The notes under the pieces were generated by a model, which made no database searches, was not told the DNA's origin, and saw nothing but the letters and a program-made list of their open reading frames with translations. From an uncultured Lutibacter sp. (GTDB lineage: Bacteria > Bacteroidota > Bacteroidia > Flavobacteriales > Flavobacteriaceae): DNA of 64,000 bases. The translations under genes were made by a program, and so were the position numbers. How positions within the stretch are numbered: position 1 is the first letter of the stretch; each line of letters opens with the position of its first letter. Shown piece after piece: positions 1 to 64,000 of the stretch. The DNA lies in NCBI RefSeq assembly GCF_947495725.1, contig NZ_CANLZZ010000001.1:620001-684000 (forward strand), given 5' to 3'.

Positions 1-572
1 AAACCTTAAAAGAACGCTACCCTGAGCGATTTTATGTTCAATATGTATTTAGTAAAAAAATATTGGGCGATGCAATTTTAGGAAGAATTGACAAGTCGAT
101 TGTAAATTTAATTGTTAAAAATAAATTTAAAAACACAAATTTTGATGGGTTTTATTTATGCGGTCCAGAAGAAATGATTAATACCGTTTCCGAAACTTTA
201 AAAAGCAACAGTATTCCTTTAAGTAAAGTTCATTTCGAATTATTTACATCAACCTATACATCCGGAGCAATAACTTCAAAAAATTTAGAAGGAGGAACCA
301 CTATTACTGTTATTTTAGATGATGAAGAAACTACATTCGAAATGTCTAAAAAGAAGTTTATTTTAACTGCAGCTTTAGATGAAGGTTTAGATGCTCCTTA
401 CTCTTGCCAGGGTGGAATTTGCAGTAGCTGTATTGGAAAAGTAACCGAAGGAAAAGCTGTAATGGATAAAAATTCTATTTTAACCGATAGTGAATTGGAA
501 GAAGGTCTTATTTTAACCTGTCAAGCTCATCCAACAACAGATAAAATAACAGTTGATTTTGACGATGTTTAG
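1..572 (+). CDS. PaaE-like ferredoxin/flavodoxin reductase, C-terminal part (truncated by window edge)
   Basis: The frame is open from base 3 at the left edge, so the start lies outside the window and about 190 C-terminal residues are visible. The first part has the end of an FAD/NAD(P)-binding reductase module, with a CGPEEMI segment typical of the nucleotide-binding core. The last ~90 residues form a plant-type [2Fe-2S] ferredoxin domain with the CQGGICSSC cluster and the distal LTCQAHP cysteine. This order (reductase then ferredoxin) is that of the PaaE/HcaE-reductase family, which passes electrons from NADPH to an oxygenase or other acceptor in the cytoplasm. The partner is not visible. 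An internal TTG at 63 is not a credible start because the domain continues upstream. Confidence 0.85.
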   Translation, partial: TLKERYPERFYVQYVFSKKILGDAILGRIDKSIVNLIVKNKFKNTNFDGFYLCGPEEMINTVSETLKSNSIPLSKVHFELFTSTYTSGAITSKNLEGGTTITVILDDEETTFEMSKKKFILTAALDEGLDAPYSCQGGICSSCIGKVTEGKAVMDKNSILTDSELEEGLILTCQAHPTTDKITVDFDDV

Positions 573-616
573 TAGTTTTATTTAATTTTAATATTTAAAA
601 AACAATTTTTTATTTA

Positions 617-1300
617 ATGAGTTTTAACGAAATAAAAGAAGCAATTATAATTGGGTTTTTATTAGCCTTTATGATTGGTCCTGTTTTTTTTATGCTCATT
701 CAAACAAGTATAATAAAAGGAGCTCGTGCTGCAATTGCTTTTGATTTAGGAGTTATTTTAGGTGATATTGTATTTATTGTAATTGCATACTTTGGAAGTA
801 AAAGTTTATTAGAACGCATAAAAGATGACCCAAGGCTTTTTTATATAGGCGGACTTATTTTATTAGTTTATGGAATTATAACTTATTTAGATAAAAGTCA
901 AAAAAGAGTGGTTCAAGACGAAACACTTGTGTTACCCGAAAAAACAAATTATACAAAACTTTTTATAAAAGGTTTTTTATTAAACTTTATAAATATTGGT
1001 GTTTTAGGTTTTTGGTTAGGTATGATTGTAGTTGTTGGTTCAAATTTGCAAATGAATCCAGGAAAAATTTTCAATTACTTTTCGGTAATATTATTAAGCT
1101 ATTTAATTACCGATATAGGAAAAATAACCTTAGCAAAGCAATTAAAAAAATACCTAACTCCAAAGGTTACTTATAAAATTAAAAGGGCAATGGGTGTTTT
1201 ATTAATGATTTTTGGTGTGGTATTAATTTTAAAAGGATTTATTCCGAAAGAAAAGTTAAACATTAATAATGTAATTGATAAAGTGGAGAAAGCGCACTAA
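617..1300 (+). CDS. LysE/RhtB family exporter
   Basis: This 227-residue integral membrane protein has about six hydrophobic segments and the N-terminal GFLLAFMIGPVFFMLIQTS signature of LysE/ArgO/RhtB translocators, which export amino acids or small metabolites by proton antiport. The GPVFF motif and the second helix start near residues 20-60. Family length is 200-230 residues, so it is complete. It begins 44 bases after the reductase. The substrate cannot be told from the sequence. Confidence 0.85.
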   Translation: MSFNEIKEAIIIGFLLAFMIGPVFFMLIQTSIIKGARAAIAFDLGVILGDIVFIVIAYFGSKSLLERIKDDPRLFYIGGLILLVYGIITYLDKSQKRVVQDETLVLPEKTNYTKLFIKGFLLNFINIGVLGFWLGMIVVVGSNLQMNPGKIFNYFSVILLSYLITDIGKITLAKQLKKYLTPKVTYKIKRAMGVLLMIFGVVLILKGFIPKEKLNINNVIDKVEKAH

Positions 1301-1380
1301 TTTTATACAATTTCGAGTTAATGATTTTAATCATAAAAATAGCTCCCTAAAATTAGTAAATTTAAGTCTATATACTTTAT

Positions 1381-1764
1381 ATGGAAACTTCAATACTAAT
1401 TGCTCGAATAATAGGTGTTATATACTTATCATTCGGAATAGGTTTATTAATAAATTCTGCATATTACAAGAAAAAACTTATTGCACTAATTGATAGTGCT
1501 GTTTTTTCAATTCTTGGCGGAATGATGGCAATAATAATTGGTTTTTTAATAATTCACAATCATAATTATTGGGAACCCAATTGGACAATCGTTATTACAA
1601 TAATTGGATGGATTGCGTTAACTAAAGGAGTTCTTTTGCTTTTAATACCCAAATTTACAAAAGCTTTTAAACCTATTTTTCAATTTGAATTATTTTATGT
1701 TGTGCTAATCCCATTAATAATTGGTTTCGGACTTGTTTTTTGCTATTTTGGCTTTTTATCCTAA
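1381..1764 (+). CDS. Small four-helix membrane protein of unknown function
   Basis: This 127-residue protein has four predicted membrane segments (roughly residues 5-27, 38-58, 68-90 and 101-125), joined by short basic or polar loops. I do not recognise a family with a known job. It starts 80 bases after the LysE gene and is followed 14 bases later by the YwbE gene, so it may be co-transcribed with them. The overlapping frame at 1275-1493 has no such pattern and is treated as a shadow. Confidence 0.6.
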   Translation: METSILIARIIGVIYLSFGIGLLINSAYYKKKLIALIDSAVFSILGGMMAIIIGFLIIHNHNYWEPNWTIVITIIGWIALTKGVLLLLIPKFTKAFKPIFQFELFYVVLIPLIIGFGLVFCYFGFLS

Positions 1765-1778
1765 ATACAAATTGTTAA

Positions 1779-1988
1779 ATGACACAAGATAAATTAAGTG
1801 GAAATTTTAGAAAAAATATTCACATAGGTTCTGAAGTTGAAATTGTTCAAAAACATCATCAACGAACGGGAGAATTAACCGAAGGTTTTGTTAAAAGATT
1901 TCTTACTAAGTCACCAAATCATCCACACGGAATAAAAGTTCAATTGGAAACAGGTGAAGTTGGCCGGGTAAAATGGGTGCTTAATTAA
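1779..1988 (+). CDS. YwbE family protein (DUF2196)
   Basis: This 69-residue basic cytoplasmic protein matches the YwbE/DUF2196 family. It has a central IGSEVEIVQKHHQRTGELTEG block, a conserved SPNHPHGIKVQLETG segment and a terminal GRVKWV. The small beta-rich fold resembles KOW/SH3-like nucleic-acid binding domains, but no biochemical role is established. The gene converges on the M1 peptidase gene and the two share an overlapping stop region, the palindrome TTAATTAA at 1981-1988. Confidence 0.85.
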   Translation: MTQDKLSGNFRKNIHIGSEVEIVQKHHQRTGELTEGFVKRFLTKSPNHPHGIKVQLETGEVGRVKWVLN

Positions 1989-3814
1989 TGTTTCCTTTCA
2001 AAATAATTATTATTTCTTTGGATATCAGCCATAATTAACGAAGGATCAATTTGAACCGATTTTATCTTCTTTTGTACATTAAAAGTATATGTTTGTTCTG
2101 CCCAAGTCCAATCTTTTAATACTGTAGCATCGGTAGGTTTTTGTCCATGCATCATTCTTAAAGGAATATAAAAATTTTCAGAAGTACCATCTAAATAGGT
2201 AACAAAAACATCCATTGGCATTGGAATTTCACCAACTCTAACAAGTGTAATTTCTTTATTATAAACCATAGCAATAGCATAATCAATTGTATTAGAAGTT
2301 TCAATCCATTCATTTAAATACCAATCTAATTGAATACCTGAAACTTTCTCTGCAACTCTTTTAAAATCATTTGGAGTTGGATGTTTAAATTTAAAATCTT
2401 GAAAATACTTTTTAATTGTTTTTTTTACATTTTCTTCACCAATAATATAGTTTAACTGATTTAAAAACATACTTCCTTTAGTATAGCTTCCTATGTAATA
2501 AGAAGTATTTATTTTATACCTATCAGAATGGGTTGTAAGTGGCTCGTTCATGTTATTTTTTACACCATAAAAATAGCCTTCATAATTTTTATCTGAGGGT
2601 TTTCCTTCTTTCTTTTTTAACAAAACATCTGAAGCTAATTCCGAAATATAAGTTGCAAAACCTTCATCCATCCAAGGATGTTTACTCTCATTTGTTGCAA
2701 GAACTTGTTGAAACCAAGAATGTGCCAATTCATGAAAAACAGTTCCAACAATACTTCCTAAAGTTTTACCTCCTGCAACCAAGGTACACATAGCATACTC
2801 CATACCACCATCACCTCCTTGAATTACAGAATATTGCTTATAAGGATACTCTCCTATGTTTTCATTAAAATAGTTTAAAGCCTGCTCTGTTAATGGTTGT
2901 AAATCTTTCCAAGCTTTTTTATAATAAGCTTTGTTTTTATAGAAAAAATGCAGCTTAGTACCATTTATTGTAGTTCTAATATCATGAACATACTCTGGAT
3001 CGGCTGCCCAAGCAAAATCATGAACATTTGGAGCTTTAAATTGCCAAGTTAGTTTTTCATCCTTACCATGTTTCACTTTTTTATTAGTATAACCATGTCC
3101 AACTTCTTCCGGATTTTGTAAGTATCCTGTTGCGGCAATAGTGTAACTTTTATCTATATGAATTGTTACATCAAAATTTCCCCAAACACCATGAAACTCA
3201 CGAGCAATATAAGGATGCGTATGCCAGCCTTCAAAATCGTACTCAGCCATTTTAGGAAACCACTGGCTCATTGAAAGGGCTATGCCATCTTCACTATTCC
3301 TTCCTGCTCTTCTAATTAATTTAGGTACTTGACCTTCAAAAAGCATTTCTAAGGTAACCTTTTCACCCGATTTTAATTCACTATTTAAATTAACCTCTAG
3401 TATAGTTCCTTCAACAGAATATATTACATTTTCACCGTTTTGTTTTAATGAGATTATATTAATATAACCTATTTCACTAGGTCTTAATTTTGCAATTCGG
3501 CTTTCATATTTAGGATTTTCATTTGTTCCAATATTATTTACCATCCTATTATCTGGATCTACTACTGATTGCAACCGAGCATCCATTTCGCTTCCTGGTT
3601 GAAATGCATTATAATACAAATGGTAATAAACCTTATTTAAGGTATCGGGGGAATTATTGGTATATATTAATTTTTGAGCTCCTTTAAATTGAAAATTTTC
3701 AACATCTACATCAACCTCCATTGTATAATCTACATGTTGTTGCCAATATGAAGTATTATTTTGAGCCGCTAAAAAATTTGAAGTAATTAATAATAACAAA
3801 AGTATTCTCTGCAT
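1985..3814 (-). CDS. M1 family metallopeptidase (aminopeptidase N-like), exported
   Basis: This is a gluzincin-type zinc aminopeptidase of about 609 residues. A signal peptide (MQRILLLLLITSNFLAAQ) makes the ATG at 3814 the likely start rather than the in-frame codon at 3862, which would add a polar extension and run into the upstream terminator. The exopeptidase motif GGMEYAM lies just before the zinc site. The site is HELAH at about residues 361-365, followed 18 residues later by the third ligand Glu in WMDEGFATY. It probably digests peptides in the periplasm or at the cell surface. The C-terminal ~170 residues are beta-rich and less conserved. Confidence 0.9.
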   Translation of the reverse strand: MQRILLLLLITSNFLAAQNNTSYWQQHVDYTMEVDVDVENFQFKGAQKLIYTNNSPDTLNKVYYHLYYNAFQPGSEMDARLQSVVDPDNRMVNNIGTNENPKYESRIAKLRPSEIGYINIISLKQNGENVIYSVEGTILEVNLNSELKSGEKVTLEMLFEGQVPKLIRRAGRNSEDGIALSMSQWFPKMAEYDFEGWHTHPYIAREFHGVWGNFDVTIHIDKSYTIAATGYLQNPEEVGHGYTNKKVKHGKDEKLTWQFKAPNVHDFAWAADPEYVHDIRTTINGTKLHFFYKNKAYYKKAWKDLQPLTEQALNYFNENIGEYPYKQYSVIQGGDGGMEYAMCTLVAGGKTLGSIVGTVFHELAHSWFQQVLATNESKHPWMDEGFATYISELASDVLLKKKEGKPSDKNYEGYFYGVKNNMNEPLTTHSDRYKINTSYYIGSYTKGSMFLNQLNYIIGEENVKKTIKKYFQDFKFKHPTPNDFKRVAEKVSGIQLDWYLNEWIETSNTIDYAIAMVYNKEITLVRVGEIPMPMDVFVTYLDGTSENFYIPLRMMHGQKPTDATVLKDWTWAEQTYTFNVQKKIKSVQIDPSLIMADIQRNNNYFERKH

Positions 3815-3862
3815 GTTCCAATTTTTGATGGTTCGCAATATAAAAAAATGCTTGTAAAACAA

Positions 3863-3892
3863 AAAAGCGCACTCTATATAGAATGCGCTTTT
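3863..3892 (-). terminator. Rho-independent terminator after the S8 peptidase gene
   Basis: A perfect 9-bp stem (AAAAGCGCA with TGCGCTTTT) encloses a 12-base loop. Read on the minus strand it ends in a run of six Ts (complement of 3861-3866). It lies 20 bases past the subtilase stop and before the M1 start, so the M1 gene probably has its own promoter. Confidence 0.75.
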
Positions 3893-3911
3893 AACAATAT
3901 ATTATAGTTTA

Positions 3912-5555
3912 TTATTTACTGTTTACCATTTTATCAGCTAAAATTAACGCATTGTAAGCATTTACAATTCTACCTGTAACTGATAATTTAGAGAAATGAA
4001 TTTTTTCTCCTTTTTTACCTGGATGATTAACTTCCATATCCAACTTAGTTCCAGAATTCATAATAATATGTTTAACCTGACTAGCTGATAACTGAGGATA
4101 ATAACTTCTTATTAAAGTAGCAACTCCGGCTGCTTCTGGAGAAGCCATTGATGTACCACTTATTGCCTGATATTCATCTTTAGGAAAAGTTGAATAAATT
4201 TTAACTCCTGGCGCAAAGATATCTACATTTTTTTGACCATAATTTGAAAATGTTGCTGGTAAATTTTCATCATAATTAACGCTCATTGCTCCAATTGTTA
4301 AAACATTATCCGATACTTCATCAATTTTATTGTAAGAATCATTAGGCCAATTATCTTTAACATCAATATCTTCACTTGAGTTTCCTGCTGCATGAACCAA
4401 TAACACGTCATTTTTTTCTGCATATTTTATAGCGTCAATAACCCAATGACGGTGAGGAGAATAACTTTTACCAAAACTCATATTTATTACTTTTGCTCCG
4501 TTATCAACTGCATATCTAATAGCTAAAGCAACATCTTTATCGCGTTCATCACCATCTGGTACTGCTCTTACCGACATTAATTTTGCATTAGTTGCAACAC
4601 CATTCATTCCAATACTATTATTTCTTTCTGCTAAAATTATTCCCGCAACGTGAGTTCCATGAATCTCATCATCTTTTGATCCTATTACATATGGATTTCC
4701 ATAATTTAGATCTAAGATATTTTCTGGTTGGTCTCCAACAATTGCTCTTCCATCAAAATCTAAATCGTAATTTTTATTTTTCTTTTGTGAAACATAATAC
4801 TCTTTAAATCCTTTTTCGTCAAAACCATTACCGTACATTTGTAACAAACCTCCCACTTGAGCTTTAATTTTTTCATCATCTGTATTAACAGCTTTTAAAT
4901 CTTCAATGGTTAAGTCTTCTTTTTTACCTATAAAACTTTTTACAGATTCAAAAACGCCTTCAATTTCAACTAATCTATTTAAAGTTCTAAAATGTCTATC
5001 TGAAGCTTTTTCGTATGCTTTTAAATATTCTTGATATTTTTCAAAATCTTCTTTCTCTTCTTCAGAAATATTTTCAGCTGTTTTACCTTCAAATCTGGCA
5101 TTTAATTTTGCAACTATTCTTGTAATTTCTAATTGTTCTGGAGCTGCAACATCTTTACCTCCTAAAAAATTCCAACCATAAACATCATCTACATATCCAT
5201 TTTTATCATCATCCACATTATTTCCAGGAATTTCATCAGAATTTGTCCATAACACATTTTTTAAATCTTCGTGTTCTACATCAATACCTGAGTCAATAAC
5301 CGCAACAATAACCGTTTCTCCTGTTTTTCCTTCTAAAAATTTATATGCTTTATCAACGCTCATACCAGGAATGGTATCTGTTTCCAAATCTGCATGTGCC
5401 CAATGGTTGAATTGTTCTTCTGAAACTTCACCTTTCTTGGTCATAATTTTAGCTGTTGTATCCATTGTTGGAACTGCTAAATTCTTAATAGAACTACAAC
5501 TTGATAGCGTAACAACTGCAATTGCTGCAACATACATTGGTTTTAATATTCTCAT
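3912..5555 (-). CDS. S8 family (subtilisin-like) serine protease, lipoprotein
   Basis: This 547-residue protein starts with a lipoprotein signal ending LSSC (Cys20), so it is probably anchored in the envelope. The catalytic triad is visible as Asp88 in VIDSGID, His299 in HGTHVAG and Ser469 in SGTSMASP, with the oxyanion Asn392 in HAAGNSS. A charged insertion of about 180 residues, rich in Glu and Lys, separates Asp and His, where subtilisin has about 30. No Sec-dependent type IX C-terminal domain is visible. The gene lies 14 bases downstream of the MBL hydrolase gene, which suggests one transcript. Confidence 0.92.
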   Translation of the reverse strand: MRILKPMYVAAIAVVTLSSCSSIKNLAVPTMDTTAKIMTKKGEVSEEQFNHWAHADLETDTIPGMSVDKAYKFLEGKTGETVIVAVIDSGIDVEHEDLKNVLWTNSDEIPGNNVDDDKNGYVDDVYGWNFLGGKDVAAPEQLEITRIVAKLNARFEGKTAENISEEEKEDFEKYQEYLKAYEKASDRHFRTLNRLVEIEGVFESVKSFIGKKEDLTIEDLKAVNTDDEKIKAQVGGLLQMYGNGFDEKGFKEYYVSQKKNKNYDLDFDGRAIVGDQPENILDLNYGNPYVIGSKDDEIHGTHVAGIILAERNNSIGMNGVATNAKLMSVRAVPDGDERDKDVALAIRYAVDNGAKVINMSFGKSYSPHRHWVIDAIKYAEKNDVLLVHAAGNSSEDIDVKDNWPNDSYNKIDEVSDNVLTIGAMSVNYDENLPATFSNYGQKNVDIFAPGVKIYSTFPKDEYQAISGTSMASPEAAGVATLIRSYYPQLSASQVKHIIMNSGTKLDMEVNHPGKKGEKIHFSKLSVTGRIVNAYNALILADKMVNSK

Positions 5556-5569
5556 ATCTTTTTTATTGT

Positions 5570-6430
5570 TTAATTAAATACTTCATTAAATTTATAGGAT
5601 TCGTTTAATCGAACTCCTTTTTCGGTGTTTTTTAGTGTACATAGCTCATTTGAAGCGTCGTGTTCTAAAAATAATAAATACTCTTTTTCTACTGCTTTGT
5701 TTAAAAATTTTGCTTTTTCGTCCATAGTTAATAAAGGACGTGTATCGTACCCCATAACATAAGGTAAAGGAATATGACCAATAGTTGGTAGCAAATCTGC
5801 CATAAAAACAATGGTTTTTCCTTTATATTGAATATGTGGAATCATTTGTTTCTCGGTATGTCCGTTAGCAAATAGAATATCAAACCCTAACTCTGAATTT
5901 TTGAGAAAATCAGTTTCTGGAATATTTACAAAGTTTAACTGACCACTTGCCTCAATAGGATTAATATTTTCCTTTAAAAAAGATGCTTTTTCTCGTACAT
6001 TTGGTTCAATAGCCCATTGCCAATGGTTTTTATTACTCCAAAATTTAGCATTTTTGAAAGCTGGTTCATAACCCGTTTGGTTTTTATTCCATTGAATAGC
6101 TCCTCCGCAATGATCAAAATGTAAGTGAGTTAAAAAAACATCGGTTATATCGTCTCTATGAAATCCGTATTTTGCTAATGAACTATCTAAAGAAAAATCT
6201 CCAAAAAAGTAATAGTATCCAAAAAATTTATCAGATTGCTTATTTCCTGTTCCAGTATCTATTAAAATAAGTCTGTTGCCATCTTCAATTAGCATACAGC
6301 GTAAACTCATATCAATAAGATTATTATTATCTGCTGGGTTAGTTCTTTGCCAAATTACTTTTGGTACTACGCCAAACATTGCGCCGCCATCCAACTTAAA
6401 GTTTCCAGTTTCAATAGGATAAATTGTCAT
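5570..6430 (-). CDS. MBL-fold metallo-hydrolase
   Basis: This 286-residue metallo-beta-lactamase-fold hydrolase has the metal motif HLHFDHCGG (residues 102-110), a further GHTEKQMIPH histidine and a FMADLLP aspartate. Architecture and length resemble the AHL-lactonase/MBL hydrolase group, but the substrate cannot be inferred. There is no signal peptide, so it is probably cytoplasmic. It is the first gene of a likely two-gene unit with the subtilase gene. Confidence 0.85.
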   Translation of the reverse strand: MTIYPIETGNFKLDGGAMFGVVPKVIWQRTNPADNNNLIDMSLRCMLIEDGNRLILIDTGTGNKQSDKFFGYYYFFGDFSLDSSLAKYGFHRDDITDVFLTHLHFDHCGGAIQWNKNQTGYEPAFKNAKFWSNKNHWQWAIEPNVREKASFLKENINPIEASGQLNFVNIPETDFLKNSELGFDILFANGHTEKQMIPHIQYKGKTIVFMADLLPTIGHIPLPYVMGYDTRPLLTMDEKAKFLNKAVEKEYLLFLEHDASNELCTLKNTEKGVRLNESYKFNEVFN

Positions 6431-6553
6431 TCCTTATACTTGATTTTTATCTTATTAATAAACAAATAGCTCAGTACTACATCGTTTTCAGCTCCCAAAA
6501 TAAGATTTTGTAAAGATACATTAATTTATACTTAACAAAATGTTAAATAAATC

Positions 6554-6580
6554 AAAAAACCTAAGCTAATAGCTTAGGTT
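6554..6580 (-). terminator. Terminator downstream of tRNA-Cys
   Basis: A 10-bp perfect hairpin (AACCTAAGCT, loop, AGCTTAGGTT) lies 9 bases beyond the tRNA 3' end. On the minus strand it is followed by a run of six Ts. It fits a factor-independent terminator for the tRNA transcript. Confidence 0.8.
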
Positions 6581-6588
6581 TTAGGTAG

Positions 6589-6659
6589 AGGCGACGAGCG
6601 GATTCGAACCGCTGTAGGAGCTTTTGCAGAGCCCAGCCTAGCCACTCGGCCACGACGCC
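6589..6659 (-). tRNA. tRNA-Cys (anticodon GCA)
   Basis: The minus strand folds into a 71-nt cloverleaf. The acceptor 5' half is GGCGTCG and the 3' half CGTCGCC, with discriminator U. The D arm is GCCGAGTGGCTAGGC, the anticodon loop is CTGCAAA with anticodon GCA, and the T arm is AGCGG-TTCGAAT-CCGCT. The 3' CCA is not encoded. The acceptor stem has one U·U mismatch at pair 5:68; the other stems are complete apart from one G·U. Discriminator U and GCA support cysteine identity. Confidence 0.95.
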
Positions 6660-6726
6660 TTAATTGGATTGCAAATTTACACAAATTTAATAAGTTCGCA
6701 ATATTTTTTTGTTTAATGTTTAAATC

Positions 6727-7092
6727 TTATAAATCCTTTCTGTTTTTACTCATTTCAATAGTTACCATTGCAACGTTTCCTCCAATAGGTGGATTTAACT
6801 TTGAAACAGCAACATTAACTTTTTTTACTAAAGGAATTTCATCTAAAACTCTTATAATAATTCTATTTGCAACTTCTTCAAGTAATTTTGAACGAACTGC
6901 CATTTCCTTCTTAACAATTTTGTTTAAATGTACATAATCAACAGTATCATTAAGATCGTCCGATTTTGCAGATTTTGATAAATCAGCTTTTACTTCAAGG
7001 TCAACTCTATAATCGGAACCTATTTTTCCTTCTTCAACCAAACAGCCGTGATAGGCATAAACACGAATATTTTTAATTTTAATAACTCCCAT
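6727..7092 (-). CDS. folB: Dihydroneopterin aldolase
   Basis: This 121-residue protein is a full-length FolB, which converts 7,8-dihydroneopterin to 6-hydroxymethyl-7,8-dihydropterin and glycolaldehyde in folate synthesis. Visible family features are the N-terminal IRVYAYHGCLVEEGKIG (active-site region), DTVDYVHL, the LLEEVANRI helix and a C-terminal VAVSKLNPPIGG strand with the usual basic/proline turn. It sits upstream of tRNA-Cys on the same strand and diverges from glnS. Confidence 0.93.
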   Translation of the reverse strand: MGVIKIKNIRVYAYHGCLVEEGKIGSDYRVDLEVKADLSKSAKSDDLNDTVDYVHLNKIVKKEMAVRSKLLEEVANRIIIRVLDEIPLVKKVNVAVSKLNPPIGGNVAMVTIEMSKNRKDL

Positions 7093-7238
7093 ATTTAATT
7101 TGTATAAACCTGATTGATAGAGTATTATAAATTATTTACAGAATAATAAACCTTGTTAACATTGTGCAAAATAAAAGTATCCACCAAAAATTTTTCAGTT
7201 TAAAAATCAAATATACTAATTCAACGGTTTGTTTATAG

Positions 7239-7266
7239 TTGAATTGCTAAAAAATCGATATTTTTG
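7239..7266 (+). promoter_or_regulatory. Bacteroidota-type promoter of glnS
   Basis: A TTG (7239-7241) and a TATTTTTG box (7259-7266) are 17 bases apart. This matches the TTG-N17-23-TAnnTTTG pattern known for the main sigma factor of Flavobacterium and Bacteroides. A transcript from here would start about 15 bases before the ATG at 7289, which excludes the upstream in-frame codon at 7229 as the start. Confidence 0.75.
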
Positions 7267-7288
7267 CAACTTATTAGTTTTTGATATT

Positions 7289-8977
7289 ATGAGTGAAGAA
7301 AAAAAATCGCTGAATTTTTTAGAGCAAATTATAGAAGAAGATTTAGCTAATGGATTACCTAAAGAGAAACTTCGTTTTAGGTTTCCTCCAGAACCAAATG
7401 GTTATTTACACATTGGTCATGCTGCCTCAATCTGCCTTAATTTTGGATTGGGACTAAAGTATAACGCACCTGTTAATTTGCGTTTTGATGACACTAACCC
7501 TGCTAAAGAAGAGCAAGAATATGTAGACTCTATACAGCACGATGTACATTGGCTAGGTTTTCAATGGGATCAGGTATTATATTCTTCTGATTATTTTCAA
7601 CAACTATATGATTGGACAATAGCACTTATTAAAGAAGGAAAAGCGTATGTAGACGATCAATCTTCTGAGGCAATGGCCATACAGAAAGGAACGCCTACTG
7701 AACCAGGAACAAATAGTCCAAATAGGGATAGAAGTATTGAGGAAAACTTAGAGCTTTTTCTAAAAATGAAAAATGGTGAGTTTGACGAAGGGTCTCATGT
7801 TTTGCGTGCTAAAATTGATATGAAACATACCAATATGCACATGCGCGATCCAATTATGTATAGAATTTTAAAGAAACATCACCACAGAACAGGTAACGAT
7901 TGGTGTATTTACCCAATGTATGATTGGACTCATGGTGAAAGTGATTATATCGAACAAATTTCGCATTCTATTTGTACTTTAGAATTTAAAAGCCATAGAG
8001 ATTTATACGATTGGTATGTTGATCAAGTTTTTGACGAAACTAAATTAGAATTACGACCTAAACAACGTGAGTTTGCTCGAAGAAATTTAAGTTATACAGT
8101 AATGAGTAAACGTAAATTATTACAATTGGTTGAAGAAGGTGTTGTAAATGGTTGGGACGATCCACGAATGCCTACAATTTCTGGTTTACGTAGAAGAGGT
8201 TATACTGCAAATTCTATTAGAACTTTTAGTGATACCGCTGGAATTTCAAAACGTGACAATGTTACAGATGTTGCTTTACTAGAGCACTGTATTAAAGATG
8301 ATTTAAATAAAACAGCACCTCGTGTAATGGCTGTTTTAAATCCAGTGAAAGTTGTTATCACCAATTACCCTAAAGACAAAGAAGAGTTTTTAAATGCTAA
8401 TTATAACGATTATGAAGAAGGATTTGGTAGTAGACCAGTACCTTTTAGCAAAGAACTTTATATTGAAAAAGAAGACTTTAGAGAAGAAGCAAACAAGAAA
8501 TTCTTTAGACTTAAGTTAGGAAAAGAAGTTCGTTTAAAAAACGCTTACATAATAAAAGCCGAAAGCTGTATTAAAGATGAAAATGGTGAGGTAACTGAAA
8601 TACATTGCACATATGATGAAAATTCTTTAAGCGGTAGTGGATCTGAGGCCAGCAAACGTAAAGTTAAAGGTACTTTACATTGGGTTTCTATAAAACATGC
8701 TGAAAAGGCTGAAGTACGTGTATATGATCGTTTATTTACGGATGAAGCTCCTGATGGACACAAAGACAAAGACTTTAAAGAGTTTCTTAATCCAGATTCG
8801 TTAAATACTATTGAAGCTTTTGTTGAGCCTAGTTTAAAAACAGCGAAAGAATTAGACAGGTTTCAGTTTCAACGTTTAGGTTATTTTTGTGTAGATAAAG
8901 ATACTACATCAGAAAAATTAGTTTTCAACCGCACAGTTCCACTGCGAGATAGTTGGGCTAAAATGGATAGTAAATAA
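7289..8977 (+). CDS. glnS: Glutaminyl-tRNA synthetase
   Basis: This 562-residue class I synthetase charges tRNA-Gln directly with glutamine. It has PEPNGYLHIGH (HIGH at residues 41-44), the LRFDDTNP segment, the GlnRS-type WCIYPMYDW region and a KMSKS equivalent VMSKR at residues 271-275. The C-terminal part is the usual two-barrel anticodon-binding region. Length matches the E. coli enzyme (554). The start at MSEEKK was chosen because the promoter overlaps the longer N-terminal reading. Confidence 0.96.
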   Translation: MSEEKKSLNFLEQIIEEDLANGLPKEKLRFRFPPEPNGYLHIGHAASICLNFGLGLKYNAPVNLRFDDTNPAKEEQEYVDSIQHDVHWLGFQWDQVLYSSDYFQQLYDWTIALIKEGKAYVDDQSSEAMAIQKGTPTEPGTNSPNRDRSIEENLELFLKMKNGEFDEGSHVLRAKIDMKHTNMHMRDPIMYRILKKHHHRTGNDWCIYPMYDWTHGESDYIEQISHSICTLEFKSHRDLYDWYVDQVFDETKLELRPKQREFARRNLSYTVMSKRKLLQLVEEGVVNGWDDPRMPTISGLRRRGYTANSIRTFSDTAGISKRDNVTDVALLEHCIKDDLNKTAPRVMAVLNPVKVVITNYPKDKEEFLNANYNDYEEGFGSRPVPFSKELYIEKEDFREEANKKFFRLKLGKEVRLKNAYIIKAESCIKDENGEVTEIHCTYDENSLSGSGSEASKRKVKGTLHWVSIKHAEKAEVRVYDRLFTDEAPDGHKDKDFKEFLNPDSLNTIEAFVEPSLKTAKELDRFQFQRLGYFCVDKDTTSEKLVFNRTVPLRDSWAKMDSK

Positions 8978-9004
8978 CTAATTATTAAAATATTTATTCA
9001 TTAT

Positions 9005-9031
9005 AGAGTGTCTTTTAGACACTCTTTTTTT
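9005..9031 (+). terminator. Rho-independent terminator of glnS
   Basis: A perfect 9-bp stem (AGAGTGTCT, loop TTT, AGACACTCT) is followed by seven Ts, 27 bases beyond the glnS stop. Confidence 0.9.
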
Positions 9032-9136
9032 GTGCTCTATTACCACTCATCAAGTCAAATCTACACTTAATAGATTCATTGTTTTAATACTCATACAATT
9101 CATTCAATTTAGCAATCTAACTTAAAATAGTGAATT

Positions 9137-11323
9137 ATGAAATTGGAAAAAATCATTCTCTTTGCGTTGTTAATTTGTTTTAACTTTAGTGTGTATTCGC
9201 AAAAAGAAACCGGTAAAAAACTTCGATTTATTCCTTATATTGGATTAAACTCCTCCCAAGGAGATTTTAAAAATGTAAGTGAAAATGGCCTTGTGGTAGG
9301 GTTTTCATTAGATAAATATTTAAGCTCCAAATTAGCTTTAGGGATTGATTTAAATCATCAAACTAATCCATTTAAAAATGGAATAGATTATTCAATAATA
9401 CCAAACCCTTCTGTTGTTAAAGCCATCGAAAATAAGTCTTGGACTAATACTACTTTAACATTTGGACCAACATACAGTATTGGAAATCATAAATTTAACA
9501 CCGAAATTTATGCAAAAACTGGTATTTCCTTTGTGAAATCACCAAACTCTTTAGTTACTGTTTCAAATCCTACATTTCCAGATTTTAATATTTTTGATTT
9601 AAGAAAACAACAAATAACTTCATTTGGACTTACTTCTGGAATAAGATTTAACTATACAATAAATGAAAAAATTGCATTTTTTATAAATCCGCAGTATGTT
9701 ATTAGTGGAGCTGAAGTAGGGTATTACTACAAAGATCCTACCGTAGCCTTCTTTCCTGGAATTGATGGAGCCGATCCCATTTTTAACCCTGGTTTACTTG
9801 TTGAAAATCCAGGCATAGAAACTGTTGTTAAACCAGCACATTTTAATTTAAATGCTGGAATTAAGTTTAATTTGGGAGGAAAGAAAATTGATACCCAAGA
9901 AAACGTAGAGAATTCTAATTTAAATCCTTCATTTTGCCGTCTACAATTTGTTAGAACAGAATGTAATAATTCCTCAACAACACTCATTTTATCCTCGAAT
10001 TGGTCTGGTTTTAGCACAAATTTTACTCAAGCAGTTGAGGTATATAATGGAAACACATTATTAAATCCTTCAACAGCTAACAACCCACAAACTTTAAGCC
10101 AAAATTATGGAAATCTACTATTTACAATACCTACTTCTGTTTCAATTGGAACAAATCTAAGGGCCAAATTAAAAATATTTGATACTAATGGAAACATAGT
10201 TTGTGAATCTTTAATAAATTTTTCTGTTCCTCCTTGCTCAGTTCAAAGTACTTGCGATTTTCAAGTTGATGTTGCTAATGTTATTTGTAATTTTGGTTCT
10301 GTAACCTATAACACAACAAGTAGTTGGTCTAATGTAACAACAGGAAGCACTATAAATATTTTTGCTTATGCAAACGGTACTCAAATACCAATAATAAATG
10401 TTCCAAATAATTTACCAATAACTGTAAATAATACAAATAATTCAAGTACAGCTGCTCATTCGGTAACAATTAGTAGTTCCTACATTGGTCAGTCGATAGT
10501 ACTGATAATGAAAATAACAGATCCAACAACTGGTGCCGTAAAAAGTTGTGGAGGTGCTGATTTATTTTTACCTGAATGTAATAACGAAGATTGTGAAATT
10601 ACTGCAGAAGCACAACCTTGTAATACAAATGGAAAAACCGTTGTTAATTTTACTTCTAATTGGATAAACTATCTAAATCCTATTGGATACAATTTAAACA
10701 TAACACTGTTTGACTCCAATAATACACCAATAAATACTTTTATTCCAAATAATGGTAATCCAATTGGCTCCGTTGCAGGTACAAGAACTTTTCAAGTAGA
10801 TTTAACACCATACGCAGGTACAACCATTTATGCAATTCTTAAAATTTGTAAAAATGGTAATCCTAAAGATTGTTGTGAAAAACATATAAAAATAGATATA
10901 CCTAAATGCTGTATAGATTGTTTTGATATTGAACTTGAAAATACAACATATAATACAAATATTACTGGAAATACATTTCCTATTGCGGGATACTTTAATT
11001 CTAAAGAAGTTAAAAAAGTTGCTTTTCAGCTAGAAGAAATTACTTGCAATAATTTAGCTGGTGCACCTATTACTAACGTTTCAAATATTGAGTTTTCTAA
11101 ACAATCTTTAATAAACGGAGGATCTGGAACATTAATAGGTAGTTTAAGCACAAATAGCGATAGAAGTAATATGATTATTAAAGATTTACCCCCAAATACT
11201 ACTGCGGTAAACTTTAGTTTATTGTTAGATAATTTTACTAATAAAAAACTTGTAAAGTATAGAATTAAGGTAACAGCATTTTTTGCTGACGGCACTTATT
11301 GTGAAAGCTATTTAAACAACTAG
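9137..11323 (+). CDS. Exported protein with N-terminal barrel-like region and three Cys-patterned repeats
   Basis: The 728-residue product starts with a signal peptide (cleavage near VYSQ, residue 22). Residues ~25-248 look like an outer-membrane beta-barrel, with alternating strands and tyrosine/phenylalanine ends. Three related units of ~107 residues follow (about 265-367, 373-481 and 485-592). Each has two cysteines 9-12 apart near its start, a (S/N)W strand, a Lys-Ile strand and a closing Cys/Pro turn, suggesting disulphide-stabilised Ig-like folds. Residues 594-728 form a different terminal domain that resembles the C-terminus of the next gene's product. It is the first gene of a three-gene operon. 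No enzyme motif is visible; a surface or cell-wall-linking role is an inference. Confidence 0.75.
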   Translation: MKLEKIILFALLICFNFSVYSQKETGKKLRFIPYIGLNSSQGDFKNVSENGLVVGFSLDKYLSSKLALGIDLNHQTNPFKNGIDYSIIPNPSVVKAIENKSWTNTTLTFGPTYSIGNHKFNTEIYAKTGISFVKSPNSLVTVSNPTFPDFNIFDLRKQQITSFGLTSGIRFNYTINEKIAFFINPQYVISGAEVGYYYKDPTVAFFPGIDGADPIFNPGLLVENPGIETVVKPAHFNLNAGIKFNLGGKKIDTQENVENSNLNPSFCRLQFVRTECNNSSTTLILSSNWSGFSTNFTQAVEVYNGNTLLNPSTANNPQTLSQNYGNLLFTIPTSVSIGTNLRAKLKIFDTNGNIVCESLINFSVPPCSVQSTCDFQVDVANVICNFGSVTYNTTSSWSNVTTGSTINIFAYANGTQIPIINVPNNLPITVNNTNNSSTAAHSVTISSSYIGQSIVLIMKITDPTTGAVKSCGGADLFLPECNNEDCEITAEAQPCNTNGKTVVNFTSNWINYLNPIGYNLNITLFDSNNTPINTFIPNNGNPIGSVAGTRTFQVDLTPYAGTTIYAILKICKNGNPKDCCEKHIKIDIPKCCIDCFDIELENTTYNTNITGNTFPIAGYFNSKEVKKVAFQLEEITCNNLAGAPITNVSNIEFSKQSLINGGSGTLIGSLSTNSDRSNMIIKDLPPNTTAVNFSLLLDNFTNKKLVKYRIKVTAFFADGTYCESYLNN

Positions 11324-11373
11324 ATTTCCAACACTTCTTTTTAATAAAAAATAACTAGTTAAAAATCCATATT

Positions 11374-14300
11374 ATGAAAAATATATTCACATATATAATG
11401 CTTTTGTTTACTTTTTATCAAGTAGCAAATGCACAAACAATAACAAAAACAGCATCAAATAATAATCCTTTTATTGGTGAAGAATTTTATTATACCATTA
11501 CTTTAAATAATATTCAAAATTTAAATGATTTAAATAATATTGAAGATGTTTTAGGTAGCGATATAACCTATATTGGTATTGAATTAAATGCTACAATGCA
11601 ATACCTTCAAAATACGTTCTGTGGTGGTATTGTAGATACTTATAATATCCCTACAAATACTTTTAAACTAACTTTTAATAATTGTAACGGACAAGCAATA
11701 GGGTTAAATACATTCAGTTTTAAACTAAAAGTTAAGCTTAATGAAAATGCCTGTGGTAAAAAAGACTATAAAAACACTGCTGATTTACACTTAAAAAATG
11801 GAAAATATGTTTCTTCGGATGTTTCAACAGTTTCCATTAATAATGGTAATCCATATACACTTCAAAAAACATTTAGAAATTATTTAAATGGTGAACTAGT
11901 TTACGATATTAGATTATCCTCTAAAACTGGTAATTTTAATATGCTAGATTTTAACTCACCACAAACATTTTCTGATACTTTTACAATACCCACCTGCTTA
12001 GATTTAAGTACAATGCCAACAAATAATATTAATGTTGTATATATTTCTGATGAAAGCACAAACCCTTTAACTGAACAACCTGTTACAAATAACACTAGTA
12101 TAAATGGAAATAATTTATTAGTTAAATGGAACCTATTTAATTCTGCTAGCACTAATACTAGCATCTTATTTCAAGTTAAAATTAAAATAGAAGATTGCTC
12201 TTGTGTAAATCATCTTTTTGAATTAGAAAACCAAGCCAATTTTGATGGTACAGATAAATGTGGAAACAAAATTAAAAAACAAGCAACATCTACAATTAAA
12301 AATGTTGCTTGTATAAATCAAAACCCTGATATACCACTACCATTAAAAGATAGTATTTGCTTTAGTAAAGTACTTAAATTAGATAGAAACAATTTAAACC
12401 TTACAATGAAAGGTTGTACAGGAAAATATATTATTAACATTGAAAATTGTACGAACAGTTTATTTTACAAAAATGTTACTTTAAATGATGTAATTCCTTC
12501 AGATCTTGATATTCACAACTCCGTAATAATTAACGGTGGTGCAACTTCTAATTTAGTAGGTAATAACTTAACTGTTCAGTCAAATACACTTATTTCACCT
12601 GGACAAAGTATAACTATTGAAATCCCTTTTGAGGTAAACACAAACACGCCTAATTTGGTTATTAATAATTGTGCAGACTTAAATGTTTATGGATACGACA
12701 ATACTAGAAATACAGCTTTTAATTTATCTAGAAATGAATGTGCTCCGCCTTTAGTAACTGTACCAAATGAAGTTGCTGTACATACCTCAAAATTTATATG
12801 TAATAAGCCTAATAATAGTTGTGGTCCTTTTTCAATAAATAGCAATGTACCTGGAGATATTGTTGAATATGCCTTGCATTTTTACAATTATGGAACCGCA
12901 GAAGGGATTGATGTATCTGTTGAGGATGTTCTACCTTCCTATTTTAAAATACAGAATATTAATAATGATGTAAGAGTTTATGCGAAAAAAACTGGTGATC
13001 ATCAAGATAATTGTGACGTCTCAACCTATAAAGATATAACAAGAGGAATTACAAAAGGATATTCAAATAATACCAATAAACTAGTAGTAAAATTAAAAAA
13101 TCATACTTTAAATGAATTCACGTGTGATGGTGTAACACATTATGTAATAAAAGTAAAAGCAAGAATTGAAAATAATACTCCTAATGGAACTTATAGCAAT
13201 CAATTTATTGTTAATTATAAAGATACTTCAACTGGTAATCCTGGAACTGCCGTTTCTAACCCCGTAAATACTGTTGTTAATGTAGATAATTTAATTATTG
13301 GTTCTAAAACCTTAGAACAAACAGATGAAGATTGCGATAAAAAAACAAAAACTGCAACCTATAGAATTGTACTAGCTAATTTAGGAAGTATTCCCGTTTT
13401 TGCAGATATAAATGATGTTTTAAATGTTCCTCATTCTGTAAATGTTGTTAGTATTGGAAGCTTTAGAAAATGTACTTCTAATAACATGCAATGTTCACCT
13501 ACAAATACTTTTACTCCACATTCAATATCGGGTGGTAATTTTACAATAAATAGGCTGTACTTGAAACCTTGTGATATTACAGTTATAGAATATGAAGTTG
13601 TGTTTAACACTAATTTATTATCTAAAAATGAAGAAGTTAAAGTTTGTAATTCTGCCGAAATTACTGTTTATACTAAAGGAAGAAAAGCAATAAGCCCAAT
13701 ATTAACTTCTAATCAATCTTTAATTCAAAATTACCTTGTTGCTAAAACCGACAGTGAAAAATTAAATGCTTTAGAACTTATAAAAGCTACAAAACAAAAC
13801 CCTGAAATTCTAAATAATAAATCAATTAACAGATCTTTTAAATCTACAAACAAATCTAGTTACAATTTCGGAAAAGAAATACTTACAGATGAATGTGCTC
13901 TTACATTAAAAGATTGTTTAAACGGAGCTGAAAGTGGGTGTTTAACCGATGTTTCTACACCTTTTAACTTTTCTATTACTGGAATGAATAATCAAGGTGA
14001 AATTACTACTTCTTTAACAACTTCAGGTCAAAAAGTTACAAAAATAGAATATTTATTAACTGATATAAGGCAATTTAAAACCTGTGAAGACCGTGTATTT
14101 TATTGGAGAGGAAGACGTTATTCATTTAGTTGCAATAGCTGTTCTCCAAATGTAATGGGTTCATTTTATACAACAAATACAAGCCCTATTGGCGGAGCTC
14201 TTTCTATGTTAAGTCAAAGTGGAAGTTCTGGTACCTATAACGCCATAAATAAAGTAGAATTTATAGGTCCTCCTACAACTGTTACACAAGATAATAGAAC

Positions 14301-14472
14301 TTTTAAGTTTCCTGTAGGAGTCAATTGCAATGGTACATTTGAATTCTCTATAACTGCCATAGTTCATTTTGAAGATTGCAGTGTGTGTTATGTAACAGAT
14401 GTCTTTGATTACAATGCTAGTTTTAGATTTAGATTAAACAGACGACCTTCAATTCCAATAATTAAATACTAA
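11374..14472 (+). CDS. Large exported DUF11-like repeat protein
   Basis: The 1032-residue product has a signal peptide ending NAQ (about residue 21) and begins with TKTASNNNPFIGEEFYYTITLNN, the start of a DUF11/conserved-repeat module. Further modules of ~150 residues follow, with EYALHFYNYGTAEG and ATYRIVLANLGS as similar strand motifs. Cysteine pairs recur through the protein. The last ~170 residues resemble the last domain of the preceding product: K-x-V-x-K-(I/V), an EFSK/EFIG strand, then an A-x-x-(H/A)F-x-D strand. There is no convincing type IX C-terminal domain. It is probably a surface-exposed structural or adhesive protein, separated from its neighbours by only 50-58 bases. Confidence 0.72.
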   Translation: MKNIFTYIMLLFTFYQVANAQTITKTASNNNPFIGEEFYYTITLNNIQNLNDLNNIEDVLGSDITYIGIELNATMQYLQNTFCGGIVDTYNIPTNTFKLTFNNCNGQAIGLNTFSFKLKVKLNENACGKKDYKNTADLHLKNGKYVSSDVSTVSINNGNPYTLQKTFRNYLNGELVYDIRLSSKTGNFNMLDFNSPQTFSDTFTIPTCLDLSTMPTNNINVVYISDESTNPLTEQPVTNNTSINGNNLLVKWNLFNSASTNTSILFQVKIKIEDCSCVNHLFELENQANFDGTDKCGNKIKKQATSTIKNVACINQNPDIPLPLKDSICFSKVLKLDRNNLNLTMKGCTGKYIINIENCTNSLFYKNVTLNDVIPSDLDIHNSVIINGGATSNLVGNNLTVQSNTLISPGQSITIEIPFEVNTNTPNLVINNCADLNVYGYDNTRNTAFNLSRNECAPPLVTVPNEVAVHTSKFICNKPNNSCGPFSINSNVPGDIVEYALHFYNYGTAEGIDVSVEDVLPSYFKIQNINNDVRVYAKKTGDHQDNCDVSTYKDITRGITKGYSNNTNKLVVKLKNHTLNEFTCDGVTHYVIKVKARIENNTPNGTYSNQFIVNYKDTSTGNPGTAVSNPVNTVVNVDNLIIGSKTLEQTDEDCDKKTKTATYRIVLANLGSIPVFADINDVLNVPHSVNVVSIGSFRKCTSNNMQCSPTNTFTPHSISGGNFTINRLYLKPCDITVIEYEVVFNTNLLSKNEEVKVCNSAEITVYTKGRKAISPILTSNQSLIQNYLVAKTDSEKLNALELIKATKQNPEILNNKSINRSFKSTNKSSYNFGKEILTDECALTLKDCLNGAESGCLTDVSTPFNFSITGMNNQGEITTSLTTSGQKVTKIEYLLTDIRQFKTCEDRVFYWRGRRYSFSCNSCSPNVMGSFYTTNTSPIGGALSMLSQSGSSGTYNAINKVEFIGPPTTVTQDNRTFKFPVGVNCNGTFEFSITAIVHFEDCSVCYVTDVFDYNASFRFRLNRRPSIPIIKY

Positions 14473-14530
14473 AATAGGGTAACAAAACAACACCCAAATT
14501 TATCTACTACTATAAACAAAAAATAAAATT

Positions 14531-16240
14531 ATGAAAACACTATTTAAAACCTTTTTGTTGGTAATAACATTTTTAACATTAACAAATAGTAATGCACAAA
14601 GCGAACACGATAAACACAATTATTTTCAAATTAGTCCACGTATAGGCTACGATTTTCCAACTTATAACAATAACACGCCTTATATAGATTATAAAGGTGG
14701 ATTAGAAGCTGGAATATCATTAGATTATTACTGGAAATGGTTTGGAATTGGAGCTGACTTTGACTACATAAAAAACAAACCTGAAAATACATACCCTACA
14801 ACAAATGTAATAGGTAGATTAGGACCAATAACAACATTTAATTTAAATGAAGATAAAATTACGCGTATATTTTACGGAATTGGTCCTAGTTTTAAACACG
14901 AAAACCAACAAGGAAATTTTGTTGGCGAACTTAATCTTAGAGCAGGGTTAGCATCTATAAAAGGAGGAAGAACCATATTAACCGATGCGGCAACAAACGA
15001 TTTACTTAATTTTCATACTGGTTACAACGCAAAAAATGTTTTTTCTTCAAAAGCCCAAGTACGTTTTACTTACTTTTTTAAAGAAACTATCGGTGTACAG
15101 GCCGGAGCCTACTATTTAAGACATTTTAATGTTACTGAACAATTAGATAAAAGTATGGGAATTACATCTGGTTACCAACCATTCACATCTATAGACGGGC
15201 AGAATGTGTTAGATCAAAGCGGTCTAATTGTAATAGACGAGGTTGAAAAAAACACAATTTCATCTGTTGGAGTGTTTGCTGGCTTAACATTTAAATTCCC
15301 TTCAAAAAAAGATAATTGCAAAGCTTGTGATACGTACTCATTAGCAGTAACAGCTAAAGATAAATTTACAAGTGAAGTATTGCCAAATACCGATGTTGTT
15401 GTTAAAGATACTAAAGGAAATGTAGTACAAACCGGAACTACAAATAGTTATGGTGTAGTAGTTTTTAATAATATTAATGCGGATAATTATGTAATTAATG
15501 GTCAATTGTATACTGTTGCCTTACAAGGTAATTCAGCAAGCGAAAATGAATTCAAACCAAATGAAACATTACAAAAAGAAATTTTATATACAGATTCTAA
15601 TTTTATTTTAAAAGGAAACGCTGTAGAATGTAACACTATTACTCCACTTCAAAATGTTTCTGTAATACTAAAAGATGTTGCTAATGCTTTACAAAAAAAC
15701 ACATTGACTGATACAAAAGGAGCATTTATTTTTCATTTAAAACAAAAGTCTGAATTTACAATTTATGGAAAAAAAGCTAATTTCTTTTCTCAAACAGAAA
15801 CTATTTCAACCAATAGTTTTGATCGAAATACAACTTTATTTGTACAATTAGAAGTATGTATGGAAGAAGCAGATTGTGGAAAAGCAATCGCTTTAAAAAA
15901 CATTCATTACGATGTTGATAAATATACCATTAGAAATGATGCCAAACCAGAATTAAATAGACTTGTACAATTTATGTTAGATAATCCTCAAGTTAATGTT
16001 GAAGTTTCATCTCATACAGATTCTAGAGCAACTAATAGTTATAACCAAACATTATCTCAAAATAGAGCAAATGCTGCTGTTGATTATTTAGTGTCTCAAG
16101 GTATTTCTAGATCTAGACTTACAGGAAAAGGATATGGAGAAACTATGTTATTAAATAAATGTGCAGATAATGTTGAATGTTCTGAGGCAGATCATCAAAT
16201 AAACAGACGTACGGAAATGAAAGTAGTTTGTCCTAAATAG
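14531..16240 (+). CDS. OmpA family protein with N-terminal barrel and carboxypeptidase-like repeats
   Basis: This 569-residue exported protein has a signal peptide ending NAQ. Residues ~25-255 look like an 8-stranded outer-membrane barrel. Two CarboxypepD-regulatory-like modules follow (about 272-350 and 355-440), with LPNTDVVVKDTKGN and LQNVSVILKD strands. The C-terminal OmpA domain (about 450-569) has the peptidoglycan-binding signature EVSSHTDSRATNSYNQTLSQ-x-RA and a late NRRTEM. It probably links the outer membrane to peptidoglycan and may anchor the two preceding exported proteins. A strong terminator closes the operon. Confidence 0.88.
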   Translation: MKTLFKTFLLVITFLTLTNSNAQSEHDKHNYFQISPRIGYDFPTYNNNTPYIDYKGGLEAGISLDYYWKWFGIGADFDYIKNKPENTYPTTNVIGRLGPITTFNLNEDKITRIFYGIGPSFKHENQQGNFVGELNLRAGLASIKGGRTILTDAATNDLLNFHTGYNAKNVFSSKAQVRFTYFFKETIGVQAGAYYLRHFNVTEQLDKSMGITSGYQPFTSIDGQNVLDQSGLIVIDEVEKNTISSVGVFAGLTFKFPSKKDNCKACDTYSLAVTAKDKFTSEVLPNTDVVVKDTKGNVVQTGTTNSYGVVVFNNINADNYVINGQLYTVALQGNSASENEFKPNETLQKEILYTDSNFILKGNAVECNTITPLQNVSVILKDVANALQKNTLTDTKGAFIFHLKQKSEFTIYGKKANFFSQTETISTNSFDRNTTLFVQLEVCMEEADCGKAIALKNIHYDVDKYTIRNDAKPELNRLVQFMLDNPQVNVEVSSHTDSRATNSYNQTLSQNRANAAVDYLVSQGISRSRLTGKGYGETMLLNKCADNVECSEADHQINRRTEMKVVCPK

Positions 16241-16258
16241 TCTTAATTAATAACTTAA

Positions 16259-16295
16259 AATAAGCAAAGACAACTGTTAATTGTCTTTGCTTATT
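16259..16295 (+). terminator. Strong hairpin terminator ending the three-gene surface operon
   Basis: A perfect 15-bp stem (16259-16273 pairing with 16281-16295) has a 7-base loop. It lies 18 bases after the OmpA-family stop and 16 bases before the next start. The T-tract is short (TTATTT), but the stem is exceptional. Confidence 0.8.
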
Positions 16296-16311
16296 TCCAA
16301 AATCTAATACT

Positions 16312-16929
16312 ATGAAAAAATTTACTAAAATACTTGCAATATTACTTCTTGGAATCATAATCTTTGGTTGTGGAAATGATAAAGATGATATAAACACTTT
16401 AAACGAAGAAAATAAATTTGAAATTAATTCTACAGATTATAGCACATCGAATGGGTATTTACTACTTGACAATGGACCAACATACACAAACGGTTTTGCT
16501 TTTGCGTTTTTAGATGAGCCAATGGTTGAACACAATGGAAACACAGTTCCAGTTTCCACAAAACATGCTGTTGCAATTTTTGTTAGTTTAGGTCAAACTC
16601 CTGTAAGTACAGAACAAGACATAACAAACACCATAATTTCCAATTCAACTTTTACATTAGATGATGACTCTTTGGCAATAACTAACATTAGTAATTTTAC
16701 AAATACTTACACTCTTGGAAATGTGCAATATGGGGAAATTGACGACACAAATGCAACTGTGTTTGATATAAATATGTTAGCAAATAATAGCTTAAACATC
16801 AATTCTTTTTCAGTTGATTTAGCAGCTAGAACGGGCACAGTTGATTGTAATTATTCATTTATTGATTTAAACGGAGTAACAATTTCTGGAAGTTATAATG
16901 GCAACTTTGAAATTAGAGACGATCATTAA
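16312..16929 (+). CDS. Lipoprotein of unknown function
   Basis: The 205-residue product has a lipoprotein signal ending IFGC (Cys20), followed by an Asp-rich linker. The rest is beta-rich and acidic, with short strand repeats (ATVFDINMLANNSLNINSF and similar) that suggest a small sandwich or barrel domain. I do not recognise a characterised family. It follows the operon terminator and is 25 bases upstream of a second lipoprotein gene. Confidence 0.65.
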   Translation: MKKFTKILAILLLGIIIFGCGNDKDDINTLNEENKFEINSTDYSTSNGYLLLDNGPTYTNGFAFAFLDEPMVEHNGNTVPVSTKHAVAIFVSLGQTPVSTEQDITNTIISNSTFTLDDDSLAITNISNFTNTYTLGNVQYGEIDDTNATVFDINMLANNSLNINSFSVDLAARTGTVDCNYSFIDLNGVTISGSYNGNFEIRDDH

Positions 16930-16954
16930 TAATAAATTACCCAAAACTAAAATT

Positions 16955-17545
16955 ATGAAAATATTTATAAAAACACTAACAATAGTTATACTAACAATTA
17001 CATCTGTTTCTTGCTCAAAGGATACAAAGAACTTATCTAAAGATATTGTTCTTAAACTCTTAAAACAACAAGAAATAGATCAACCTATTGTCTTTAAAAA
17101 TAGAATGTCAACATATTTTATAAAATCTAAAGAAGATTTAAACAAATCTGAAGGGTATTATAGTCGACTATATAATGAAGGTTATATAGAGGCCTTATTG
17201 CGAAAAGATATACCAAATCCTGAAACTTCAAATCGACCTTTTAAAGTGGTACTCACAAAAAAAGCTAAACCCTATATTTTAGAAACAATTAAAGATGGAG
17301 CTGTAAATATTAGTACCCTTCAATTTAATGCAATTGCTATTAAAGAGATTAGAATGTTAAGCGAATTTAAAGCCGAAGTAGACGTAGAATATAAAAAAAC
17401 GAAATCTCCATTCCATAAACCTAGTCAAAAAGATATTTCAGGTAGTGGAAAAGAATATCCTAATGATACATACATTAAAACATTAGAATTTAGAAAAAAT
17501 AAGAATACCAATGAGTGGAAAAATCCTATAAAAATAGTGTTTTAA
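16955..17545 (+). CDS. Lipoprotein of unknown function
   Basis: From the ATG at 16955 the product is 196 residues with a good lipoprotein signal (MKIFIKTLTIVILTITSVSC). The longer frame back to 16898 overlaps the previous gene and hides this signal, so 16955 is preferred. The mature part is basic and mixed alpha/beta; the middle carries a repeated KxKSPFHKP-like stretch. No family is recognised. Confidence 0.6.
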   Translation: MKIFIKTLTIVILTITSVSCSKDTKNLSKDIVLKLLKQQEIDQPIVFKNRMSTYFIKSKEDLNKSEGYYSRLYNEGYIEALLRKDIPNPETSNRPFKVVLTKKAKPYILETIKDGAVNISTLQFNAIAIKEIRMLSEFKAEVDVEYKKTKSPFHKPSQKDISGSGKEYPNDTYIKTLEFRKNKNTNEWKNPIKIVF

Positions 17546-17598
17546 ACAACTAAAATGAGTAAATAAAATTTAACTATATTTAAAAAAATTAAATAAGT

Positions 17599-18102
17599 AT
17601 GAAAACAAACTACAATACAATACTAACTATTTTAGTGCTATTAATTACTTTAAGTTCTTGTGATTTTTCGAAACAAAAATACGAAAAACCAAAAAATTTA
17701 ATTAGTAAAACCGAAGCCTATGAAATGAAAGCTTTATATATAAATAATCAATATAAGTTTATTAATAAAGGTTTAAACGATAACTATAACACCTCTAAAA
17801 TGGATTTTACTGAGTTTTCCGTTTCAATTGAAGAACTAAAAAATTATATAAATTATGCTGAGGGAATTGCTAAAAAAGAAAATTATAAAAACTTAGGTAT
17901 ACGATTTCATTTAGGAGGTAAGATGGGCGAGGATAAAGTACCATATACATCAATTTATTATAATACTATTGGAATACATGATTCATTGCCTTCACCATTT
18001 CCAATTTTATATGAAAAATTAAGTATAATTGGGTCTATCCTTGACGCAGATAAGGTTGGAACAAGCGGTAATCCTCCTAAACTTGAATTAAATAATAAAT
18101 AA
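17599..18102 (+). CDS. Lipoprotein of unknown function, upstream of the LytS/LytTR genes
   Basis: This 167-residue product has the lipoprotein signal LLITLSSC (Cys21). A helical middle part is followed by IRFHLGGKMGEDKVPYTS and a proline/glycine-rich tail. Its stop lies one base before the TTG that opens the next gene, so it probably belongs to the same transcript as the membrane protein, kinase and regulator. A role as a ligand-binding input to that system is possible but unproven. Confidence 0.6.
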   Translation: MKTNYNTILTILVLLITLSSCDFSKQKYEKPKNLISKTEAYEMKALYINNQYKFINKGLNDNYNTSKMDFTEFSVSIEELKNYINYAEGIAKKENYKNLGIRFHLGGKMGEDKVPYTSIYYNTIGIHDSLPSPFPILYEKLSIIGSILDADKVGTSGNPPKLELNNK

Positions 18103-18103
18103 A

Positions 18104-18712
18104 TTGTATTTACAAATCGTATCTTATACTTTAATAGGAATAACAACTTTAGTTGCAACATTTAACAGAAAACAACTATTAAAGTCTTCAGAAAAATATT
18201 TTTTATACTATTTGGTTTTCATAGTAATACATGAATTAGTTGCATTTATTCAAAACTATTATTTCAAAATTTCAACATTTGTAAATTATAATATTTTTGA
18301 TATTGTTAGTTATTCCTTTTTAATTTATTGGTTTTATAAAATATTGGATAACAAAAAAACAATTACTTTTTTAGGAATTATTTATATTATTAATATAATT
18401 ATTAGCTTAATAATAGAAGATTTTTTTAATTCCTATTTAAAAATAAATATTTTTGGAAGCACCATAGTAATTTTAATACTCACTATGAGTTTTTACACTC
18501 ATTTACTAAAAAAAAGAGAAGTAGTTAGTTTTACCAATAATCCACAATTTTGGATAACAACTGGGTTATTAATATTTAATATTGGCTATTTACCAGTTTT
18601 AATTTTACTAAATCTCAGTAATTTTAATTCACTTTATGTAGATTTTGGAATTACCATATTAAACATCCTAATGTATGGTTGTTTTATAAAAGCTTTTTTA
18701 TGTTACAAATAG
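18104..18712 (+). CDS. Polytopic membrane protein, probable detached sensor module
   Basis: The 202-residue product has six to seven hydrophobic helices and almost no soluble loops. It includes a late NPQFWITTGLLIFNIGYLP segment of a kind often seen in Bacteroidota membrane proteins next to LytS kinases. There is no ATG near the N-terminus. The frame opens with TTG one base after the preceding stop, which suggests translational coupling. Its end overlaps the kinase start by 13 bases. The tight coupling suggests it supplies the membrane-sensing part that the short kinase lacks. Confidence 0.6.
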   Translation: MYLQIVSYTLIGITTLVATFNRKQLLKSSEKYFLYYLVFIVIHELVAFIQNYYFKISTFVNYNIFDIVSYSFLIYWFYKILDNKKTITFLGIIYIINIIISLIIEDFFNSYLKINIFGSTIVILILTMSFYTHLLKKREVVSFTNNPQFWITTGLLIFNIGYLPVLILLNLSNFNSLYVDFGITILNILMYGCFIKAFLCYK

Positions 18713-19497
18713 AAAATAATATAAACATAATGCTCTTTGCAATGATTTTTATAGCGATTATTGTAATAATTTCTGTTGTAGTATTATTTGGTTTATTTAT
18801 GTCTAAAAAAAATAATCTTATAAAGGAAAACTTAGAAGCCGCGTTAGAAAATCAAAAACATTTGCATGAATTAGAATTGAAAGCTTTAAGAGGGCAAATG
18901 AATCCTCATTTTATTCATAATTCGCTAAATGCTATACAATATTATGTGCAACGAAACGATGTTGAAACTTCTGAATATTATTTAACTAAGTTTTCTAAAC
19001 TAATGCGTTTATTTTTTGATTACTCAAACAAACAACACCTCACAATTAAAGAAGAAATTTTACTTCTTGAAAACTATTTGCAAATTGAAAAATTACGATT
19101 TGAAGAAAAATTAGATTATTCAATTGAAGTGGAAAAATCACTAGATATCGAAGAAAATGAAATTCCAAGTATGATATTACAACCTTTAGTTGAAAATGCC
19201 ATTAATCACGGATTATTTCATAAAAAAGGAAAAGGGAAAGTTTGTATTTTATTTAAAAATATTGGCAATACCGGTTTTAAGGTTCAAGTAATTGATAACG
19301 GAATAGGTATTAACAAATCTTTAGCAAAAAACAAATCTTTAGCAAAAAACAAACATTCTTCAACAGTTATTGAAGAACGTTTGTTTTTATTAAATGAAAG
19401 CAATAATTGGAATGTTAATTATGAAATAATTGATAGATTATTAATTGAAAATACAAACGGCACTAAGGTTACCTTAACATTCAATAAAGTAAATTAA
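18700..19497 (+). CDS. LytS-type sensor histidine kinase
   Basis: Read from the ATG at 18700, the protein has 265 residues. There is a single membrane helix near residues 10-33, then a short coiled linker. The His_kinase domain follows with QMNPHFIHNSLNAIQYYV (phospho-acceptor His70), and an HATPase with the N box LVENAINHGLFH and the G1 box DNGIGI. Codons at 18679 (TTG) and 18730 (ATG) are alternative starts. The ATP lid just after G1 carries an in-frame duplication of six residues (KSLAKN). The cognate regulator starts one base after the stop. Confidence 0.88.
   Translation: MLQIENNINIMLFAMIFIAIIVIISVVVLFGLFMSKKNNLIKENLEAALENQKHLHELELKALRGQMNPHFIHNSLNAIQYYVQRNDVETSEYYLTKFSKLMRLFFDYSNKQHLTIKEEILLLENYLQIEKLRFEEKLDYSIEVEKSLDIEENEIPSMILQPLVENAINHGLFHKKGKGKVCILFKNIGNTGFKVQVIDNGIGINKSLAKNKSLAKNKHSSTVIEERLFLLNESNNWNVNYEIIDRLLIENTNGTKVTLTFNKVN
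19312..19353 (+). repeat. 18-bp in-frame tandem duplication inside the kinase gene
   Basis: The unit AACAAATCTTTAGCAAAA occurs twice without change (19312-19329 and 19330-19347), followed by a partial third copy. It adds six residues (KSLAKN) to the ATP lid. Exact identity suggests recent slippage. Confidence 0.9.
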
Positions 19498-19498
19498 A

Positions 19499-20242
19499 AT
19501 GAAAATAAAAACTATTATTATTGATGATGAGCCAAAAGCAATTGCAATTCTTAAAAATAAAATAGAAAGATTTTGTCCTAATCTAGAAATAATTGCTGAA
19601 ACTCAGGATCCGAATATTGGTATTACTCTTATTAAAGATTTAAAACCTCAATTAATATTTCTAGACATTGCAATGCCCGAAATGAATGGTTTTGATTTAC
19701 TTGAAAAAATTGAAAAACCAAATTTTGAAATTATTTTTGCAACAGCTTTCGACAACTTCGCCATTAAAGCAATAAACCATTGCGCTATTGGTTATTTAGT
19801 AAAACCTATTGATAATGAAGATTTAACTACCGCAGTTAAAAACGCCATTAAAAATATTGAAGATAAAACTGCTTTAGAAAAAAACAAGCTATTAATTGAA
19901 AATTTAGGAGTAAGAACTTTTCAAAAAAAGAAAATTGTAATTCCTTGTCAGGAAGGCCTTGAGTTTGTAGAAATATCAGATATTATTTGTTGCGAAGGAA
20001 CGAGTGGTTATACTACCATCCATTTTAATAATAGAAAATCAATATTAAGTTCTCATAGTATTGGACATTTTATTCAACTTCTTGTTGGTAAAGAGTTTTA
20101 TCAAATACACAAATCTCACCTAATAAATATGAGTCATATAGAAAAATACTTAAATGAGGGTTATGTAATTTTAACCAACAACTACAAGCTACCTGTATCT
20201 AGAAATAGAAGGCAAGATTTTTTAAATATTATAAAAATTTAA
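19499..20242 (+). CDS. LytTR family response regulator
   Basis: This 247-residue regulator has an N-terminal receiver domain with acidic pair Asp9/Asp10, phospho-acceptor Asp56 in IFLDIAMP, Thr82 and Lys102 in YLVKPID. A C-terminal LytTR DNA-binding domain (about 140-247) carries EGLEFVEISDIICCEG, FYQIHKSHLINMSHI and LPVSRNRRQDF. It should be phosphorylated by the adjacent kinase and bind short direct repeats in promoters; no target can be named from this window. Confidence 0.93.
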   Translation: MKIKTIIIDDEPKAIAILKNKIERFCPNLEIIAETQDPNIGITLIKDLKPQLIFLDIAMPEMNGFDLLEKIEKPNFEIIFATAFDNFAIKAINHCAIGYLVKPIDNEDLTTAVKNAIKNIEDKTALEKNKLLIENLGVRTFQKKKIVIPCQEGLEFVEISDIICCEGTSGYTTIHFNNRKSILSSHSIGHFIQLLVGKEFYQIHKSHLINMSHIEKYLNEGYVILTNNYKLPVSRNRRQDFLNIIKI

Positions 20243-20256
20243 ATCTTATTATAATA

Positions 20257-21234
20257 TTAATCTATTTTAAGTGTCTTTAAAATTGCTTCCAATTCAAACA
20301 TATAATCTCTTTTATTAATTGATGGAGCATAGGTCAATCCTTCAACAATTACAAGTCTATTATTAGCTTTATCAACAACGGTATAACTTAAAAATGGACC
20401 AGCCATAAAAACATTTTTAACTTCCCACTTACCACGCGTTTCAAAAGCTTTTTTACCATCTAATTCCACTTCAAATACATGAGGTGAATATGCTTCTTCT
20501 GTCATTAAATAAGAGCCTTCTAATTCACCCGGAATATACTTTTTACCCATTGCATCTCTTATTGCTACAATATTATTTCCGTTTTCATCATCTTCAGAAG
20601 TAATTGGCACAGTATACGAAATTAATTCCATGCTATTATCGCCATTTAAATGATAGCGATACCAAACAAATTCTCCGTTATCTTCAACAATTCTATAAGT
20701 TTTTGGAATTTTGAGCGAGTATCCAAGTTTATTAAATGTTTCAATTTTAGTTGGATCCCAATATTTTTTCAATGTTTTGTTTTGAACAGTTTTAATATCT
20801 GCTTCTTTAAAAGTTGAAACTATCTTTTTACTATTCTCTTGAATTTGAGCAATAAGTTCTTCTTTAGTTTTTCCAATAATTGTAATAATCTTTTGAGGTG
20901 CTGCGTATACATTTGTAGCAACATTGTAAGAGTTTTCTTTACCAATTCCAACATTTAAAATACTTCTTGTAGCTCTAAACATGCTACCAAAATTATCTGG
21001 TGGAACTTGTGTTACTTCAAATTGAGCTTCAGGTTGAGGTAATCCTAATACTGGTTCTGCAATAATTTTTCGCAAAACATCACCAAGTTCTCCTTGCCAT
21101 TCGCTATTTTTCATAACCACAAGTAAGGTATTTATTCTTCCATTAGCTTCTTTATATACTTTTTTATTATTACTTGAGTCTCCACAAGAAATAAAAAGTG
21201 CAATTGCTACGAGTAATACAGCTATTTTTTTCAT
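20257..21234 (-). CDS. DUF4837 family lipoprotein
   Basis: This 325-residue protein has a lipoprotein signal ending LFISCGD (Cys17), then NGRINTLLVVM, a hallmark of the Bacteroidota DUF4837 family. The rest alternates alpha and beta segments with a conserved GPFLSYTVVD near the end. Function is unknown; the family often lies beside cell-wall genes. Here its start is one base from the lytic transglycosylase stop, so it is the last gene of an envelope operon. Confidence 0.85.
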   Translation of the reverse strand: MKKIAVLLVAIALFISCGDSSNNKKVYKEANGRINTLLVVMKNSEWQGELGDVLRKIIAEPVLGLPQPEAQFEVTQVPPDNFGSMFRATRSILNVGIGKENSYNVATNVYAAPQKIITIIGKTKEELIAQIQENSKKIVSTFKEADIKTVQNKTLKKYWDPTKIETFNKLGYSLKIPKTYRIVEDNGEFVWYRYHLNGDNSMELISYTVPITSEDDENGNNIVAIRDAMGKKYIPGELEGSYLMTEEAYSPHVFEVELDGKKAFETRGKWEVKNVFMAGPFLSYTVVDKANNRLVIVEGLTYAPSINKRDYMFELEAILKTLKID

Positions 21235-21235
21235 A

Positions 21236-22780
21236 TTAAATTTTAAATATTTTCAATTTAGTTCCTGGTTTTAGACTCTTAACACTCCAAATATTATTCC
21301 AATCTTTAATATTTTGAACAGAAACATTGGGATATTTTTGAGCTATTAACCATAGTGAATCTCCAGACTTTACTGTATAAGTGTCATAATCGCCTGTTGG
21401 TAATGGTTTATTACTAGGTTTGCTAGTTGGTTTAGTTGTTACTACATTACCCATATTTTTAGGGTAAATAGTTAATCGTTGACCAATTTTTAATCGAGTG
21501 CTTCTTAAATTATTCCAACGCTTTATATTGCTAACCGAAACTCTAAATTTATTTGCTATTTTACCTAAAAAATCTCCACTAACAACTCTATAAACTGTTC
21601 TTGCATTTTCATCGATATATTTTGGTAATGGTTTTTCACGTTTTGCTTCTTCAGCTTCAGCAAAAGCGTAAATCTCTTTTTCATTACTTAAAAATTTACC
21701 AATATCTTTTACAGGCAAAGTAAGTGTATAATTTCTTCCTTTAATATAAGGAATAATATCTAATTTATATTGAGGATTTAAAAATTGAAGCACCTCAATA
21801 TCTACATTAATTGTTTCGTAAATTTGCTCAAATGTTAGCTGTTTTTTTATTTGAATGGTATCTGTTTCAAAATAAGCTAACGCATTTTCTCTTGCTTTAA
21901 TTTTATGTTCGTTGGCATATTCAAAAATATAGAGTGTAGCATAAAAAGCTGGCACATAACCCGCTGTTTCTCGCGGCAAATTATGTCTAATATTCCAATA
22001 ATTTCTACTTCCTCCAGATCTTCTAATTGCTTTACTTACATTACCGGGCCCAGAATTATATGCTGCCAATGCCAAATCCCAGTCTCCAAATATTTTATAC
22101 AAACTAGCTAAATATTTACAAGCCGCTTCTGTAGCCTTATATGGGTCCGAACGCTCATCCACATAAGAACTTACTTTTAAATCGAACTGCTTTCCTGTTT
22201 GATACATAAACTGCCATAAACCTGTTGCTCCAACTCTAGAACGTGCTCTAGGTTTTAAAGCCGACTCCACAATTGCCAAATATTTAACCTCTAATGGAAC
22301 ATCATACTTATCTAAGTTTTCTTCAAACAAAGGAAAATAAAATCGGGCTTTTTCCATTAAATTAGAAAATGACGACTTTCTTCTTTTTAAATATGTTTTT
22401 ATTATTTGTTCAAGTTGCGGATTGTATTCAATATGAAATGGAGTTCTACTATCTAATTCTTTTAAACGTTTTTTTAATAATTCTGTTGGTAATTCTTCTA
22501 ATTCTGTTATTAGTATTTCATCATCTCTTAAAACATATTGAATGGTATCATACAATGGTGATTTTATCAACTCATTTAACCATAAACTATCAATTAAGGT
22601 AGCTTCAAAATGTTCTTTAAAAGCTGAAACAGAATCGGTATTTTTCACCAAAAGCGAGTCATTTCCCGATAGTAATTGCTTTGTATCATCAACTTTTTCG
22701 AAGTTAATGGTATCGGTTTCTATTTGAGAATATCCAATTCTAAAAGATAAAACAACTATAATTATTAAAAACTTCCTCAT
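21236..22780 (-). CDS. Membrane-bound lytic transglycosylase (MltD-like) with two LysM domains
   Basis: The 514-residue exported protein has a signal peptide (residues 1-18). It carries a family 1 SLT domain at about 150-290 with catalytic Glu172 in AIVESALKPRARS, GATGLWQFM and AYNSGPGNV. Two LysM domains (about 398-443 and 467-512) start with YRVVSGDFL and YTVKSGDSLW and bind peptidoglycan glycan. It cleaves the MurNAc-GlcNAc bond to form anhydro-muropeptides. It lies in tandem with an OmpA-type lipoprotein gene, six bases away, and DUF4837. Confidence 0.93.
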   Translation of the reverse strand: MRKFLIIIVVLSFRIGYSQIETDTINFEKVDDTKQLLSGNDSLLVKNTDSVSAFKEHFEATLIDSLWLNELIKSPLYDTIQYVLRDDEILITELEELPTELLKKRLKELDSRTPFHIEYNPQLEQIIKTYLKRRKSSFSNLMEKARFYFPLFEENLDKYDVPLEVKYLAIVESALKPRARSRVGATGLWQFMYQTGKQFDLKVSSYVDERSDPYKATEAACKYLASLYKIFGDWDLALAAYNSGPGNVSKAIRRSGGSRNYWNIRHNLPRETAGYVPAFYATLYIFEYANEHKIKARENALAYFETDTIQIKKQLTFEQIYETINVDIEVLQFLNPQYKLDIIPYIKGRNYTLTLPVKDIGKFLSNEKEIYAFAEAEEAKREKPLPKYIDENARTVYRVVSGDFLGKIANKFRVSVSNIKRWNNLRSTRLKIGQRLTIYPKNMGNVVTTKPTSKPSNKPLPTGDYDTYTVKSGDSLWLIAQKYPNVSVQNIKDWNNIWSVKSLKPGTKLKIFKI

Positions 22781-22786
22781 CCAGTA

Positions 22787-23737
22787 TTATTCTTTTAAAA
22801 GTTTAGATATTTCATCTAAATTAGGGGCTAAAATAATTTCAATTCTTCTATTTTTTGCTTTTCCTTCTGTTGTTTTGTTAGAATCTACAGGTATATATTC
22901 ACTTCGTCCAGCTGCCGTTATTTGTGTTGGGTTTACACCTTTATCTTTTAAAATTCTGACAATTGCTGTTGCTCTTTTTACTGATAAATCCCAGTTGTCA
23001 ATTAAAGTTGTCCCCTTATAAGGAACATTATCGGTATGCCCTTCAATTAATACATTAATATCTGTGTTTTCTGATAAAACTCCTGCCAATTGTTCAACAG
23101 CTTTTTTACCTTCACTTCCTACAGCCCAGCTTCCTGAGTTAAATAATAATTTATTTTCCATAGAAACATAAATTTTTCCGTTTTTATGAACTACTGTTAA
23201 ACCATTTCCTTCAAAATTATGTAATGCACTAGAGATTGCATTTTTTAATTTTTGCATTTGAGCTTCTTTGGCTTTTATTAAATTTTGTAATTCATCAACT
23301 TCTTCGGATCGTAAACTTAACTCTCTATTTAATTCTTCAAGTCGTATACTTTCTTCTAACAATTTTCTTTCTTTCTCTTCAAGTTGAACCAATAATTCTT
23401 GATTCTTACGTGATTGTTCTGCCAATTCTTTAGAGCTTTGTGTTGATAATACTCCGTACGAATCTTCCAAATTTTTGTATTTATTTTGAAGAGCTACATA
23501 TTCATTATCTAAAATTTCTTTTTTTGCTTTAAGCTCGGTCAACTCCGATTTTAAAGTCTTTATGTCTGCTTCTAATTCGTTTTTTATAGTTAATAAATTA
23601 TCTTTTTCTTTTATTAATTCTAAATTAGAACTTCTTAATTTATTAAACTTAGATTCTAATTCTTGGTATACTTTTTTTGAAACGCAAGAATTTAAAGTGA
23701 ATGCTATTATTATTAAAACTGCTATTTTTTTTAACAT
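22787..23737 (-). CDS. OmpA family lipoprotein with long coiled coil
   Basis: This 316-residue lipoprotein (lipobox LNSC, Cys18) has a Glu/Lys/Leu-rich coiled coil over residues ~22-165 and a C-terminal OmpA domain (about 200-316) with LIEGHTDNVPYKG and NRRIEIIL. It probably spans from a membrane anchor to peptidoglycan. Its position directly before the lytic transglycosylase suggests spatial control of wall hydrolysis; that is inferred from order only. Confidence 0.9.
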   Translation of the reverse strand: MLKKIAVLIIIAFTLNSCVSKKVYQELESKFNKLRSSNLELIKEKDNLLTIKNELEADIKTLKSELTELKAKKEILDNEYVALQNKYKNLEDSYGVLSTQSSKELAEQSRKNQELLVQLEEKERKLLEESIRLEELNRELSLRSEEVDELQNLIKAKEAQMQKLKNAISSALHNFEGNGLTVVHKNGKIYVSMENKLLFNSGSWAVGSEGKKAVEQLAGVLSENTDINVLIEGHTDNVPYKGTTLIDNWDLSVKRATAIVRILKDKGVNPTQITAAGRSEYIPVDSNKTTEGKAKNRRIEIILAPNLDEISKLLKE

Positions 23738-23760
23738 ACTATAATTTTTTAAATTTTAGT

Positions 23761-24519
23761 TTATTCTATTTCAACTACTATTGGACAATGATCTGAATGT
23801 TTTGCCTCTGGCAAAATGTAAGCTCTTTTAATTCTATCTTTCATAGGTTCGCTTACCATATTATAATCAATTCTCCAACCTTTATTATTGTTTCTAGCAT
23901 TTGCACGGTAACTCCACCAACTGTAATGGTTTGGTTCTTTATTTAAATAACGAAACGAATCAATAAAACCACTATCAATAAAACTTCCAATCCATTCTCT
24001 TTCCACCGGTAAAAATCCTGAAACACCTTTCATTTTTGGATTATGAATATCAATTTCTTCGTGACAAATATTATAATCTCCACAAATTATTAAATTTGGA
24101 ATATCCTTCTTTAAATCATTTACATACTCCTGAAATTCGTCCATATAATTTAGCTTAAAATCTAAACGAGCATCATTCGTGCCAGATGGTAGATACAAAC
24201 TCATTACAGAAAAATCATCAAAATCTAAACGAAGGTTTCTTCCTTCAAAATCCATAGATTCTATACCGGTTCCATACTCAACATGTTTTGGCTCGTGTTT
24301 AGATAAAATCGCCACACTACTATATCCTTTTTTTTGTGCTGAAAACCAGTAATGATAGTTATATCCAGCTTGTTCAAACAATTCAACATCTAATTGTTCT
24401 TTATGTGCTTTTGTTTCCTGAATACAAATCACATCTGGATTTGAAGCTTCCAACCAATCTATAAAACCTTTTTTTAACGCAGCGCGTATTCCGTTAACGT
24501 TATATGATACTATTTTCAT
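23761..24519 (-). CDS. xth: Exodeoxyribonuclease III
   Basis: This 252-residue enzyme of the ExoIII/APE1 family is an AP endonuclease and 3'-5' exonuclease in base-excision repair. Motifs are YNVNGIRAA at the N-terminus, IQETKA (metal-binding Glu), NLIICGDYNICH (catalytic Asp/Asn), WRIDYNMVS and the terminal SDHCPIV histidine. The start overlaps the stop of the acyl-CoA ligase by four bases, giving a coupled pair. Confidence 0.94.
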   Translation of the reverse strand: MKIVSYNVNGIRAALKKGFIDWLEASNPDVICIQETKAHKEQLDVELFEQAGYNYHYWFSAQKKGYSSVAILSKHEPKHVEYGTGIESMDFEGRNLRLDFDDFSVMSLYLPSGTNDARLDFKLNYMDEFQEYVNDLKKDIPNLIICGDYNICHEEIDIHNPKMKGVSGFLPVEREWIGSFIDSGFIDSFRYLNKEPNHYSWWSYRANARNNNKGWRIDYNMVSEPMKDRIKRAYILPEAKHSDHCPIVVEIE

Positions 24520-26336
24520 TTTCTCTCGTATAAATCTCTTAATTTTCTTCGCATCACTTTATTTGATGCCGTTCTTGGTAATATATCAATTTTTATTAAA
24601 TCTGTTAATTTAAATAACGGATTCAATTGCTTTTTAATACAATTTTTAGCCTCAACAAATTTTTCTTTTGAAGTTTTTTCTGAAGCAATCTCTACATAAT
24701 AAACAACTAATTCACTTGGACCACCATTTTTTGGAGAAACTGCAATTGCCGCAGATTCTTTTACAAAATCTAGTTTATTTATCACCGATTCAATTTGAAT
24801 AGAGCTTACTTTAATTCCTCCCAAATTCATAGCATCATCAACTCTCCCTTGAGCTTTATAAAAACCATTTTCCAATAGTTGCATTTGATCTCCGTGTCTG
24901 CGTAACAATTTACCTTTGTAGAAAGGAGTACCTTCATAATACACCTTAAAATGATCTCTATTTATTAATTTATTCGATAAACCTAAAATGGGAGGAATCA
25001 TAAAAACTTCTCCTTTGGTACTTACCTCGTTCTCTTCATTTAATAACACAAATTCTCCACCTAATGCTTGACTAGAAAATGTACTAGCTATATTTTCTTG
25101 TACAATTGTACTTGTAATATAACCTCCTCCTATTTCTGTACCTCCACAATATTCAATTACAGGTTTGTTATTTGCCAATTGCATTAAATATTCCATTTCG
25201 TTTGGATTAGAAACTTCGCCTGTTGAGCTAAAACATTTAATTGAATTCCAATTGTATTGCTCCATACATTTTGAAGTTTTCCAGTATTTAACAATACTTG
25301 GAATTACACCTAACATAGTAACCTTAGCATCCTGAACAAATTTTCCAAATCCTTCGGTTATTGGCATACCATAAAATAATCCAATGGCTGCTTTATTTAT
25401 TAATGAAGCAAAAACTAACCAAGGTCCCATCATCCATCCTAAATTTGTTGGCCAACAAACCACATCATTTTTTTGTATATTTTGATGATAATAACCATCA
25501 CTAGCACTTTTAATTGGTGTTAAATGGGTCCAAGGAATTGCCTTTGGCTCACCAGTTGTTCCGGATGAAAATAAAATGGTTACTACATCTTCCGGTTTTT
25601 GTATAATTGATTTAAAGGATGCATTTTCAGAAAGAAAATCGTTCCAAAAAACATCATTTTTTCGTAATTCAATAGGTTCTTCTTTAGTTTTAATTACAAT
25701 TGCCTTTGGTGCATTTGCCTCAACAACTTTATTGTATAACTCAAGGTTCTTTTTACCTCGTTTTATAACATCTTGAGTGAAAATTACTTTTGGTTTAGCA
25801 ATGTTTAACCTAACTTCAATTTCATTTGGAGTAAAACTATCTGCAACAGTAACTATTGGCATTCCTGCTTTAATTCCTGCTAAATAAATAGCAACAGCTT
25901 CCAATGTCATTGGCATATCAATAGCAATTGCATCACCAACTTTTAAACCATTTTCTACAAGTGAGTTTGCAATTTTATTTACTAAATTTTGCAGCTCTAT
26001 TTGAGTTACTTTTTGAAGTTTTTTTCCTTCTTCTTGAAAAACTACAGCAATAGCATCGTCTTTATTTTGAAAACACGCATCTATAATGTTAAATTCAGCA
26101 CCTTTTAACCATTCCGCATTTTCAATACCATTTGAGGTATCTAAAAATTGCACATATTTTTTATAGAAAGGAATTCCTAAATTTTTAACTGTCTGTAACC
26201 AAAATTCTTCTTTATTATCAACTGACCATTTCCAAAAATCGGGATAATTTTCAAAACCAAATTGTTGCATCATTTTGTAAATGTTGCTCTCTTCAATTAT
26301 TTCTTTTGAGGGTTTCCAATTAGGTTTTTGATTCAT
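24516..26336 (-). CDS. AMP-dependent acyl-CoA synthetase (acetyl/acetoacetyl-CoA synthetase-like)
   Basis: The 606-residue protein belongs to the ANL superfamily, which makes acyl-AMP and then acyl-CoA. The P-loop-like motif ILFSSGTTGEPKAIPWTH, the STGEVSNPNEM region, GGTEIGGGY and the hinge GRVDDAMNLGGIKVSS are all present, as is a C-terminal PRTASNKVMRRKLR catalytic lysine segment. The N-terminus has the extra ~90 residues of the acetyl-CoA-synthetase type. The acid used is not determinable. It starts two bases before the PBP1A stop. Confidence 0.88.
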   Translation of the reverse strand: MNQKPNWKPSKEIIEESNIYKMMQQFGFENYPDFWKWSVDNKEEFWLQTVKNLGIPFYKKYVQFLDTSNGIENAEWLKGAEFNIIDACFQNKDDAIAVVFQEEGKKLQKVTQIELQNLVNKIANSLVENGLKVGDAIAIDMPMTLEAVAIYLAGIKAGMPIVTVADSFTPNEIEVRLNIAKPKVIFTQDVIKRGKKNLELYNKVVEANAPKAIVIKTKEEPIELRKNDVFWNDFLSENASFKSIIQKPEDVVTILFSSGTTGEPKAIPWTHLTPIKSASDGYYHQNIQKNDVVCWPTNLGWMMGPWLVFASLINKAAIGLFYGMPITEGFGKFVQDAKVTMLGVIPSIVKYWKTSKCMEQYNWNSIKCFSSTGEVSNPNEMEYLMQLANNKPVIEYCGGTEIGGGYITSTIVQENIASTFSSQALGGEFVLLNEENEVSTKGEVFMIPPILGLSNKLINRDHFKVYYEGTPFYKGKLLRRHGDQMQLLENGFYKAQGRVDDAMNLGGIKVSSIQIESVINKLDFVKESAAIAVSPKNGGPSELVVYYVEIASEKTSKEKFVEAKNCIKKQLNPLFKLTDLIKIDILPRTASNKVMRRKLRDLYERK

Positions 26337-26338
26337 TA

Positions 26339-28624
26339 TTAAAATTCTGGTTCTTCTTCTAAAGTTTCATTTAAAATATCTTCTTCTTTTACCTTATTAC
26401 AATCAATTTCTATGGATAAATTTTCAGGCTTTTCAAATTCATCTTTGCTAATGTTCAATTTTGGGTCGGCGTATAATTTCTTATAATACAATGCCCAAAT
26501 TGGTAAAGCCATTGTAGCTCCTTGTCCTTTTGTAATACCTGCAAAATGCGTTGCTCTATCTTCACCACCAACCCAAACTCCAGTTGCTAAATTTGGTACA
26601 ATTCCCATAAACCAACCATCTGATTGGTTTTGCGTAGTTCCTGTTTTTCCTGCAATTGGATTTGTAAATTTATATGGATAACCGGTTACAACGTTATCGG
26701 GATAATTTCCCCAAGAAGTTCGTAAACGAATTCCAGAACCTCCTTCGGTTACACCTTCTAATAAATTAACAATTACATAAGCTGATTCTTCACTTAAAAC
26801 CTCTTTAGAATTTGGAGTAAATTGCTCTAAAACGGTTCCATTTTTATCCTCAATTTTTAAAATCATCATTGGTTCAACTTGCAAACCTTTGTTTGCAAAT
26901 GTAGAATACGCTCCAACCATTTCATATAATGATAAATCAACAGATCCTAAAGCAATTGCCGGCACTTCTGGTATTTCAGTTTCAATCCCTGCTCGTTTTG
27001 CTAAACTAGCTACATTTTTAGGGTGCACCATATCAATTAAATTAGCTGTAATTACGTTTACAGAACCTGCTAAAGCTGCTTTTAGAGTTAATTCTCCACC
27101 ATACTTTTCATCCGAATTTTTTGGTGTCCAATCTTCAGGCATTCCATACTTTTCTTTTGGAATTGTATACAACGTATTTGGATATTTATCACACGGAGAT
27201 AAATTAAGTTGGTTTATGGCAGTTGCATATACAAATGGCTTAAAGGTAGAGCCAACCTGACGTTTTTGTTGCTTTACAGCATCGTATTGAAAGTGATTGT
27301 AGTTTATGCCTCCAACCCAAGCTTTTACATGTCCTGATTGTGGTTCAATAGACAATAATCCTGACCGAAGAAAATGTTTATAATATTTAATAGAGTCAAA
27401 TGGAGTCATTATTGTATCAATATCGCCTTTCCAAGAAAACACTCTCATATCTGTTTCTTTCTTAAAAGAGGCCCTAATTTCTTTTTCAGAAACACCTTGC
27501 TTTTTTAAACGTTTCCATCTATTTGAGCGTTTCATAGCCTGGTCCATTGTAACTTTAACTTGACTAGGTTCTAAGTCGTAAAATGGAGCGGTTCTATTGT
27601 TTTTTTGTTCCTTAAAAAATACACGCTGTAAATTTGCCATATGTTCTTGCATTGACTCTTCGGCATATTTTTGCATACGCGAGTCTAAAGTCACATATAT
27701 TTTTAAGCCGTCTCTATGTAAATTGTATAATTCTCCGTCAGGTTTTGGATTATTCTTAATCCAAGTTTTCATAAAATCACGCAAATATTCTCTAAAATAC
27801 GTGGCATAACCATCGCTATGACCCTCTCTGTTTATGTTTAATTCTAATCCCTTTTGTTGTAGTGAATCTTTTAATTTTTCCGAAATAAAGTCATTTCTGT
27901 ACATTTGGCTTAAGACAACATTTCGTCTATTTTTAACCAATTCGGCCCTTCTTAAAGGGTTAAAATAGGATGCATTTTTAAGCATTCCTACTAACATAGC
28001 AGATTCTGAAACAGTTAAATCAATTGGTTCTTTTCCAAAATAAATACGAGAAGCTGATCTAATTCCTACAGCTAAATTTAAAAAATCGTATTTATTTAAA
28101 TACATCGTTAAAATTTCTTGCTTGGTATATTGACGTTCTAATTGAATTGCAATTACATATTCCTTTACTTTCTGGAGTACCCTTTCAACAATATTTTTTG
28201 AGCCTTCACCATGAAATAATAATTTGGCTAATTGTTGAGTTATTGTACTTCCACCCCCGCCTTTACCCATTTTTACAATGGCACGAGCAGTTGCTTTAAA
28301 ATCTATTCCAGAGTGTTCGTAAAAACGTTCGTCTTCAGTTGCTACTAATGCCTTTATTAAATTTTTTGGAAGGTCTTTGTATTTTACAGGTGTTCTGTTT
28401 TCTTTAAAATATTTACCCAAAGTTTTTCCGTCATATGAAATTACTTCAGTTGCCAAATTATTTTCTGGATTTTCTAATTCTTCAAAACTTGGAAGCGGTC
28501 CTAAAAAGCCCCAAGAAGCTAGTAAAAACAGAAGTATTATTGCTGAAGTTCCTCCTAAGATGGTAATCCAAAACCATTTAATATACTTGGAAAAATTAGT
28601 GTTAACTGTTTCTTTTTTTGTCAT
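26339..28624 (-). CDS. mrcA: Penicillin-binding protein 1A, bifunctional transglycosylase/transpeptidase
   Basis: This 761-residue class A PBP has a membrane helix at about 15-38. The GT51 domain carries EDERFYEHSG and GGGGSTITQQLAK, plus the KEYVIAIQLE / KQEILTMYLN blocks. The transpeptidase domain has nucleophile Ser459 in GSTFKPF, an SVN motif, and GKTGTTQNQSDGW at about 658. It polymerises and cross-links peptidoglycan. Its start overlaps the gldH stop by one base, as is common in Bacteroidota. Confidence 0.95.
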   Translation of the reverse strand: MTKKETVNTNFSKYIKWFWITILGGTSAIILLFLLASWGFLGPLPSFEELENPENNLATEVISYDGKTLGKYFKENRTPVKYKDLPKNLIKALVATEDERFYEHSGIDFKATARAIVKMGKGGGGSTITQQLAKLLFHGEGSKNIVERVLQKVKEYVIAIQLERQYTKQEILTMYLNKYDFLNLAVGIRSASRIYFGKEPIDLTVSESAMLVGMLKNASYFNPLRRAELVKNRRNVVLSQMYRNDFISEKLKDSLQQKGLELNINREGHSDGYATYFREYLRDFMKTWIKNNPKPDGELYNLHRDGLKIYVTLDSRMQKYAEESMQEHMANLQRVFFKEQKNNRTAPFYDLEPSQVKVTMDQAMKRSNRWKRLKKQGVSEKEIRASFKKETDMRVFSWKGDIDTIMTPFDSIKYYKHFLRSGLLSIEPQSGHVKAWVGGINYNHFQYDAVKQQKRQVGSTFKPFVYATAINQLNLSPCDKYPNTLYTIPKEKYGMPEDWTPKNSDEKYGGELTLKAALAGSVNVITANLIDMVHPKNVASLAKRAGIETEIPEVPAIALGSVDLSLYEMVGAYSTFANKGLQVEPMMILKIEDKNGTVLEQFTPNSKEVLSEESAYVIVNLLEGVTEGGSGIRLRTSWGNYPDNVVTGYPYKFTNPIAGKTGTTQNQSDGWFMGIVPNLATGVWVGGEDRATHFAGITKGQGATMALPIWALYYKKLYADPKLNISKDEFEKPENLSIEIDCNKVKEEDILNETLEEEPEF

Positions 28625-29121
28625 TATTTTACTTTTTCAATACTTAAACCAACGTCTGTAATTCCTTTTAATGGATTTTTTCCTTCAATATCGCTAATTG
28701 CTCTTGTAGCATGTTGAATATTAAATTTGTAATCTCCTTTTTCTGAAAACACCACATTTTCTTTATAAAAAAGCTTGTTTTCTTTTAATTCTGTAAAACC
28801 AGTTCCTAACCACTTTCCATGAACATCTGTCATTTCATATTCAAGCGTATCAACTACTGAAAAACCATGTGGAAATTCAATTTTTGCAATTAAAAATAAA
28901 GAACTAAACTCATAGTCTTTATTGCTTCTAATATGTATAAACACATTTTTTTGGGAAATAGTATCATTGTTGCTCACAATAAACTCAATTTTATTTTCAG
29001 AATTCCATTGGTGATTTTCAATTGATTTATAACTATCAAATTCTGCCAAGTTACATGACATTAGAAATAACGAAAATACAACGGTTATAAAACTATTCCT
29101 CTTTTTTATTGTTGTTTGCAC
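28624..29121 (-). CDS. gldH: Gliding motility lipoprotein GldH
   Basis: The product is about 165 residues with a lipoprotein signal (SFITVVFSLFLMSC) and the GldH features NDTISQKNVFIHIRSN, SSLFLIAKIEFP and DVHGKWLGTGFTE. GldH is needed for gliding in Flavobacterium. A GTG at 29121 is preferred: the ATG at 29160 adds 13 polar residues ahead of the signal and overlaps ricT by 68 bases. It lies between ricT and the PBP1A gene, a conserved order in the phylum. Confidence 0.85.
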   Translation of the reverse strand: MQTTIKKRNSFITVVFSLFLMSCNLAEFDSYKSIENHQWNSENKIEFIVSNNDTISQKNVFIHIRSNKDYEFSSLFLIAKIEFPHGFSVVDTLEYEMTDVHGKWLGTGFTELKENKLFYKENVVFSEKGDYKFNIQHATRAISDIEGKNPLKGITDVGLSIEKVK

Positions 29122-30568
29122 TTTTTCTTGGTGGTCTTCTTTTTTTATTTCTGTTTGCATTGTTTCCTCCTTGCGGATTGGTTGCTTTAGGGTTTTTTCC
29201 TACCTGAGTTTTAGCTCCTTTAGGATTATTATTTGCTTGATTGGCATTGGCTTTCTTTGGCCTATTTGGTTTAGCTCCTTGTTTTGCAGTTGCTGAACCA
29301 GATTTATTGTTTGGGTTAGGCTTATTTGGATTTACTCCTAGTGGTTTTGCATTTGGATTTCTCCTTTTTTGCCCCGCACCTTGAGGTTTTCTACTTTGAT
29401 TTTTATTTTGGGTTTGTTGACCGCCAGCTTTCTTATTTCTGTTTTTGTTTTTGTTTCTTCGTTTATTTGTTCTTTTAGGAACATCAAAACGAGTTAAACT
29501 ATCTTGTCCAACCACATTTTCAAAATCAGCTTTTGTTTCTTCAATTAAATCGGCTTCCCATTCTTCTAATGATGCAATTTTTTCCTGATTTTTATTTAAT
29601 GTTATAATTTCTTGAACTTGTTCAAGAGTTAACTTATACCACTTACTTCTATTTTCTCTATAAGTATACCACAACAATCCTTTAAAAATGTCCATTTTTA
29701 CAAATGTAGCATCTCCCTTTTCCGTTTTTAATACAACATCTTGTTTTGGAAACTCTTTAATTGCATCTAAATAAGTATCTAGCTCATAATTTAAACAACA
29801 TTTTAATTTTCCACATTGTCCTGCCAGTTTTTGCGGGTTTAAAGAAAGTTGTTGGTACCTAGCGGCGGTAGTATTTACTTTACGTAAATCTGTTAACCAA
29901 GTAGAACAACACAACTCTCTACCACATGACCCAACGCCTCCAAGCCTTGCGGCTTCCTGTCGCAGGCCTACCTGCTTCATTTCTATTCTAATACTAAATG
30001 CACTAGCTAAATCTCTAATTAATTGTCTAAAATCAACACGATCGTCTGCGGTATAATAAAAAGTAGCTTTATTTCCATCTCCCTGATATTCAACGTCTGA
30101 AAGCTTCATTTTCAGCCCTAATCGACCTAAAATTTCACGTCCTTTGTATTGGGTATCATACTCTTTTGCTCTAGCTGCATGCCAAATATCTATATCTCTT
30201 TGAGTAGCTTTTCGATATATTTTTTTAATATCTTCACTATCCATTGCAACTCTTTTCTTTTTCATTTGAACTTTTACAAGTTCCCCTGCTAAGGATACGG
30301 TTCCAATATCATGTCCTGGATTTCCTTCAACGGCAATTATATCGCCTATTGATATTTGTAAATTATCTTGATTTCTATAGAAATGCTTTCTTCCATTTTT
30401 AAAACGAACCTCAAAAATATTAATTGGTTTATGACCAGAAGGAAGCGACATATTTGAAAGCCAATCAAACACAGTTAGTTTATCACAACTACCTGTATTA
30501 CAACTTCCGTTACTTTTACAACCTTTTGGAACGCTATTTATATCTGAAGAGCAACTATTACAGCTCAT
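29093..30568 (-). CDS. ricT: RicT-like PSP1 domain protein with long low-complexity tail
   Basis: The 491-residue protein has an N-terminal Cys cluster (residues 3, 6, 17, 23, 28) and a PSP1 domain (about 45-300). The domain carries VEGNPGHDIGTVSL, GLRQEAARLGGVGSCGRELCC and LAGQCGKLKCCLNYE. In Bacillus, RicT (YaaT) forms a Fe-S complex that affects RNase Y processing; the role here is inferred. Residues ~355-491 are dominated by Asn, Lys, Gly, Pro and Gln, so they are probably disordered and basic, suggesting RNA contact. The last 29 bases overlap gldH. Confidence 0.85.
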   Translation of the reverse strand: MSCNSCSSDINSVPKGCKSNGSCNTGSCDKLTVFDWLSNMSLPSGHKPINIFEVRFKNGRKHFYRNQDNLQISIGDIIAVEGNPGHDIGTVSLAGELVKVQMKKKRVAMDSEDIKKIYRKATQRDIDIWHAARAKEYDTQYKGREILGRLGLKMKLSDVEYQGDGNKATFYYTADDRVDFRQLIRDLASAFSIRIEMKQVGLRQEAARLGGVGSCGRELCCSTWLTDLRKVNTTAARYQQLSLNPQKLAGQCGKLKCCLNYELDTYLDAIKEFPKQDVVLKTEKGDATFVKMDIFKGLLWYTYRENRSKWYKLTLEQVQEIITLNKNQEKIASLEEWEADLIEETKADFENVVGQDSLTRFDVPKRTNKRRNKNKNRNKKAGGQQTQNKNQSRKPQGAGQKRRNPNAKPLGVNPNKPNPNNKSGSATAKQGAKPNRPKKANANQANNNPKGAKTQVGKNPKATNPQGGNNANRNKKRRPPRKSANNNKKEE

Positions 30569-30680
30569 ATATTTTGTATATTTATAAGTTTAGTTAAAAT
30601 TGCAATACAATTTTAAAGTCTTCACTAATTTGTAAAGATATAATTTAAATTACTAACAGTAAAACGTTAAAAAATGAATT

Positions 30681-30911
30681 TTAAGTCTGTTTTACATCAA
30701 TAATTTTTACCGGGCAAGCTTCTTTTGCTTTAATACTGTCGTTAAAAATGGTTTCATCGGGTGATTTTATAGTAAAAAAACCTTTTTTTTCTTTTGAATG
30801 CAATAATACCGATTTACCGTCTTTTTTAGACATTTGAAACTGAGCAGGAGCTAATTCAACACAGTAATTGCAGCCAATACATTTGGCTCTTTGCAATGTA
30901 ATAATTACCAT
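30681..30911 (-). CDS. Single-cluster ferredoxin
   Basis: This 76-residue protein has Cys11, Cys14 and Cys17 (CIGCNYC) and Cys66 in EACPVKII, the ligand set of a single [4Fe-4S] ferredoxin of the Fer4_15/Fer4_13 type. The middle is an insertion with basic residues. Its start follows the U32 stop with no spacing, so the two are probably translated from one mRNA and the ferredoxin may supply electrons to the U32 enzyme. Confidence 0.85.
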   Translation of the reverse strand: MVIITLQRAKCIGCNYCVELAPAQFQMSKKDGKSVLLHSKEKKGFFTIKSPDETIFNDSIKAKEACPVKIIDVKQT

Positions 30912-32165
30912 TTAAACTTCTACTTTGTTTTCAACAATTTTATATAATTTATCGGAAGGTCTAATTCTAAATTCTAATGGAATAGTAACTGAATCTCCTT
31001 TACTACCTCTTTGCCCTTTTTCGTCATTCACAAACATCTCTTTCACTTCCATTTCTTTAGCTCCAGTTGTTGGACCCGTAATAAGTATATTGTCACCAAC
31101 AGCAATATCGTATGCTTCAATTTTAAACTCTCCAATATTTGCTTTTGGAAAGTAGTGCATTCCTTTTCCTAAATACACTTTCTTTTGTGTTGCATGACTT
31201 CCAGATCCGTTACTCCATTCGCCTAATTTTTGACCTAAGTAATAACCGCTCCAAAAACCTCTGTTATAAACAGTTTCAAGTTCTTTCATCCAAGTTATTA
31301 CCTTTTCTTTGCTATACGTTCCTTCATCAATACTATCTATAGCATCGCGGTAGCATTTTATTACTTTAGCAACATACTCTGGCGCTCTTCCTCTTCCTTC
31401 AATCTTTAACACCTTTACACCTGCATCAACAATTTCATTTAAAAAATCTATTGTACATAAATCTTTTGGTGACATAATATACTCGTTATCCAATTCCATT
31501 TCAACACCAGTTTCCTGATCGATAACTGTATATTTTTTTCTGCAATTTTGCTTACAAGCACCTCTATTAGCTGAAGAATTATGATTGTGTAAACTCATAT
31601 AACATTTACCAGAAACCGCCATACACAAAGCACCATGTCCAAATATTTCAATTTCAACTAAATTTCCTGAAGGCCCGCGAACATCATCTTTTACAATTTG
31701 CTCAGTAATTTTCTTTACCTGACGTAAACTCAACTCTCTACTTAACACCATAGTATCTGCAAACATGGCGTAAAACTTAGCTGTTTCGAAATTGGTAATA
31801 TTAATTTGAGTTGAAATATGAATTTCCATTCCAATTTCTTTAGCTGTAGCAATTACAGCTTGATCCATAGCAATTACAGCCGTAATATCTGCATCTTTTG
31901 CTCTTTGAATTAACGTTTTAACTATGGTTAAATCGTGATCGTATACGATTGTATTAAGGGTAAGATATGTTCTTACGTTTTTAGCTTTGCAACGGTCGGA
32001 AATTTCTTGTAAATCATCTAGCGTAAAATTGATAGATGCTCTTGCTCTCATATTTAATTGCTCAACACCAAAATATATTGAATCTGCTCCATTATCTAAT
32101 GCAGCTTGCAACGATTCAAAATTTCCGGCAGGAGCCATTAACTCTATTTTTCCTGTAGTAGTCAT
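30912..32165 (-). CDS. Peptidase U32 family protein (TrhP/YegQ-like)
   Basis: This 417-residue protein begins IELMAPAGNFESLQAALDNGADSIYFG (split by a few residues), the U32 barrel signature. A Cys cluster over about 195-225 (ALCMAVSGKC ... GACKQNC) is the Fe-S ligand set of the family. E. coli members TrhP and RlhA hydroxylate tRNA uridine-34 and 23S rRNA rather than cleave peptides, so an RNA-hydroxylation role is favoured. The C-terminal beta domain is present. The ferredoxin gene follows directly. Confidence 0.88.
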   Translation of the reverse strand: MTTTGKIELMAPAGNFESLQAALDNGADSIYFGVEQLNMRARASINFTLDDLQEISDRCKAKNVRTYLTLNTIVYDHDLTIVKTLIQRAKDADITAVIAMDQAVIATAKEIGMEIHISTQINITNFETAKFYAMFADTMVLSRELSLRQVKKITEQIVKDDVRGPSGNLVEIEIFGHGALCMAVSGKCYMSLHNHNSSANRGACKQNCRKKYTVIDQETGVEMELDNEYIMSPKDLCTIDFLNEIVDAGVKVLKIEGRGRAPEYVAKVIKCYRDAIDSIDEGTYSKEKVITWMKELETVYNRGFWSGYYLGQKLGEWSNGSGSHATQKKVYLGKGMHYFPKANIGEFKIEAYDIAVGDNILITGPTTGAKEMEVKEMFVNDEKGQRGSKGDSVTIPLEFRIRPSDKLYKIVENKVEV

Positions 32166-32376
32166 TATTTTTGATTTTTTGCAAAATTACGTTTTTTTTA
32201 TAACTATTTACTTTTCAACTAAGGAATCCATTCAATTAGATAAAATACACTCAAATATTACCTATTGTATTATTAATAATCATATAAAAACCTATCTAAT
32301 TAATTTTAACCAACTTAAAAGACCATATTGACTTTTTAACAAAAAAATATTTATTTGTTATTTTCCCTAACTTCTA

Positions 32377-32407
32377 TTGGTTAGTTCAGTTTTTTTACAA
32401 AAATTTG
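32377..32407 (+). promoter_or_regulatory. Candidate promoter of asd
   Basis: TTG (32377-32379) and AAAATTTG (32400-32407) are 20 bases apart, near the TTG-N17-23-TAnnTTTG pattern. The first base of the second box deviates from consensus. The ATG lies 33 bases downstream. Confidence 0.45.
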
Positions 32408-32439
32408 CAGGGTTATTAAAAATTTAAACAAAAACAAAG

Positions 32440-33429
32440 ATGAAAGTAGCTGTTGTAGGCGCTACCGGTATGGTAGGTAACGTTATGTTACAAGTTTTAG
32501 CGGAAAGAAATTTTCCAATTACTGAATTATTATTGGTTGCCTCAGAAAGATCTAAGGGTAAACAAATGGAATATAAAGGTGAAACTTATACCGTTATAGG
32601 TTTACAAGATGCTGTGGATGCAAAACCAGACATCGCTTTATTTTCTGCTGGAGGAAGTACTTCAGAAGAATGGGCTCCAAAATTTGCCGAAGTTGGGTGT
32701 ACAGTTGTAGACAACTCATCGGCTTGGAGAATGGATCCTTCAAAAAAATTGGTAGTACCTGAAATAAACGGTAACGTTTTAACTAAAGAAGATAAAATTA
32801 TTGCAAACCCAAACTGCTCAACAATTCAAATGGTATTGGCTTTGGCTCCTTTGCACGATAAATATAAAATGAAACGCTTAGTGGTTTCTACTTACCAATC
32901 TGTTTCCGGAACTGGTGTACAAGCTGTAGCTCAATTAGACAATGAAGAAAAAGGGATTGAAGGTGAAATGGCTTACAATTATCCAATTTACAGAAATGCA
33001 ATTCCACATTGTGATGTTTTCTTAGAGAATGGATACACGAAAGAAGAAATGAAATTGGTTAAAGAACCTAAAAAAATATTAGGTGACGATTCTTTTTCTG
33101 TAACTGCAACTGCAGTTCGTATTCCAACTGCTGGTGGACATTCAGAAGCAGTAAACGTGCAATTTGAAAATGATTTTGATTTAGCTGAAGTTCGTCAGCT
33201 ATTAACTGATATGCCAGGTGTAATAGTATCTGATGATTTAGATAACAATGTATACCCTATGCCAATTCACGCTCATAACAAAGATGAAGTTTTTGTTGGA
33301 CGCTTAAGACGTGACGAATCACAACCAAACACTTTAAATATGTGGATTGTGGCTGACAACTTGCGTAAAGGGGCTGCAACAAACACTATTCAAATTGGTG
33401 AATATTTAATAGAAAATGGATTGGTTTAA
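32440..33429 (+). CDS. asd: Aspartate-semialdehyde dehydrogenase
   Basis: This 329-residue enzyme reduces aspartyl phosphate to aspartate semialdehyde with NADPH, in lysine, threonine, methionine and diaminopimelate synthesis. It has the Rossmann start VVGATGMVGN, SAGGSTSEEWAP, the active-site Cys126 in NPNCSTIQ and the IPTAGGHSEAVN histidine. Length is standard. The 270 bases upstream show no clear riboswitch; an inverted hairpin terminator follows. Confidence 0.96.
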   Translation: MKVAVVGATGMVGNVMLQVLAERNFPITELLLVASERSKGKQMEYKGETYTVIGLQDAVDAKPDIALFSAGGSTSEEWAPKFAEVGCTVVDNSSAWRMDPSKKLVVPEINGNVLTKEDKIIANPNCSTIQMVLALAPLHDKYKMKRLVVSTYQSVSGTGVQAVAQLDNEEKGIEGEMAYNYPIYRNAIPHCDVFLENGYTKEEMKLVKEPKKILGDDSFSVTATAVRIPTAGGHSEAVNVQFENDFDLAEVRQLLTDMPGVIVSDDLDNNVYPMPIHAHNKDEVFVGRLRRDESQPNTLNMWIVADNLRKGAATNTIQIGEYLIENGLV

Positions 33430-33453
33430 TTTTTAACCAATAGTTATATATAT

Positions 33454-33480
33454 AAAAAGCCACACAATGTGTGGCTTTTT
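33454..33480. terminator. Bidirectional terminator between asd and thioredoxin genes
   Basis: The stem AAGCCACAC/GTGTGGCTT is perfect, with loop AAT, and is flanked by A and T runs on both sides. It fits termination of asd (plus) and the thioredoxin gene (minus), which converge here. Confidence 0.85.
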
Positions 33481-33502
33481 TAATTTGTGTATTTATTCTA
33501 GT

Positions 33503-33862
33503 TTATTTGGATACTAGTAAAACCTCGTTCATTATTTTCTCTAACTGATGTTTTGGCAAAGCTCCCTGAGCCATTTGTGGTTCTCCATCTTTAGGAACAA
33601 ATAACATTGAAGGAATACTTCTAATACCAAATGCTGCTGACAATTCCTGTTCAACTTCAGTATCAACTTTAAAAATATTTACTTTTCCTTCATATTCATT
33701 ACTTAGTTCTTCCAAAACAGGAGCAATTGCTTTGCAAGGTCCACACCAATCTGCGTAAAAGTCTATAATACAAGGCAACTCACCTTCAAATTTCCACTCT
33801 TTATTCTTTTCGAAATTAAAAACCTTTTCAAAAAAAGTTTCTTTTGATAATAATTCTGTCAT
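33503..33862 (-). CDS. Thioredoxin
   Basis: From the ATG at 33862 the protein has 119 residues with the active site WCGPC (Cys40, Cys43). DFYADWC, a KVDTE strand and the cis-proline RSIPSMLFV are present. The longer frame to 33928 adds 22 unrelated residues and is not used. There is no signal peptide, so it is a cytoplasmic disulphide reductase. Confidence 0.93.
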   Translation of the reverse strand: MTELLSKETFFEKVFNFEKNKEWKFEGELPCIIDFYADWCGPCKAIAPVLEELSNEYEGKVNIFKVDTEVEQELSAAFGIRSIPSMLFVPKDGEPQMAQGALPKHQLEKIMNEVLLVSK

Positions 33863-33945
33863 TTTATAAATTTTAATATTAACAGTATAACAACTTTTAT
33901 ACCGTTTTAATAGACGACAAAGTGACATAAAAACTTACAACATTT

Positions 33946-33977
33946 TTGTAACCTGTGTTACACCCGTAATATATTCG
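33946..33977 (+). promoter_or_regulatory. Candidate promoter of DoxX-like gene
   Basis: TTG (33946-33948) and TATATTCG (33970-33977) are separated by 21 bases. The second box differs from TAnnTTTG at one position. The ATG is 46 bases downstream. Confidence 0.5.
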
Positions 33978-34022
33978 CTATCTTAACGACTCATCCATTA
34001 ACTAATAACTAAATCTAATATT

Positions 34023-34388
34023 ATGAAATCTATAATTACAATTGGAGCACAAATTGTTTTGGCATTAATACTTTTAATTTTTGGAAGTAATAAATTTTTA
34101 GGATTTATTCCTATGGAAGAACCGCCTATTGGAAGTTTTATGGATGCACTTATTCAAACAGGATATATGATGCCATTAATTGGCTTGTCAGAAGTAATTA
34201 TTGGGTTTCTTTTATTAATTAACAAATGGAAAGGCTTAGCATTAGTATGGCTAGCACCAATTTCAATTAACATTATTTTGTTTCATTTAGCTTTAGATAT
34301 TTCAACAATTGGCCCAGGAGCTTTAGTTTTAATTTTAAACATATTTTTGATATATATTAACTGGAAAAAGTTTAAAACCTTATTTTAA
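34023..34388 (+). CDS. DoxX-like membrane protein
   Basis: This 121-residue protein has four hydrophobic helices and the DoxX hallmarks LLIFGSNKFLGF, a middle GLSEVIIGFLLLI and the terminal ALDISTIGPGALVLI. DoxX family members are small inner-membrane proteins whose roles vary; some act with thiol or oxidase systems. The thioredoxin gene lies next to it but diverges, with 160 bases between. Confidence 0.78.
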   Translation: MKSIITIGAQIVLALILLIFGSNKFLGFIPMEEPPIGSFMDALIQTGYMMPLIGLSEVIIGFLLLINKWKGLALVWLAPISINIILFHLALDISTIGPGALVLILNIFLIYINWKKFKTLF

Positions 34389-34412
34389 ATCATAAAAAAA
34401 TATTAAATGTAA

Positions 34413-34446
34413 AGGCTTATTCCATTAGAATAGGTCTTTTTTTTTT
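34413..34446 (+). terminator. Terminator of DoxX-like gene
   Basis: A 10-bp stem with two G·U pairs (AGGCTTATTC, GAATAGGTCT) and a 5-base loop is followed by ten Ts. Confidence 0.8.
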
Positions 34447-34480
34447 AAATTTGAGCTATTCAAAATCAATCTAATTTAAA

Positions 34481-36628
34481 ATGAAAAATCTATTAATTTT
34501 AACGCTAGTTGGAGCTTGTTTGCTTTCTTGCAAACAATCCGATACACAAAATACAAATGCATTGAAATATCCCACAACAAAAAAAGTAGACACGGTTACC
34601 AATTATTTTGGTACAAATGTTAAAGATCCATACAGATGGTTAGAAGATGACATGTCTAATGAAACAGCTTCTTGGGTAAGCGCACAAAATGAAGTAACTT
34701 TTAATTATTTAGCAAATATTCCTTATAGAGATCAATTAAAAAACCGTTTAGAAGAATTATGGAATTATGAAAAAATTGGTTCTCCAAAAAAAGAAGGTGA
34801 TTACACCTATTTTTCAAAAAACAATGGTTTACAAAATCAAAATGTAATTTATCGTTATAAAAATGAAGGAGACGAACCAGAAGTTTTTTTAGATCCTAAT
34901 ACTTTTTCAGAAGATGGAACAACATCATTAGGAAGTGGATTATCTTTCTCAAAAGATGGTAAAACCGTTGCTTATGCCATATCTGAAGGAGGTAGTGATT
35001 GGAGAAAAGTTATAATTATGGATGCTATTTCCAAAGAAATTAAAGAAGATACTTTAGTTGACGTTAAATTTACAGGACTATCTTGGAAAGGAAACGAAGG
35101 AATTTATTATTCAAGTTACGAAAAACCTAAAGGAAGTGAACTTTCGGCAAAAACAGATCAGCACCGTTTATTTTATCATAAATTAGGAACTGAACAAGCT
35201 AACGACCCTATTATTTTTGGTGATAAAGATAAAAGACGTTACGTTAGAGGTGGTGTAACAGAAGATGGCAAATACCTAATTATTTCGGCTTCCGTTTCAA
35301 CTTCAGGAAACGAATTGTATTATAAAGATTTATCGAATCCAAATAATGATATTAAACCTATAATTTTAGGTTTTGATAACTCTACAAATGTAATAGACCA
35401 TAGAAATGGATATTTTTATTTAAGCACAAATTTAAATGCTTCAAACAAAAGAATTGTAAAAGTATCTGTTAACAATCCAAGTAAAGAAAATTGGATAGAT
35501 GTTATTCCAGAAACCGAAAATGTATTAAATATTTCAACCGCTAGTGGTTATATTTTTGCAAAATATATGGTTGATGCGGTTTCAAAAGTTATGCAATACG
35601 ATTTTGACGGTAAATTAATTAGAGAAATTAAATTACCTGGAGTTGGAACAGCAAATGGATTTGGTGGAAAAAAGGATGCTGAAACTATTTACTACTCATT
35701 TACAAACTATACCACTCCAAGTTCTATTTATTCATTTAAACCAAAAACTGGAGAAAGTGAGTTGTATAAAAAACCTGCAATAGACTTTAATTCAAATGAT
35801 TTTGAATCTAAACAAGTTTTCTATACTTCAAAAGATGGTACTAAGGTTCCAATGATAATTTCATATAAGAAAGGAACTGTTTTAGATGGTAAAAACCCAA
35901 CTATTTTATATGGTTATGGAGGTTTTAACATTAGTTTAACCCCTTCTTTTAGCATCGCAAATTCGGTTTGGATGGAACAAGGAGGAGTTTACGCTGTACC
36001 TAATTTACGTGGTGGTGGAGAATATGGCAAGAAATGGCACGATGCAGGAACAAAAATGCAAAAACAAAATGTTTTTGATGACTTTATTGCTGCTGCGGAA
36101 TATTTGATTTCTGAAAATTATACCTCTTCTGAATATTTAGCAATTAGAGGAGGAAGTAATGGTGGTTTATTGGTTGGAGCAACTATGACTCAGCGCCCTA
36201 ATTTAATGAAAGTAGCCTTACCCGCAGTTGGTGTAATGGATATGTTACGTTATCACACCTTTACCGCAGGGGCCGGATGGGCCTACGATTATGGAACTTC
36301 TGAAGACTCTAAAGAAATGTTCGAATATTTAAAAGGTTATTCTCCAGTTCATAATGTAAAAGAAGGAGTTCAATATCCGGCAACATTGGTTACAACCGGA
36401 GATCACGATGATAGAGTTGTACCTGCGCATTCATTTAAATATGCTGCAGAATTACAAGCAAACCAAGCTGGAAACAATCCTACTTTAATTAGAATTGAAA
36501 CAAATGCTGGTCATGGTGCAGGAACACCAGTTTCAAAAACTATTGAACAATATGCCGATATTTTTGGATTTACTTTATACAACATGGGATATAAAGAATT
36601 ACCAAGTAAATCTAAGATTAAAGGATAA
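34481..36628 (+). CDS. Prolyl oligopeptidase family serine peptidase, lipoprotein
   Basis: This 715-residue S9A peptidase has a lipoprotein signal (GACLLSC, Cys17). The N-terminal beta-propeller begins near residue 25 with PYRWLEDD. The C-terminal alpha/beta hydrolase domain has the nucleophile motif GGSNGGLL, the aspartate in [10 protein letters not shown] and the His in NAGHGAG. It cleaves short peptides after proline in the periplasm or at the surface. A TAAATTTG box at 34446-34453 precedes the ATG, overlapping the upstream terminator tail. Confidence 0.95.
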
Positions 36629-36648
36629 TCCTTTTAAAATAATATTAA

Positions 36649-36674
36649 AAACCGCTCAAATGAGCGGTTTTTTT
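36649..36674 (+). terminator. Terminator of prolyl oligopeptidase gene
   Basis: The stem AAACCGCTCA/TGAGCGGTTT is perfect, with a two-base loop, and is followed by Ts. Confidence 0.9.
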
Positions 36675-36740
36675 ATTTTTTAAATGATAAAATTGAGTTA
36701 AAAAAATGTAGCTTGATAAAAGTCATTTTTATTAAAATAG

Positions 36741-37346
36741 ATGTTTAGTACTTTCGAACAAAATTTAAAATCTATTATGGAGGCTACAGTTGTTGAAGTT
36801 AATTACGGACCGTTAAAAGAATTAATTGGTGTTTGGAAAGGTGATAAAGGAATGGATATTGCACCAGAATCTGATGGTGTAGAGGAAAATCCATATTATG
36901 AAACTATTACCATAACGGCAGATGGAGATTTAACCAATGCCGAATCTCAAGTTTTATCAGTATTGCATTACCGACGCATTGTTAGAAGAAAATCTAATGA
37001 TGGTATCTTTCACGATCAAACTGGTTATTGGATGTGGGATGAAAAAAATAACGTTATTATGCATTCTTTAAATATTCCAAGAGCAGTAAGTTTGTTAGCC
37101 GGAACCACCTAATCTGAAGAAAATTTTAAAAATGAAAAATTATCTTTTGAAATTGAAGCTGGAATTGACAACAAAGATTGGGGCATTATACAATCTCCCT
37201 TTATGAAAGACAAAGCATTAACAAAAAGCTACCTTCAAAAAATAGAAATTGAAGATGGTAAGTTAAGGTATGAAGAAACTACAATGTTAGATATCTACGG
37301 AAAAGAATTTGAGCATACTGATGCTAACGAATTAACTCGACAGTAA
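36741..37346 (+). pseudogene. Nitrobindin-like (DUF1794/FABP family) gene interrupted by an in-frame TAA
   Basis: The first 123 codons give a heme-binding beta-barrel family start: GPLKELIGVWKGDKGMD, then HYRRIVRRKSNDGIFHDQTGYWMWD. A TAA at 37110-37112 stops it after LAGTT, but the same frame continues without further stops to TAA at 37344-37346. The continuation (SEENFKNEKLSFEIEAG and DWGIIQSPFMKDK) is what the family should have next. The total of about 201 codons is full length for the family. A single base change (for example AAA or GAA to TAA) explains it. Either the gene is inactive, or a stop is read through or mis-sequenced. Confidence 0.8.
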
Positions 37347-37362
37347 AAACAACCTTAAAACT

Positions 37363-37447
37363 TGTCATTCTGAATGTAGTGCTAACGGAATGAAGAATCT
37401 TTAAAATCAACAATGCTTGAGATTCCTCACTATCGTTCAGAATGGCA
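37363..37447. repeat. Dispersed palindromic element, copy A
   Basis: The segment starts TGTCATTCTGAA and ends TTCAGAATGGCA, its near reverse complement, with AATGAAGAATCT and AGATTCCTCACTATCG inside. It lies between the nitrobindin-like gene and the GreA-like gene, which converge. Confidence 0.85.
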
Positions 37448-37462
37448 AATTAATATTTATTA

Positions 37463-37918
37463 TTAAAATATTCCCAAAATCTCTGCTTTATTAAAAGGAA
37501 GACTTTCACCAATTGTTTTTCCTAACAATTGTTTTCCTATTGGAGATTGTGTTGAAACCACAAAATAAGTTTCATTATCAATTTTAAGTTGCCCAACACT
37601 AACGGCTAAAAAATAGGTTCCTTTAGTAGTTTTAATTAAGCTTCCAAGTTTTACAATATTAGCAGTTTCTTCAATAGAAATTCTTTTTAAAATTTCTTTC
37701 ATTTCATTTACAATACTTAATTGTTGCCCTGCTTTTTCCATTTCGAGCTGGATCATAGCTCTTCCTGTTTCGTGTTTATCTCCTGCTGAACTTTTTGTTT
37801 CAGAAAGTAAATCGTTTTTATTTGAAGCTATAGATTTAGAAATAGTAGCATTCTTGTTTTCAACAAAAAGAATACACTCTTTCAATAATTTAGATTTTAT
37901 GGCTTGCTCACTTTTCAT
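37463..37918 (-). CDS. GreA/GreB C-terminal-like protein
   Basis: The 151-residue protein has a charged helical first half (about 1-75) and a C-terminal region with VKLGSLIKTT, YFLAVSVGQ and TQSPIGKQLLGKTIGESL. The last part is the FKBP-like domain of transcript-cleavage factors GreA/GreB. The acidic tip residues of true GreA are not obvious in the coil. Bacteroidota carry several such orphan proteins; they may bind RNA polymerase. Confidence 0.75.
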   Translation of the reverse strand: MKSEQAIKSKLLKECILFVENKNATISKSIASNKNDLLSETKSSAGDKHETGRAMIQLEMEKAGQQLSIVNEMKEILKRISIEETANIVKLGSLIKTTKGTYFLAVSVGQLKIDNETYFVVSTQSPIGKQLLGKTIGESLPFNKAEILGIF

Positions 37919-38006
37919 ATGAAATTCAAAAATAGATACTTTGTACTAAATAGCACATATTTAATTTTTAATAATCTTAAATTTACCTTTTTTAAACTGT
38001 AATTTA

Positions 38007-39182
38007 ATGTTTTTAATTGACCACCCATATATTTCAGAATTTTTAATTGAAACTATTAAAAATAATCGTTTTCCAATAGTTTCAACAAAGTCAGCTAGAG
38101 AATTAATTTCTAAAGAAAATTTAAATTGGGTTTCAGAAAAAGAAGCCATTCAACAGTTTAAAGAAAATCCGAATCAGCTAATTTATTCTAATTCTGAAAA
38201 CGTAATTAGTTGGGTTGAAAACAACTTAAATTTTACAAAATTACCATCACAAATAAGTGTTTTTAAAGATAAAATAAAGTTTAGACAATTACTTAAAGAT
38301 GTGTATCCTAACTACTTTTTTAAAGGAGTTAAATTTGAAGATTTAAACAATATTGACATAGAAAATTTACCGTTTCCTTTTATTATAAAACCTTCTGTTG
38401 GCTTTTTTAGTTTGGGTGTTCATAAAGTAGATAATAAAAGCGAATGGCCTGAAACTTTAGAAAAAATTAAGAGTGAAATACATCATATTAAAGGTTTTTA
38501 CCCTGCTGAAGTTTTAAATACAAACAGTTTTATAATTGAAGAATGTATTGAAGGTGAAGAATTTGCAGTGGATTGTTATTATAATGAAAATAGTGAAGCC
38601 GTTATTTTAAACATTATGCACCATATTTTTTCATCGGGAAAAGATGTAAGCGATCGTATTTATTGCACGTCAAAAGAAATTATTGAAACAAACCTTCCTT
38701 TAATTCAACAATTAGTAGATACTATTGGAGCTAAATCTAATTTGACCAATTTTCCTATTCATATTGAAGTTAGAATTGATAAAAATGGCGTGATTATTCC
38801 TATTGAAGTAAATCCAATGCGATTTGGTGGTTGGTGTACAACAGGCGATATTTCTTATTATGCCTATGGCATTAATTCTTACGAATACTTTTTAAAACAA
38901 AAAAAACCTAATTGGTCCAAAATACTTGAAACAAAAGAAGATAAAACGTATAGTTTAGTTTTGTTAGATAATAATTCAGGCATTGTCGCTGAAAATATTC
39001 AATCATTTAATTACAATCAACTTTTAGCAGACTTTGAAAAACCGTTACTTTTAAGAAAAATTGATGTACACCAATTTCCAATATTTGGATTTCTATTTAC
39101 AGAAACCTCAAAAGGAAATGAACAAGAATTAGCTGCTATTTTAAGTTCAAATCTTCGAAATTACATTGAGTTTAAAAAATAG
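38007..39182 (+). CDS. ATP-grasp domain protein
   Basis: This 391-residue protein has a variable N-terminal alpha/beta domain and an ATP-grasp domain (about 90-300). Visible are PFPFIIKPSVGFFSLGV, FIIEECIEGEEFAVD and the Mg-binding VEVNP-like IHIEVRIDKNG ... PIEVNPMRFGG. Such enzymes join a carboxylate to an amine or thiol via acyl phosphate; the substrate here is not evident. The gene diverges from the GreA-like gene and converges with the YfcC transporter, one base away. Confidence 0.82.
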   Translation: MFLIDHPYISEFLIETIKNNRFPIVSTKSARELISKENLNWVSEKEAIQQFKENPNQLIYSNSENVISWVENNLNFTKLPSQISVFKDKIKFRQLLKDVYPNYFFKGVKFEDLNNIDIENLPFPFIIKPSVGFFSLGVHKVDNKSEWPETLEKIKSEIHHIKGFYPAEVLNTNSFIIEECIEGEEFAVDCYYNENSEAVILNIMHHIFSSGKDVSDRIYCTSKEIIETNLPLIQQLVDTIGAKSNLTNFPIHIEVRIDKNGVIIPIEVNPMRFGGWCTTGDISYYAYGINSYEYFLKQKKPNWSKILETKEDKTYSLVLLDNNSGIVAENIQSFNYNQLLADFEKPLLLRKIDVHQFPIFGFLFTETSKGNEQELAAILSSNLRNYIEFKK

Positions 39183-39183
39183 T

Positions 39184-40518
39184 TTAAAACCCAATATAAA
39201 CAGCAACAATAATTGCAAGTGCACCAACCCCTAAAATTACTAACGAAAGTTTTAAAATAAACTTAAACCATTTATTAAAAGGGATGCCTGCAATAGCAAT
39301 AATTGCCATTAAAGCTCCTTGTGTTGGATATACCATATCCATTATTACCGCACCATATTGGTAGGCTAAAACACATACTTGTCTGGAAATTCCAATTAAA
39401 TCGGACAATGGCCCTAAAACAGGCATAGTTAATATGGCCTGACCAGAATAACTAGAAACTGGAAAATGTAATAAGGAATGAGAAATCATCATGGAAATTG
39501 CCGCCAAACTTTTGGGCAAATATTGCATTGGTGTAAACAAGCCATAAATTATAGAATCTATAATCATTCCTTGTTTTAGAATTATTGAAATACTACTTGC
39601 AAAACCAACAATCATTGCTGCAAAAACTAACTCTTTAAAACCTTCAATATAGGTTTCAATTGTTCCATTTAAACCTAATTTCCCTATTAAACCCACTATA
39701 ATAGCAAGTGCAAAAAATTCAGCAGACATTTCATTAAATCCCCAATTATATTTCAACATTCCAATAATAAGTAAAACAAAAGATAAACCAACTAAGGTTA
39801 GAATAAGTATACTTCGAAAACTTACTTTTTGCACAACCTCATTCGCATCAACCACTTTTTCTATTCTATTTTTGTTAGCATATCTAATTATCATAAACAT
39901 CCACACAATAAAAGCTATTGCCATAACAATTAATCTAAACTGACTTCCTGACAAAAATTCTAAACCTGTTTCTTTTTGGGCAATTACCACCGCAAATGGA
40001 TTTATTGGACTAAATGCTGCTCCTAAAATAGCTGAGCCAAAACTTATAGAAACAGCTACATATGCATTATAGCCCAAACGAGAAGTTAGATAGAGTAAAA
40101 CCGGCATCATTGCAATTATCTCTTCTTGCAAACCACTGAGCGCACCGCCAACCAAAAAAATTAGAGAAACTAGCACTAAAATAACTTCCTCTCTACCGTT
40201 TAACTTAACAGTTAAAAATGTGATTCCTTCTTTAAGTGCTCCTGTTTTTTCTATAATGTAAAAGCAACCTCCTATTAATAAAATTAATGCTATTAAATCT
40301 GCTCTACTTACTATTCCCTCAGGAATTGATAAAATAGTTTTTAAAATAGATACGGGTTCAGCTTCAATTAATTTATATGAGTTTGGTACTACAGTTACTT
40401 GATTAGTTTCAGGGTTTGTAACCCTTTCATACTGACCTTGAGGAATGACATATGTTAATATTGCAGAAAACAATATAAATCCAATCATTATGACCAGAGC
40501 ATTCGGAAATTTTTTCAT
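39184..40518 (-). CDS. YfcC/DcuC family transporter
   Basis: This 444-residue inner-membrane protein has 11-12 helices. The N-terminal segment MIGFILFSAILTYVIPQGQ with a periplasmic loop, ADLIALILLIGGCFYIIEKTGA, and the Gly/Ser-rich AFSPINPFAVVIAQ hairpin are family marks. The pseudo-repeat SSYSGQAILTMPVLGPLSD appears later. YfcC proteins are related to C4-dicarboxylate and arginine/ornithine-type carriers; the substrate is unknown. Confidence 0.85.
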   Translation of the reverse strand: MKKFPNALVIMIGFILFSAILTYVIPQGQYERVTNPETNQVTVVPNSYKLIEAEPVSILKTILSIPEGIVSRADLIALILLIGGCFYIIEKTGALKEGITFLTVKLNGREEVILVLVSLIFLVGGALSGLQEEIIAMMPVLLYLTSRLGYNAYVAVSISFGSAILGAAFSPINPFAVVIAQKETGLEFLSGSQFRLIVMAIAFIVWMFMIIRYANKNRIEKVVDANEVVQKVSFRSILILTLVGLSFVLLIIGMLKYNWGFNEMSAEFFALAIIVGLIGKLGLNGTIETYIEGFKELVFAAMIVGFASSISIILKQGMIIDSIIYGLFTPMQYLPKSLAAISMMISHSLLHFPVSSYSGQAILTMPVLGPLSDLIGISRQVCVLAYQYGAVIMDMVYPTQGALMAIIAIAGIPFNKWFKFILKLSLVILGVGALAIIVAVYIGF

Positions 40519-40596
40519 TAATTAGTTTAGTTAGTTGTTTTAAAGATAATTAAAATATATTTATAACTATTTTTAATATAGTTAAGTAACAATTCC

Positions 40597-40604
40597 TAAT
40601 TTTG
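40597..40604 (+). promoter_or_regulatory. TAnnTTTG box just upstream of the TIGR01212 gene
   Basis: TAATTTTG lies seven bases before the ATG at 40612. In this phylum transcription starts a few bases after this box, so the transcript would be leaderless or nearly so. No TTG is seen at the usual distance upstream, so support is partial. Confidence 0.45.
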
Positions 40605-40611
40605 CAGTCTT

Positions 40612-41544
40612 ATGAAATTCACAGGAAAACGCTATTTAGATTACTCCTCATTTATAAAACTTCATTTTGGTGAACGTGTTCAAAAAATATCTTTAGATAT
40701 CGGTTTTACTTGCCCAAACCGTGATGGTTCAAAAGGTGTTGGAGGTTGTACTTATTGCAACAACAATACGTTTAATCCCGATTATTGCGAACCACAAAAA
40801 AGTATTCAGCAACAATTAGATCAGGGAATTGAGTTTTTTGCCCGAAAAGGAAAAAATCACAAATACCTTGCATATTTTCAGGCTTATACAAATACGTATT
40901 CAGATTTTGAATCACTAAAAAAAATGTATGAAGAAGCCTTAAGTGTACCACAAGTTGTTGGTTTGGTAATTGGTACACGCCCCGATTGTATTTCGGAAGA
41001 AATTATCAATTATTTAGATGAGCTTTCAAAAGATTACTTTATTTCATTAGAATTTGGTGTTGAAAGTACTAACGAAAAAACATTATTAGAGGTAAATCGT
41101 TGTCACACTTTTGAAGATACAAAAGCTACTTATGAGCTTTGTAAAGACAAAGGTTTTCATTTAGGAGCACATATAATTTTGGGATTACCAGGTGAAAGTA
41201 GAGAAGAATTGTTTAACCACGCAAAAGAGTTATCTAAACTTCCTATTCAAACTTTAAAACTGCACCATTTACAAATTGTAAAAAACTCAGTAATGAGCGT
41301 TCAACACAAACGAAATCCAGAAAAGTTCGATTTATTTACTTTGGAAAATTATATAAATTTTGTTTCAGAATTTATTACTCATATTCGTCCCAATATTATT
41401 ATTGAACGATTTATAAGTGAAGCACCAAAAGATTTATTAATTGCACCAAAATGGGGCGGACTCAAAAACTTTGAAATTGTAGCTAAAATTGATAAAAATC
41501 TTGAAATAAGAAATATGTGGCAGGGAAAATTTTACAATAATTAA
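40612..41544 (+). CDS. TIGR01212 family radical SAM protein (YhcC-like)
   Basis: The 310-residue protein has CPNRDGSKGVGGCTYC, the widely spaced Fe-S cysteines typical of the TIGR01212/YhcC family, followed by a TIM-barrel with TRPDCI and EFGVES. The HIILGLPGES motif follows. The product is full length. Function is unknown; the family uses SAM radical chemistry. It is close to a possible promoter with almost no leader. Confidence 0.9.
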   Translation: MKFTGKRYLDYSSFIKLHFGERVQKISLDIGFTCPNRDGSKGVGGCTYCNNNTFNPDYCEPQKSIQQQLDQGIEFFARKGKNHKYLAYFQAYTNTYSDFESLKKMYEEALSVPQVVGLVIGTRPDCISEEIINYLDELSKDYFISLEFGVESTNEKTLLEVNRCHTFEDTKATYELCKDKGFHLGAHIILGLPGESREELFNHAKELSKLPIQTLKLHHLQIVKNSVMSVQHKRNPEKFDLFTLENYINFVSEFITHIRPNIIIERFISEAPKDLLIAPKWGGLKNFEIVAKIDKNLEIRNMWQGKFYNN

Positions 41545-41560
41545 TTCAAAATTATTTCTT

Positions 41561-42241
41561 CTAATTATTTATACAATTATCTATAATCGATTTTAAATCG
41601 GAATCATTATTAACAATACTAGTAGCACTACTAATTGATACATTAATTGGATATTGCACACTATAAACTTCGTTTTGAGGTAAATTATTCATGAAAATAA
41701 ACAAATCTTGATCTGATTCTATTGAAATAAAAGTTGTTTGGTCATTGTCTAAATTAAACAACGAAATGCTTATAGGATACTGTATATCAACACAGGTAAT
41801 AGCACTTAAGTTATTAATAATTGCCGAATCACAAATGGCAGATAGATTGCTTATTTCAGTATTATTTGCAACAATTGTTTCGCTATAATCTTGATTTATA
41901 ATTGTTATAGGGAAATCAAAAACTATGGTATCTAAATCAATAGCCGATAAATTAAAAATATCTTTTACCAATTGATAATCTGAAATATTTGATATGGTTA
42001 AAGGAATATTATTAGCTAATAGTGAATATGGAAATTTAACCGAAGAACAAGAAATACTATCTATAAAATCGTCTAATGTTCCATCATACATTCCAATTCT
42101 TTTATATTTATTAGTAATCTCGGAATTACTGTTGTTTGTATTGGGATTTTCACCCTCAGTAACATCAACCTCTTTCATACAGCTAATTGTTATAAGTACT
42201 ATCAGAAATATAAAAGCTATTATTTTACCAAAGAATTTCAT
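41561..42241 (-). CDS. Repeat lipoprotein of unknown function
   Basis: From the ATG at 42241 the product has 226 residues and a lipoprotein signal (FLIVLITISC). After an Asn/Ser/Glu-rich linker there are about three units of ~55 residues built on a (Y/F)P-(I/Y)-(T/S)-(I/L) strand: KFPYSL near 70, DFPITI near 110, QYPISI near 157 and QYPINV near 200. Each is followed by a stretch of Ile/Asn and a short helix, often ending in a Cys. No family is recognised. It may be co-transcribed with the barrel and DUF4382 genes upstream. Confidence 0.65.
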   Translation of the reverse strand: MKFFGKIIAFIFLIVLITISCMKEVDVTEGENPNTNNSNSEITNKYKRIGMYDGTLDDFIDSISCSSVKFPYSLLANNIPLTISNISDYQLVKDIFNLSAIDLDTIVFDFPITIINQDYSETIVANNTEISNLSAICDSAIINNLSAITCVDIQYPISISLFNLDNDQTTFISIESDQDLFIFMNNLPQNEVYSVQYPINVSISSATSIVNNDSDLKSIIDNCINN

Positions 42242-42381
42242 TTGCAAAAATTGTATTATACCAACAAATTTAATTATTAATTAATTTATTAAAATTCTCT
42301 TCTACAAATTCTAAAATTTGATTTTTTCAATCTGAAAAGCGAAGAGAATTTTCAAAAAACGATTATGTAAAAATGCAACTA

Positions 42382-42966
42382 TTAAAATATAAATCCTAAA
42401 GACAATTGCAATACATTATTAAATTCGTTCGTTTCTTCGTAAATTTTACCTAAACCATGGTGGAATCTGGCTCCTAAAACTATTCCTGTTTCTGATTTAA
42501 ATCCAAGTCCAACGTTTGCACCCCAATCTAAAGAATTTGGATCAAAATTACTGTTGCTTCCTCCCAAAAATGTATCAATATTTTCCTTGTGAGAAATAGC
42601 ATACCCAATTTGTGGTCCAGCCTCTAAATAAAATGTTTTTGTTGGGTATAATTTAAGCATTAAAGGAATATTTAAATAGTCTATTTTTTGGGTTAATTTA
42701 AAATTACTATTTTCTATTACATATCCTTGTTGCGAGTATGTTAACTCAATTTGTAAGCCTAAAAAATTATTAATAGAAGATTCGCCAAAAAAACCAACAT
42801 GAAAACCTTCTCGCTGGTCGGTTTCGTTTCCTTCTGAATTTCTTACAGAAGCTAAATTATAACCTCCTTTTAATCCGAAAGACGAATTACTCTTATCAAT
42901 TTTACTACTTTGAGCATTTATAGTTAACGTTGATACAAATGCTATAATTATTACTAATGTTCTCAT
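42382..42966 (-). CDS. Outer-membrane beta-barrel protein (porin/PorT-like)
   Basis: This 194-residue protein has a signal peptide (cleavage near NAQS) and an outer_membrane-beta-barrel (OMP_b-brl_2) pattern. FGLKGGYNLASVRN starts the first strand and later GANVGLGFKSETGIVLGARF and LQLSLGFIF close the barrel. Eight strands are likely. It lies downstream of the DUF4382 gene in the same direction with a hairpin between. Confidence 0.85.
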   Translation of the reverse strand: MRTLVIIIAFVSTLTINAQSSKIDKSNSSFGLKGGYNLASVRNSEGNETDQREGFHVGFFGESSINNFLGLQIELTYSQQGYVIENSNFKLTQKIDYLNIPLMLKLYPTKTFYLEAGPQIGYAISHKENIDTFLGGSNSNFDPNSLDWGANVGLGFKSETGIVLGARFHHGLGKIYEETNEFNNVLQLSLGFIF

Positions 42967-42982
42967 AATTCTTGTTTTTTAA

Positions 42983-43010
42983 TGGCTACATCAAAATGTT
43001 GATGCAGCCA
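42983..43010 (-). other. Hairpin between the DUF4382 gene and the barrel gene
   Basis: A 12-bp stem (TGGCTACATCAA with TTGATGCAGCCA, one A·C mismatch) and a 4-base loop. No T-run follows it on the minus strand, so it is more likely an mRNA-stability or processing structure than a terminator. Confidence 0.5.
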
Positions 43011-43047
43011 AATAGTTATTATTTTTTTTATTTAATTACTGCTTTTG

Positions 43048-43992
43048 TTATTGTTTAGCTTTTAAATTAACTCCTACATTTATGTTTAATGATGAAATAA
43101 TAGAAATATTACCTAAATCAATTCCAGCAATTGACTCTGCAGTTAATAGTCCATTAAACTCAAATCTACCATCATTATCAGTATCTTTATATGAAACAAA
43201 GTGTAATTCGTAATCTCCTTCTGCCAAGAAATTCAACTCATATTTACCTGTAAAAGCATTAACACTAGAACTATTTACTGCGTTTGCAAATAATACTCCG
43301 CTTCCTTGTGCACTTGTTTCTCTATTTTCATTAAAAGTTCCTTTAGTGTATGCATAAACAATTACTTTGTCGGATGTGTTTTGTGTATCGTTTGCCGTAC
43401 CTTTAATTTCTCCTGCATTATCCTCGTTTACAACTCTAATACTAGATGAAAGTTCACTTGAAGAAACAAATTTAAAATCTTCATTTCCACTATCAACAAT
43501 AGATTTTCTAATGTCAAAATCTAATACTACATTATTTGAACTAGTTTCAAAAATTTCAAAAGTGTCATTAATTTTAATAGTACTAGATGAACTTTGTAAT
43601 GCTTTTATAGATCCATTTGTCATTAAAACATAAGAGCCAGGAGCATTTCCATTTGCATCGGTTTCATTATCTAATACTAAGGTTAAATTAGAATATGAAC
43701 CTGCGTTTAACTCTAAATTACCTAGCAACTTTGTCATTCCATTTTGGTATTTCATTAAATCTAAAGTTGTTTTTGAAAATCCTTCTATAGAAACACCATT
43801 TACTTTTACATCTGCTACCGTTACAACAACGCCTTTTACATTTGCATTGTCTGTTGGAGCATCTGTCATATAGAAATTAGTATTGCTTTTTTCTCCTGAA
43901 GGATAATCAGAATCATCATTATTAGAACATGAGATTGTAAAAATTGAAAGTGCTAATGCACTTATTGCGATTGTTAAATTTAATTTTTTCAT
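43048..43992 (-). CDS. DUF4382 domain lipoprotein
   Basis: From the ATG at 43992 the product has 314 residues and a lipoprotein signal (SIFTISC). A DUF4382 domain (about 35-180) starts KSNTNFYMTDAPTDNANVKGVVVTVADV. The second half is a carboxypeptidase-regulatory-like module with YELNFLAEGDYELHFVSYKDTDNDG, a Ca-binding-like DxDxDG turn. An AGGGTAA-N11-GTTGTC motif at 44064-44087 lies upstream on the minus strand, so expression probably depends on the adjacent ECF sigma factor. Confidence 0.85.
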   Translation of the reverse strand: MKKLNLTIAISALALSIFTISCSNNDDSDYPSGEKSNTNFYMTDAPTDNANVKGVVVTVADVKVNGVSIEGFSKTTLDLMKYQNGMTKLLGNLELNAGSYSNLTLVLDNETDANGNAPGSYVLMTNGSIKALQSSSSTIKINDTFEIFETSSNNVVLDFDIRKSIVDSGNEDFKFVSSSELSSSIRVVNEDNAGEIKGTANDTQNTSDKVIVYAYTKGTFNENRETSAQGSGVLFANAVNSSSVNAFTGKYELNFLAEGDYELHFVSYKDTDNDGRFEFNGLLTAESIAGIDLGNISIISSLNINVGVNLKAKQ

Positions 43993-44063
43993 GATTTTAG
44001 ATTTTAAATTTTTATTAATTTTTATAGTTTTCATTTAAACTCATTCGCGAGTTACACTAGTTA

Positions 44064-44087
44064 GACAACCCTCTTTTAGATTACCCT
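44064..44087 (-). promoter_or_regulatory. Predicted ECF-sigma promoter of the DUF4382 lipoprotein gene
   Basis: On the minus strand AGGGTAA (44087-44081), 11 bases, then GTTGTC (44069-44064). The same boxes with the same spacing stand before fecR. The leader to the ATG would be about 65 bases. Confidence 0.7.
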
Positions 44088-44161
44088 ACCCTATTTTTTA
44101 TTTTTTTTCATTTATATCACCTTAATATTTTTATTTTTACCTTTTACTTAAATAAATACGT

Positions 44162-44674
44162 ATGGATTTCACCAATTTATGTGATGAAAAACAATTTGAT
44201 ATATTTTATAAACAACAGGTTAACAATGCTTTTCGTTTTATACTTATAAAAAGTAAAGACAATGATGAGGCGCTTGACATTGTTCAAGAAGCTTTTATAA
44301 AGATTTGGGAAAACTGTAATAAATTTAATTTAGCTAAAGCAAAGTCCTATTTATTTTCCATTGCAAATAATTTATTTTTGAATGTAAAGAAGCACGAAAA
44401 GGTTGTTAGAAATTATGAAAACAACTCTACCAATTTATATATAGAAACAGAAACGCCCGAAGATACCCTAAGAGGAAAAGAGTTTAAGCATAAGTTAGAA
44501 AAAGCACTTGATGAATTAACCAACGCACAAAGAGAAGTATTTTTACTTAACAGGGTTGAAGGAAAAAAATATAGAGAAATTGCCGAAATGTTAGGTATTT
44601 CGGTTAAAGCAGTTGAGAAAAGAATGAGTCAAGCTTTGGTTGTTTTACGAACTAAAATTGAAGAATTTAAATAA
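44162..44674 (+). CDS. ECF RNA polymerase sigma factor (FecI-like)
   Basis: The 170-residue protein has sigma region 2 (about 8-85) with DEALDIVQEAFIKIWENC and region 4 (about 115-165) with LTNAQREVFLLNRVEGKKYREIAEMLGIS and a KAVEKRMSQAL recognition helix. It is followed by fecR 42 bases downstream, so it is a cell-surface-signalling sigma. The region between its end and fecR carries the predicted target promoter. Confidence 0.93.
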   Translation: MDFTNLCDEKQFDIFYKQQVNNAFRFILIKSKDNDEALDIVQEAFIKIWENCNKFNLAKAKSYLFSIANNLFLNVKKHEKVVRNYENNSTNLYIETETPEDTLRGKEFKHKLEKALDELTNAQREVFLLNRVEGKKYREIAEMLGISVKAVEKRMSQALVVLRTKIEEFK

Positions 44675-44681
44675 TTAAGTT

Positions 44682-44705
44682 AGGGTAAAGTTTAATTTAG
44701 TTGTC
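44682..44705 (+). promoter_or_regulatory. Predicted ECF-sigma promoter of fecR
   Basis: AGGGTAA (44682-44688), 11 bases, GTTGTC (44700-44705); the fecR ATG starts 11 bases later. The match to the minus-strand site at 44064-44087 is exact in both boxes and in spacing. Confidence 0.72.
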
Positions 44706-44716
44706 ATATTATTAGA

Positions 44717-45625
44717 ATGAAAGACATTAAAAACATATCGAAATGGTTAAATAATGAAATGACTGAAGAGGAATTCTTGGCTTTTAAGGCCACTGATGAC
44801 TATAAGTTATATAAAGATATTGCTGAAGAAGGTTCTAAAATAAAACTAGCTTCAGTAAATGAAGAAGCAGCCTTAAAAGATTTTAAGGCTCGAATTCAAT
44901 CAAAAACAAAGAAAAAATCCAAAGTTATTTCATTAAAAAGAAGTGTATTTTTTAAAATTGCAGCAAGTTTCGCAGTATTAGTTGCAATTTCATATTTTAT
45001 TTTTAATACCAATCAAATAACACTAAAAACCGATTTTGCCGAAAATAAATCGTTTACATTACCCGATGAATCAAAAGTAATTTTAAATGCTGTTTCAGCT
45101 ATTACCTATAAAAAATCGTTTATAAAAGACCGAGCATTAAAATTAAATGGAGAAGCATATTTTAGTGTAAAAAAAGGAAGTTCATTTACTGTAAACACAA
45201 GTCAAGGTTCGGTACAAGTTTTAGGAACTAAATTTAATGTAAAAAACCGTGAAAAAGCATTTAATGTGTTTTGTTATGAAGGTCGTGTTGAAGTTAAATC
45301 TGGATCCGATAAAATTGTTTTAACCAAAGGTGAAGGTGTTAAGTTAATTGCAAATAATACCCTTATAAAAATAGATAATAACAATATAAATGAACCTTTA
45401 TGGTTACAAAATGAAAGTTATTTTAATGAAGAAATTTATTCTGAAGTTTTAGCGGAGCTAGAAAGGCAATTTAATGTAAAAATTAATTCAAATGCAATAA
45501 ATACCAATGTGTTATTTACAGGTGGTTTTAGAAAAAACGATTTGGATTCAGCAATTAAATCTATTACATTACCTTTAAATATTAACTATCAGATAAAAGA
45601 TAATGAAATTATTTTATCAAAATAA
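44717..45625 (+). CDS. fecR: FecR family anti-sigma/regulatory protein
   Basis: This 302-residue protein has a short cytoplasmic N-terminal part (about 1-80), one membrane helix (about 83-103) and a periplasmic FecR domain. The domain has TLPDESKVILNAVSAI, LNGEAYFSVKKGSSFTVNT and GTKFNVKNREKAFNVFCYEG. The C-terminal DUF4974-type region (VLAELERQFNVKI to NINYQIKDNEI) contacts the receptor's STN domain. It holds the sigma factor inactive until the receptor signals. Its end overlaps the receptor start by 23 bases. Confidence 0.93.
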   Translation: MKDIKNISKWLNNEMTEEEFLAFKATDDYKLYKDIAEEGSKIKLASVNEEAALKDFKARIQSKTKKKSKVISLKRSVFFKIAASFAVLVAISYFIFNTNQITLKTDFAENKSFTLPDESKVILNAVSAITYKKSFIKDRALKLNGEAYFSVKKGSSFTVNTSQGSVQVLGTKFNVKNREKAFNVFCYEGRVEVKSGSDKIVLTKGEGVKLIANNTLIKIDNNNINEPLWLQNESYFNEEIYSEVLAELERQFNVKINSNAINTNVLFTGGFRKNDLDSAIKSITLPLNINYQIKDNEIILSK

Positions 45626-48113
45626 ATGTTGGGTACTTCTTTTTATTGTTCTATTTGTTAATATAAAAGTAAATGCGCAAACCAATTTTTCTTTTTTGGA
45701 AGAATTAAAACTGATAGAAAAAAAGTATGACCTTAAATTTTCTTATGCAATATCCTCTATTGAGAATATTCAAATTCAAAAAAAAATAACTGATTTATCA
45801 ACTTTAGAAGAAATATTATCATACATAAATTCCAATACATTTTTTGTAGCAACTGTAATTGATGAAAGGTTTATTTCAATTGCTCCAAAACTACAAAACA
45901 TAACAATTTGTGGCTATTTATATAATAAAAATTCCAAGCCAATTTCTAATGCATCCATACATATAGCTGGACAACTTTATGGAACAATTACCAACAAAAA
46001 TGGCGCTTTTACATTAGAAAATGTAAAAATATCAGATATTGTAGAATTTAGTTATTTAGGTTATAAAACCATTTTAAAAAATGTAAATGAATTAATTTCA
46101 CCACAATCGGACTGTGTAAAATTAACAATGATTGAGGAAGAATTTGAACTTCAAGAAGTTTTTATTAAAAATTATATTACCAATAGTTTATCAAAACTAA
46201 ACGATGGAACCATTCAATTAAATACTAAAAACTTTAATATTTTATCCGGACAAGTAGAACCCGATTTGTTGCAAACTTCGCAAATATTGCCAGGTATTGA
46301 AAGCCCAAATGAATCTATTTCTAATATAAATATTAGAAATGGAGTAAGCGATCAAAATGTTATTTTTTGGGACAATATTAAAATGTACAATCCAACTCAT
46401 TTTTTCGGACTTATATCTGCTATTAATCCGTATTTAACTAAAAATATTTCAATTATAAAAAACGGAACGAGCGCTAAATATAACGATGGCGTTTCTAGCA
46501 CTATTTTATTGGAAACCGACAAAAACATTCAAAAAGAATTAAGTGGTGGAATGGGTGTTAATTTTATTTCTTTTGATGGATTTATAAAAGTGCCCGTTAA
46601 TAATAAAATGGAATTTAGCACTTCATTTAGAAAATCTAATAACAACTGGTTTAGTACTCCTACTTATAAATCTTACTTCAATAAAACTTTTCAAAATAGT
46701 GCTATTGACACCAATACTTCTAATTCAGATTTTAACTTTTACGATGTAAATTTAAGTTTGTTATACAACTTAAATACAAACAATCATATTAAAGTAAATT
46801 ACATTAAAATAAACAATAATCTTAATTATTATGAATTAGAAGGAAGTAATTTAGCTGACAAAATAAAACAAAACTCCGACGCCATAGGTCTCAGTTATAA
46901 TTCTGTATTAAACAGTAAAACAAAGTTTATAGTTTCGGGATATCATTCTAAATACTCTATACTTTCTAACAATTACCAAAACAATCAACAACAATTGGTA
47001 GTTCAAGAAAATGAAGTTGTTGAAAATTCATTAAAAACAACTTTAAACTACTCCTTTAACAAATATCTAAATTTAGAAACCGGTTATCAATTAAATGAAA
47101 CTGGTGTTTTAAGTAGAACTAATGTAAACAACCCTTTATACAATAGAGTACAACGCAGTGTAATGCGCAATCATAGTGCATTTGCCGAATCTAATTTTAA
47201 AAACGATTATTGGTATGTTAAAACGGGTGTTAGATTCAATTATTTCGATAAAATTAACCAAACAACCATTGAGCCAAGAGTTAACATAAATTATTCTTTT
47301 ACAAAAAACCTTAATTTAAATGCTCAATTTGAAACAAAATCGCAATACACTTCTCAAGTAATAGATTATTTAGACGATTTTTTAGGTGTTGAAACCAGAA
47401 GATGGGTTATGGCCGACCATAATACACCTTTAATAACTAGCCAACAATTTTCTTTAGGTGGCACATTTAAAAAAAATGACTTTCTATTAGATGTTAGTGT
47501 TTTTCATAAAACAATAGATGGGATATTAATTTCGGGGCAGGGTTTTCAAAACCAAATTCAGAATAAAAGATTAGCTGGAAATCAAAAAGCAAATGGACTT
47601 GAAGTTTTACTTAATAAAAGAAGTAAAAAAACTGAGTTTTGGCTATCGTACACTTTAAGCAACAGCGAAATACTTTTTAAACAAGTTTCTGAAGCATATT
47701 TTCCAAGTAATAATGATATTCGGCATTCATCCACCATTGGATTCAATTTTCATTTTAACGAACGTTTAAACACATCTATTAGCGCAATTATAAAATCTGG
47801 AAAACCAAATACGCCAATTAACAAAACCCAAGAAACAAAACAAAATGGAAGTTTTGTTATTGTTAACTATGATGCGTTAAACTCAACAAGATTAAAACCA
47901 TATAATAGAATTGATTTCTCTGTTAATTACCAAATCTTAAAAAGAAAAAAAATACAGTCTAATTTAAAATTTGGAATTTTAAACATGTTAGACACGAAGC
48001 AAATTTTAAATTCATATTATGTTGTTGATCAAAACGATTCCTCAAAAGCTACCAAAGTTGACTTAAAATCATTGGCATTTACACCAAATGTTTCATTTAG
48101 AGTTGCTTTCTAA
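45603..48113 (+). CDS. TonB-dependent outer-membrane receptor with STN domain
   Basis: The 836-residue receptor has a signal peptide (to NAQ, residue 25). An STN signalling domain (about 30-95) has LKLIEKKYDLKFSYAISSIEN. A CarboxypepD-regulatory-like domain (about 100-185) has GYLYNKNSKPISNASIHIAG and a plug follows with NIRNGVSDQNVIFWDN. The rest is a 22-strand-type barrel ending in SFRVAF. There is no SusD partner, so transport of a siderophore, peptide or cofactor is more likely than a polysaccharide. It should signal through FecR to the sigma factor. Confidence 0.92.
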   Translation: MKLFYQNKCWVLLFIVLFVNIKVNAQTNFSFLEELKLIEKKYDLKFSYAISSIENIQIQKKITDLSTLEEILSYINSNTFFVATVIDERFISIAPKLQNITICGYLYNKNSKPISNASIHIAGQLYGTITNKNGAFTLENVKISDIVEFSYLGYKTILKNVNELISPQSDCVKLTMIEEEFELQEVFIKNYITNSLSKLNDGTIQLNTKNFNILSGQVEPDLLQTSQILPGIESPNESISNINIRNGVSDQNVIFWDNIKMYNPTHFFGLISAINPYLTKNISIIKNGTSAKYNDGVSSTILLETDKNIQKELSGGMGVNFISFDGFIKVPVNNKMEFSTSFRKSNNNWFSTPTYKSYFNKTFQNSAIDTNTSNSDFNFYDVNLSLLYNLNTNNHIKVNYIKINNNLNYYELEGSNLADKIKQNSDAIGLSYNSVLNSKTKFIVSGYHSKYSILSNNYQNNQQQLVVQENEVVENSLKTTLNYSFNKYLNLETGYQLNETGVLSRTNVNNPLYNRVQRSVMRNHSAFAESNFKNDYWYVKTGVRFNYFDKINQTTIEPRVNINYSFTKNLNLNAQFETKSQYTSQVIDYLDDFLGVETRRWVMADHNTPLITSQQFSLGGTFKKNDFLLDVSVFHKTIDGILISGQGFQNQIQNKRLAGNQKANGLEVLLNKRSKKTEFWLSYTLSNSEILFKQVSEAYFPSNNDIRHSSTIGFNFHFNERLNTSISAIIKSGKPNTPINKTQETKQNGSFVIVNYDALNSTRLKPYNRIDFSVNYQILKRKKIQSNLKFGILNMLDTKQILNSYYVVDQNDSSKATKVDLKSLAFTPNVSFRVAF

Positions 48114-48127
48114 AAACTACTACAGTA

Positions 48128-48886
48128 TCACCTTCCTCCGTTCGAACGTAAATCTTGCAAGCAAAAAGCATCTAACTCTGGAATTTTTTCTTGGTCAAAA
48201 AAATTGACAACTGTATTCATTCTTTCCATTTTGTAATACATTAAACAATTTTCTGAAGTACAATGCGCTCCATTTGCACTATCGTGATGGTTTTCAATAA
48301 TTGGTGTACCAACATTTACAAGACCTAACAAATGTGAAAATTCATGACGTACTATTGCAGATTCTAATATTGTATTTTTTTCTCCAAACAAATTGCTATC
48401 AGAAAAAGAGTCTGTTGTTTCTTTAAAAATAACAAATGAAGTGTTTCTATAAGCAGTTCCCAGGATAAGTGAATCTTCTTCATTATTGGAAGAAGCACCA
48501 TTTAAATATAAAATAAAAATTGCAAGCTCATTTTCAGTAGAAAACTTGGTTCTATTTTCATCTTCAATACTTCTTATTTTATTTATTGAATAGGAAGATT
48601 CTAGAGGAATATCAATAAGTTTGGTTTCAATATTAATATTGCTTTTAAAAGTTCTTTCTGATATAAAATTTTTAAAACTAGCCAACACTTCATTGCTAGG
48701 CTTAAAATCTTTTACGTATAAAATTTCAACAAAAATATCTGTAAATTTTTCATTTGATAAAATATCTCGTGCCGAATAACCTACTTCTTTTAAATGATAT
48801 GAATTGTTTTTAACCAAATCATCCTCAGATTGACAACTAATTATAAGAACATTTAATACTAAAATATATTTAAATAGTTTTTTCAT
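48128..48886 (-). CDS. Lipoprotein with metzincin-like HExxH motif
   Basis: This 252-residue lipoprotein (signal to VLIISC, Cys18) has a zinc-peptidase motif at about residues 178-188, HEFSHLLGLVN. A NHHDSANGAHC segment and CLMYYKM (a Met-turn candidate) follow. The usual third ligand at position 11 of the motif is Asn here; a nearby His may replace it. Similar membrane-anchored metalloprotease lipoproteins occur in Flavobacteriaceae. It converges on the TonB receptor gene with a 14-base gap. Confidence 0.75.
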   Translation of the reverse strand: MKKLFKYILVLNVLIISCQSEDDLVKNNSYHLKEVGYSARDILSNEKFTDIFVEILYVKDFKPSNEVLASFKNFISERTFKSNINIETKLIDIPLESSYSINKIRSIEDENRTKFSTENELAIFILYLNGASSNNEEDSLILGTAYRNTSFVIFKETTDSFSDSNLFGEKNTILESAIVRHEFSHLLGLVNVGTPIIENHHDSANGAHCTSENCLMYYKMERMNTVVNFFDQEKIPELDAFCLQDLRSNGGR

Positions 48887-49011
48887 TTATTGAGTTTAAA
48901 AATAATCCTTTTTCCTACTTTGAGTTCAACTTCAATTAGCAATACTACCAAAAATAATCTATATTTAATAGTTATTAAAACATAATTAAGAGGCGAACTT
49001 AAAATTATATT

Positions 49012-50145
49012 ATGAAATCAATTATTGTATTAGGAGCAGGAATGGTTGGTAGCGCAATAGCTATTGATTTGGCAAAAAAACATTCGGTTTCAATTTCCGA
49101 TTTTAATAAAAATGCACTAGAAATGGTTGTTTCTAAATGTAAAAAAATAACTTCTATTCCATTAGATGTCACCAATAAAACAGCACTTCAAAAAATAATA
49201 AAACCTTTTGATTTGGTTGTTTGTGCGGTTCCTGGTTTTTTGGGCTTTCAAACATTAAAATCAATTATTGAAGCTCGAAAAAATGTGATAGATATTTCAT
49301 TTTTTCCAGAAAATGCTTTAGAATTAAATGAGCTAGCTAAAAAAAATAATGTAACTGCAATTGTAGATTGTGGTGTTGCCCCTGGAATGGGAAATATTAT
49401 TCTAGGTTATTACAATGAAAAGCTAAAAATTACAGATTTTGAGTGTTTAGTTGGTGGATTTCCAAAAATTAAAAAATGGCCATTCTGCTATAAAGCTCCT
49501 TTTTCGCCAATTGATGTTATTGAAGAATATACACGTCCTGCTCGCTATGTGGAAAATGGTGTAATGGTAACTAAAGAAGCATTATCCGACTGTGAATTTA
49601 TTGAATTTGACAAAGTAGGAACCTTAGAATCTTTTAACTCTGACGGCTTACGATCTATTATTTTTACAATGCCTCATATTAAAAACATGAAAGAAAAAAC
49701 CTTACGATACCCAGGACATGTGGAATATATTAAGGTATTAAAGGAAAGTGGATTCTTTAGTGAAAACCCAATAATAATTAACAATTTGGAGGTTTCTCCG
49801 TTAGATTTTACTTCAAAAATATTATTTAATGAATGGAAACTAGATGAAAATGAAGAGGAATTAACAGTAATGAGAATTACCTTAAAAGGAACTGATTCAA
49901 AAGGAAATTCTAAAACAATAGTTTACAACCTTCATGATGAATATTGTTCTAAAACAAAAACCTCATCTATGGCAAGAACCACTGGATATACAGCAACTGC
50001 AGCTGCAAATATGTTTTTAGATGGATTATTTTCTAAAATAGGTATTTTTCCACCAGAGTTAGTCGGTAATAATGAGCATTGTTTTAACTATATTTTAAAC
50101 TATTTAAAAGAACGAAAAGTGTACTACACCAAAACAGAAAATTAA
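49012..50145 (+). CDS. Saccharopine dehydrogenase-like oxidoreductase
   Basis: This 377-residue protein has an N-terminal Rossmann fold (VLGAGMVGSAIAIDLAK) and the saccharopine dehydrogenase/lysine-dehydrogenase motif DCGVAPGMGNI, then a GGFPKIKKWPF segment typical of the C-terminal catalytic domain. It probably acts in lysine breakdown or a related amino-acid oxidation, using NAD(P). Confidence in the exact substrate is low. Confidence 0.85.
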   Translation: MKSIIVLGAGMVGSAIAIDLAKKHSVSISDFNKNALEMVVSKCKKITSIPLDVTNKTALQKIIKPFDLVVCAVPGFLGFQTLKSIIEARKNVIDISFFPENALELNELAKKNNVTAIVDCGVAPGMGNIILGYYNEKLKITDFECLVGGFPKIKKWPFCYKAPFSPIDVIEEYTRPARYVENGVMVTKEALSDCEFIEFDKVGTLESFNSDGLRSIIFTMPHIKNMKEKTLRYPGHVEYIKVLKESGFFSENPIIINNLEVSPLDFTSKILFNEWKLDENEEELTVMRITLKGTDSKGNSKTIVYNLHDEYCSKTKTSSMARTTGYTATAAANMFLDGLFSKIGIFPPELVGNNEHCFNYILNYLKERKVYYTKTEN

Positions 50146-50185
50146 TTTTTATATATTTAAACAATTGTAATTTAATTGTTTAGAA

Positions 50186-50593
50186 ATGATAGCTATTAAA
50201 ACTGTTGAATATATTCTTATTGCCATAATAGGGTTTTTGGTTTTATTTAATATTTACCTGAACTTTAATAAAATTGAAAACGACACAATAAATGTAATTC
50301 TTAAAAATTGGGCATATAACAAGTATTTTTTTATCACCTTTATTTGGGGTGTTTTAGGTGGTCATTTCTTTTTAGGAACAAAATCTCCACTATTTGGTAG
50401 TAATTGGTGGATACCAGTGGTACTTGTTATTGTTATAGTATTCATTTTAATTTTAATTGGAAAAAAATTCAAAAGTGATTTTGTTCTTCAACAACGCTAC
50501 CAATTGGTACTTTTAATTACTGGTTTATTATATGGCCATTATATTTGGTCACAACGTCACATTCCAGAAGTAGTTTTCCCTTGGGGTTCTTAA
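50186..50593 (+). CDS. Four-helix membrane protein, first of a tandem paralogous pair
   Basis: This 135-residue protein has helices at about 7-27, 46-66, 72-92 and 103-122. It shares with the next gene the pattern ILIA, then NKIENDTINVIL, then FITFIWGVLGGHFFLGTKSPLFG. I do not recognise the family. It ends 11 bases before the start of the paralogue. Confidence 0.6.
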   Translation: MIAIKTVEYILIAIIGFLVLFNIYLNFNKIENDTINVILKNWAYNKYFFITFIWGVLGGHFFLGTKSPLFGSNWWIPVVLVIVIVFILILIGKKFKSDFVLQQRYQLVLLITGLLYGHYIWSQRHIPEVVFPWGS

Positions 50594-50604
50594 AACCATT
50601 GCTT

Positions 50605-51027
50605 ATGAAAAACTTTAATACTCTTATTAATAATCAAGCTTTTATAAAAAAAGTGCAATTTATTTTAATTGCAGTATTTGTAATTATTATTGGATTAGAT
50701 ATAGTTTTAGCATTAGATAAAATTGAAGGAAATACTATAAGTAATGTAATTCAAACTCATACAGATAATGGACTTTTTGTTCTCACTTACTTTTGGGGAG
50801 CCATTGCTGCAAACATTTTTTTTGTATCTAAAAACAACCCTCTGGTAAATAGTTTAATAGGTACTTTTATTGTTCTAGTAGTTGCTATTTTTATTGTTTT
50901 ATTTAATGTAGAACCTTTGGTTGATAGTTTTTTGAAAAATCATCACTATACAATTTCTATATATAGCATTTCAATGGCGCTAGGATTTGGTATTGGATTG
51001 GTGTTTTGGAAGCAAAAACAAAAATAA
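50605..51027 (+). CDS. Four-helix membrane protein, second of a tandem paralogous pair
   Basis: From the ATG at 50605 the product has 140 residues; the frame extends upstream to 50545 but that part overlaps the previous gene. It matches its neighbour in order and spacing (FILIA, DKIEGNTISNVIQ, FVLTYFWGAIAANIFFVSKNNPL), so the pair arose by duplication. Function unknown; membrane-embedded. Confidence 0.6.
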   Translation: MKNFNTLINNQAFIKKVQFILIAVFVIIIGLDIVLALDKIEGNTISNVIQTHTDNGLFVLTYFWGAIAANIFFVSKNNPLVNSLIGTFIVLVVAIFIVLFNVEPLVDSFLKNHHYTISIYSISMALGFGIGLVFWKQKQK

Positions 51028-51063
51028 TCTTTCCTTTTTATTAAACTATTAAAAAAAACATAT

Positions 51064-51071
51064 TACATTTG
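51064..51071 (+). promoter_or_regulatory. TAnnTTTG box of tetR
   Basis: TACATTTG directly abuts the first operator (51072-51087). No clear TTG is found upstream at the expected distance. Confidence 0.45.
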
Positions 51072-51087
51072 TTGAGTGATTAGTCAA
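51072..51087. promoter_or_regulatory. Predicted TetR operator 1
   Basis: TTGAGTGATTAGTCAA is a 16-bp near-palindrome (half-sites TTGAGT / AGTCAA with one mismatch). It adjoins the promoter box and ends six bases before the ATG, where a bound repressor would block its own gene. Confidence 0.65.
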
Positions 51088-51093
51088 TTTAAA

Positions 51094-51657
51094 ATGGATA
51101 AAAGAAAATTATTATTAGAAGCAGCTACTAAACTTTTTGTTGAAAGAGGTTTACATGCTACGCCTACTTCAGCTATTTCAAAAGAAGCTGGTGTTAGTGC
51201 AGGAATTCTTTTTCATTATTTTAAAACCAAAGATGATTTAATTAACGAATTATATGTTTCATTAAAAAAAGATTTCACAGCAAACATTTTAGCTGATCTT
51301 GATAAAATTAATTCAAAACTTGGTAAAATTCGCTTAATCTGGTCAAACTCTTGGAACTGGGGATTAAATAACCCGTTGAAATTTAAGTTCTTACTTCAAA
51401 TAGACCATACAAGTTGTTCGGTAAATTTAAAAGAACATCCAGAGCTAGTTGAAAATTTTAATCTATTTATAAATATGATTCAGGACCAAATTGATACTAA
51501 AATAATTAAAGAGATTGATATACAATTTTTAATGAATTCTATGTTTGGATTGATTACTTCAATGGTAAAGCATTTAACCGAATTTCCAGAATTAAGACAA
51601 GATCAAGTATTTATAGAACAAGCTTGGGAAATGTTTTACAACTATCTTAAGCCTTAA
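51094..51657 (+). CDS. TetR/AcrR family transcriptional regulator
   Basis: From the ATG at 51094 the protein has 187 residues; a GTG at 51076 is in frame but sits inside the operator, so the ATG is preferred. The N-terminal HTH (about 1-50) has LLLEAATKLFVERGLHATPTS and AGVSAGILFHYFKTKDDL. The C-terminal helical ligand-binding domain is divergent. It probably represses itself and the downstream MBL gene, as an identical operator type is found before both. Confidence 0.88.
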   Translation: MDKRKLLLEAATKLFVERGLHATPTSAISKEAGVSAGILFHYFKTKDDLINELYVSLKKDFTANILADLDKINSKLGKIRLIWSNSWNWGLNNPLKFKFLLQIDHTSCSVNLKEHPELVENFNLFINMIQDQIDTKIIKEIDIQFLMNSMFGLITSMVKHLTEFPELRQDQVFIEQAWEMFYNYLKP

Positions 51658-51675
51658 AAAAATTTGAATATTAAA

Positions 51676-51691
51676 TTGAGTAAATAGTCAA
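51676..51691. promoter_or_regulatory. Predicted TetR operator 2
   Basis: TTGAGTAAATAGTCAA shares both half-sites and the overall spacing with operator 1; only spacer bases differ. It lies between the TetR stop and the MBL start. AAAATTTG at 51659-51666 may be the promoter box. Confidence 0.62.
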
Positions 51692-51737
51692 TAAAATATT
51701 ACTAATTAAAAATACTGAAGAAAATTAGAAGTTAAAA

Positions 51738-52865
51738 ATGATTAAAAAAACACTAAAAATATTAAAAAGAATTATGATTGGAATTTTATCAATTGTTGCA
51801 GCCGTCACTTTAGTGGGAGTTACATTTGTAAATGTGAGTCCGCAATTTGGTGCTGGATCTTCAGAAGCTAGTTTAGATCGCATTAGAAAATCTCCAAACT
51901 TTTTAAATGGATCGTTTAAAAATCAAGAAAAAACACTCCAAAATACAGGTTTTAAATGGAGTACAATACCCAAATTTTTTACCAACGGAGATAACAAAGT
52001 TCCTTCTTCAAAATTACCACAAGTAAAGTTGAGCAAAGCGTACTTTAACAACAAACCTCAGCAACCAAGAATTACTTGGTTTGGACACTCAACCTTGTTT
52101 GTTGAAATGGAAGGAATGAACATATTTATAGATCCTATGTTAGGAGAAGTTCCTGCACCGCATCCTCTTTTAGGAAACCCTAGGTTTAATAAAGAATTGC
52201 CTATTTCCATAGAAAATTTACCAGAAATTGATTTGGTTTTAATCTCTCACGATCACTATGATCATTTAGATTATGGATCAATTCAACAATTAAAAAACAA
52301 AGTAAAACAGTTTTATGTTCCTTTAGGAATTAAAGCGCATTTAACCAAATGGGGAATTGATGCAACAAAAATTAAAGAGTTTGATTGGTGGGATAGTAAA
52401 ACCTTAAATAATATTGAATTTGTCTCAACCCCAGCACGCCATTTTTCTGGAAGAGGATTCACAAGAAACAATACATTATGGACTTCTTGGGTATTAAAAT
52501 CTGAAAACAATTCAATCTTTTTTAGTGGAGATAGCGGTTACGGAAAACATTTTAAAGAAATTGGTAAAAAATATGGTCCGTTTGATTTTGCAATGATGGA
52601 ATGTGGACAATACAACGAGCAATGGGCACACATACATATGACTCCTGAAGAAACTATACAAGCTTCAGTTGATATACAGGCAAAAACAATGATGCCAATT
52701 CATTGGGGAGCTTTTAAATTAGCTTTACACGAATGGACAGATCCTATAGAAAGATCATTAAAAAAAGCACAAGAACTAAACGTACAAATGGCAACACCAA
52801 TTATTGGAGAAGCAATAGTTGTAGACTCTAACTATCCTTCAAGTAAATGGTGGATTAAAAATTAA
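51738..52865 (+). CDS. MBL-fold hydrolase, NAPE-PLD/UlaG-like, membrane-anchored
   Basis: This 375-residue protein has an N-terminal membrane helix (about 13-35), then a metallo-beta-lactamase fold. ITWFGHSTLFVEMEGMNIFIDPM, the metal site SHDHYDHLD, FFSGDSGYG and MMPIHWGAF are present. This set is seen in N-acyl-phosphatidylethanolamine phospholipase D-like and related lipid hydrolases, so an envelope phospholipid substrate is plausible. It is probably controlled by the TetR gene just upstream. Confidence 0.85.
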   Translation: MIKKTLKILKRIMIGILSIVAAVTLVGVTFVNVSPQFGAGSSEASLDRIRKSPNFLNGSFKNQEKTLQNTGFKWSTIPKFFTNGDNKVPSSKLPQVKLSKAYFNNKPQQPRITWFGHSTLFVEMEGMNIFIDPMLGEVPAPHPLLGNPRFNKELPISIENLPEIDLVLISHDHYDHLDYGSIQQLKNKVKQFYVPLGIKAHLTKWGIDATKIKEFDWWDSKTLNNIEFVSTPARHFSGRGFTRNNTLWTSWVLKSENNSIFFSGDSGYGKHFKEIGKKYGPFDFAMMECGQYNEQWAHIHMTPEETIQASVDIQAKTMMPIHWGAFKLALHEWTDPIERSLKKAQELNVQMATPIIGEAIVVDSNYPSSKWWIKN

Positions 52866-52875
52866 AACTTGAATT

Positions 52876-53082
52876 ATGATTATTGTATTAAAGACAAATA
52901 TATTTTCGCAACTAGAAACTCAAGTTAGAGCAATTTTAGATTGTTTTAACCAAATTTCGACAGTTGATTTTGATTTTGAAGATGTTGATAATATTTTAAG
53001 AATTGAAGCTTCTCAAAATATTACTAAGGAAGTAGCTTCTTTGTTAAATTCCTATGGTTTTTTATGTGAAGAATTGGTATAA
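52876..53082 (+). CDS. Small protein of unknown function
   Basis: The 68-residue product starts 10 bases after the MBL gene and is probably co-transcribed. It has a beta-alpha-beta-beta-alpha pattern (MIIVLKTNI; TQVRAILDCFNQI; VDFDFEDVDNILRIE; EVASLLNSYGFLCEELV) like heavy-metal-associated or ACT-type small folds, but the metal-binding CxxC is absent. It is probably cytoplasmic. Confidence 0.65.
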   Translation: MIIVLKTNIFSQLETQVRAILDCFNQISTVDFDFEDVDNILRIEASQNITKEVASLLNSYGFLCEELV

Positions 53083-53090
53083 AAACTAAC

Positions 53091-53168
53091 TTGTCTTTCT
53101 AAATGAAGTAAAACAAAATGAAGAATCTATCCATTTACCAAAATGTAAGATTCTTCATTATAGCTTAA
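53091..53168. repeat. Dispersed palindromic element, degenerate copy D
   Basis: TTGTCTTTCTAAATGAAG to CTTCATTATAGCTTAAA keeps the internal AATGAAGAATCT and AAGATTCTTC half-sites but has lost much end identity. It lies between two convergent genes. Confidence 0.6.
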
Positions 53169-53188
53169 AATAATAGTTGTTTTTAGTT

Positions 53189-54061
53189 TTACCAAGGGTT
53201 AGTTACTAAAATTTCCTTTTTTGTTACAGGATTTGTTTCTATTTCTTTATTAATTTCATTTATAAAAGCATTTTTAGCTTTAGGAAAAGGTCCACGCATT
53301 GGTGAAATATTATTTCCGTGATCTCCCCAATAATAGGTTTCAAAATTCATATTTTCCAATAAGTATTTTTCCTCTTCTAAAATTTGTAACGGAGTTGCTT
53401 GCACAAATTCTCCTGCTTTTACTTCGCACTCTAGTTCAGTTCCTGGTTGAATAGCCAATGCCATTGGTGCAATTTGCTCAGGTTTTATAATATTTAACAA
53501 ACGTACAGTTTCTTCAATATGTTCTTTTGAACGGTATTTTCCTCCCAAACCAAATATAAATGAGGCTAATACTTCAATTCCGGCTTCTTTTGCTAATTGA
53601 GCTCCTTCAACAGCTTGTTCAAAGGTCATTTTTTTCTTTATATTATCCAAAACAACTGAATCTCCAGATTCTAACCCAACATAAGCCATATCAACACCAG
53701 CTTCTTTTAGTTGTTTTAGTTGATCAACGGTTTTTCTTCTAAAATCATTGTATTCGCTGTACAATGCAAGTCTTTCTAATTCAGGAAACGTTTCTTTAAT
53801 TTTAGTTACTACTTGTAATAAAAACTCAGTTTTCAAAACCATTACATTTCCATCTATTAAAAATATCGATTTTACTGAAGGGTAAATTCTTCTTGCCTTT
53901 TCAATATCTTTAGAAATATCTTCAAAACTTCTTCTTCTAAATTTTTTATCTGTGAACATATCACAAAAAGTACAATTATTATTGCTACAACCTATAGATA
54001 CTTGTATTAGTAAGCTGTTAGCTTCCATCCAAGGTCTGTATACTTTTCCTTCGTAAGTCAT
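53189..54061 (-). CDS. Radical SAM protein with CX4CX2C motif
   Basis: This 290-residue protein has IGCSNNNCTFCDMF (Cys cluster CX4CX2C), FLIDGNVMVL, AYVGLESGDSVVLDNIKKKM and LASFIFGLGG, a radical SAM TIM-barrel. CX4CX2C is seen in one of the families related to coproporphyrinogen-III-oxidase-like proteins. Function is unknown. It lies between two palindromic elements. Confidence 0.85.
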   Translation of the reverse strand: MTYEGKVYRPWMEANSLLIQVSIGCSNNNCTFCDMFTDKKFRRRSFEDISKDIEKARRIYPSVKSIFLIDGNVMVLKTEFLLQVVTKIKETFPELERLALYSEYNDFRRKTVDQLKQLKEAGVDMAYVGLESGDSVVLDNIKKKMTFEQAVEGAQLAKEAGIEVLASFIFGLGGKYRSKEHIEETVRLLNIIKPEQIAPMALAIQPGTELECEVKAGEFVQATPLQILEEEKYLLENMNFETYYWGDHGNNISPMRGPFPKAKNAFINEINKEIETNPVTKKEILVTNPW

Positions 54062-54083
54062 TTTCTTTTCTGTTTTTATTAAT

Positions 54084-54164
54084 TGTCATTCTGAATGAAG
54101 GGAAACGTAATGAAGAATCTCTAAAGTTGAATTATAAGATTCTTCGCTATCGTTCAGAATGGCA
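54084..54164. repeat. Dispersed palindromic element, copy B
   Basis: Starts TGTCATTCTGAATGAAG, ends TTCAGAATGGCA, with internal AATGAAGAATCT and AGATTCTTCGCTATCG. It is the closest to the 62.28-kb copy. Confidence 0.9.
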
Positions 54165-54190
54165 GTTGTTTTTTAATTTTATGCTTTATT

Positions 54191-54300
54191 CTTTTTTACA
54201 TTGATGAAAAAAGAAACAAAAAAATATAGTCTGACGAAACTTTCTATAAAATACAATTCCTCGAAAAGATATGCTGTGAACTCGCTACGCTCAAACAGCA
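54191..54300. repeat. Second intergenic repeat-like segment
   Basis: A hairpin CTTTTTT(N)CATTGATG(N)AAAAAAG at 54191-54213 is followed by the palindromic run TGCTGT...ACAGCA at 54272-54300 with a CTCGCTACGCTC core. I recall similar segments between genes in other Bacteroidota, but I cannot verify this here. The gene-free stretch 54062-54359 holds this and copy B only. Confidence 0.5.
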
Positions 54301-54359
54301 CAACCTATTTTCTTTTCTTGCGGATGTATTTTTTACTGAAACCTTCGTAGGACTGTTTG

Positions 54360-55157
54360 TTAACTTAAAACCTTTTCCGTTAATTCAATAAGTTGATGAA
54401 TTTTGTTTACATCGTATGCGTCAGGATGTGCATTTCCATAAGAACCTTTGTCATTATCAAAATACTTTCCTGAGTTGTTTTTATGGTTTTCAGAAATAGC
54501 CAAATTATATAAAATAGTTGCTCCTTTATCTGCTGAAGACCAAGATTTACCAAAAGCTTCTTTTACCATATTTGTATTTAATAACGATCCTGGATTTACA
54601 GGAATTACTAAAATATTTGGTTCTTTAGTTGCTAAATAAAAACTCCACATTAACAAAGCTAATTTACTTTGAGCATATGTTGCGCCATCCATTTCATTGG
54701 TTTCACCTAATAAAGTAGCTGCTTTTATTGAAGATTGTGCAGCAGAACTTAAATTAATAACTCTTGGAGTTTCACTTTTTCTTAATAGAGGCAATAACAT
54801 ATTAGTTAATACATATGGAGCAAAGTAGTTAACTGCATAACGCATATCTAAACCATTTTTATTGGTAGCAGCACTACTTTTATAAACACCAGCATTATTA
54901 ATTAAAACATCTAGTTTAGAAACCTTTTCTTGTACAGCTATTGCCAACTGTTTTACTTCATCTAAATTAGATAAATCAGCTACAAAACCATCAATATTTA
55001 TATTGTTTGTTATTTCTTTTATTTCTGAAATAGTAGCACTCAATTTTTTAGCGTTTCTTCCGTGAACAAATACTGTATAACCTTCATTTGCCAACTTAAT
55101 TGCCGTTAATTTTCCTATTCCGTCTGTACTTCCAGTTATTAAAATTGTTTTGTTCAT
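54360..55157 (-). CDS. SDR family NAD(P)-dependent oxidoreductase
   Basis: The 265-residue protein has the cofactor motif TGSTDGIG near the N-terminus, a NNAGVY strand and catalytic Ser plus YAQSK. It lacks a C-terminal membrane signal. Its start lies 53 bases downstream of the cupin lipoprotein stop, so the two may be co-transcribed. Substrate unknown. Confidence 0.9.
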   Translation of the reverse strand: MNKTILITGSTDGIGKLTAIKLANEGYTVFVHGRNAKKLSATISEIKEITNNINIDGFVADLSNLDEVKQLAIAVQEKVSKLDVLINNAGVYKSSAATNKNGLDMRYAVNYFAPYVLTNMLLPLLRKSETPRVINLSSAAQSSIKAATLLGETNEMDGATYAQSKLALLMWSFYLATKEPNILVIPVNPGSLLNTNMVKEAFGKSWSSADKGATILYNLAISENHKNNSGKYFDNDKGSYGNAHPDAYDVNKIHQLIELTEKVLS

Positions 55158-55210
55158 TTTAAAAATTATTTTTTAATTTATTTACAAAGAATTATGGCAC
55201 AAATAGTAAG

Positions 55211-56074
55211 TTAGTTACTAATTTTAACAGCTCCATTAGTTCTTATATATAAAATAGTTTCAATATTAGTGTTATTTGTAACAGAATGAATTGCTTTACT
55301 TGTAGAACCAAAATAACTTCCCGAATCTAATAATTTAACTTGTGCTGTTTTTGGCATTTTATAGTTTAGAACATTTGTAATTACAACTGAATGAAAAACA
55401 CTTCCGTTACTTTCTATTTTTCCAATAAAACCTTTAGGCAGTTTTATAAAAAGTCCTTTTGATCCTCCGTTTTTATTACTTTCCCATAAAAAACTTAATT
55501 CAGCTTTACAAGCTTCATCTACCCAATTGGTTTTACTATTGTTTAACCAAACTACGTTAGATATATCTATATTTATTGGACGTTCTCCATTATCAAATGC
55601 TTGATCTATTGGTTTTACCAAATACGGACCATTATCAATTTCAACCAATGCAATATTTTCTTCTCCTTTTGCCGATGTAATATGTGATTCTCCTTCTGGT
55701 TGTGTCCAAAAACTCCCTGGTTTCATCCACATATTTTCTGCTTTAGGATCATCGTTATGCACTGTTCCTTTAATAACAACTGCTCTATAGGTAACATTAT
55801 GAATATGAGGTGGTGATGAAAAACCATCAACAAATTTTGCTAAAAACCCCGTTGCTTCTGTTCCTTTTCTATCTCCCCATATTGTTCCTGCTTGTGGACT
55901 TTTGTCTCCTCGTGCTGGATTTAATTTTTCCCAAACTATTTCAGAACTTAGCACAACTTTATTAGTTGGGTTTTCAATATTTTCTATAGTTTTTTTAACT
56001 GCTTTCTTTTCTTTATTATTACAAGAAACAACAAATATTGTAACCAAAAATAATACTACTATTGTTTTATTCAT
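55211..56074 (-). CDS. DUF4437-like cupin lipoprotein
   Basis: This 287-residue protein has a lipoprotein signal (TIFVVSC, Cys18) and two cupin-like beta domains. The first has [17 protein letters not shown] and [18 protein letters not shown], with metal-binding histidines; the second (about 195-285) has [17 protein letters not shown] and [17 protein letters not shown]4437/ChrR-like cupins bind metals or small acids. Probably in the envelope. Confidence 0.8.
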
Positions 56075-56086
56075 TTTCTATTTTTT

Positions 56087-56330
56087 TTAAATCTTAGTTA
56101 TAATTTCTTCATTTGGAAAACGACCATCTTTTTCTTCCTACTTTAATAAATGCTGCATAAAATATTCATTATCATCGGTTTTTGAACAAAACACAATAAC
56201 ATACGGTGCGTTTATAACTTTAGGTTCGTTAATCTGAAAAAAAACCTTGCGTTGCTTTTGAAACTCTTTTTTTAGTTGAAACGAATTCTTTTGTTATATA
56301 ACTCCAGTTTAATACTTCTTTAAAATTCAT
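56087..56330 (-). pseudogene. Nitroreductase family relic
   Basis: Read on the minus strand, MNFKEVLNWSYITKEF (from the ATG at 56330) is the start of the NfsB-type nitroreductase family. A frameshift near 56265 and a deletion move the reading to FFQINEPKVINAPYVIVFCSKTD, the family's central strand. A TAG at 56138-56140 interrupts it before EEKDGRFPNEEIITKI. Only ~80 of the usual ~210 residues remain. It lies between the cupin lipoprotein and the AraC regulator, so it may have been part of a redox operon. Confidence 0.7.
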
Positions 56331-56436
56331 TTTTTAGTCGTTTTAAACTATAGGCACAAAAATACCACCGAAGGCAAGATTGATTCTGGTAAAAAACAAA
56401 GTGTTATATGTAAAAAATAAGGATTTAGTAATTATA

Positions 56437-57297
56437 CTAACCCAAATTAGCCTTAAAAGCGCCTAAAGTGGTTCCTTTATAAGCTAAAAATGTTTTATTT
56501 AAATGGCTAGCATCGGTAAAACTAAACTCAGAAGCAATTTCAGAAAAATGCAAATCGGTATATTTTAATCTTTGTTCTACAAGTTTTAGTATATAGTTAA
56601 GTTTGTATTTTTTAATGCTCATTTCCATATTTTTTTTAAAATATTGATTGAGATAATTTTCAGAAATATTAAATTTATCTGCAATTACTTTATTAGTGAG
56701 TAGTTCGGGAACATATACATTTGCGTGAATATGATTAATAATTTCTTGAATTTTAGAGGACTTTGGAGAATTGTTTTTTTCTGAAACAGCAAGTCTCATA
56801 TTTCTAGCAATTATTTGTAAAATAATGGAAAGTGAATTTTCAATAATAAGTAAATCAAATGATTGATTGCTTAAATATTCTTGATATAAAATAGTAATTA
56901 GTGAAGCCAAATTTGTTTTATCTGCTTCCGTTTTAAAATTTAGCGCTCTTAATTGATGGTTTTCATTACATAAAATTCCTTCTATATTTCTAAACCAATT
57001 ATTTACAGGTAAATTTGATTTTGCTTGAGAAGAATCATTAAAAAAGCTTTTCAAAAATTTAATTGTTGTTAAAGTAGTTGGTGAGCTAGCCTCAATTGTA
57101 TAAATATCATTTGGTATAAATACAAAAAAACTATTGGCTTTATAAGCCGCTTTATTTCCATTAATTTTTATAAATCCTTCTCCTTCTTCAAAATGAAGCA
57201 CTTCAAAAAAACGGATGCTTGTATATTGACAAAACTCAAAAGAAGACACTTCTTTACTATGAAGAATTACAATATTATCAATAATAGTTCTTGCCAT
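56437..57297 (-). CDS. AraC family transcriptional regulator
   Basis: This 286-residue protein has an N-terminal cupin-like sensor part (about 15-90, with LHFEEGEGFIKING) and a C-terminal double HTH (about 185-286). The HTH has LLTNKVIADKFNISENYLNQYFKKNM and LHFSEIASEFSFTDASHLNKTFLAYKG. It lies upstream of the nitroreductase relic and the cupin-SDR pair, all on the same strand, and may have controlled them. Confidence 0.88.
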   Translation of the reverse strand: MARTIIDNIVILHSKEVSSFEFCQYTSIRFFEVLHFEEGEGFIKINGNKAAYKANSFFVFIPNDIYTIEASSPTTLTTIKFLKSFFNDSSQAKSNLPVNNWFRNIEGILCNENHQLRALNFKTEADKTNLASLITILYQEYLSNQSFDLLIIENSLSIILQIIARNMRLAVSEKNNSPKSSKIQEIINHIHANVYVPELLTNKVIADKFNISENYLNQYFKKNMEMSIKKYKLNYILKLVEQRLKYTDLHFSEIASEFSFTDASHLNKTFLAYKGTTLGAFKANLG

Positions 57298-57350
57298 TTG
57301 GCAAATTTAGTTCATTTTAATTGAATAATTTATCCGAATTAAAACTGATT

Positions 57351-58445
57351 TTAAAACTCAAATTTTAATTGAACCGCAATAGGTTTTTCTATTTCTTTTT
57401 TAGAATTAATATTTAAATTAGTTACAGAAATACCTAATAATCGTACGGAATTTAACACCTTTTCTTGGTATAGCAATTCCTTAACTATTTCTAACATTAC
57501 CGCTTTTTCTTTAATAAAATAAGGCAACGTTTTACTGCGAGTTTGTGTAGTAAAATCGCTGTATTTAATTTTTAAAGTAACTGTTTTTCCAGACACTTTA
57601 GATTTAAGTAACCGCTTTTCTAATTCTTCTGAAATACGTTCTAGCTTCTCCATCATAAATATTTCGGAAGTTAAATTTGTAATAAACGTATGTTCTGCGG
57701 CAACCGATTTTCGAATTCTATTGGGTTTTACTTTACTATGATAGTTTCCTCTAACCAAATTATAATAATGCGCTCCCGAACTTTTAAAGTTTTCTGTTAA
57801 AAATGCTTCACTTTTAGCCTTTAAATCTTTTCCGGTAAAAATTCCAAGATTATACATTTTGGCTGCAGTTACTTTTCCAATACCAAAGAATTTTTTAATG
57901 GGTAGTTCTTCTAAAAATTGAAGAACCTCTTCTGGTGAAATTGTTTTTTGACCGTTTGGTTTATTAATATCTGAAGCTATTTTGGCTACAAATTTACTAT
58001 TAGAAATTCCTGCTGAAGCATTCAAATTTAACTCATTTGCAATTCGCTGTCGAATTTCTTTTGCAATTAAACTAGCCGAAGGATTTCCTTTTTTATTTTC
58101 GGTAACATCTAAGTAAGCCTCGTCTAAAGAAAGTGGCTCTACCAAATTGGTATACTCATAAAAAATAGCTCTAATTTTTTGTGAAATTTCTTTATATCGA
58201 TCAAATCGAGGTTTAACAAATATTAAATGTGGACATTTTTTACGAGCCAATACACCACTCATTGCCGAGCGAACTCCAAATTTTCGAGCCTCGTAACTTG
58301 CAGCAGCCACTACTCCTCTATCGGAACCTCCACCAACTGCAATTGGTTTTCCTCTTAGCTCAGGATTATCCAACTGCTCAACAGAAGCATAAAATGCATC
58401 CATATCTACGTGAATTATTTTGCGGTATTGTTCGGGTTTTTCCAC
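57351..58445 (-). CDS. dinB: DNA polymerase IV (Y-family translesion polymerase)
   Basis: The 364-residue protein has HVDMDAFYASVE (first catalytic Asp), SYEARKFGVRSAM, EPLSLDEAYLDVT (catalytic Asp-Glu) and a C-terminal little-finger domain ending in FEF, not a clamp motif. It extends past lesions and makes errors. It diverges from the M18 gene across 80 bases that carry a 14-bp palindrome, GTTTAAATTTAAAC at 58470-58483. Confidence 0.95.
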   Translation of the reverse strand: MEKPEQYRKIIHVDMDAFYASVEQLDNPELRGKPIAVGGGSDRGVVAAASYEARKFGVRSAMSGVLARKKCPHLIFVKPRFDRYKEISQKIRAIFYEYTNLVEPLSLDEAYLDVTENKKGNPSASLIAKEIRQRIANELNLNASAGISNSKFVAKIASDINKPNGQKTISPEEVLQFLEELPIKKFFGIGKVTAAKMYNLGIFTGKDLKAKSEAFLTENFKSSGAHYYNLVRGNYHSKVKPNRIRKSVAAEHTFITNLTSEIFMMEKLERISEELEKRLLKSKVSGKTVTLKIKYSDFTTQTRSKTLPYFIKEKAVMLEIVKELLYQEKVLNSVRLLGISVTNLNINSKKEIEKPIAVQLKFEF

Positions 58446-58467
58446 CGTATAAAATTACAAAACTTTG

Positions 58468-58502
58468 TTGTTTAAATTTAAACTCAATTCTTAGTATATT
58501 CG
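58468..58502 (+). promoter_or_regulatory. Candidate promoter and palindrome between dinB and the M18 gene
   Basis: TTG (58468-58470) and TATATTCG (58495-58502) lie 24 bases apart, slightly longer than usual, ahead of the M18 ATG at 58526. The perfect palindrome GTTTAAATTTAAAC (58470-58483) falls between them and could be an operator for either gene. Confidence 0.4.
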
Positions 58503-58525
58503 TGAGATAATTAGATTCTTATTTT

Positions 58526-59827
58526 ATGATTCATAAACAAAAACACGCTCAAGATTTAATCGATTTTATATACGATAGTCCAAGTCCATATCATGTAGTT
58601 AAAAACACTAAAGATATTCTTATTAAAAAAGGATTTTCTGAACTAAAACTAACCCATAAATGGAACCTTGAAAAGGGTAAAAAATATTTTGTTTGTCAAA
58701 ATAACACGTCGCTTTTTGCATTTATTGTTGGTTTAGAAGCAATAGAAGATAATGGTTTTAAAATTATTGCTGCGCATACCGATTCTCCTTCATTTAAAAT
58801 AAAACCATCACCAGAGATTTCTGTTGAAGAAAAATACGTGAAATTTAATACTGAAGTTTACGGAGGTCCAATTTTAAACACTTGGTTAGACAGACCTTTG
58901 TCCATTGCCGGAAGAGTTAGTGTAAAAAGCAACGATATTCTGCACCCAAAAAATTATTTGGTAAATATTAACCAGCCGATTATTACCATTCCTAATTTAC
59001 CAATTCATTTTAATAGAACTGTAAATGAAGGAATTGAGTTAAATAAGCAAATAGATATGCTGCCTGTTACTGCGGTTATAAATGAAGAAATGAATGCCGA
59101 TTCGGTATTATTAAATAGAATTTCCGAAGAAATTAAAGTTCCAAAAGAAGACATTTTAGAAGTAGATTTAAACCTTTACCATTTTACCAAAGGAAGTATT
59201 ATTGGTATGAATAACGAGTTTATTTCATCAGGAAAATTAGACGATTTAGCAATGGTTCATGCAGGATTAACAGCTTTTGCTGAAGCTTCGCCAAGTAAAG
59301 CTACCAATGTTTTAGCATTGTTTGATAATGAAGAAGTTGGAAGTAGATCTAAGCAAGGTGCAGGTTCTCCAATTTTAAAAGATATTTTAACTCGCATTGT
59401 TTCGGTACAAGATAAAAACGAGGAAGACATACAACGTGCTATTTATAATTCATTTATGATTAGTGCAGATATGGCACACGCATTACATCCAAACAGACCA
59501 GAAAAACACGACCCGGTAACAAGACCAGTTATAAACGGCGGACCTGCAATTAAAATTGAAGGAAACCAAAAATATACAACCGATAGCGATTCTGGAGCTG
59601 TATTTGAAATGATTTGTAAAGAAGCTAATATACCATATCAAAAATTTGTAAATAGAAGTGATATGCGAGGTGGTGGAACACTTGGAAATGTTTCCGCAGG
59701 ACAATTAGCCATTCGCTCAGTAGATGTTGGAAACCCAATGTGGGCTATGCACTCGGTTAGAGAAACTAGTGGCGTTGATGATCATACTTTTATAACCGAT
59801 GCTTTTAGGTGTTTTTATGGAATTTAA
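58526..59827 (+). CDS. M18 family aminopeptidase
   Basis: This 433-residue zinc aminopeptidase has AAHTDSPSFKIKPSP (metal ligands His, Asp), LDDLAM, FDNEEVGSRSKQGAG and SADMAHALHPNRPEKHDP. It forms a large oligomer in known members and removes N-terminal acidic or hydrophobic residues in the cytoplasm. The protein is complete. Confidence 0.94.
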   Translation: MIHKQKHAQDLIDFIYDSPSPYHVVKNTKDILIKKGFSELKLTHKWNLEKGKKYFVCQNNTSLFAFIVGLEAIEDNGFKIIAAHTDSPSFKIKPSPEISVEEKYVKFNTEVYGGPILNTWLDRPLSIAGRVSVKSNDILHPKNYLVNINQPIITIPNLPIHFNRTVNEGIELNKQIDMLPVTAVINEEMNADSVLLNRISEEIKVPKEDILEVDLNLYHFTKGSIIGMNNEFISSGKLDDLAMVHAGLTAFAEASPSKATNVLALFDNEEVGSRSKQGAGSPILKDILTRIVSVQDKNEEDIQRAIYNSFMISADMAHALHPNRPEKHDPVTRPVINGGPAIKIEGNQKYTTDSDSGAVFEMICKEANIPYQKFVNRSDMRGGGTLGNVSAGQLAIRSVDVGNPMWAMHSVRETSGVDDHTFITDAFRCFYGI

Positions 59828-59840
59828 AATTTAACTTCTC

Positions 59841-59917
59841 GTCAACCTGAACTTGTTTAAGGTTCACATCACAATTAGTCCTAAAATAATAAGATGCTGA
59901 AACAAGTTCGGCATGAC
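59841..59917. repeat. Palindromic repeat of a second family
   Basis: GTCAACCTGAACTTG at the left end and CAAGTTCGGCATGAC at the right are imperfect inverses, with TTTAAGGTTC and GATGCTGAAAC inside. The half-site differs from the TGTCATTCTGAA elements. I recall a TGAACTTGTTTCAG-type palindrome in other Bacteroidota; unverified here. Confidence 0.6.
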
Positions 59918-59935
59918 CAAGATATCACAAAATAA

Positions 59936-59952
59936 GCCTGCTAAAAGCAGGC
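59936..59952. other. Small perfect hairpin after the M18 gene
   Basis: GCCTGCT and AGCAGGC pair perfectly over a three-base loop. The T-tract is poor on both strands, so terminator function is uncertain. The remaining bases up to 60054 show nothing else. Confidence 0.4.
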
Positions 59953-60054
59953 AAAACTATAAACATTTTACGGTTTTACCTTGCCAAAAGGTTAATAAAG
60001 TTGTCTAAATTTAATCTTTAAAAAATTTTAATATATAAAATTAATTTTAACACT

Positions 60055-60231
60055 ATGAAAAGATTAAGAAACAACGAAGTTGGAAGAAATAATTATACTC
60101 AAGACCCTTCAAATCTTAAGGAAAGAATATTAGATGCTATAAACGATAGTTCTTTAGGCTATTTAAGAAATCAAATTATGTCTAATTTTCAGGCTACATA
60201 TTCATCTCAATTAATTCCAACTAATCAGTAA
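60055..60231 (+). CDS. Small protein of 58 residues, unknown function
   Basis: ATG at 60055 opens a 58-codon frame (start MKRLRNNEVGRNNYTQ, end SQLIPTNQ) ending five bases before the next start. Composition is polar, rich in Asn and Ser, with one likely helix (LKERILDAIND). It is short, but position and spacing support a real gene. No homologue recognised. Confidence 0.45.
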   Translation: MKRLRNNEVGRNNYTQDPSNLKERILDAINDSSLGYLRNQIMSNFQATYSSQLIPTNQ

Positions 60232-60236
60232 ATATT

Positions 60237-60584
60237 ATGAAAAACAGGCTAATTTTTTTGTTTTTACTATTTGCAATAGTAACATTAAATTCTTGCTATC
60301 AAAAAAGTCAGACAGTTGTTATTACTGATTTTTCAAATTCCATAATTGACACACTAAAAGCAAAGAAAAGTGGACATTACGGAGCTGCCATAATGGAGAT
60401 AGAAGGTCATTCTAACGATACTATTATAATTTCATTCTATAATTTTAAAAGAAAATTTAGTGGTAATTTTAAAAAAAGTATCAATATGGATTTTTATGGA
60501 GGTTTAAATAGCCATGTAATTTTTAAATTTAATCCTTATAAAGCTACCAGCGGAGAGATTAAGGTTAAATATGGAATTTATTAA
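60237..60584 (+). CDS. Small lipoprotein of unknown function
   Basis: This 115-residue product has the lipoprotein signal AIVTLNSC (Cys20) and a beta-rich C-terminal part. It follows the 58-residue gene by five bases. It lies just left of the first ~108-bp direct repeat. Confidence 0.6.
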   Translation: MKNRLIFLFLLFAIVTLNSCYQKSQTVVITDFSNSIIDTLKAKKSGHYGAAIMEIEGHSNDTIIISFYNFKRKFSGNFKKSINMDFYGGLNSHVIFKFNPYKATSGEIKVKYGIY

Positions 60585-60600
60585 TAATCATTTAACACAA

Positions 60601-60710
60601 GCCACAACCACGCAAATAAAAAATAACAGAAAAGTGCAAGTTTTAATAATTTGTACTTTTCTGTTACTTTATAGTTAGAACAAAAATGCAATAATTAAAA
60701 AACAGAACAA
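60601..60710 (+). repeat. Direct repeat 1 flanking the orphan gene pair
   Basis: This ~108-bp segment resembles 61409-61517 over its length, including ACTTTATAGTTA and AATTAAAAAACA. It contains a 17-bp stem (ACAGAAAAGTGCAAGTT with AATTTGTACTTTTCTGT, two G·U pairs) that may act as a terminator for the lipoprotein gene. Confidence 0.75.
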
Positions 60711-60725
60711 TATCAACATTTGTAT

Positions 60726-60953
60726 ATGGCTAAAAATTATGTAAAACCAATAGCTTTGGCAATTCAAGAATTAAATAAAAATGCTATATCTCCTCCCACA
60801 ACAAATGCTCAAGGAACTATTGTTGCTAATATGGGAAATGGTAATTATATTACTTACAGACCTTTATCTGCTTCATCATCAGGGTTTGATGCCAGTATTA
60901 ATTTTAATTTTAGGCAGATTTGGGCAAACGATAGAGTATTAAAATTTAAATAA
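60726..60953 (+). CDS. Small protein, possible toxin C-terminal fragment
   Basis: From the ATG at 60726 the product has 75 residues. After a polar region (KNAISPPTTNAQGTIVANMG) comes NGNYITYRPLSASSSGFDASI and a terminal RQIWANDRVLKFK. This form resembles the C-terminal tips of polymorphic toxins (YRP-x-S segment and a terminal basic strand), but I cannot name a family. The next gene overlaps its stop by one base (TAATG), as many toxin-immunity pairs do. Confidence 0.5.
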   Translation: MAKNYVKPIALAIQELNKNAISPPTTNAQGTIVANMGNGNYITYRPLSASSSGFDASINFNFRQIWANDRVLKFK

Positions 60954-61402
60954 TGGATAAACTAAATATTTTTGACAACAAGTATATAAATCTTTTTCTT
61001 CCAAATGATGGTGTTGAATTTCTATTTAATATTATCAATGATGGTTTAGGTTATAATGTAAATAAGCCTTCATCATTACACGAAAGAGAAGAAACATTAT
61101 TTATAATAGAAAAGCTTTTTAAATTGGACTTAATCTATGTTTTTCATTGGGGAGAGAATCACGAAAAAATGAAAAATGAAAAATTCACAATAGCGGAAAC
61201 CTTAAATTACATTAATTCAATATGGTTTGAAAAAGCCTATTATCCTGATTATTATGGAATGGTCATGTTTGGTCATAATAAATGGTATACAAATAAGCTC
61301 GAAAGTTTAGGGATGACAGATAGAACAGATTGGAAATGGTTTGTAAAAAATAAAATAGGGAATTTAGAAAAATTTATAGAAGATAACAGACCACCAAAAT
61401 AA
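60953..61402 (+). CDS. Small acidic/basic protein, possible immunity protein
   Basis: This 149-residue product starts within the stop of the previous gene. It is soluble, with IFDNKYINLFLPNDGVEFLF at the start and a run of aromatic residues (YYPDYYGMVMFGHNKWYTNKLESLG, DWKWFVKNKIG) later. No secretion signal. Immunity proteins are often of this size, acidic or aromatic-rich, and follow the toxin directly. The assignment is inference from context only. Confidence 0.45.
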   Translation: MDKLNIFDNKYINLFLPNDGVEFLFNIINDGLGYNVNKPSSLHEREETLFIIEKLFKLDLIYVFHWGENHEKMKNEKFTIAETLNYINSIWFEKAYYPDYYGMVMFGHNKWYTNKLESLGMTDRTDWKWFVKNKIGNLEKFIEDNRPPK

Positions 61403-61408
61403 TACAAA

Positions 61409-61517
61409 TCACAACCATGTATATAAAAAAACAGCTAAAGTACAAGTTATTACAATTTGTGCTTTTCTGTTACTTTATAGTTAAAATGAAAATTGCACTA
61501 ATTAAAAAACAAAACAA
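61409..61517 (+). repeat. Direct repeat 2 flanking the orphan gene pair
   Basis: Second copy of the ~108-bp segment. It is diverged from repeat 1 (its stem is weaker, ACAGCTAAAGTACAAG), and it ends two bases before the next gene's ATG. Confidence 0.75.
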
Positions 61518-61519
61518 CT

Positions 61520-62146
61520 ATGAAAAAAATAACATTGGTATTAATCTGTACCCTAATAGCATTTATTGGATATTCACAAAAAAAAGACATTGAAGTTGTA
61601 AGTGTAAAAAGCGAAGATGCATTTATATTAAGTGCCATTAATAACAGTAATGTACAGCAAGAAATTACATTAACAGTAGTTCAAAAAAATTTAAAAGGTT
61701 ATTCAAATCCTATAACTAAACTTATTCCTTCAAAATCTAATGCGGAATTGATAAAACTTTTTTTTATAAAAAATAAAAGATCAGAATGTAGCTACAGCTA
61801 TACTTTTAAACCTAGTTTAACAGATGAGGAAAAAAATATTCAAGACCAAAAATTAAAAGAAAAAACTGTAACAAAACTAAACAATTTAAAAGAAGGAATT
61901 GTAGTGTTTTCTAAAGATGGTTGTCCAAGATGCCATTACACAACTAGATATTTAATTGACAATAATATTGATTTTCGATTAGTAGATGTTACAAATAATA
62001 AGGAACAAAATAAAACTATGTGGGAATTTGTAAAACTCGAAAATCCAATTATAGAGACTTTAAAAATGCCCGTATTAATATATAATGGCGAGGTTTTATA
62101 TAACATAGAAAATTTAAAAGAATTTATTCCAACTCTAAAAATGTAA
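61520..62146 (+). CDS. Exported protein with C-terminal glutaredoxin-like domain
   Basis: The 208-residue product has a signal peptide (to GYSQ, residue 19). A ~95-residue domain has no known family. A glutaredoxin-like domain (about 125-205) carries VVFSKDGCPRCHYTTRYL (CPRC active site) and a cis-proline in LKMPVLIYNG. It should act on thiols in the periplasm. The strongest parallels are exported thioredoxin-fold proteins. Confidence 0.75.
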   Translation: MKKITLVLICTLIAFIGYSQKKDIEVVSVKSEDAFILSAINNSNVQQEITLTVVQKNLKGYSNPITKLIPSKSNAELIKLFFIKNKRSECSYSYTFKPSLTDEEKNIQDQKLKEKTVTKLNNLKEGIVVFSKDGCPRCHYTTRYLIDNNIDFRLVDVTNNKEQNKTMWEFVKLENPIIETLKMPVLIYNGEVLYNIENLKEFIPTLKM

Positions 62147-62170
62147 TAATACTTCATTAATTAAAAACAA

Positions 62171-62201
62171 AAAAGGGTTGCCAAACGGCAACCCTTTTTT
62201 G
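62171..62201 (+). terminator. Terminator after the glutaredoxin-like gene
   Basis: A perfect 12-bp stem (AAAAGGGTTGCC with GGCAACCCTTTT) is followed by Ts. Confidence 0.9.
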
Positions 62202-62243
62202 TTTTATTATCATCTTAAACTTCTCTAAAGGACTTGTGAAAAT

Positions 62244-62270
62244 AGATTCTTCACCTTGTTCAGAATGACA
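62244..62270. repeat. Half palindromic element next to copy C
   Basis: AGATTCTTCACCTTG then TTCAGAATGACA matches the right half of the TGTCATTCTGAA family, ten bases left of copy C. Confidence 0.55.
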
Positions 62271-62279
62271 CTTATACTC

Positions 62280-62360
62280 TGTCATTCTGAATGAAGAGAA
62301 ACGAAATGAAGAATCTCATTTTTGGGAAGCATAAGATTCTTCGCTATCGTTAAAAATGAT
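62280..62360. repeat. Dispersed palindromic element, copy C
   Basis: Starts TGTCATTCTGAATGAAG, holds AATGAAGAATCT and AAGATTCTTCGCTATCG, ends GTTAAAAATGATA (end diverged). It lies between convergent genes. Confidence 0.85.
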
Positions 62361-62367
62361 ATTTTTT

Positions 62368-63705
62368 TTAGATTACTCCTAAATCTAACATCGAATCTGC
62401 GACCTTAATAAAACCAGCAATATTTGCACCTTTTACATAGTTGATATAACCATCTTCTTCGGTTCCATATTTTTCACAAGCTGTATGAATTGAAGCCATA
62501 ATTTGATGTAATTTAGCATCAACTTCTTCTTTTGTCCAGTTTAATTTCATGGCATTTTGCGACATTTCAAGTCCAGAAACCGCAACTCCACCTGCATTTG
62601 CTGCTTTTCCAGGAGCAAATGGTATTTTGTTGTTGTGAAATACATCAATAGCTTCTGGAGTACATCCCATATTGGAAACCTCAGCAATGTACTGAACTCC
62701 ATTAGCAACTAATTGTGCCGCATCTTCACCGTTCAATTCGTTTTGAATTGCAGATGGCATTGCAATATCACAAGGTACTTCCCAAGGTTTTTTCCCTGGG
62801 AAAAATTCAGCTTCTGGAAATTCTTCAACATACGGAGAAACAATATCATTATTAGATGCTCTTAAAGCTAATAGATAATCTATTTTATTTTCATCTAAAC
62901 CATCTTTGTCATATACATATCCATCAGGTCCAGAAATTGTTACTACTTTACCTCCAAGTTCGGTAACTTTTAAAGCCACACCCCAAGTTACGTTTCCAAA
63001 ACCCGATAAACAAATTGTTTTTCCTTCAAAAGAATCGTTCTTCGTTTTTAACATATCTTGTGTAAAATACGTCGCTCCAAAACCTGTTGCTTCCGGACGA
63101 ATTAATGAGCCTCCCCAATTTAAACCTTTACCAGTTAAAACACCTGCATTTTCTTGTTGTAACTTTTTGTACATTCCGTACATAAAGCCAATTTCTCTAC
63201 CTCCCGTTCCAATATCTCCCGCAGGAACATCGGTACTTGGTCCAATTACACGCCAAAGTTCTAACATAAACGCCTGACAAAAACGCATAATCTCGTTATC
63301 CGATTTTCCTTTTGGGTTAAAATCAGATCCTCCTTTTCCACCACCCATTGGCAATGTTGTTAAGGCATTTTTAAAAATTTGTTCAAACCCTAAAAACTTA
63401 AGAATACTTAAATTTACACTTGGATGTAAACGAATTCCTCCTTTATATGGCCCAATTGCGTTATTAAATTGAACCCTGTGTCCTAAATTCACCTGAACAT
63501 TCCCTTCATCATCTAGCCAAGCTACTCTAAAAGTTAATATTCTATCTGGTTCAACCAAACGTTCAATAATTTTTGCTGCCTCGTACTGTGGGTTTTCGTT
63601 GTATATTGTTTCAATAGACTCTAATACCTCATGCACTGCTTGTAAGTACTCCTTTTCACCAGGATGTTTGGTTTCAAGATTTGTTAATATTTCTTGTACA
63701 TTCAT
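62368..63705 (-). CDS. gdhA: NADP-specific glutamate dehydrogenase
   Basis: The 445-residue enzyme aminates 2-oxoglutarate with ammonia and NADPH. It has KGGIRLHPSVN, the catalytic GGGKGGSDFNPKGKS, PAGDIGTGGREIGFMYG and the Rossmann region CLSGFGNVTWG. Length matches the hexameric NADP-type (about 445). The start at 63705 is an ATG. The palindromic copy C lies beyond its stop. Confidence 0.96.
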   Translation of the reverse strand: MNVQEILTNLETKHPGEKEYLQAVHEVLESIETIYNENPQYEAAKIIERLVEPDRILTFRVAWLDDEGNVQVNLGHRVQFNNAIGPYKGGIRLHPSVNLSILKFLGFEQIFKNALTTLPMGGGKGGSDFNPKGKSDNEIMRFCQAFMLELWRVIGPSTDVPAGDIGTGGREIGFMYGMYKKLQQENAGVLTGKGLNWGGSLIRPEATGFGATYFTQDMLKTKNDSFEGKTICLSGFGNVTWGVALKVTELGGKVVTISGPDGYVYDKDGLDENKIDYLLALRASNNDIVSPYVEEFPEAEFFPGKKPWEVPCDIAMPSAIQNELNGEDAAQLVANGVQYIAEVSNMGCTPEAIDVFHNNKIPFAPGKAANAGGVAVSGLEMSQNAMKLNWTKEEVDAKLHQIMASIHTACEKYGTEEDGYINYVKGANIAGFIKVADSMLDLGVI

Positions 63706-63758
63706 AATTTACTGTTATTACCTATTAAAATTAATTTTTTTATTTATCATATTTAGTA

Positions 63759-64000
63759 TTACATAAAACCATCTGGAGGTAAATCATCTATTAATTGTTC
63801 TAATGAAACCTCTTTTTCTTTTGGTTTTATTCCTTCTTTATAAATTGCTGCTTTGTTGCTTTTTCCTTCAATTATAACGTGCAACGGATGTTTAAATTGA
63901 ATATGTCTTAAATATGTATCTTCATATACAGCTTCTTGGTTGTTTAAATAATCCAAATCGAAAAAACCATCTCCAATTGAAGGGTTAATGGTTAAATACC
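63759..64000 (-). CDS. Unidentified protein, C-terminal part (truncated by window edge)
   Basis: The minus-strand frame is open to the right edge; about 80 C-terminal residues are visible (start NPSIGDGFFDLDYLNNQEAV..., end PPDGFM). It is polar, with a middle HVIIEGKSNKAAIY strand. I do not recognise it. The TTG at 63956 is not a credible start because the frame continues. Confidence 0.55.
   Translation of the reverse strand, partial: YLTINPSIGDGFFDLDYLNNQEAVYEDTYLRHIQFKHPLHVIIEGKSNKAAIYKEGIKPKEKEVSLEQLIDDLPPDGFM

What the first reader, a model, noticed from the sequence alone, without database searches (positions are those of the whole stretch)
44064..44705. Identical bipartite motif AGGGTAA-N11-GTTGTC before fecR and, on the opposite strand, before a DUF4382 lipoprotein gene
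Both boxes and the 11-base spacing match exactly at 44682-44705 (plus) and 44087-44064 (minus), on either side of an ECF sigma gene. This fits an ECF-sigma consensus that activates its own anti-sigma/receptor genes and a divergent surface lipoprotein (with its barrel and repeat-lipoprotein neighbours). That would tie DUF4382, an outer-membrane barrel and a TonB receptor into one regulon not described to my knowledge.
Basis: partly seen in the sequence, partly recalled or inferred. Interest (0 to 1): 0.8.

Follow-up and report, generated by a model that had tools for sequence, protein, structure and literature searches.

The report
Paired sigma-factor promoters of surface-protein regulon
Two identical DNA switches on either side of a sigma-factor gene in a Lutibacter genome are very probably the promoters that this sigma factor reads, and the same pair, with a recurring set of surface proteins of unknown role, is found in many other flavobacteria.

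Summary
In detail: AGGGTAA-N11-GTTGTC occurs exactly twice in the 4.24 Mb genome, both times here. It is best read as the -35/-10 promoter of the adjacent ECF sigma factor. In 89 dereplicated ECF loci a loose form lies before fecR in 67, on the divergent side in 68, on both in 56; 20 shuffles averaged 0.3 and 0.8. A strict form has 24 hits in 38 Lutibacter genomes, all beside ECF genes of this clade, and no control hits. It also led to a further likely target, a small His/Cys-rich protein, C18, sometimes unlinked.

DUF4382 was seen only in Lutibacter-type loci. Elsewhere the divergent unit usually starts with the repeat lipoprotein (73 of 87 loci), often followed by an archaemetzincin-like lipoprotein and the barrel. 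In Lutibacter a hairpin and a TAAATTTG box leave open whether barrel and repeat lipoprotein follow the ECF promoter. The sigma gene almost never has the motif (1 of 100), so the sigma factor would raise its anti-sigma factor and receptor, not itself. Ligand and function are unknown; nothing was tested at the bench.

The parts
44682..44705 (+). fecR-side ECF promoter motif AGGGTAAAGTTTAATTTAGTTGTC
   Evidence: loose form in 67 of 89 dereplicated loci at <=1 mismatch
44064..44087 (-). divergent ECF promoter motif AGGGTAATCTAAAAGAGGGTTGTC, before the DUF4382 lipoprotein gene
   Evidence: loose form in 68 of 89 dereplicated loci at <=1 mismatch
44162..44674 (+). ECF sigma factor gene (170 aa; sigma regions 2 and 4); no motif copy facing it
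   Evidence: Pfam Sigma70_r2, Sigma70_r4_2; motif on the + strand upstream of the sigma gene in 1 of 100 loci
44717..45625 (+). FecR-type anti-sigma factor (302 aa)
   Evidence: Pfam FecR and FecR_C over cut-off
45603..48113 (+). TonB-dependent receptor, probable transducer (836 aa), with CarboxypepD_reg, plug and an N-terminal STN/FecR_C-like region
43048..44034 (-). DUF4382 lipoprotein (start more likely 43992, from the signal peptide and lipobox); first gene of the divergent unit in Lutibacter
   Evidence: Pfam DUF4382 81.5 bits; beside 11 of 11 Lutibacter ECF orthologues
42967..43047 (-). intergenic stretch with a hairpin between DUF4382 and barrel genes
   Evidence: predicted in the window and 10 of 10 other loci; window plus 9 loci aligned: 97 of 100 pair cells standard, 2 pairs with two-sided changes, reached by 29 of 500 shuffles
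42382..42966 (-). outer-membrane beta-barrel protein (C5)
   Evidence: Pfam OMP_b-brl_2; C5 cluster in 41 of 100 loci
41561..42247 (-). repeat lipoprotein (C3 cluster), here without the C-terminal lipocalin-like domain
   Evidence: no Pfam or NCBIfam family; C3 cluster in 88 of 100 loci; alignment A3
42265..42272 (-). TAAATTTG, a primary-sigma -7-like box about 18 nt before the listed repeat-lipoprotein start
   Evidence: also found near that start in all 10 distinct Lutibacter loci (160 nt searched each)
48128..48886 (-). archaemetzincin-like lipoprotein (C4), in this strain beyond the receptor gene and without the motif
   Evidence: about 49-55% identical to C4 of the Lutibacter loci shown, where it follows C3; HEFSH and HC....CLM kept; best motif score upstream 4 mismatches

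Best explanation
The two boxes are the -35 and -10 elements of promoters read by the ECF sigma factor encoded between them. The system is a cell-surface signalling system of the FecI-FecR-FecA kind: an outer-membrane TonB-dependent transducer meets a ligand, the membrane anti-sigma factor FecR lets go of the sigma factor, and RNA polymerase then starts at (1) the fecR-receptor operon and (2) a divergent unit of surface proteins. The sigma gene lacks the promoter, so induction raises the anti-sigma factor and receptor but not the sigma factor, a built-in brake. In Lutibacter the divergent unit begins with a DUF4382 lipoprotein; in most other loci it begins with the C3 repeat lipoprotein, often followed by the C4 metallopeptidase-like lipoprotein and the barrel, and in some genera a third copy of the promoter drives C18. 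Shown here by computation: the sequences, their conservation, specificity and shared variation. Inferred: promoter activity, sigma dependence, the signalling steps (from work on other CSS systems), co-transcription and any ligand.
For: Exact pair only here in 4.24 Mb. AGGGT-N13-GTTGT at <=1 mismatch: 67 of 89 before fecR, 68 of 89 divergent, 56 both, 79 either; the best other gap gives 18, the opposite strand 0 and 1, the backward pattern 0 and 0, 20 shuffles on average 0.3 and 0.8. Second set: 27 loci (3 of 30 dropped as >=90% identical to the first), 12 fecR-side, 22 divergent. 10 distant ECF loci: 1 fecR-side, 0 divergent. Strict pattern: 24 hits in 38 Lutibacter genomes, all 24 within 120 bases of ECF genes, control 0. 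In 296 order genomes 10 hits: 7 beside ECF genes, 3 before C18 genes, 2 of these unlinked. C18 upstream at <=1 mismatch: 8 of 9 copies in the collected loci, 14 of 18 strong matches (12 of 16 not already found by the pattern), 0 of 7 weak ones. The two sites of a locus agree beyond permutation at position 24 (z 7.9), 20 (5.1), 6-7 (4.7, 4.6), -1 and -2 (4.5, 4.4) and 19 (3.9). The layout (G-rich -35, GTC in the -10, 15 bases between AGGGTA and GTC) fits ECF promoters as recalled.
Against: No transcription data. 10 of 89 loci have the motif on neither side at <=1 mismatch; in the second set 15 of 27 miss it before fecR, 9 of them with 2 mismatches and 6 with 3 or more. The covariation is partly shared descent: with independent contrasts positions 24 and 20 change identically in 9 of 21 against 8 of 108 for five spacer positions (Fisher p 1.6e-4, positions picked after the z-scores); five box positions together 13 of 53 (p 0.005); positions 19, 6 and 7 taken alone are not clearly raised, and spacer position 10 has z 3.4. 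In the order-wide search the backward control had 8 hits against 10, though none in the window's family. The window's receptor does not reach the STN or FecR_C cut-off. A fecR leader of only about 2-5 nt would be unusual (leaderless mRNAs 5.5% in F. psychrophilum, PMC9723704, passage).
Confidence: 0.92

Rival explanations
1. The boxes are an operator for another regulator (repressor, activator or response regulator) that controls both transcripts, and the ECF acts elsewhere.
For: No transcription start is known; paired identical sites on two divergent units would also suit a classical regulator.
Against: The pair follows one clade of ECF sigma genes across genera with different cargo; it points at fecR and at the divergent gene, and at the sigma gene in 1 of 100 loci only; the gap is fixed; and the boxes are not palindromic (by eye). 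Among the clusters counted no other regulator accompanies the ECF in most loci; LysR-like C17 (named by eye) was in 11 of 100.
Confidence: 0.05
2. The promoter reading holds only for fecR-receptor and the first divergent gene in Lutibacter; barrel and repeat lipoprotein are outside the regulon there, served by a primary-sigma promoter and cut off by the hairpin.
For: Hairpin between DUF4382 and barrel in the window and 10 of 10 other loci (10 sequences aligned); TAAATTTG near the repeat-lipoprotein start in all 10 distinct Lutibacter loci and the window; no motif before either gene in the window (3 and 2 mismatches at best).
Against: The hairpin has no T tract on the transcribed strand; covariation support is weak; TANNTTTG as such is at chance in the window; in 73 of 87 other loci the repeat lipoprotein is the first gene of the divergent unit.
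Confidence: 0.4
3. Chance repetition of a 13-base pattern.
For: One-mismatch hits in the genome are at the control level.
Against: Conservation in position and strand in dozens of diverged loci, and no control hits for the strict pattern in 38 genomes.
Confidence: 0.005

Closest known systems
Cell-surface signalling systems (FecI-FecR-FecA of E. coli, FoxI-FoxR-FoxA of Pseudomonas)
   Same: ECF sigma factor, FecR-type anti-sigma factor and TonB-dependent receptor; [quoted passage not shown]
   Different: Here the anti-sigma gene itself lies behind the sigma-specific motif and the sigma gene does not; a second, divergent promoter faces surface lipoproteins; ligand unknown. That fecIR of E. coli is a Fur-controlled pair is recalled.
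ECF/anti-sigma pairs of Bacteroides polysaccharide-utilisation loci
   Same: ECF plus anti-sigma factor plus TonB receptor in Bacteroidota (PUL link: PMC12596196, passages seen; details recalled).
   Different: No SusD-like gene was recognised beside this locus; receptor only 29.2 bits to the SusC/RagA model (cut-off 368); cargo is lipoproteins, a metallopeptidase-like protein and a barrel.
SM6 promoters of Flavobacterium psychrophilum (PMC9723704, passages seen)
   Same: ECF-type promoter class in Flavobacteriaceae.
   Different: SM6 has a CGT box at -10 and includes T9SS genes; here the -10 is TTGTC and the -35 AGGGTA. The SM6 logo was not seen.
Non-canonical promoters linked to SigW-1 and SigH-1 of Bacteroides thetaiotaomicron (PMC12596196 and PMC7366714, passages seen)
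   Same: Proposed ECF promoters with a TGTT motif near -10 (the T variant here reads TTGTT).
   Different: Other ECF groups and targets; the passages seen give no AGGGTA-like -30/-35 sequence.

Membership tests
Cell-surface signalling (FecIRA-type) system | ECF sigma factor with regions 2 and 4 | tested here: met
   Pfam Sigma70_r2 and Sigma70_r4_2 over cut-off, 170 aa
Cell-surface signalling (FecIRA-type) system | FecR-type anti-sigma factor next to the sigma gene | tested here: met
   FecR 64.1 bits and FecR_C 39.1 bits, both over cut-off; a hydrophobic stretch near residues 80-100 is visible in the translation, topology not computed
Cell-surface signalling (FecIRA-type) system | TonB-dependent receptor with N-terminal signalling (STN) domain | tested here: inconclusive
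   Window receptor: FecR_C-like 18.4 bits, cut-off 24.4. At E<=0.05, 25 of 27 N-termini match FecR_C and 7 of 27 STN; the C-terminal subdomain of FoxR is described as a structural homologue of the signalling domain (PMC11637429, passage)
Cell-surface signalling (FecIRA-type) system | Receptor gene transcribed by the cognate sigma factor | tested here: inconclusive
   Conserved promoter-like motif before fecR, with the receptor gene directly behind; no transcription data
[quoted passage not shown]
   needs experiments
NCBIfam TIGR02985 Sig70_bacteroi1 | score over the curated cut-off | tested here: not met
   124.9 bits against 126.4, narrowly short
PUL-type (SusCD) ECF systems | SusC/SusD pair beside the ECF/anti-sigma pair | tested here: not met
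   receptor 29.2 bits to TIGR04056, cut-off 368; none of the eight window genes scanned with Pfam hit a SusD model at E<=0.001
F. psychrophilum SM6 promoter class | CGT box in the -10 region | tested here: not met
   T at position 21 in 75 of 76 loci at each site, G and T at 22-23 in all 76, compared with the description in PMC9723704 (passages, not the logo)
Archaemetzincin (C4 protein) | HExxH...C...CxM signature and NCBIfam archmetzin score | tested here: inconclusive
   H181 E182 H185 G188 H208 C209 C214 M216 conserved in at least 95% of 49 aligned members; a Kordia member scores 20.4 bits, cut-off 145, the window's copy has no hit at E<=0.01. That this is the archaemetzincin signature is recalled

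The most novel reading that the evidence does not exclude
A flavobacterial signalling regulon with an exceptionally selective promoter (GTAGGGTA[A/T]-N10-agTTGTcTTA) that acts as an exchangeable slot. Each lineage plugs its own surface lipoprotein genes into it: C3-C4-barrel, thioredoxin/ApbE/DUF3570 sets, DUF4382 in Lutibacter, plus scattered C18 genes. The core cargo pairs a surface metallopeptidase with a lipoprotein that carries a potempin-like lipocalin domain, so the system may sense and answer a proteinaceous or metal signal at the cell surface with a protease/inhibitor pair.
Probability: 0.25. Interest if true: 0.75.

Novelty: new variant of a known kind. Interest (0 to 1): 0.56.

Why it matters
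In the papers I saw, few ECF promoter sequences of Bacteroidota are described (EcfO, SM6, the B. thetaiotaomicron non-canonical promoter). This one can be read from sequence alone and is selective enough (24 of 24 hits in the genus at the expected place) to list candidate regulon members genome by genome. It already links protein families without a Pfam or NCBIfam model (C3, C18) to a signalling system. It suggests a brake design in which the anti-sigma factor, not the sigma factor, is behind the induced promoter, and a case in which one lineage has an unrelated gene (DUF4382) as the first gene behind such a promoter.

Tried and rejected
Allowing mismatches in the own genome: hits fall to background, so no further regulon member is claimed there. 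C18 in Lutibacter: 1 of 38 genomes with a weak match (19.8 bits, stop inside), taken as spurious. DUF4382 structure: pLDDT 32, not used. PDB sequence searches with the C3 family and with DUF4382: one weak hit each. Pfam and NCBIfam for C3 and C18: no family over cut-off. Sigma-70 promoter and terminator scans: at the shuffle level, not used. Considered and dropped: a PUL/SusCD system, the SM6 promoter class, chance.

Literature: in the listings no title or abstract start reports this motif or a DUF4382-ECF link. The listings were capped (20 of 24 and 20 of 94 papers seen), and passages of only a few papers were opened. The ECF re-classification paper and the EcfO paper are not held. So novelty in print is only as good as that. 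The search for potempins returned no paper on their structure; that potempins are peptidase inhibitors encoded next to peptidases is recalled.

Full report
Two exact copies of AGGGTAA-N11-GTTGTC lie at 44682-44705 (+) and 44087-44064 (-), on either side of an ECF sigma gene. In the whole 4.24 Mb genome there are no other exact copies; with one mismatch there are 4 hits in all against 6 for the backward-read control. One of them, at 58674, is inside an ORF. The exact pair therefore stands out, but mismatched copies in this genome mean nothing.

The locus. ECF sigma factor (44162-44674), FecR anti-sigma factor (44717-45625) and TonB-dependent receptor (45603-48113) run to the right; DUF4382 lipoprotein, beta-barrel protein and repeat lipoprotein run to the left. 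The repeat lipoprotein and the protein at 48128-48886 match no Pfam or NCBIfam family. The organism is taken to be a Lutibacter, from the titles of two of the three nearest named relatives.

Conservation. The 10 other Lutibacter orthologues (80% identity or more) carry the 13-base motif on both sides with at most one mismatch. Of 100 loci plus the window, 89 remained after dropping 12 with ECF proteins at least 95% identical. With the fixed pattern AGGGT-N13-GTTGT and at most one mismatch, 67 of 89 have it before fecR, 68 of 89 on the divergent side, 56 on both, 79 on either and 10 on neither. At the other gaps from 8 to 19 the highest count is 18 of 89 (gap 16, probably an echo of the flank); the opposite strand gives 0 and 1, the backward pattern 0 and 0, and 20 shuffles average 0.3 and 0.8 (at most 2 and 3). 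A second set of 27 loci (3 of 30 dropped as near copies) gave 12 before fecR and 22 on the divergent side; of the 15 misses before fecR 9 have two mismatches and 6 three or more. Of 10 distant ECF loci (27-33% identity) 1 has it before fecR and none on the divergent side.

Specificity. The strict pattern AGGGTW-N12-GTTGTCWTA gives 24 hits in 13 of 38 Lutibacter genomes, none for the control; by coordinates all 24 lie within 120 bases of an ECF gene listed (21 hits at the DUF4382-type orthologues, 3 at two paralogues). The window's own divergent copy is followed by TAA and so does not fit this strict form. Across 296 genomes of the order a strict pattern gives 10 hits in 5 genomes, against 8 control hits in other families. 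Seven of the ten are beside these ECF genes. The other three each lie before the same kind of gene, C18, for a protein of about 150 residues with a signal-peptide-like start (by eye) and an HCxxHCxH-type cluster; one is 3.1 kb from an ECF gene in the same cluster, two are unlinked. C18 genes inside the collected loci have the motif in 8 of 9 cases, 42-56 bases before the listed start (the ninth has 3 mismatches). In 199 family genomes 25 C18 matches were found; of the 18 strong ones 14 have the motif at one mismatch or less (12 of the 16 not already found through the motif), of the 7 weak ones none. Lutibacter has no convincing C18.

Shared variation. The two copies of a locus agree more than copies from different loci at position 24 (C or T, z 7.9), 20 (5.1), 6 and 7 (4.7, 4.6), -1 and -2 (4.5, 4.4) and 19 (3.9); most spacer positions do not, though spacer position 10 reaches 3.4 (76 of 89 loci, 500 permutations, relatedness not removed). 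With non-overlapping tree contrasts the copies change identically in 4 of 9 (position 24) and 5 of 12 (position 20), against 8 of 108 for five spacer positions. The Fisher test gives p 1.6e-4, but those two positions were picked after the z-scores; five box positions together give 13 of 53 and p 0.005. I read this as moderate support for one reader of both sites.

What the module is. By sequence clusters in the 100 loci (not dereplicated), FecR is present in 100, the receptor in 98, the C3 repeat lipoprotein in 88, C4 in 48, C5 (barrel) in 41 and the DUF4382 gene in 13, all of the Lutibacter type. In the 87 loci without DUF4382, C3 is the first divergent gene in 73 (4 have no gene held on that side), and among those 73 C4 is near in 35 and C5 in 28. 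Eleven of 11 Lutibacter ECF orthologues, window included, have DUF4382 beside them; 21 of 38 Lutibacter genomes have DUF4382 somewhere, 37 matches in all. A further set of loci has longer C3-like lipoproteins and often AGGGTT-type motifs; in the Lutibacter locus L046 these are followed by thioredoxin, ApbE and DUF3570 genes. ECF genes of this clade (E at most 1e-30) occur in 46 of 296 order genomes, 41 of them in the window's own family, where 50 were searched.

Protein hints. C3 proteins carry a lipobox and repeats around FP/YPI and, outside Lutibacter, a C-terminal domain. A model of the Kordia protein (mean pLDDT 74) shows beta-beta-beta-alpha repeats and a small barrel-like domain at 252-352, which Foldseek places near the uncharacterised Bacteroides protein 5byp (E 6e-4) and, weakly, potempin E (E 0.02, TM-score by target 0.73) and lipocalins. 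C4 keeps HEFxH, GLxN and HC....CLM in at least 95% of 49 aligned members, like archaemetzincins as recalled, but a member scores far below that family's cut-off. That potempins inhibit neighbouring peptidases is recalled; the protease/inhibitor reading is speculative, and the window's own C3 protein lacks the barrel domain.

Inside the Lutibacter divergent unit. Between DUF4382 and the barrel gene a hairpin is predicted in the window and in 10 of 10 other loci. In an alignment of the window and 9 of them 97 of 100 pair cells are standard and 2 pairs change on both sides, which 29 of 500 shuffles also reach. It has no T tract on the transcribed strand. Near the repeat-lipoprotein start there is a TAAATTTG box in the window and in all 10 distinct Lutibacter loci, like the TAnnTTTG -7 box of the primary sigma factor (PMC9723704 and PMC7366714, passages seen). 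These loci are close relatives, and the pattern as such is at chance in the window (122 matches, 128 expected). So in this genome the ECF promoter is firmly placed only before fecR and DUF4382.

How it most likely works. By analogy with studied cell-surface signalling systems (PMC11637429, abstract and passages seen): ligand at the receptor, release of the anti-sigma factor's hold, free sigma factor, transcription from the two promoters. The receptor N-terminus looks like a signalling domain in relatives (25 of 27 match FecR_C, 7 of 27 STN at E at most 0.05), but the window's copy is below the cut-offs. The motif faces the sigma gene in 1 of 100 loci only, so the induced genes would include anti-sigma factor and receptor but not the sigma factor.

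Verdict. A real, conserved and unusually selective promoter-like pair, very probably read by the ECF sigma factor between the copies; a new variant of a known kind of signalling system; DUF4382 is a lineage-specific gene behind it. Literature listings showed no report of the motif or of a DUF4382 link, within an open-licence library that lacks key ECF papers.

Noticed in passing
window 42967-43047 (-): Hairpin between the DUF4382 and barrel genes, predicted in the window and 10 of 10 other Lutibacter loci, without a T tract on the transcribed strand; role unknown.
   Followed up: partly
window 42265-42272 (-): TAAATTTG, a primary-sigma -7-like box shortly before the repeat-lipoprotein gene, found near that gene in all 10 distinct Lutibacter loci examined.
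   Followed up: partly
window 48128-48886 (-): Archaemetzincin-like lipoprotein gene that follows the repeat lipoprotein in the other Lutibacter loci but here lies beyond the receptor gene.
   Followed up: partly
L163 1501-2031, L165 986-1527, L167 1010-1527: C18: His/Cys/Tyr-rich protein family, probably exported, without Pfam or NCBIfam model, preceded by the same promoter motif; possibly metal-binding.
   Followed up: partly
L053 5236 (-) and 5303 (+); L054 11941 (-) and 12066 (+): In two Lutibacter loci with a 42-44% identical ECF, two back-to-back motif-like boxes (2 mismatches each against AGGGTA-N12-GTTGTC) lie between a thioredoxin-like/ECF gene cluster and a divergent gene run with cytochrome-like CxxC(H) proteins (by eye); none at <=1 mismatch before fecR.
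   Followed up: no
L046 3408-7985; also L045, L051, L081, L085, L101: A further class of the same ECF module with longer C3-like lipoproteins, often AGGGTT-type motifs, and in L046 thioredoxin, ApbE and DUF3570 genes behind the lipoprotein.
   Followed up: partly
L025 1446-1423 (-): An ECF locus of another family of the order (about 31% identical) has GGGGTAA-N11-GTTGTCTTA at the same place before fecR, hinting that the promoter type is older than the window's family.
   Followed up: no
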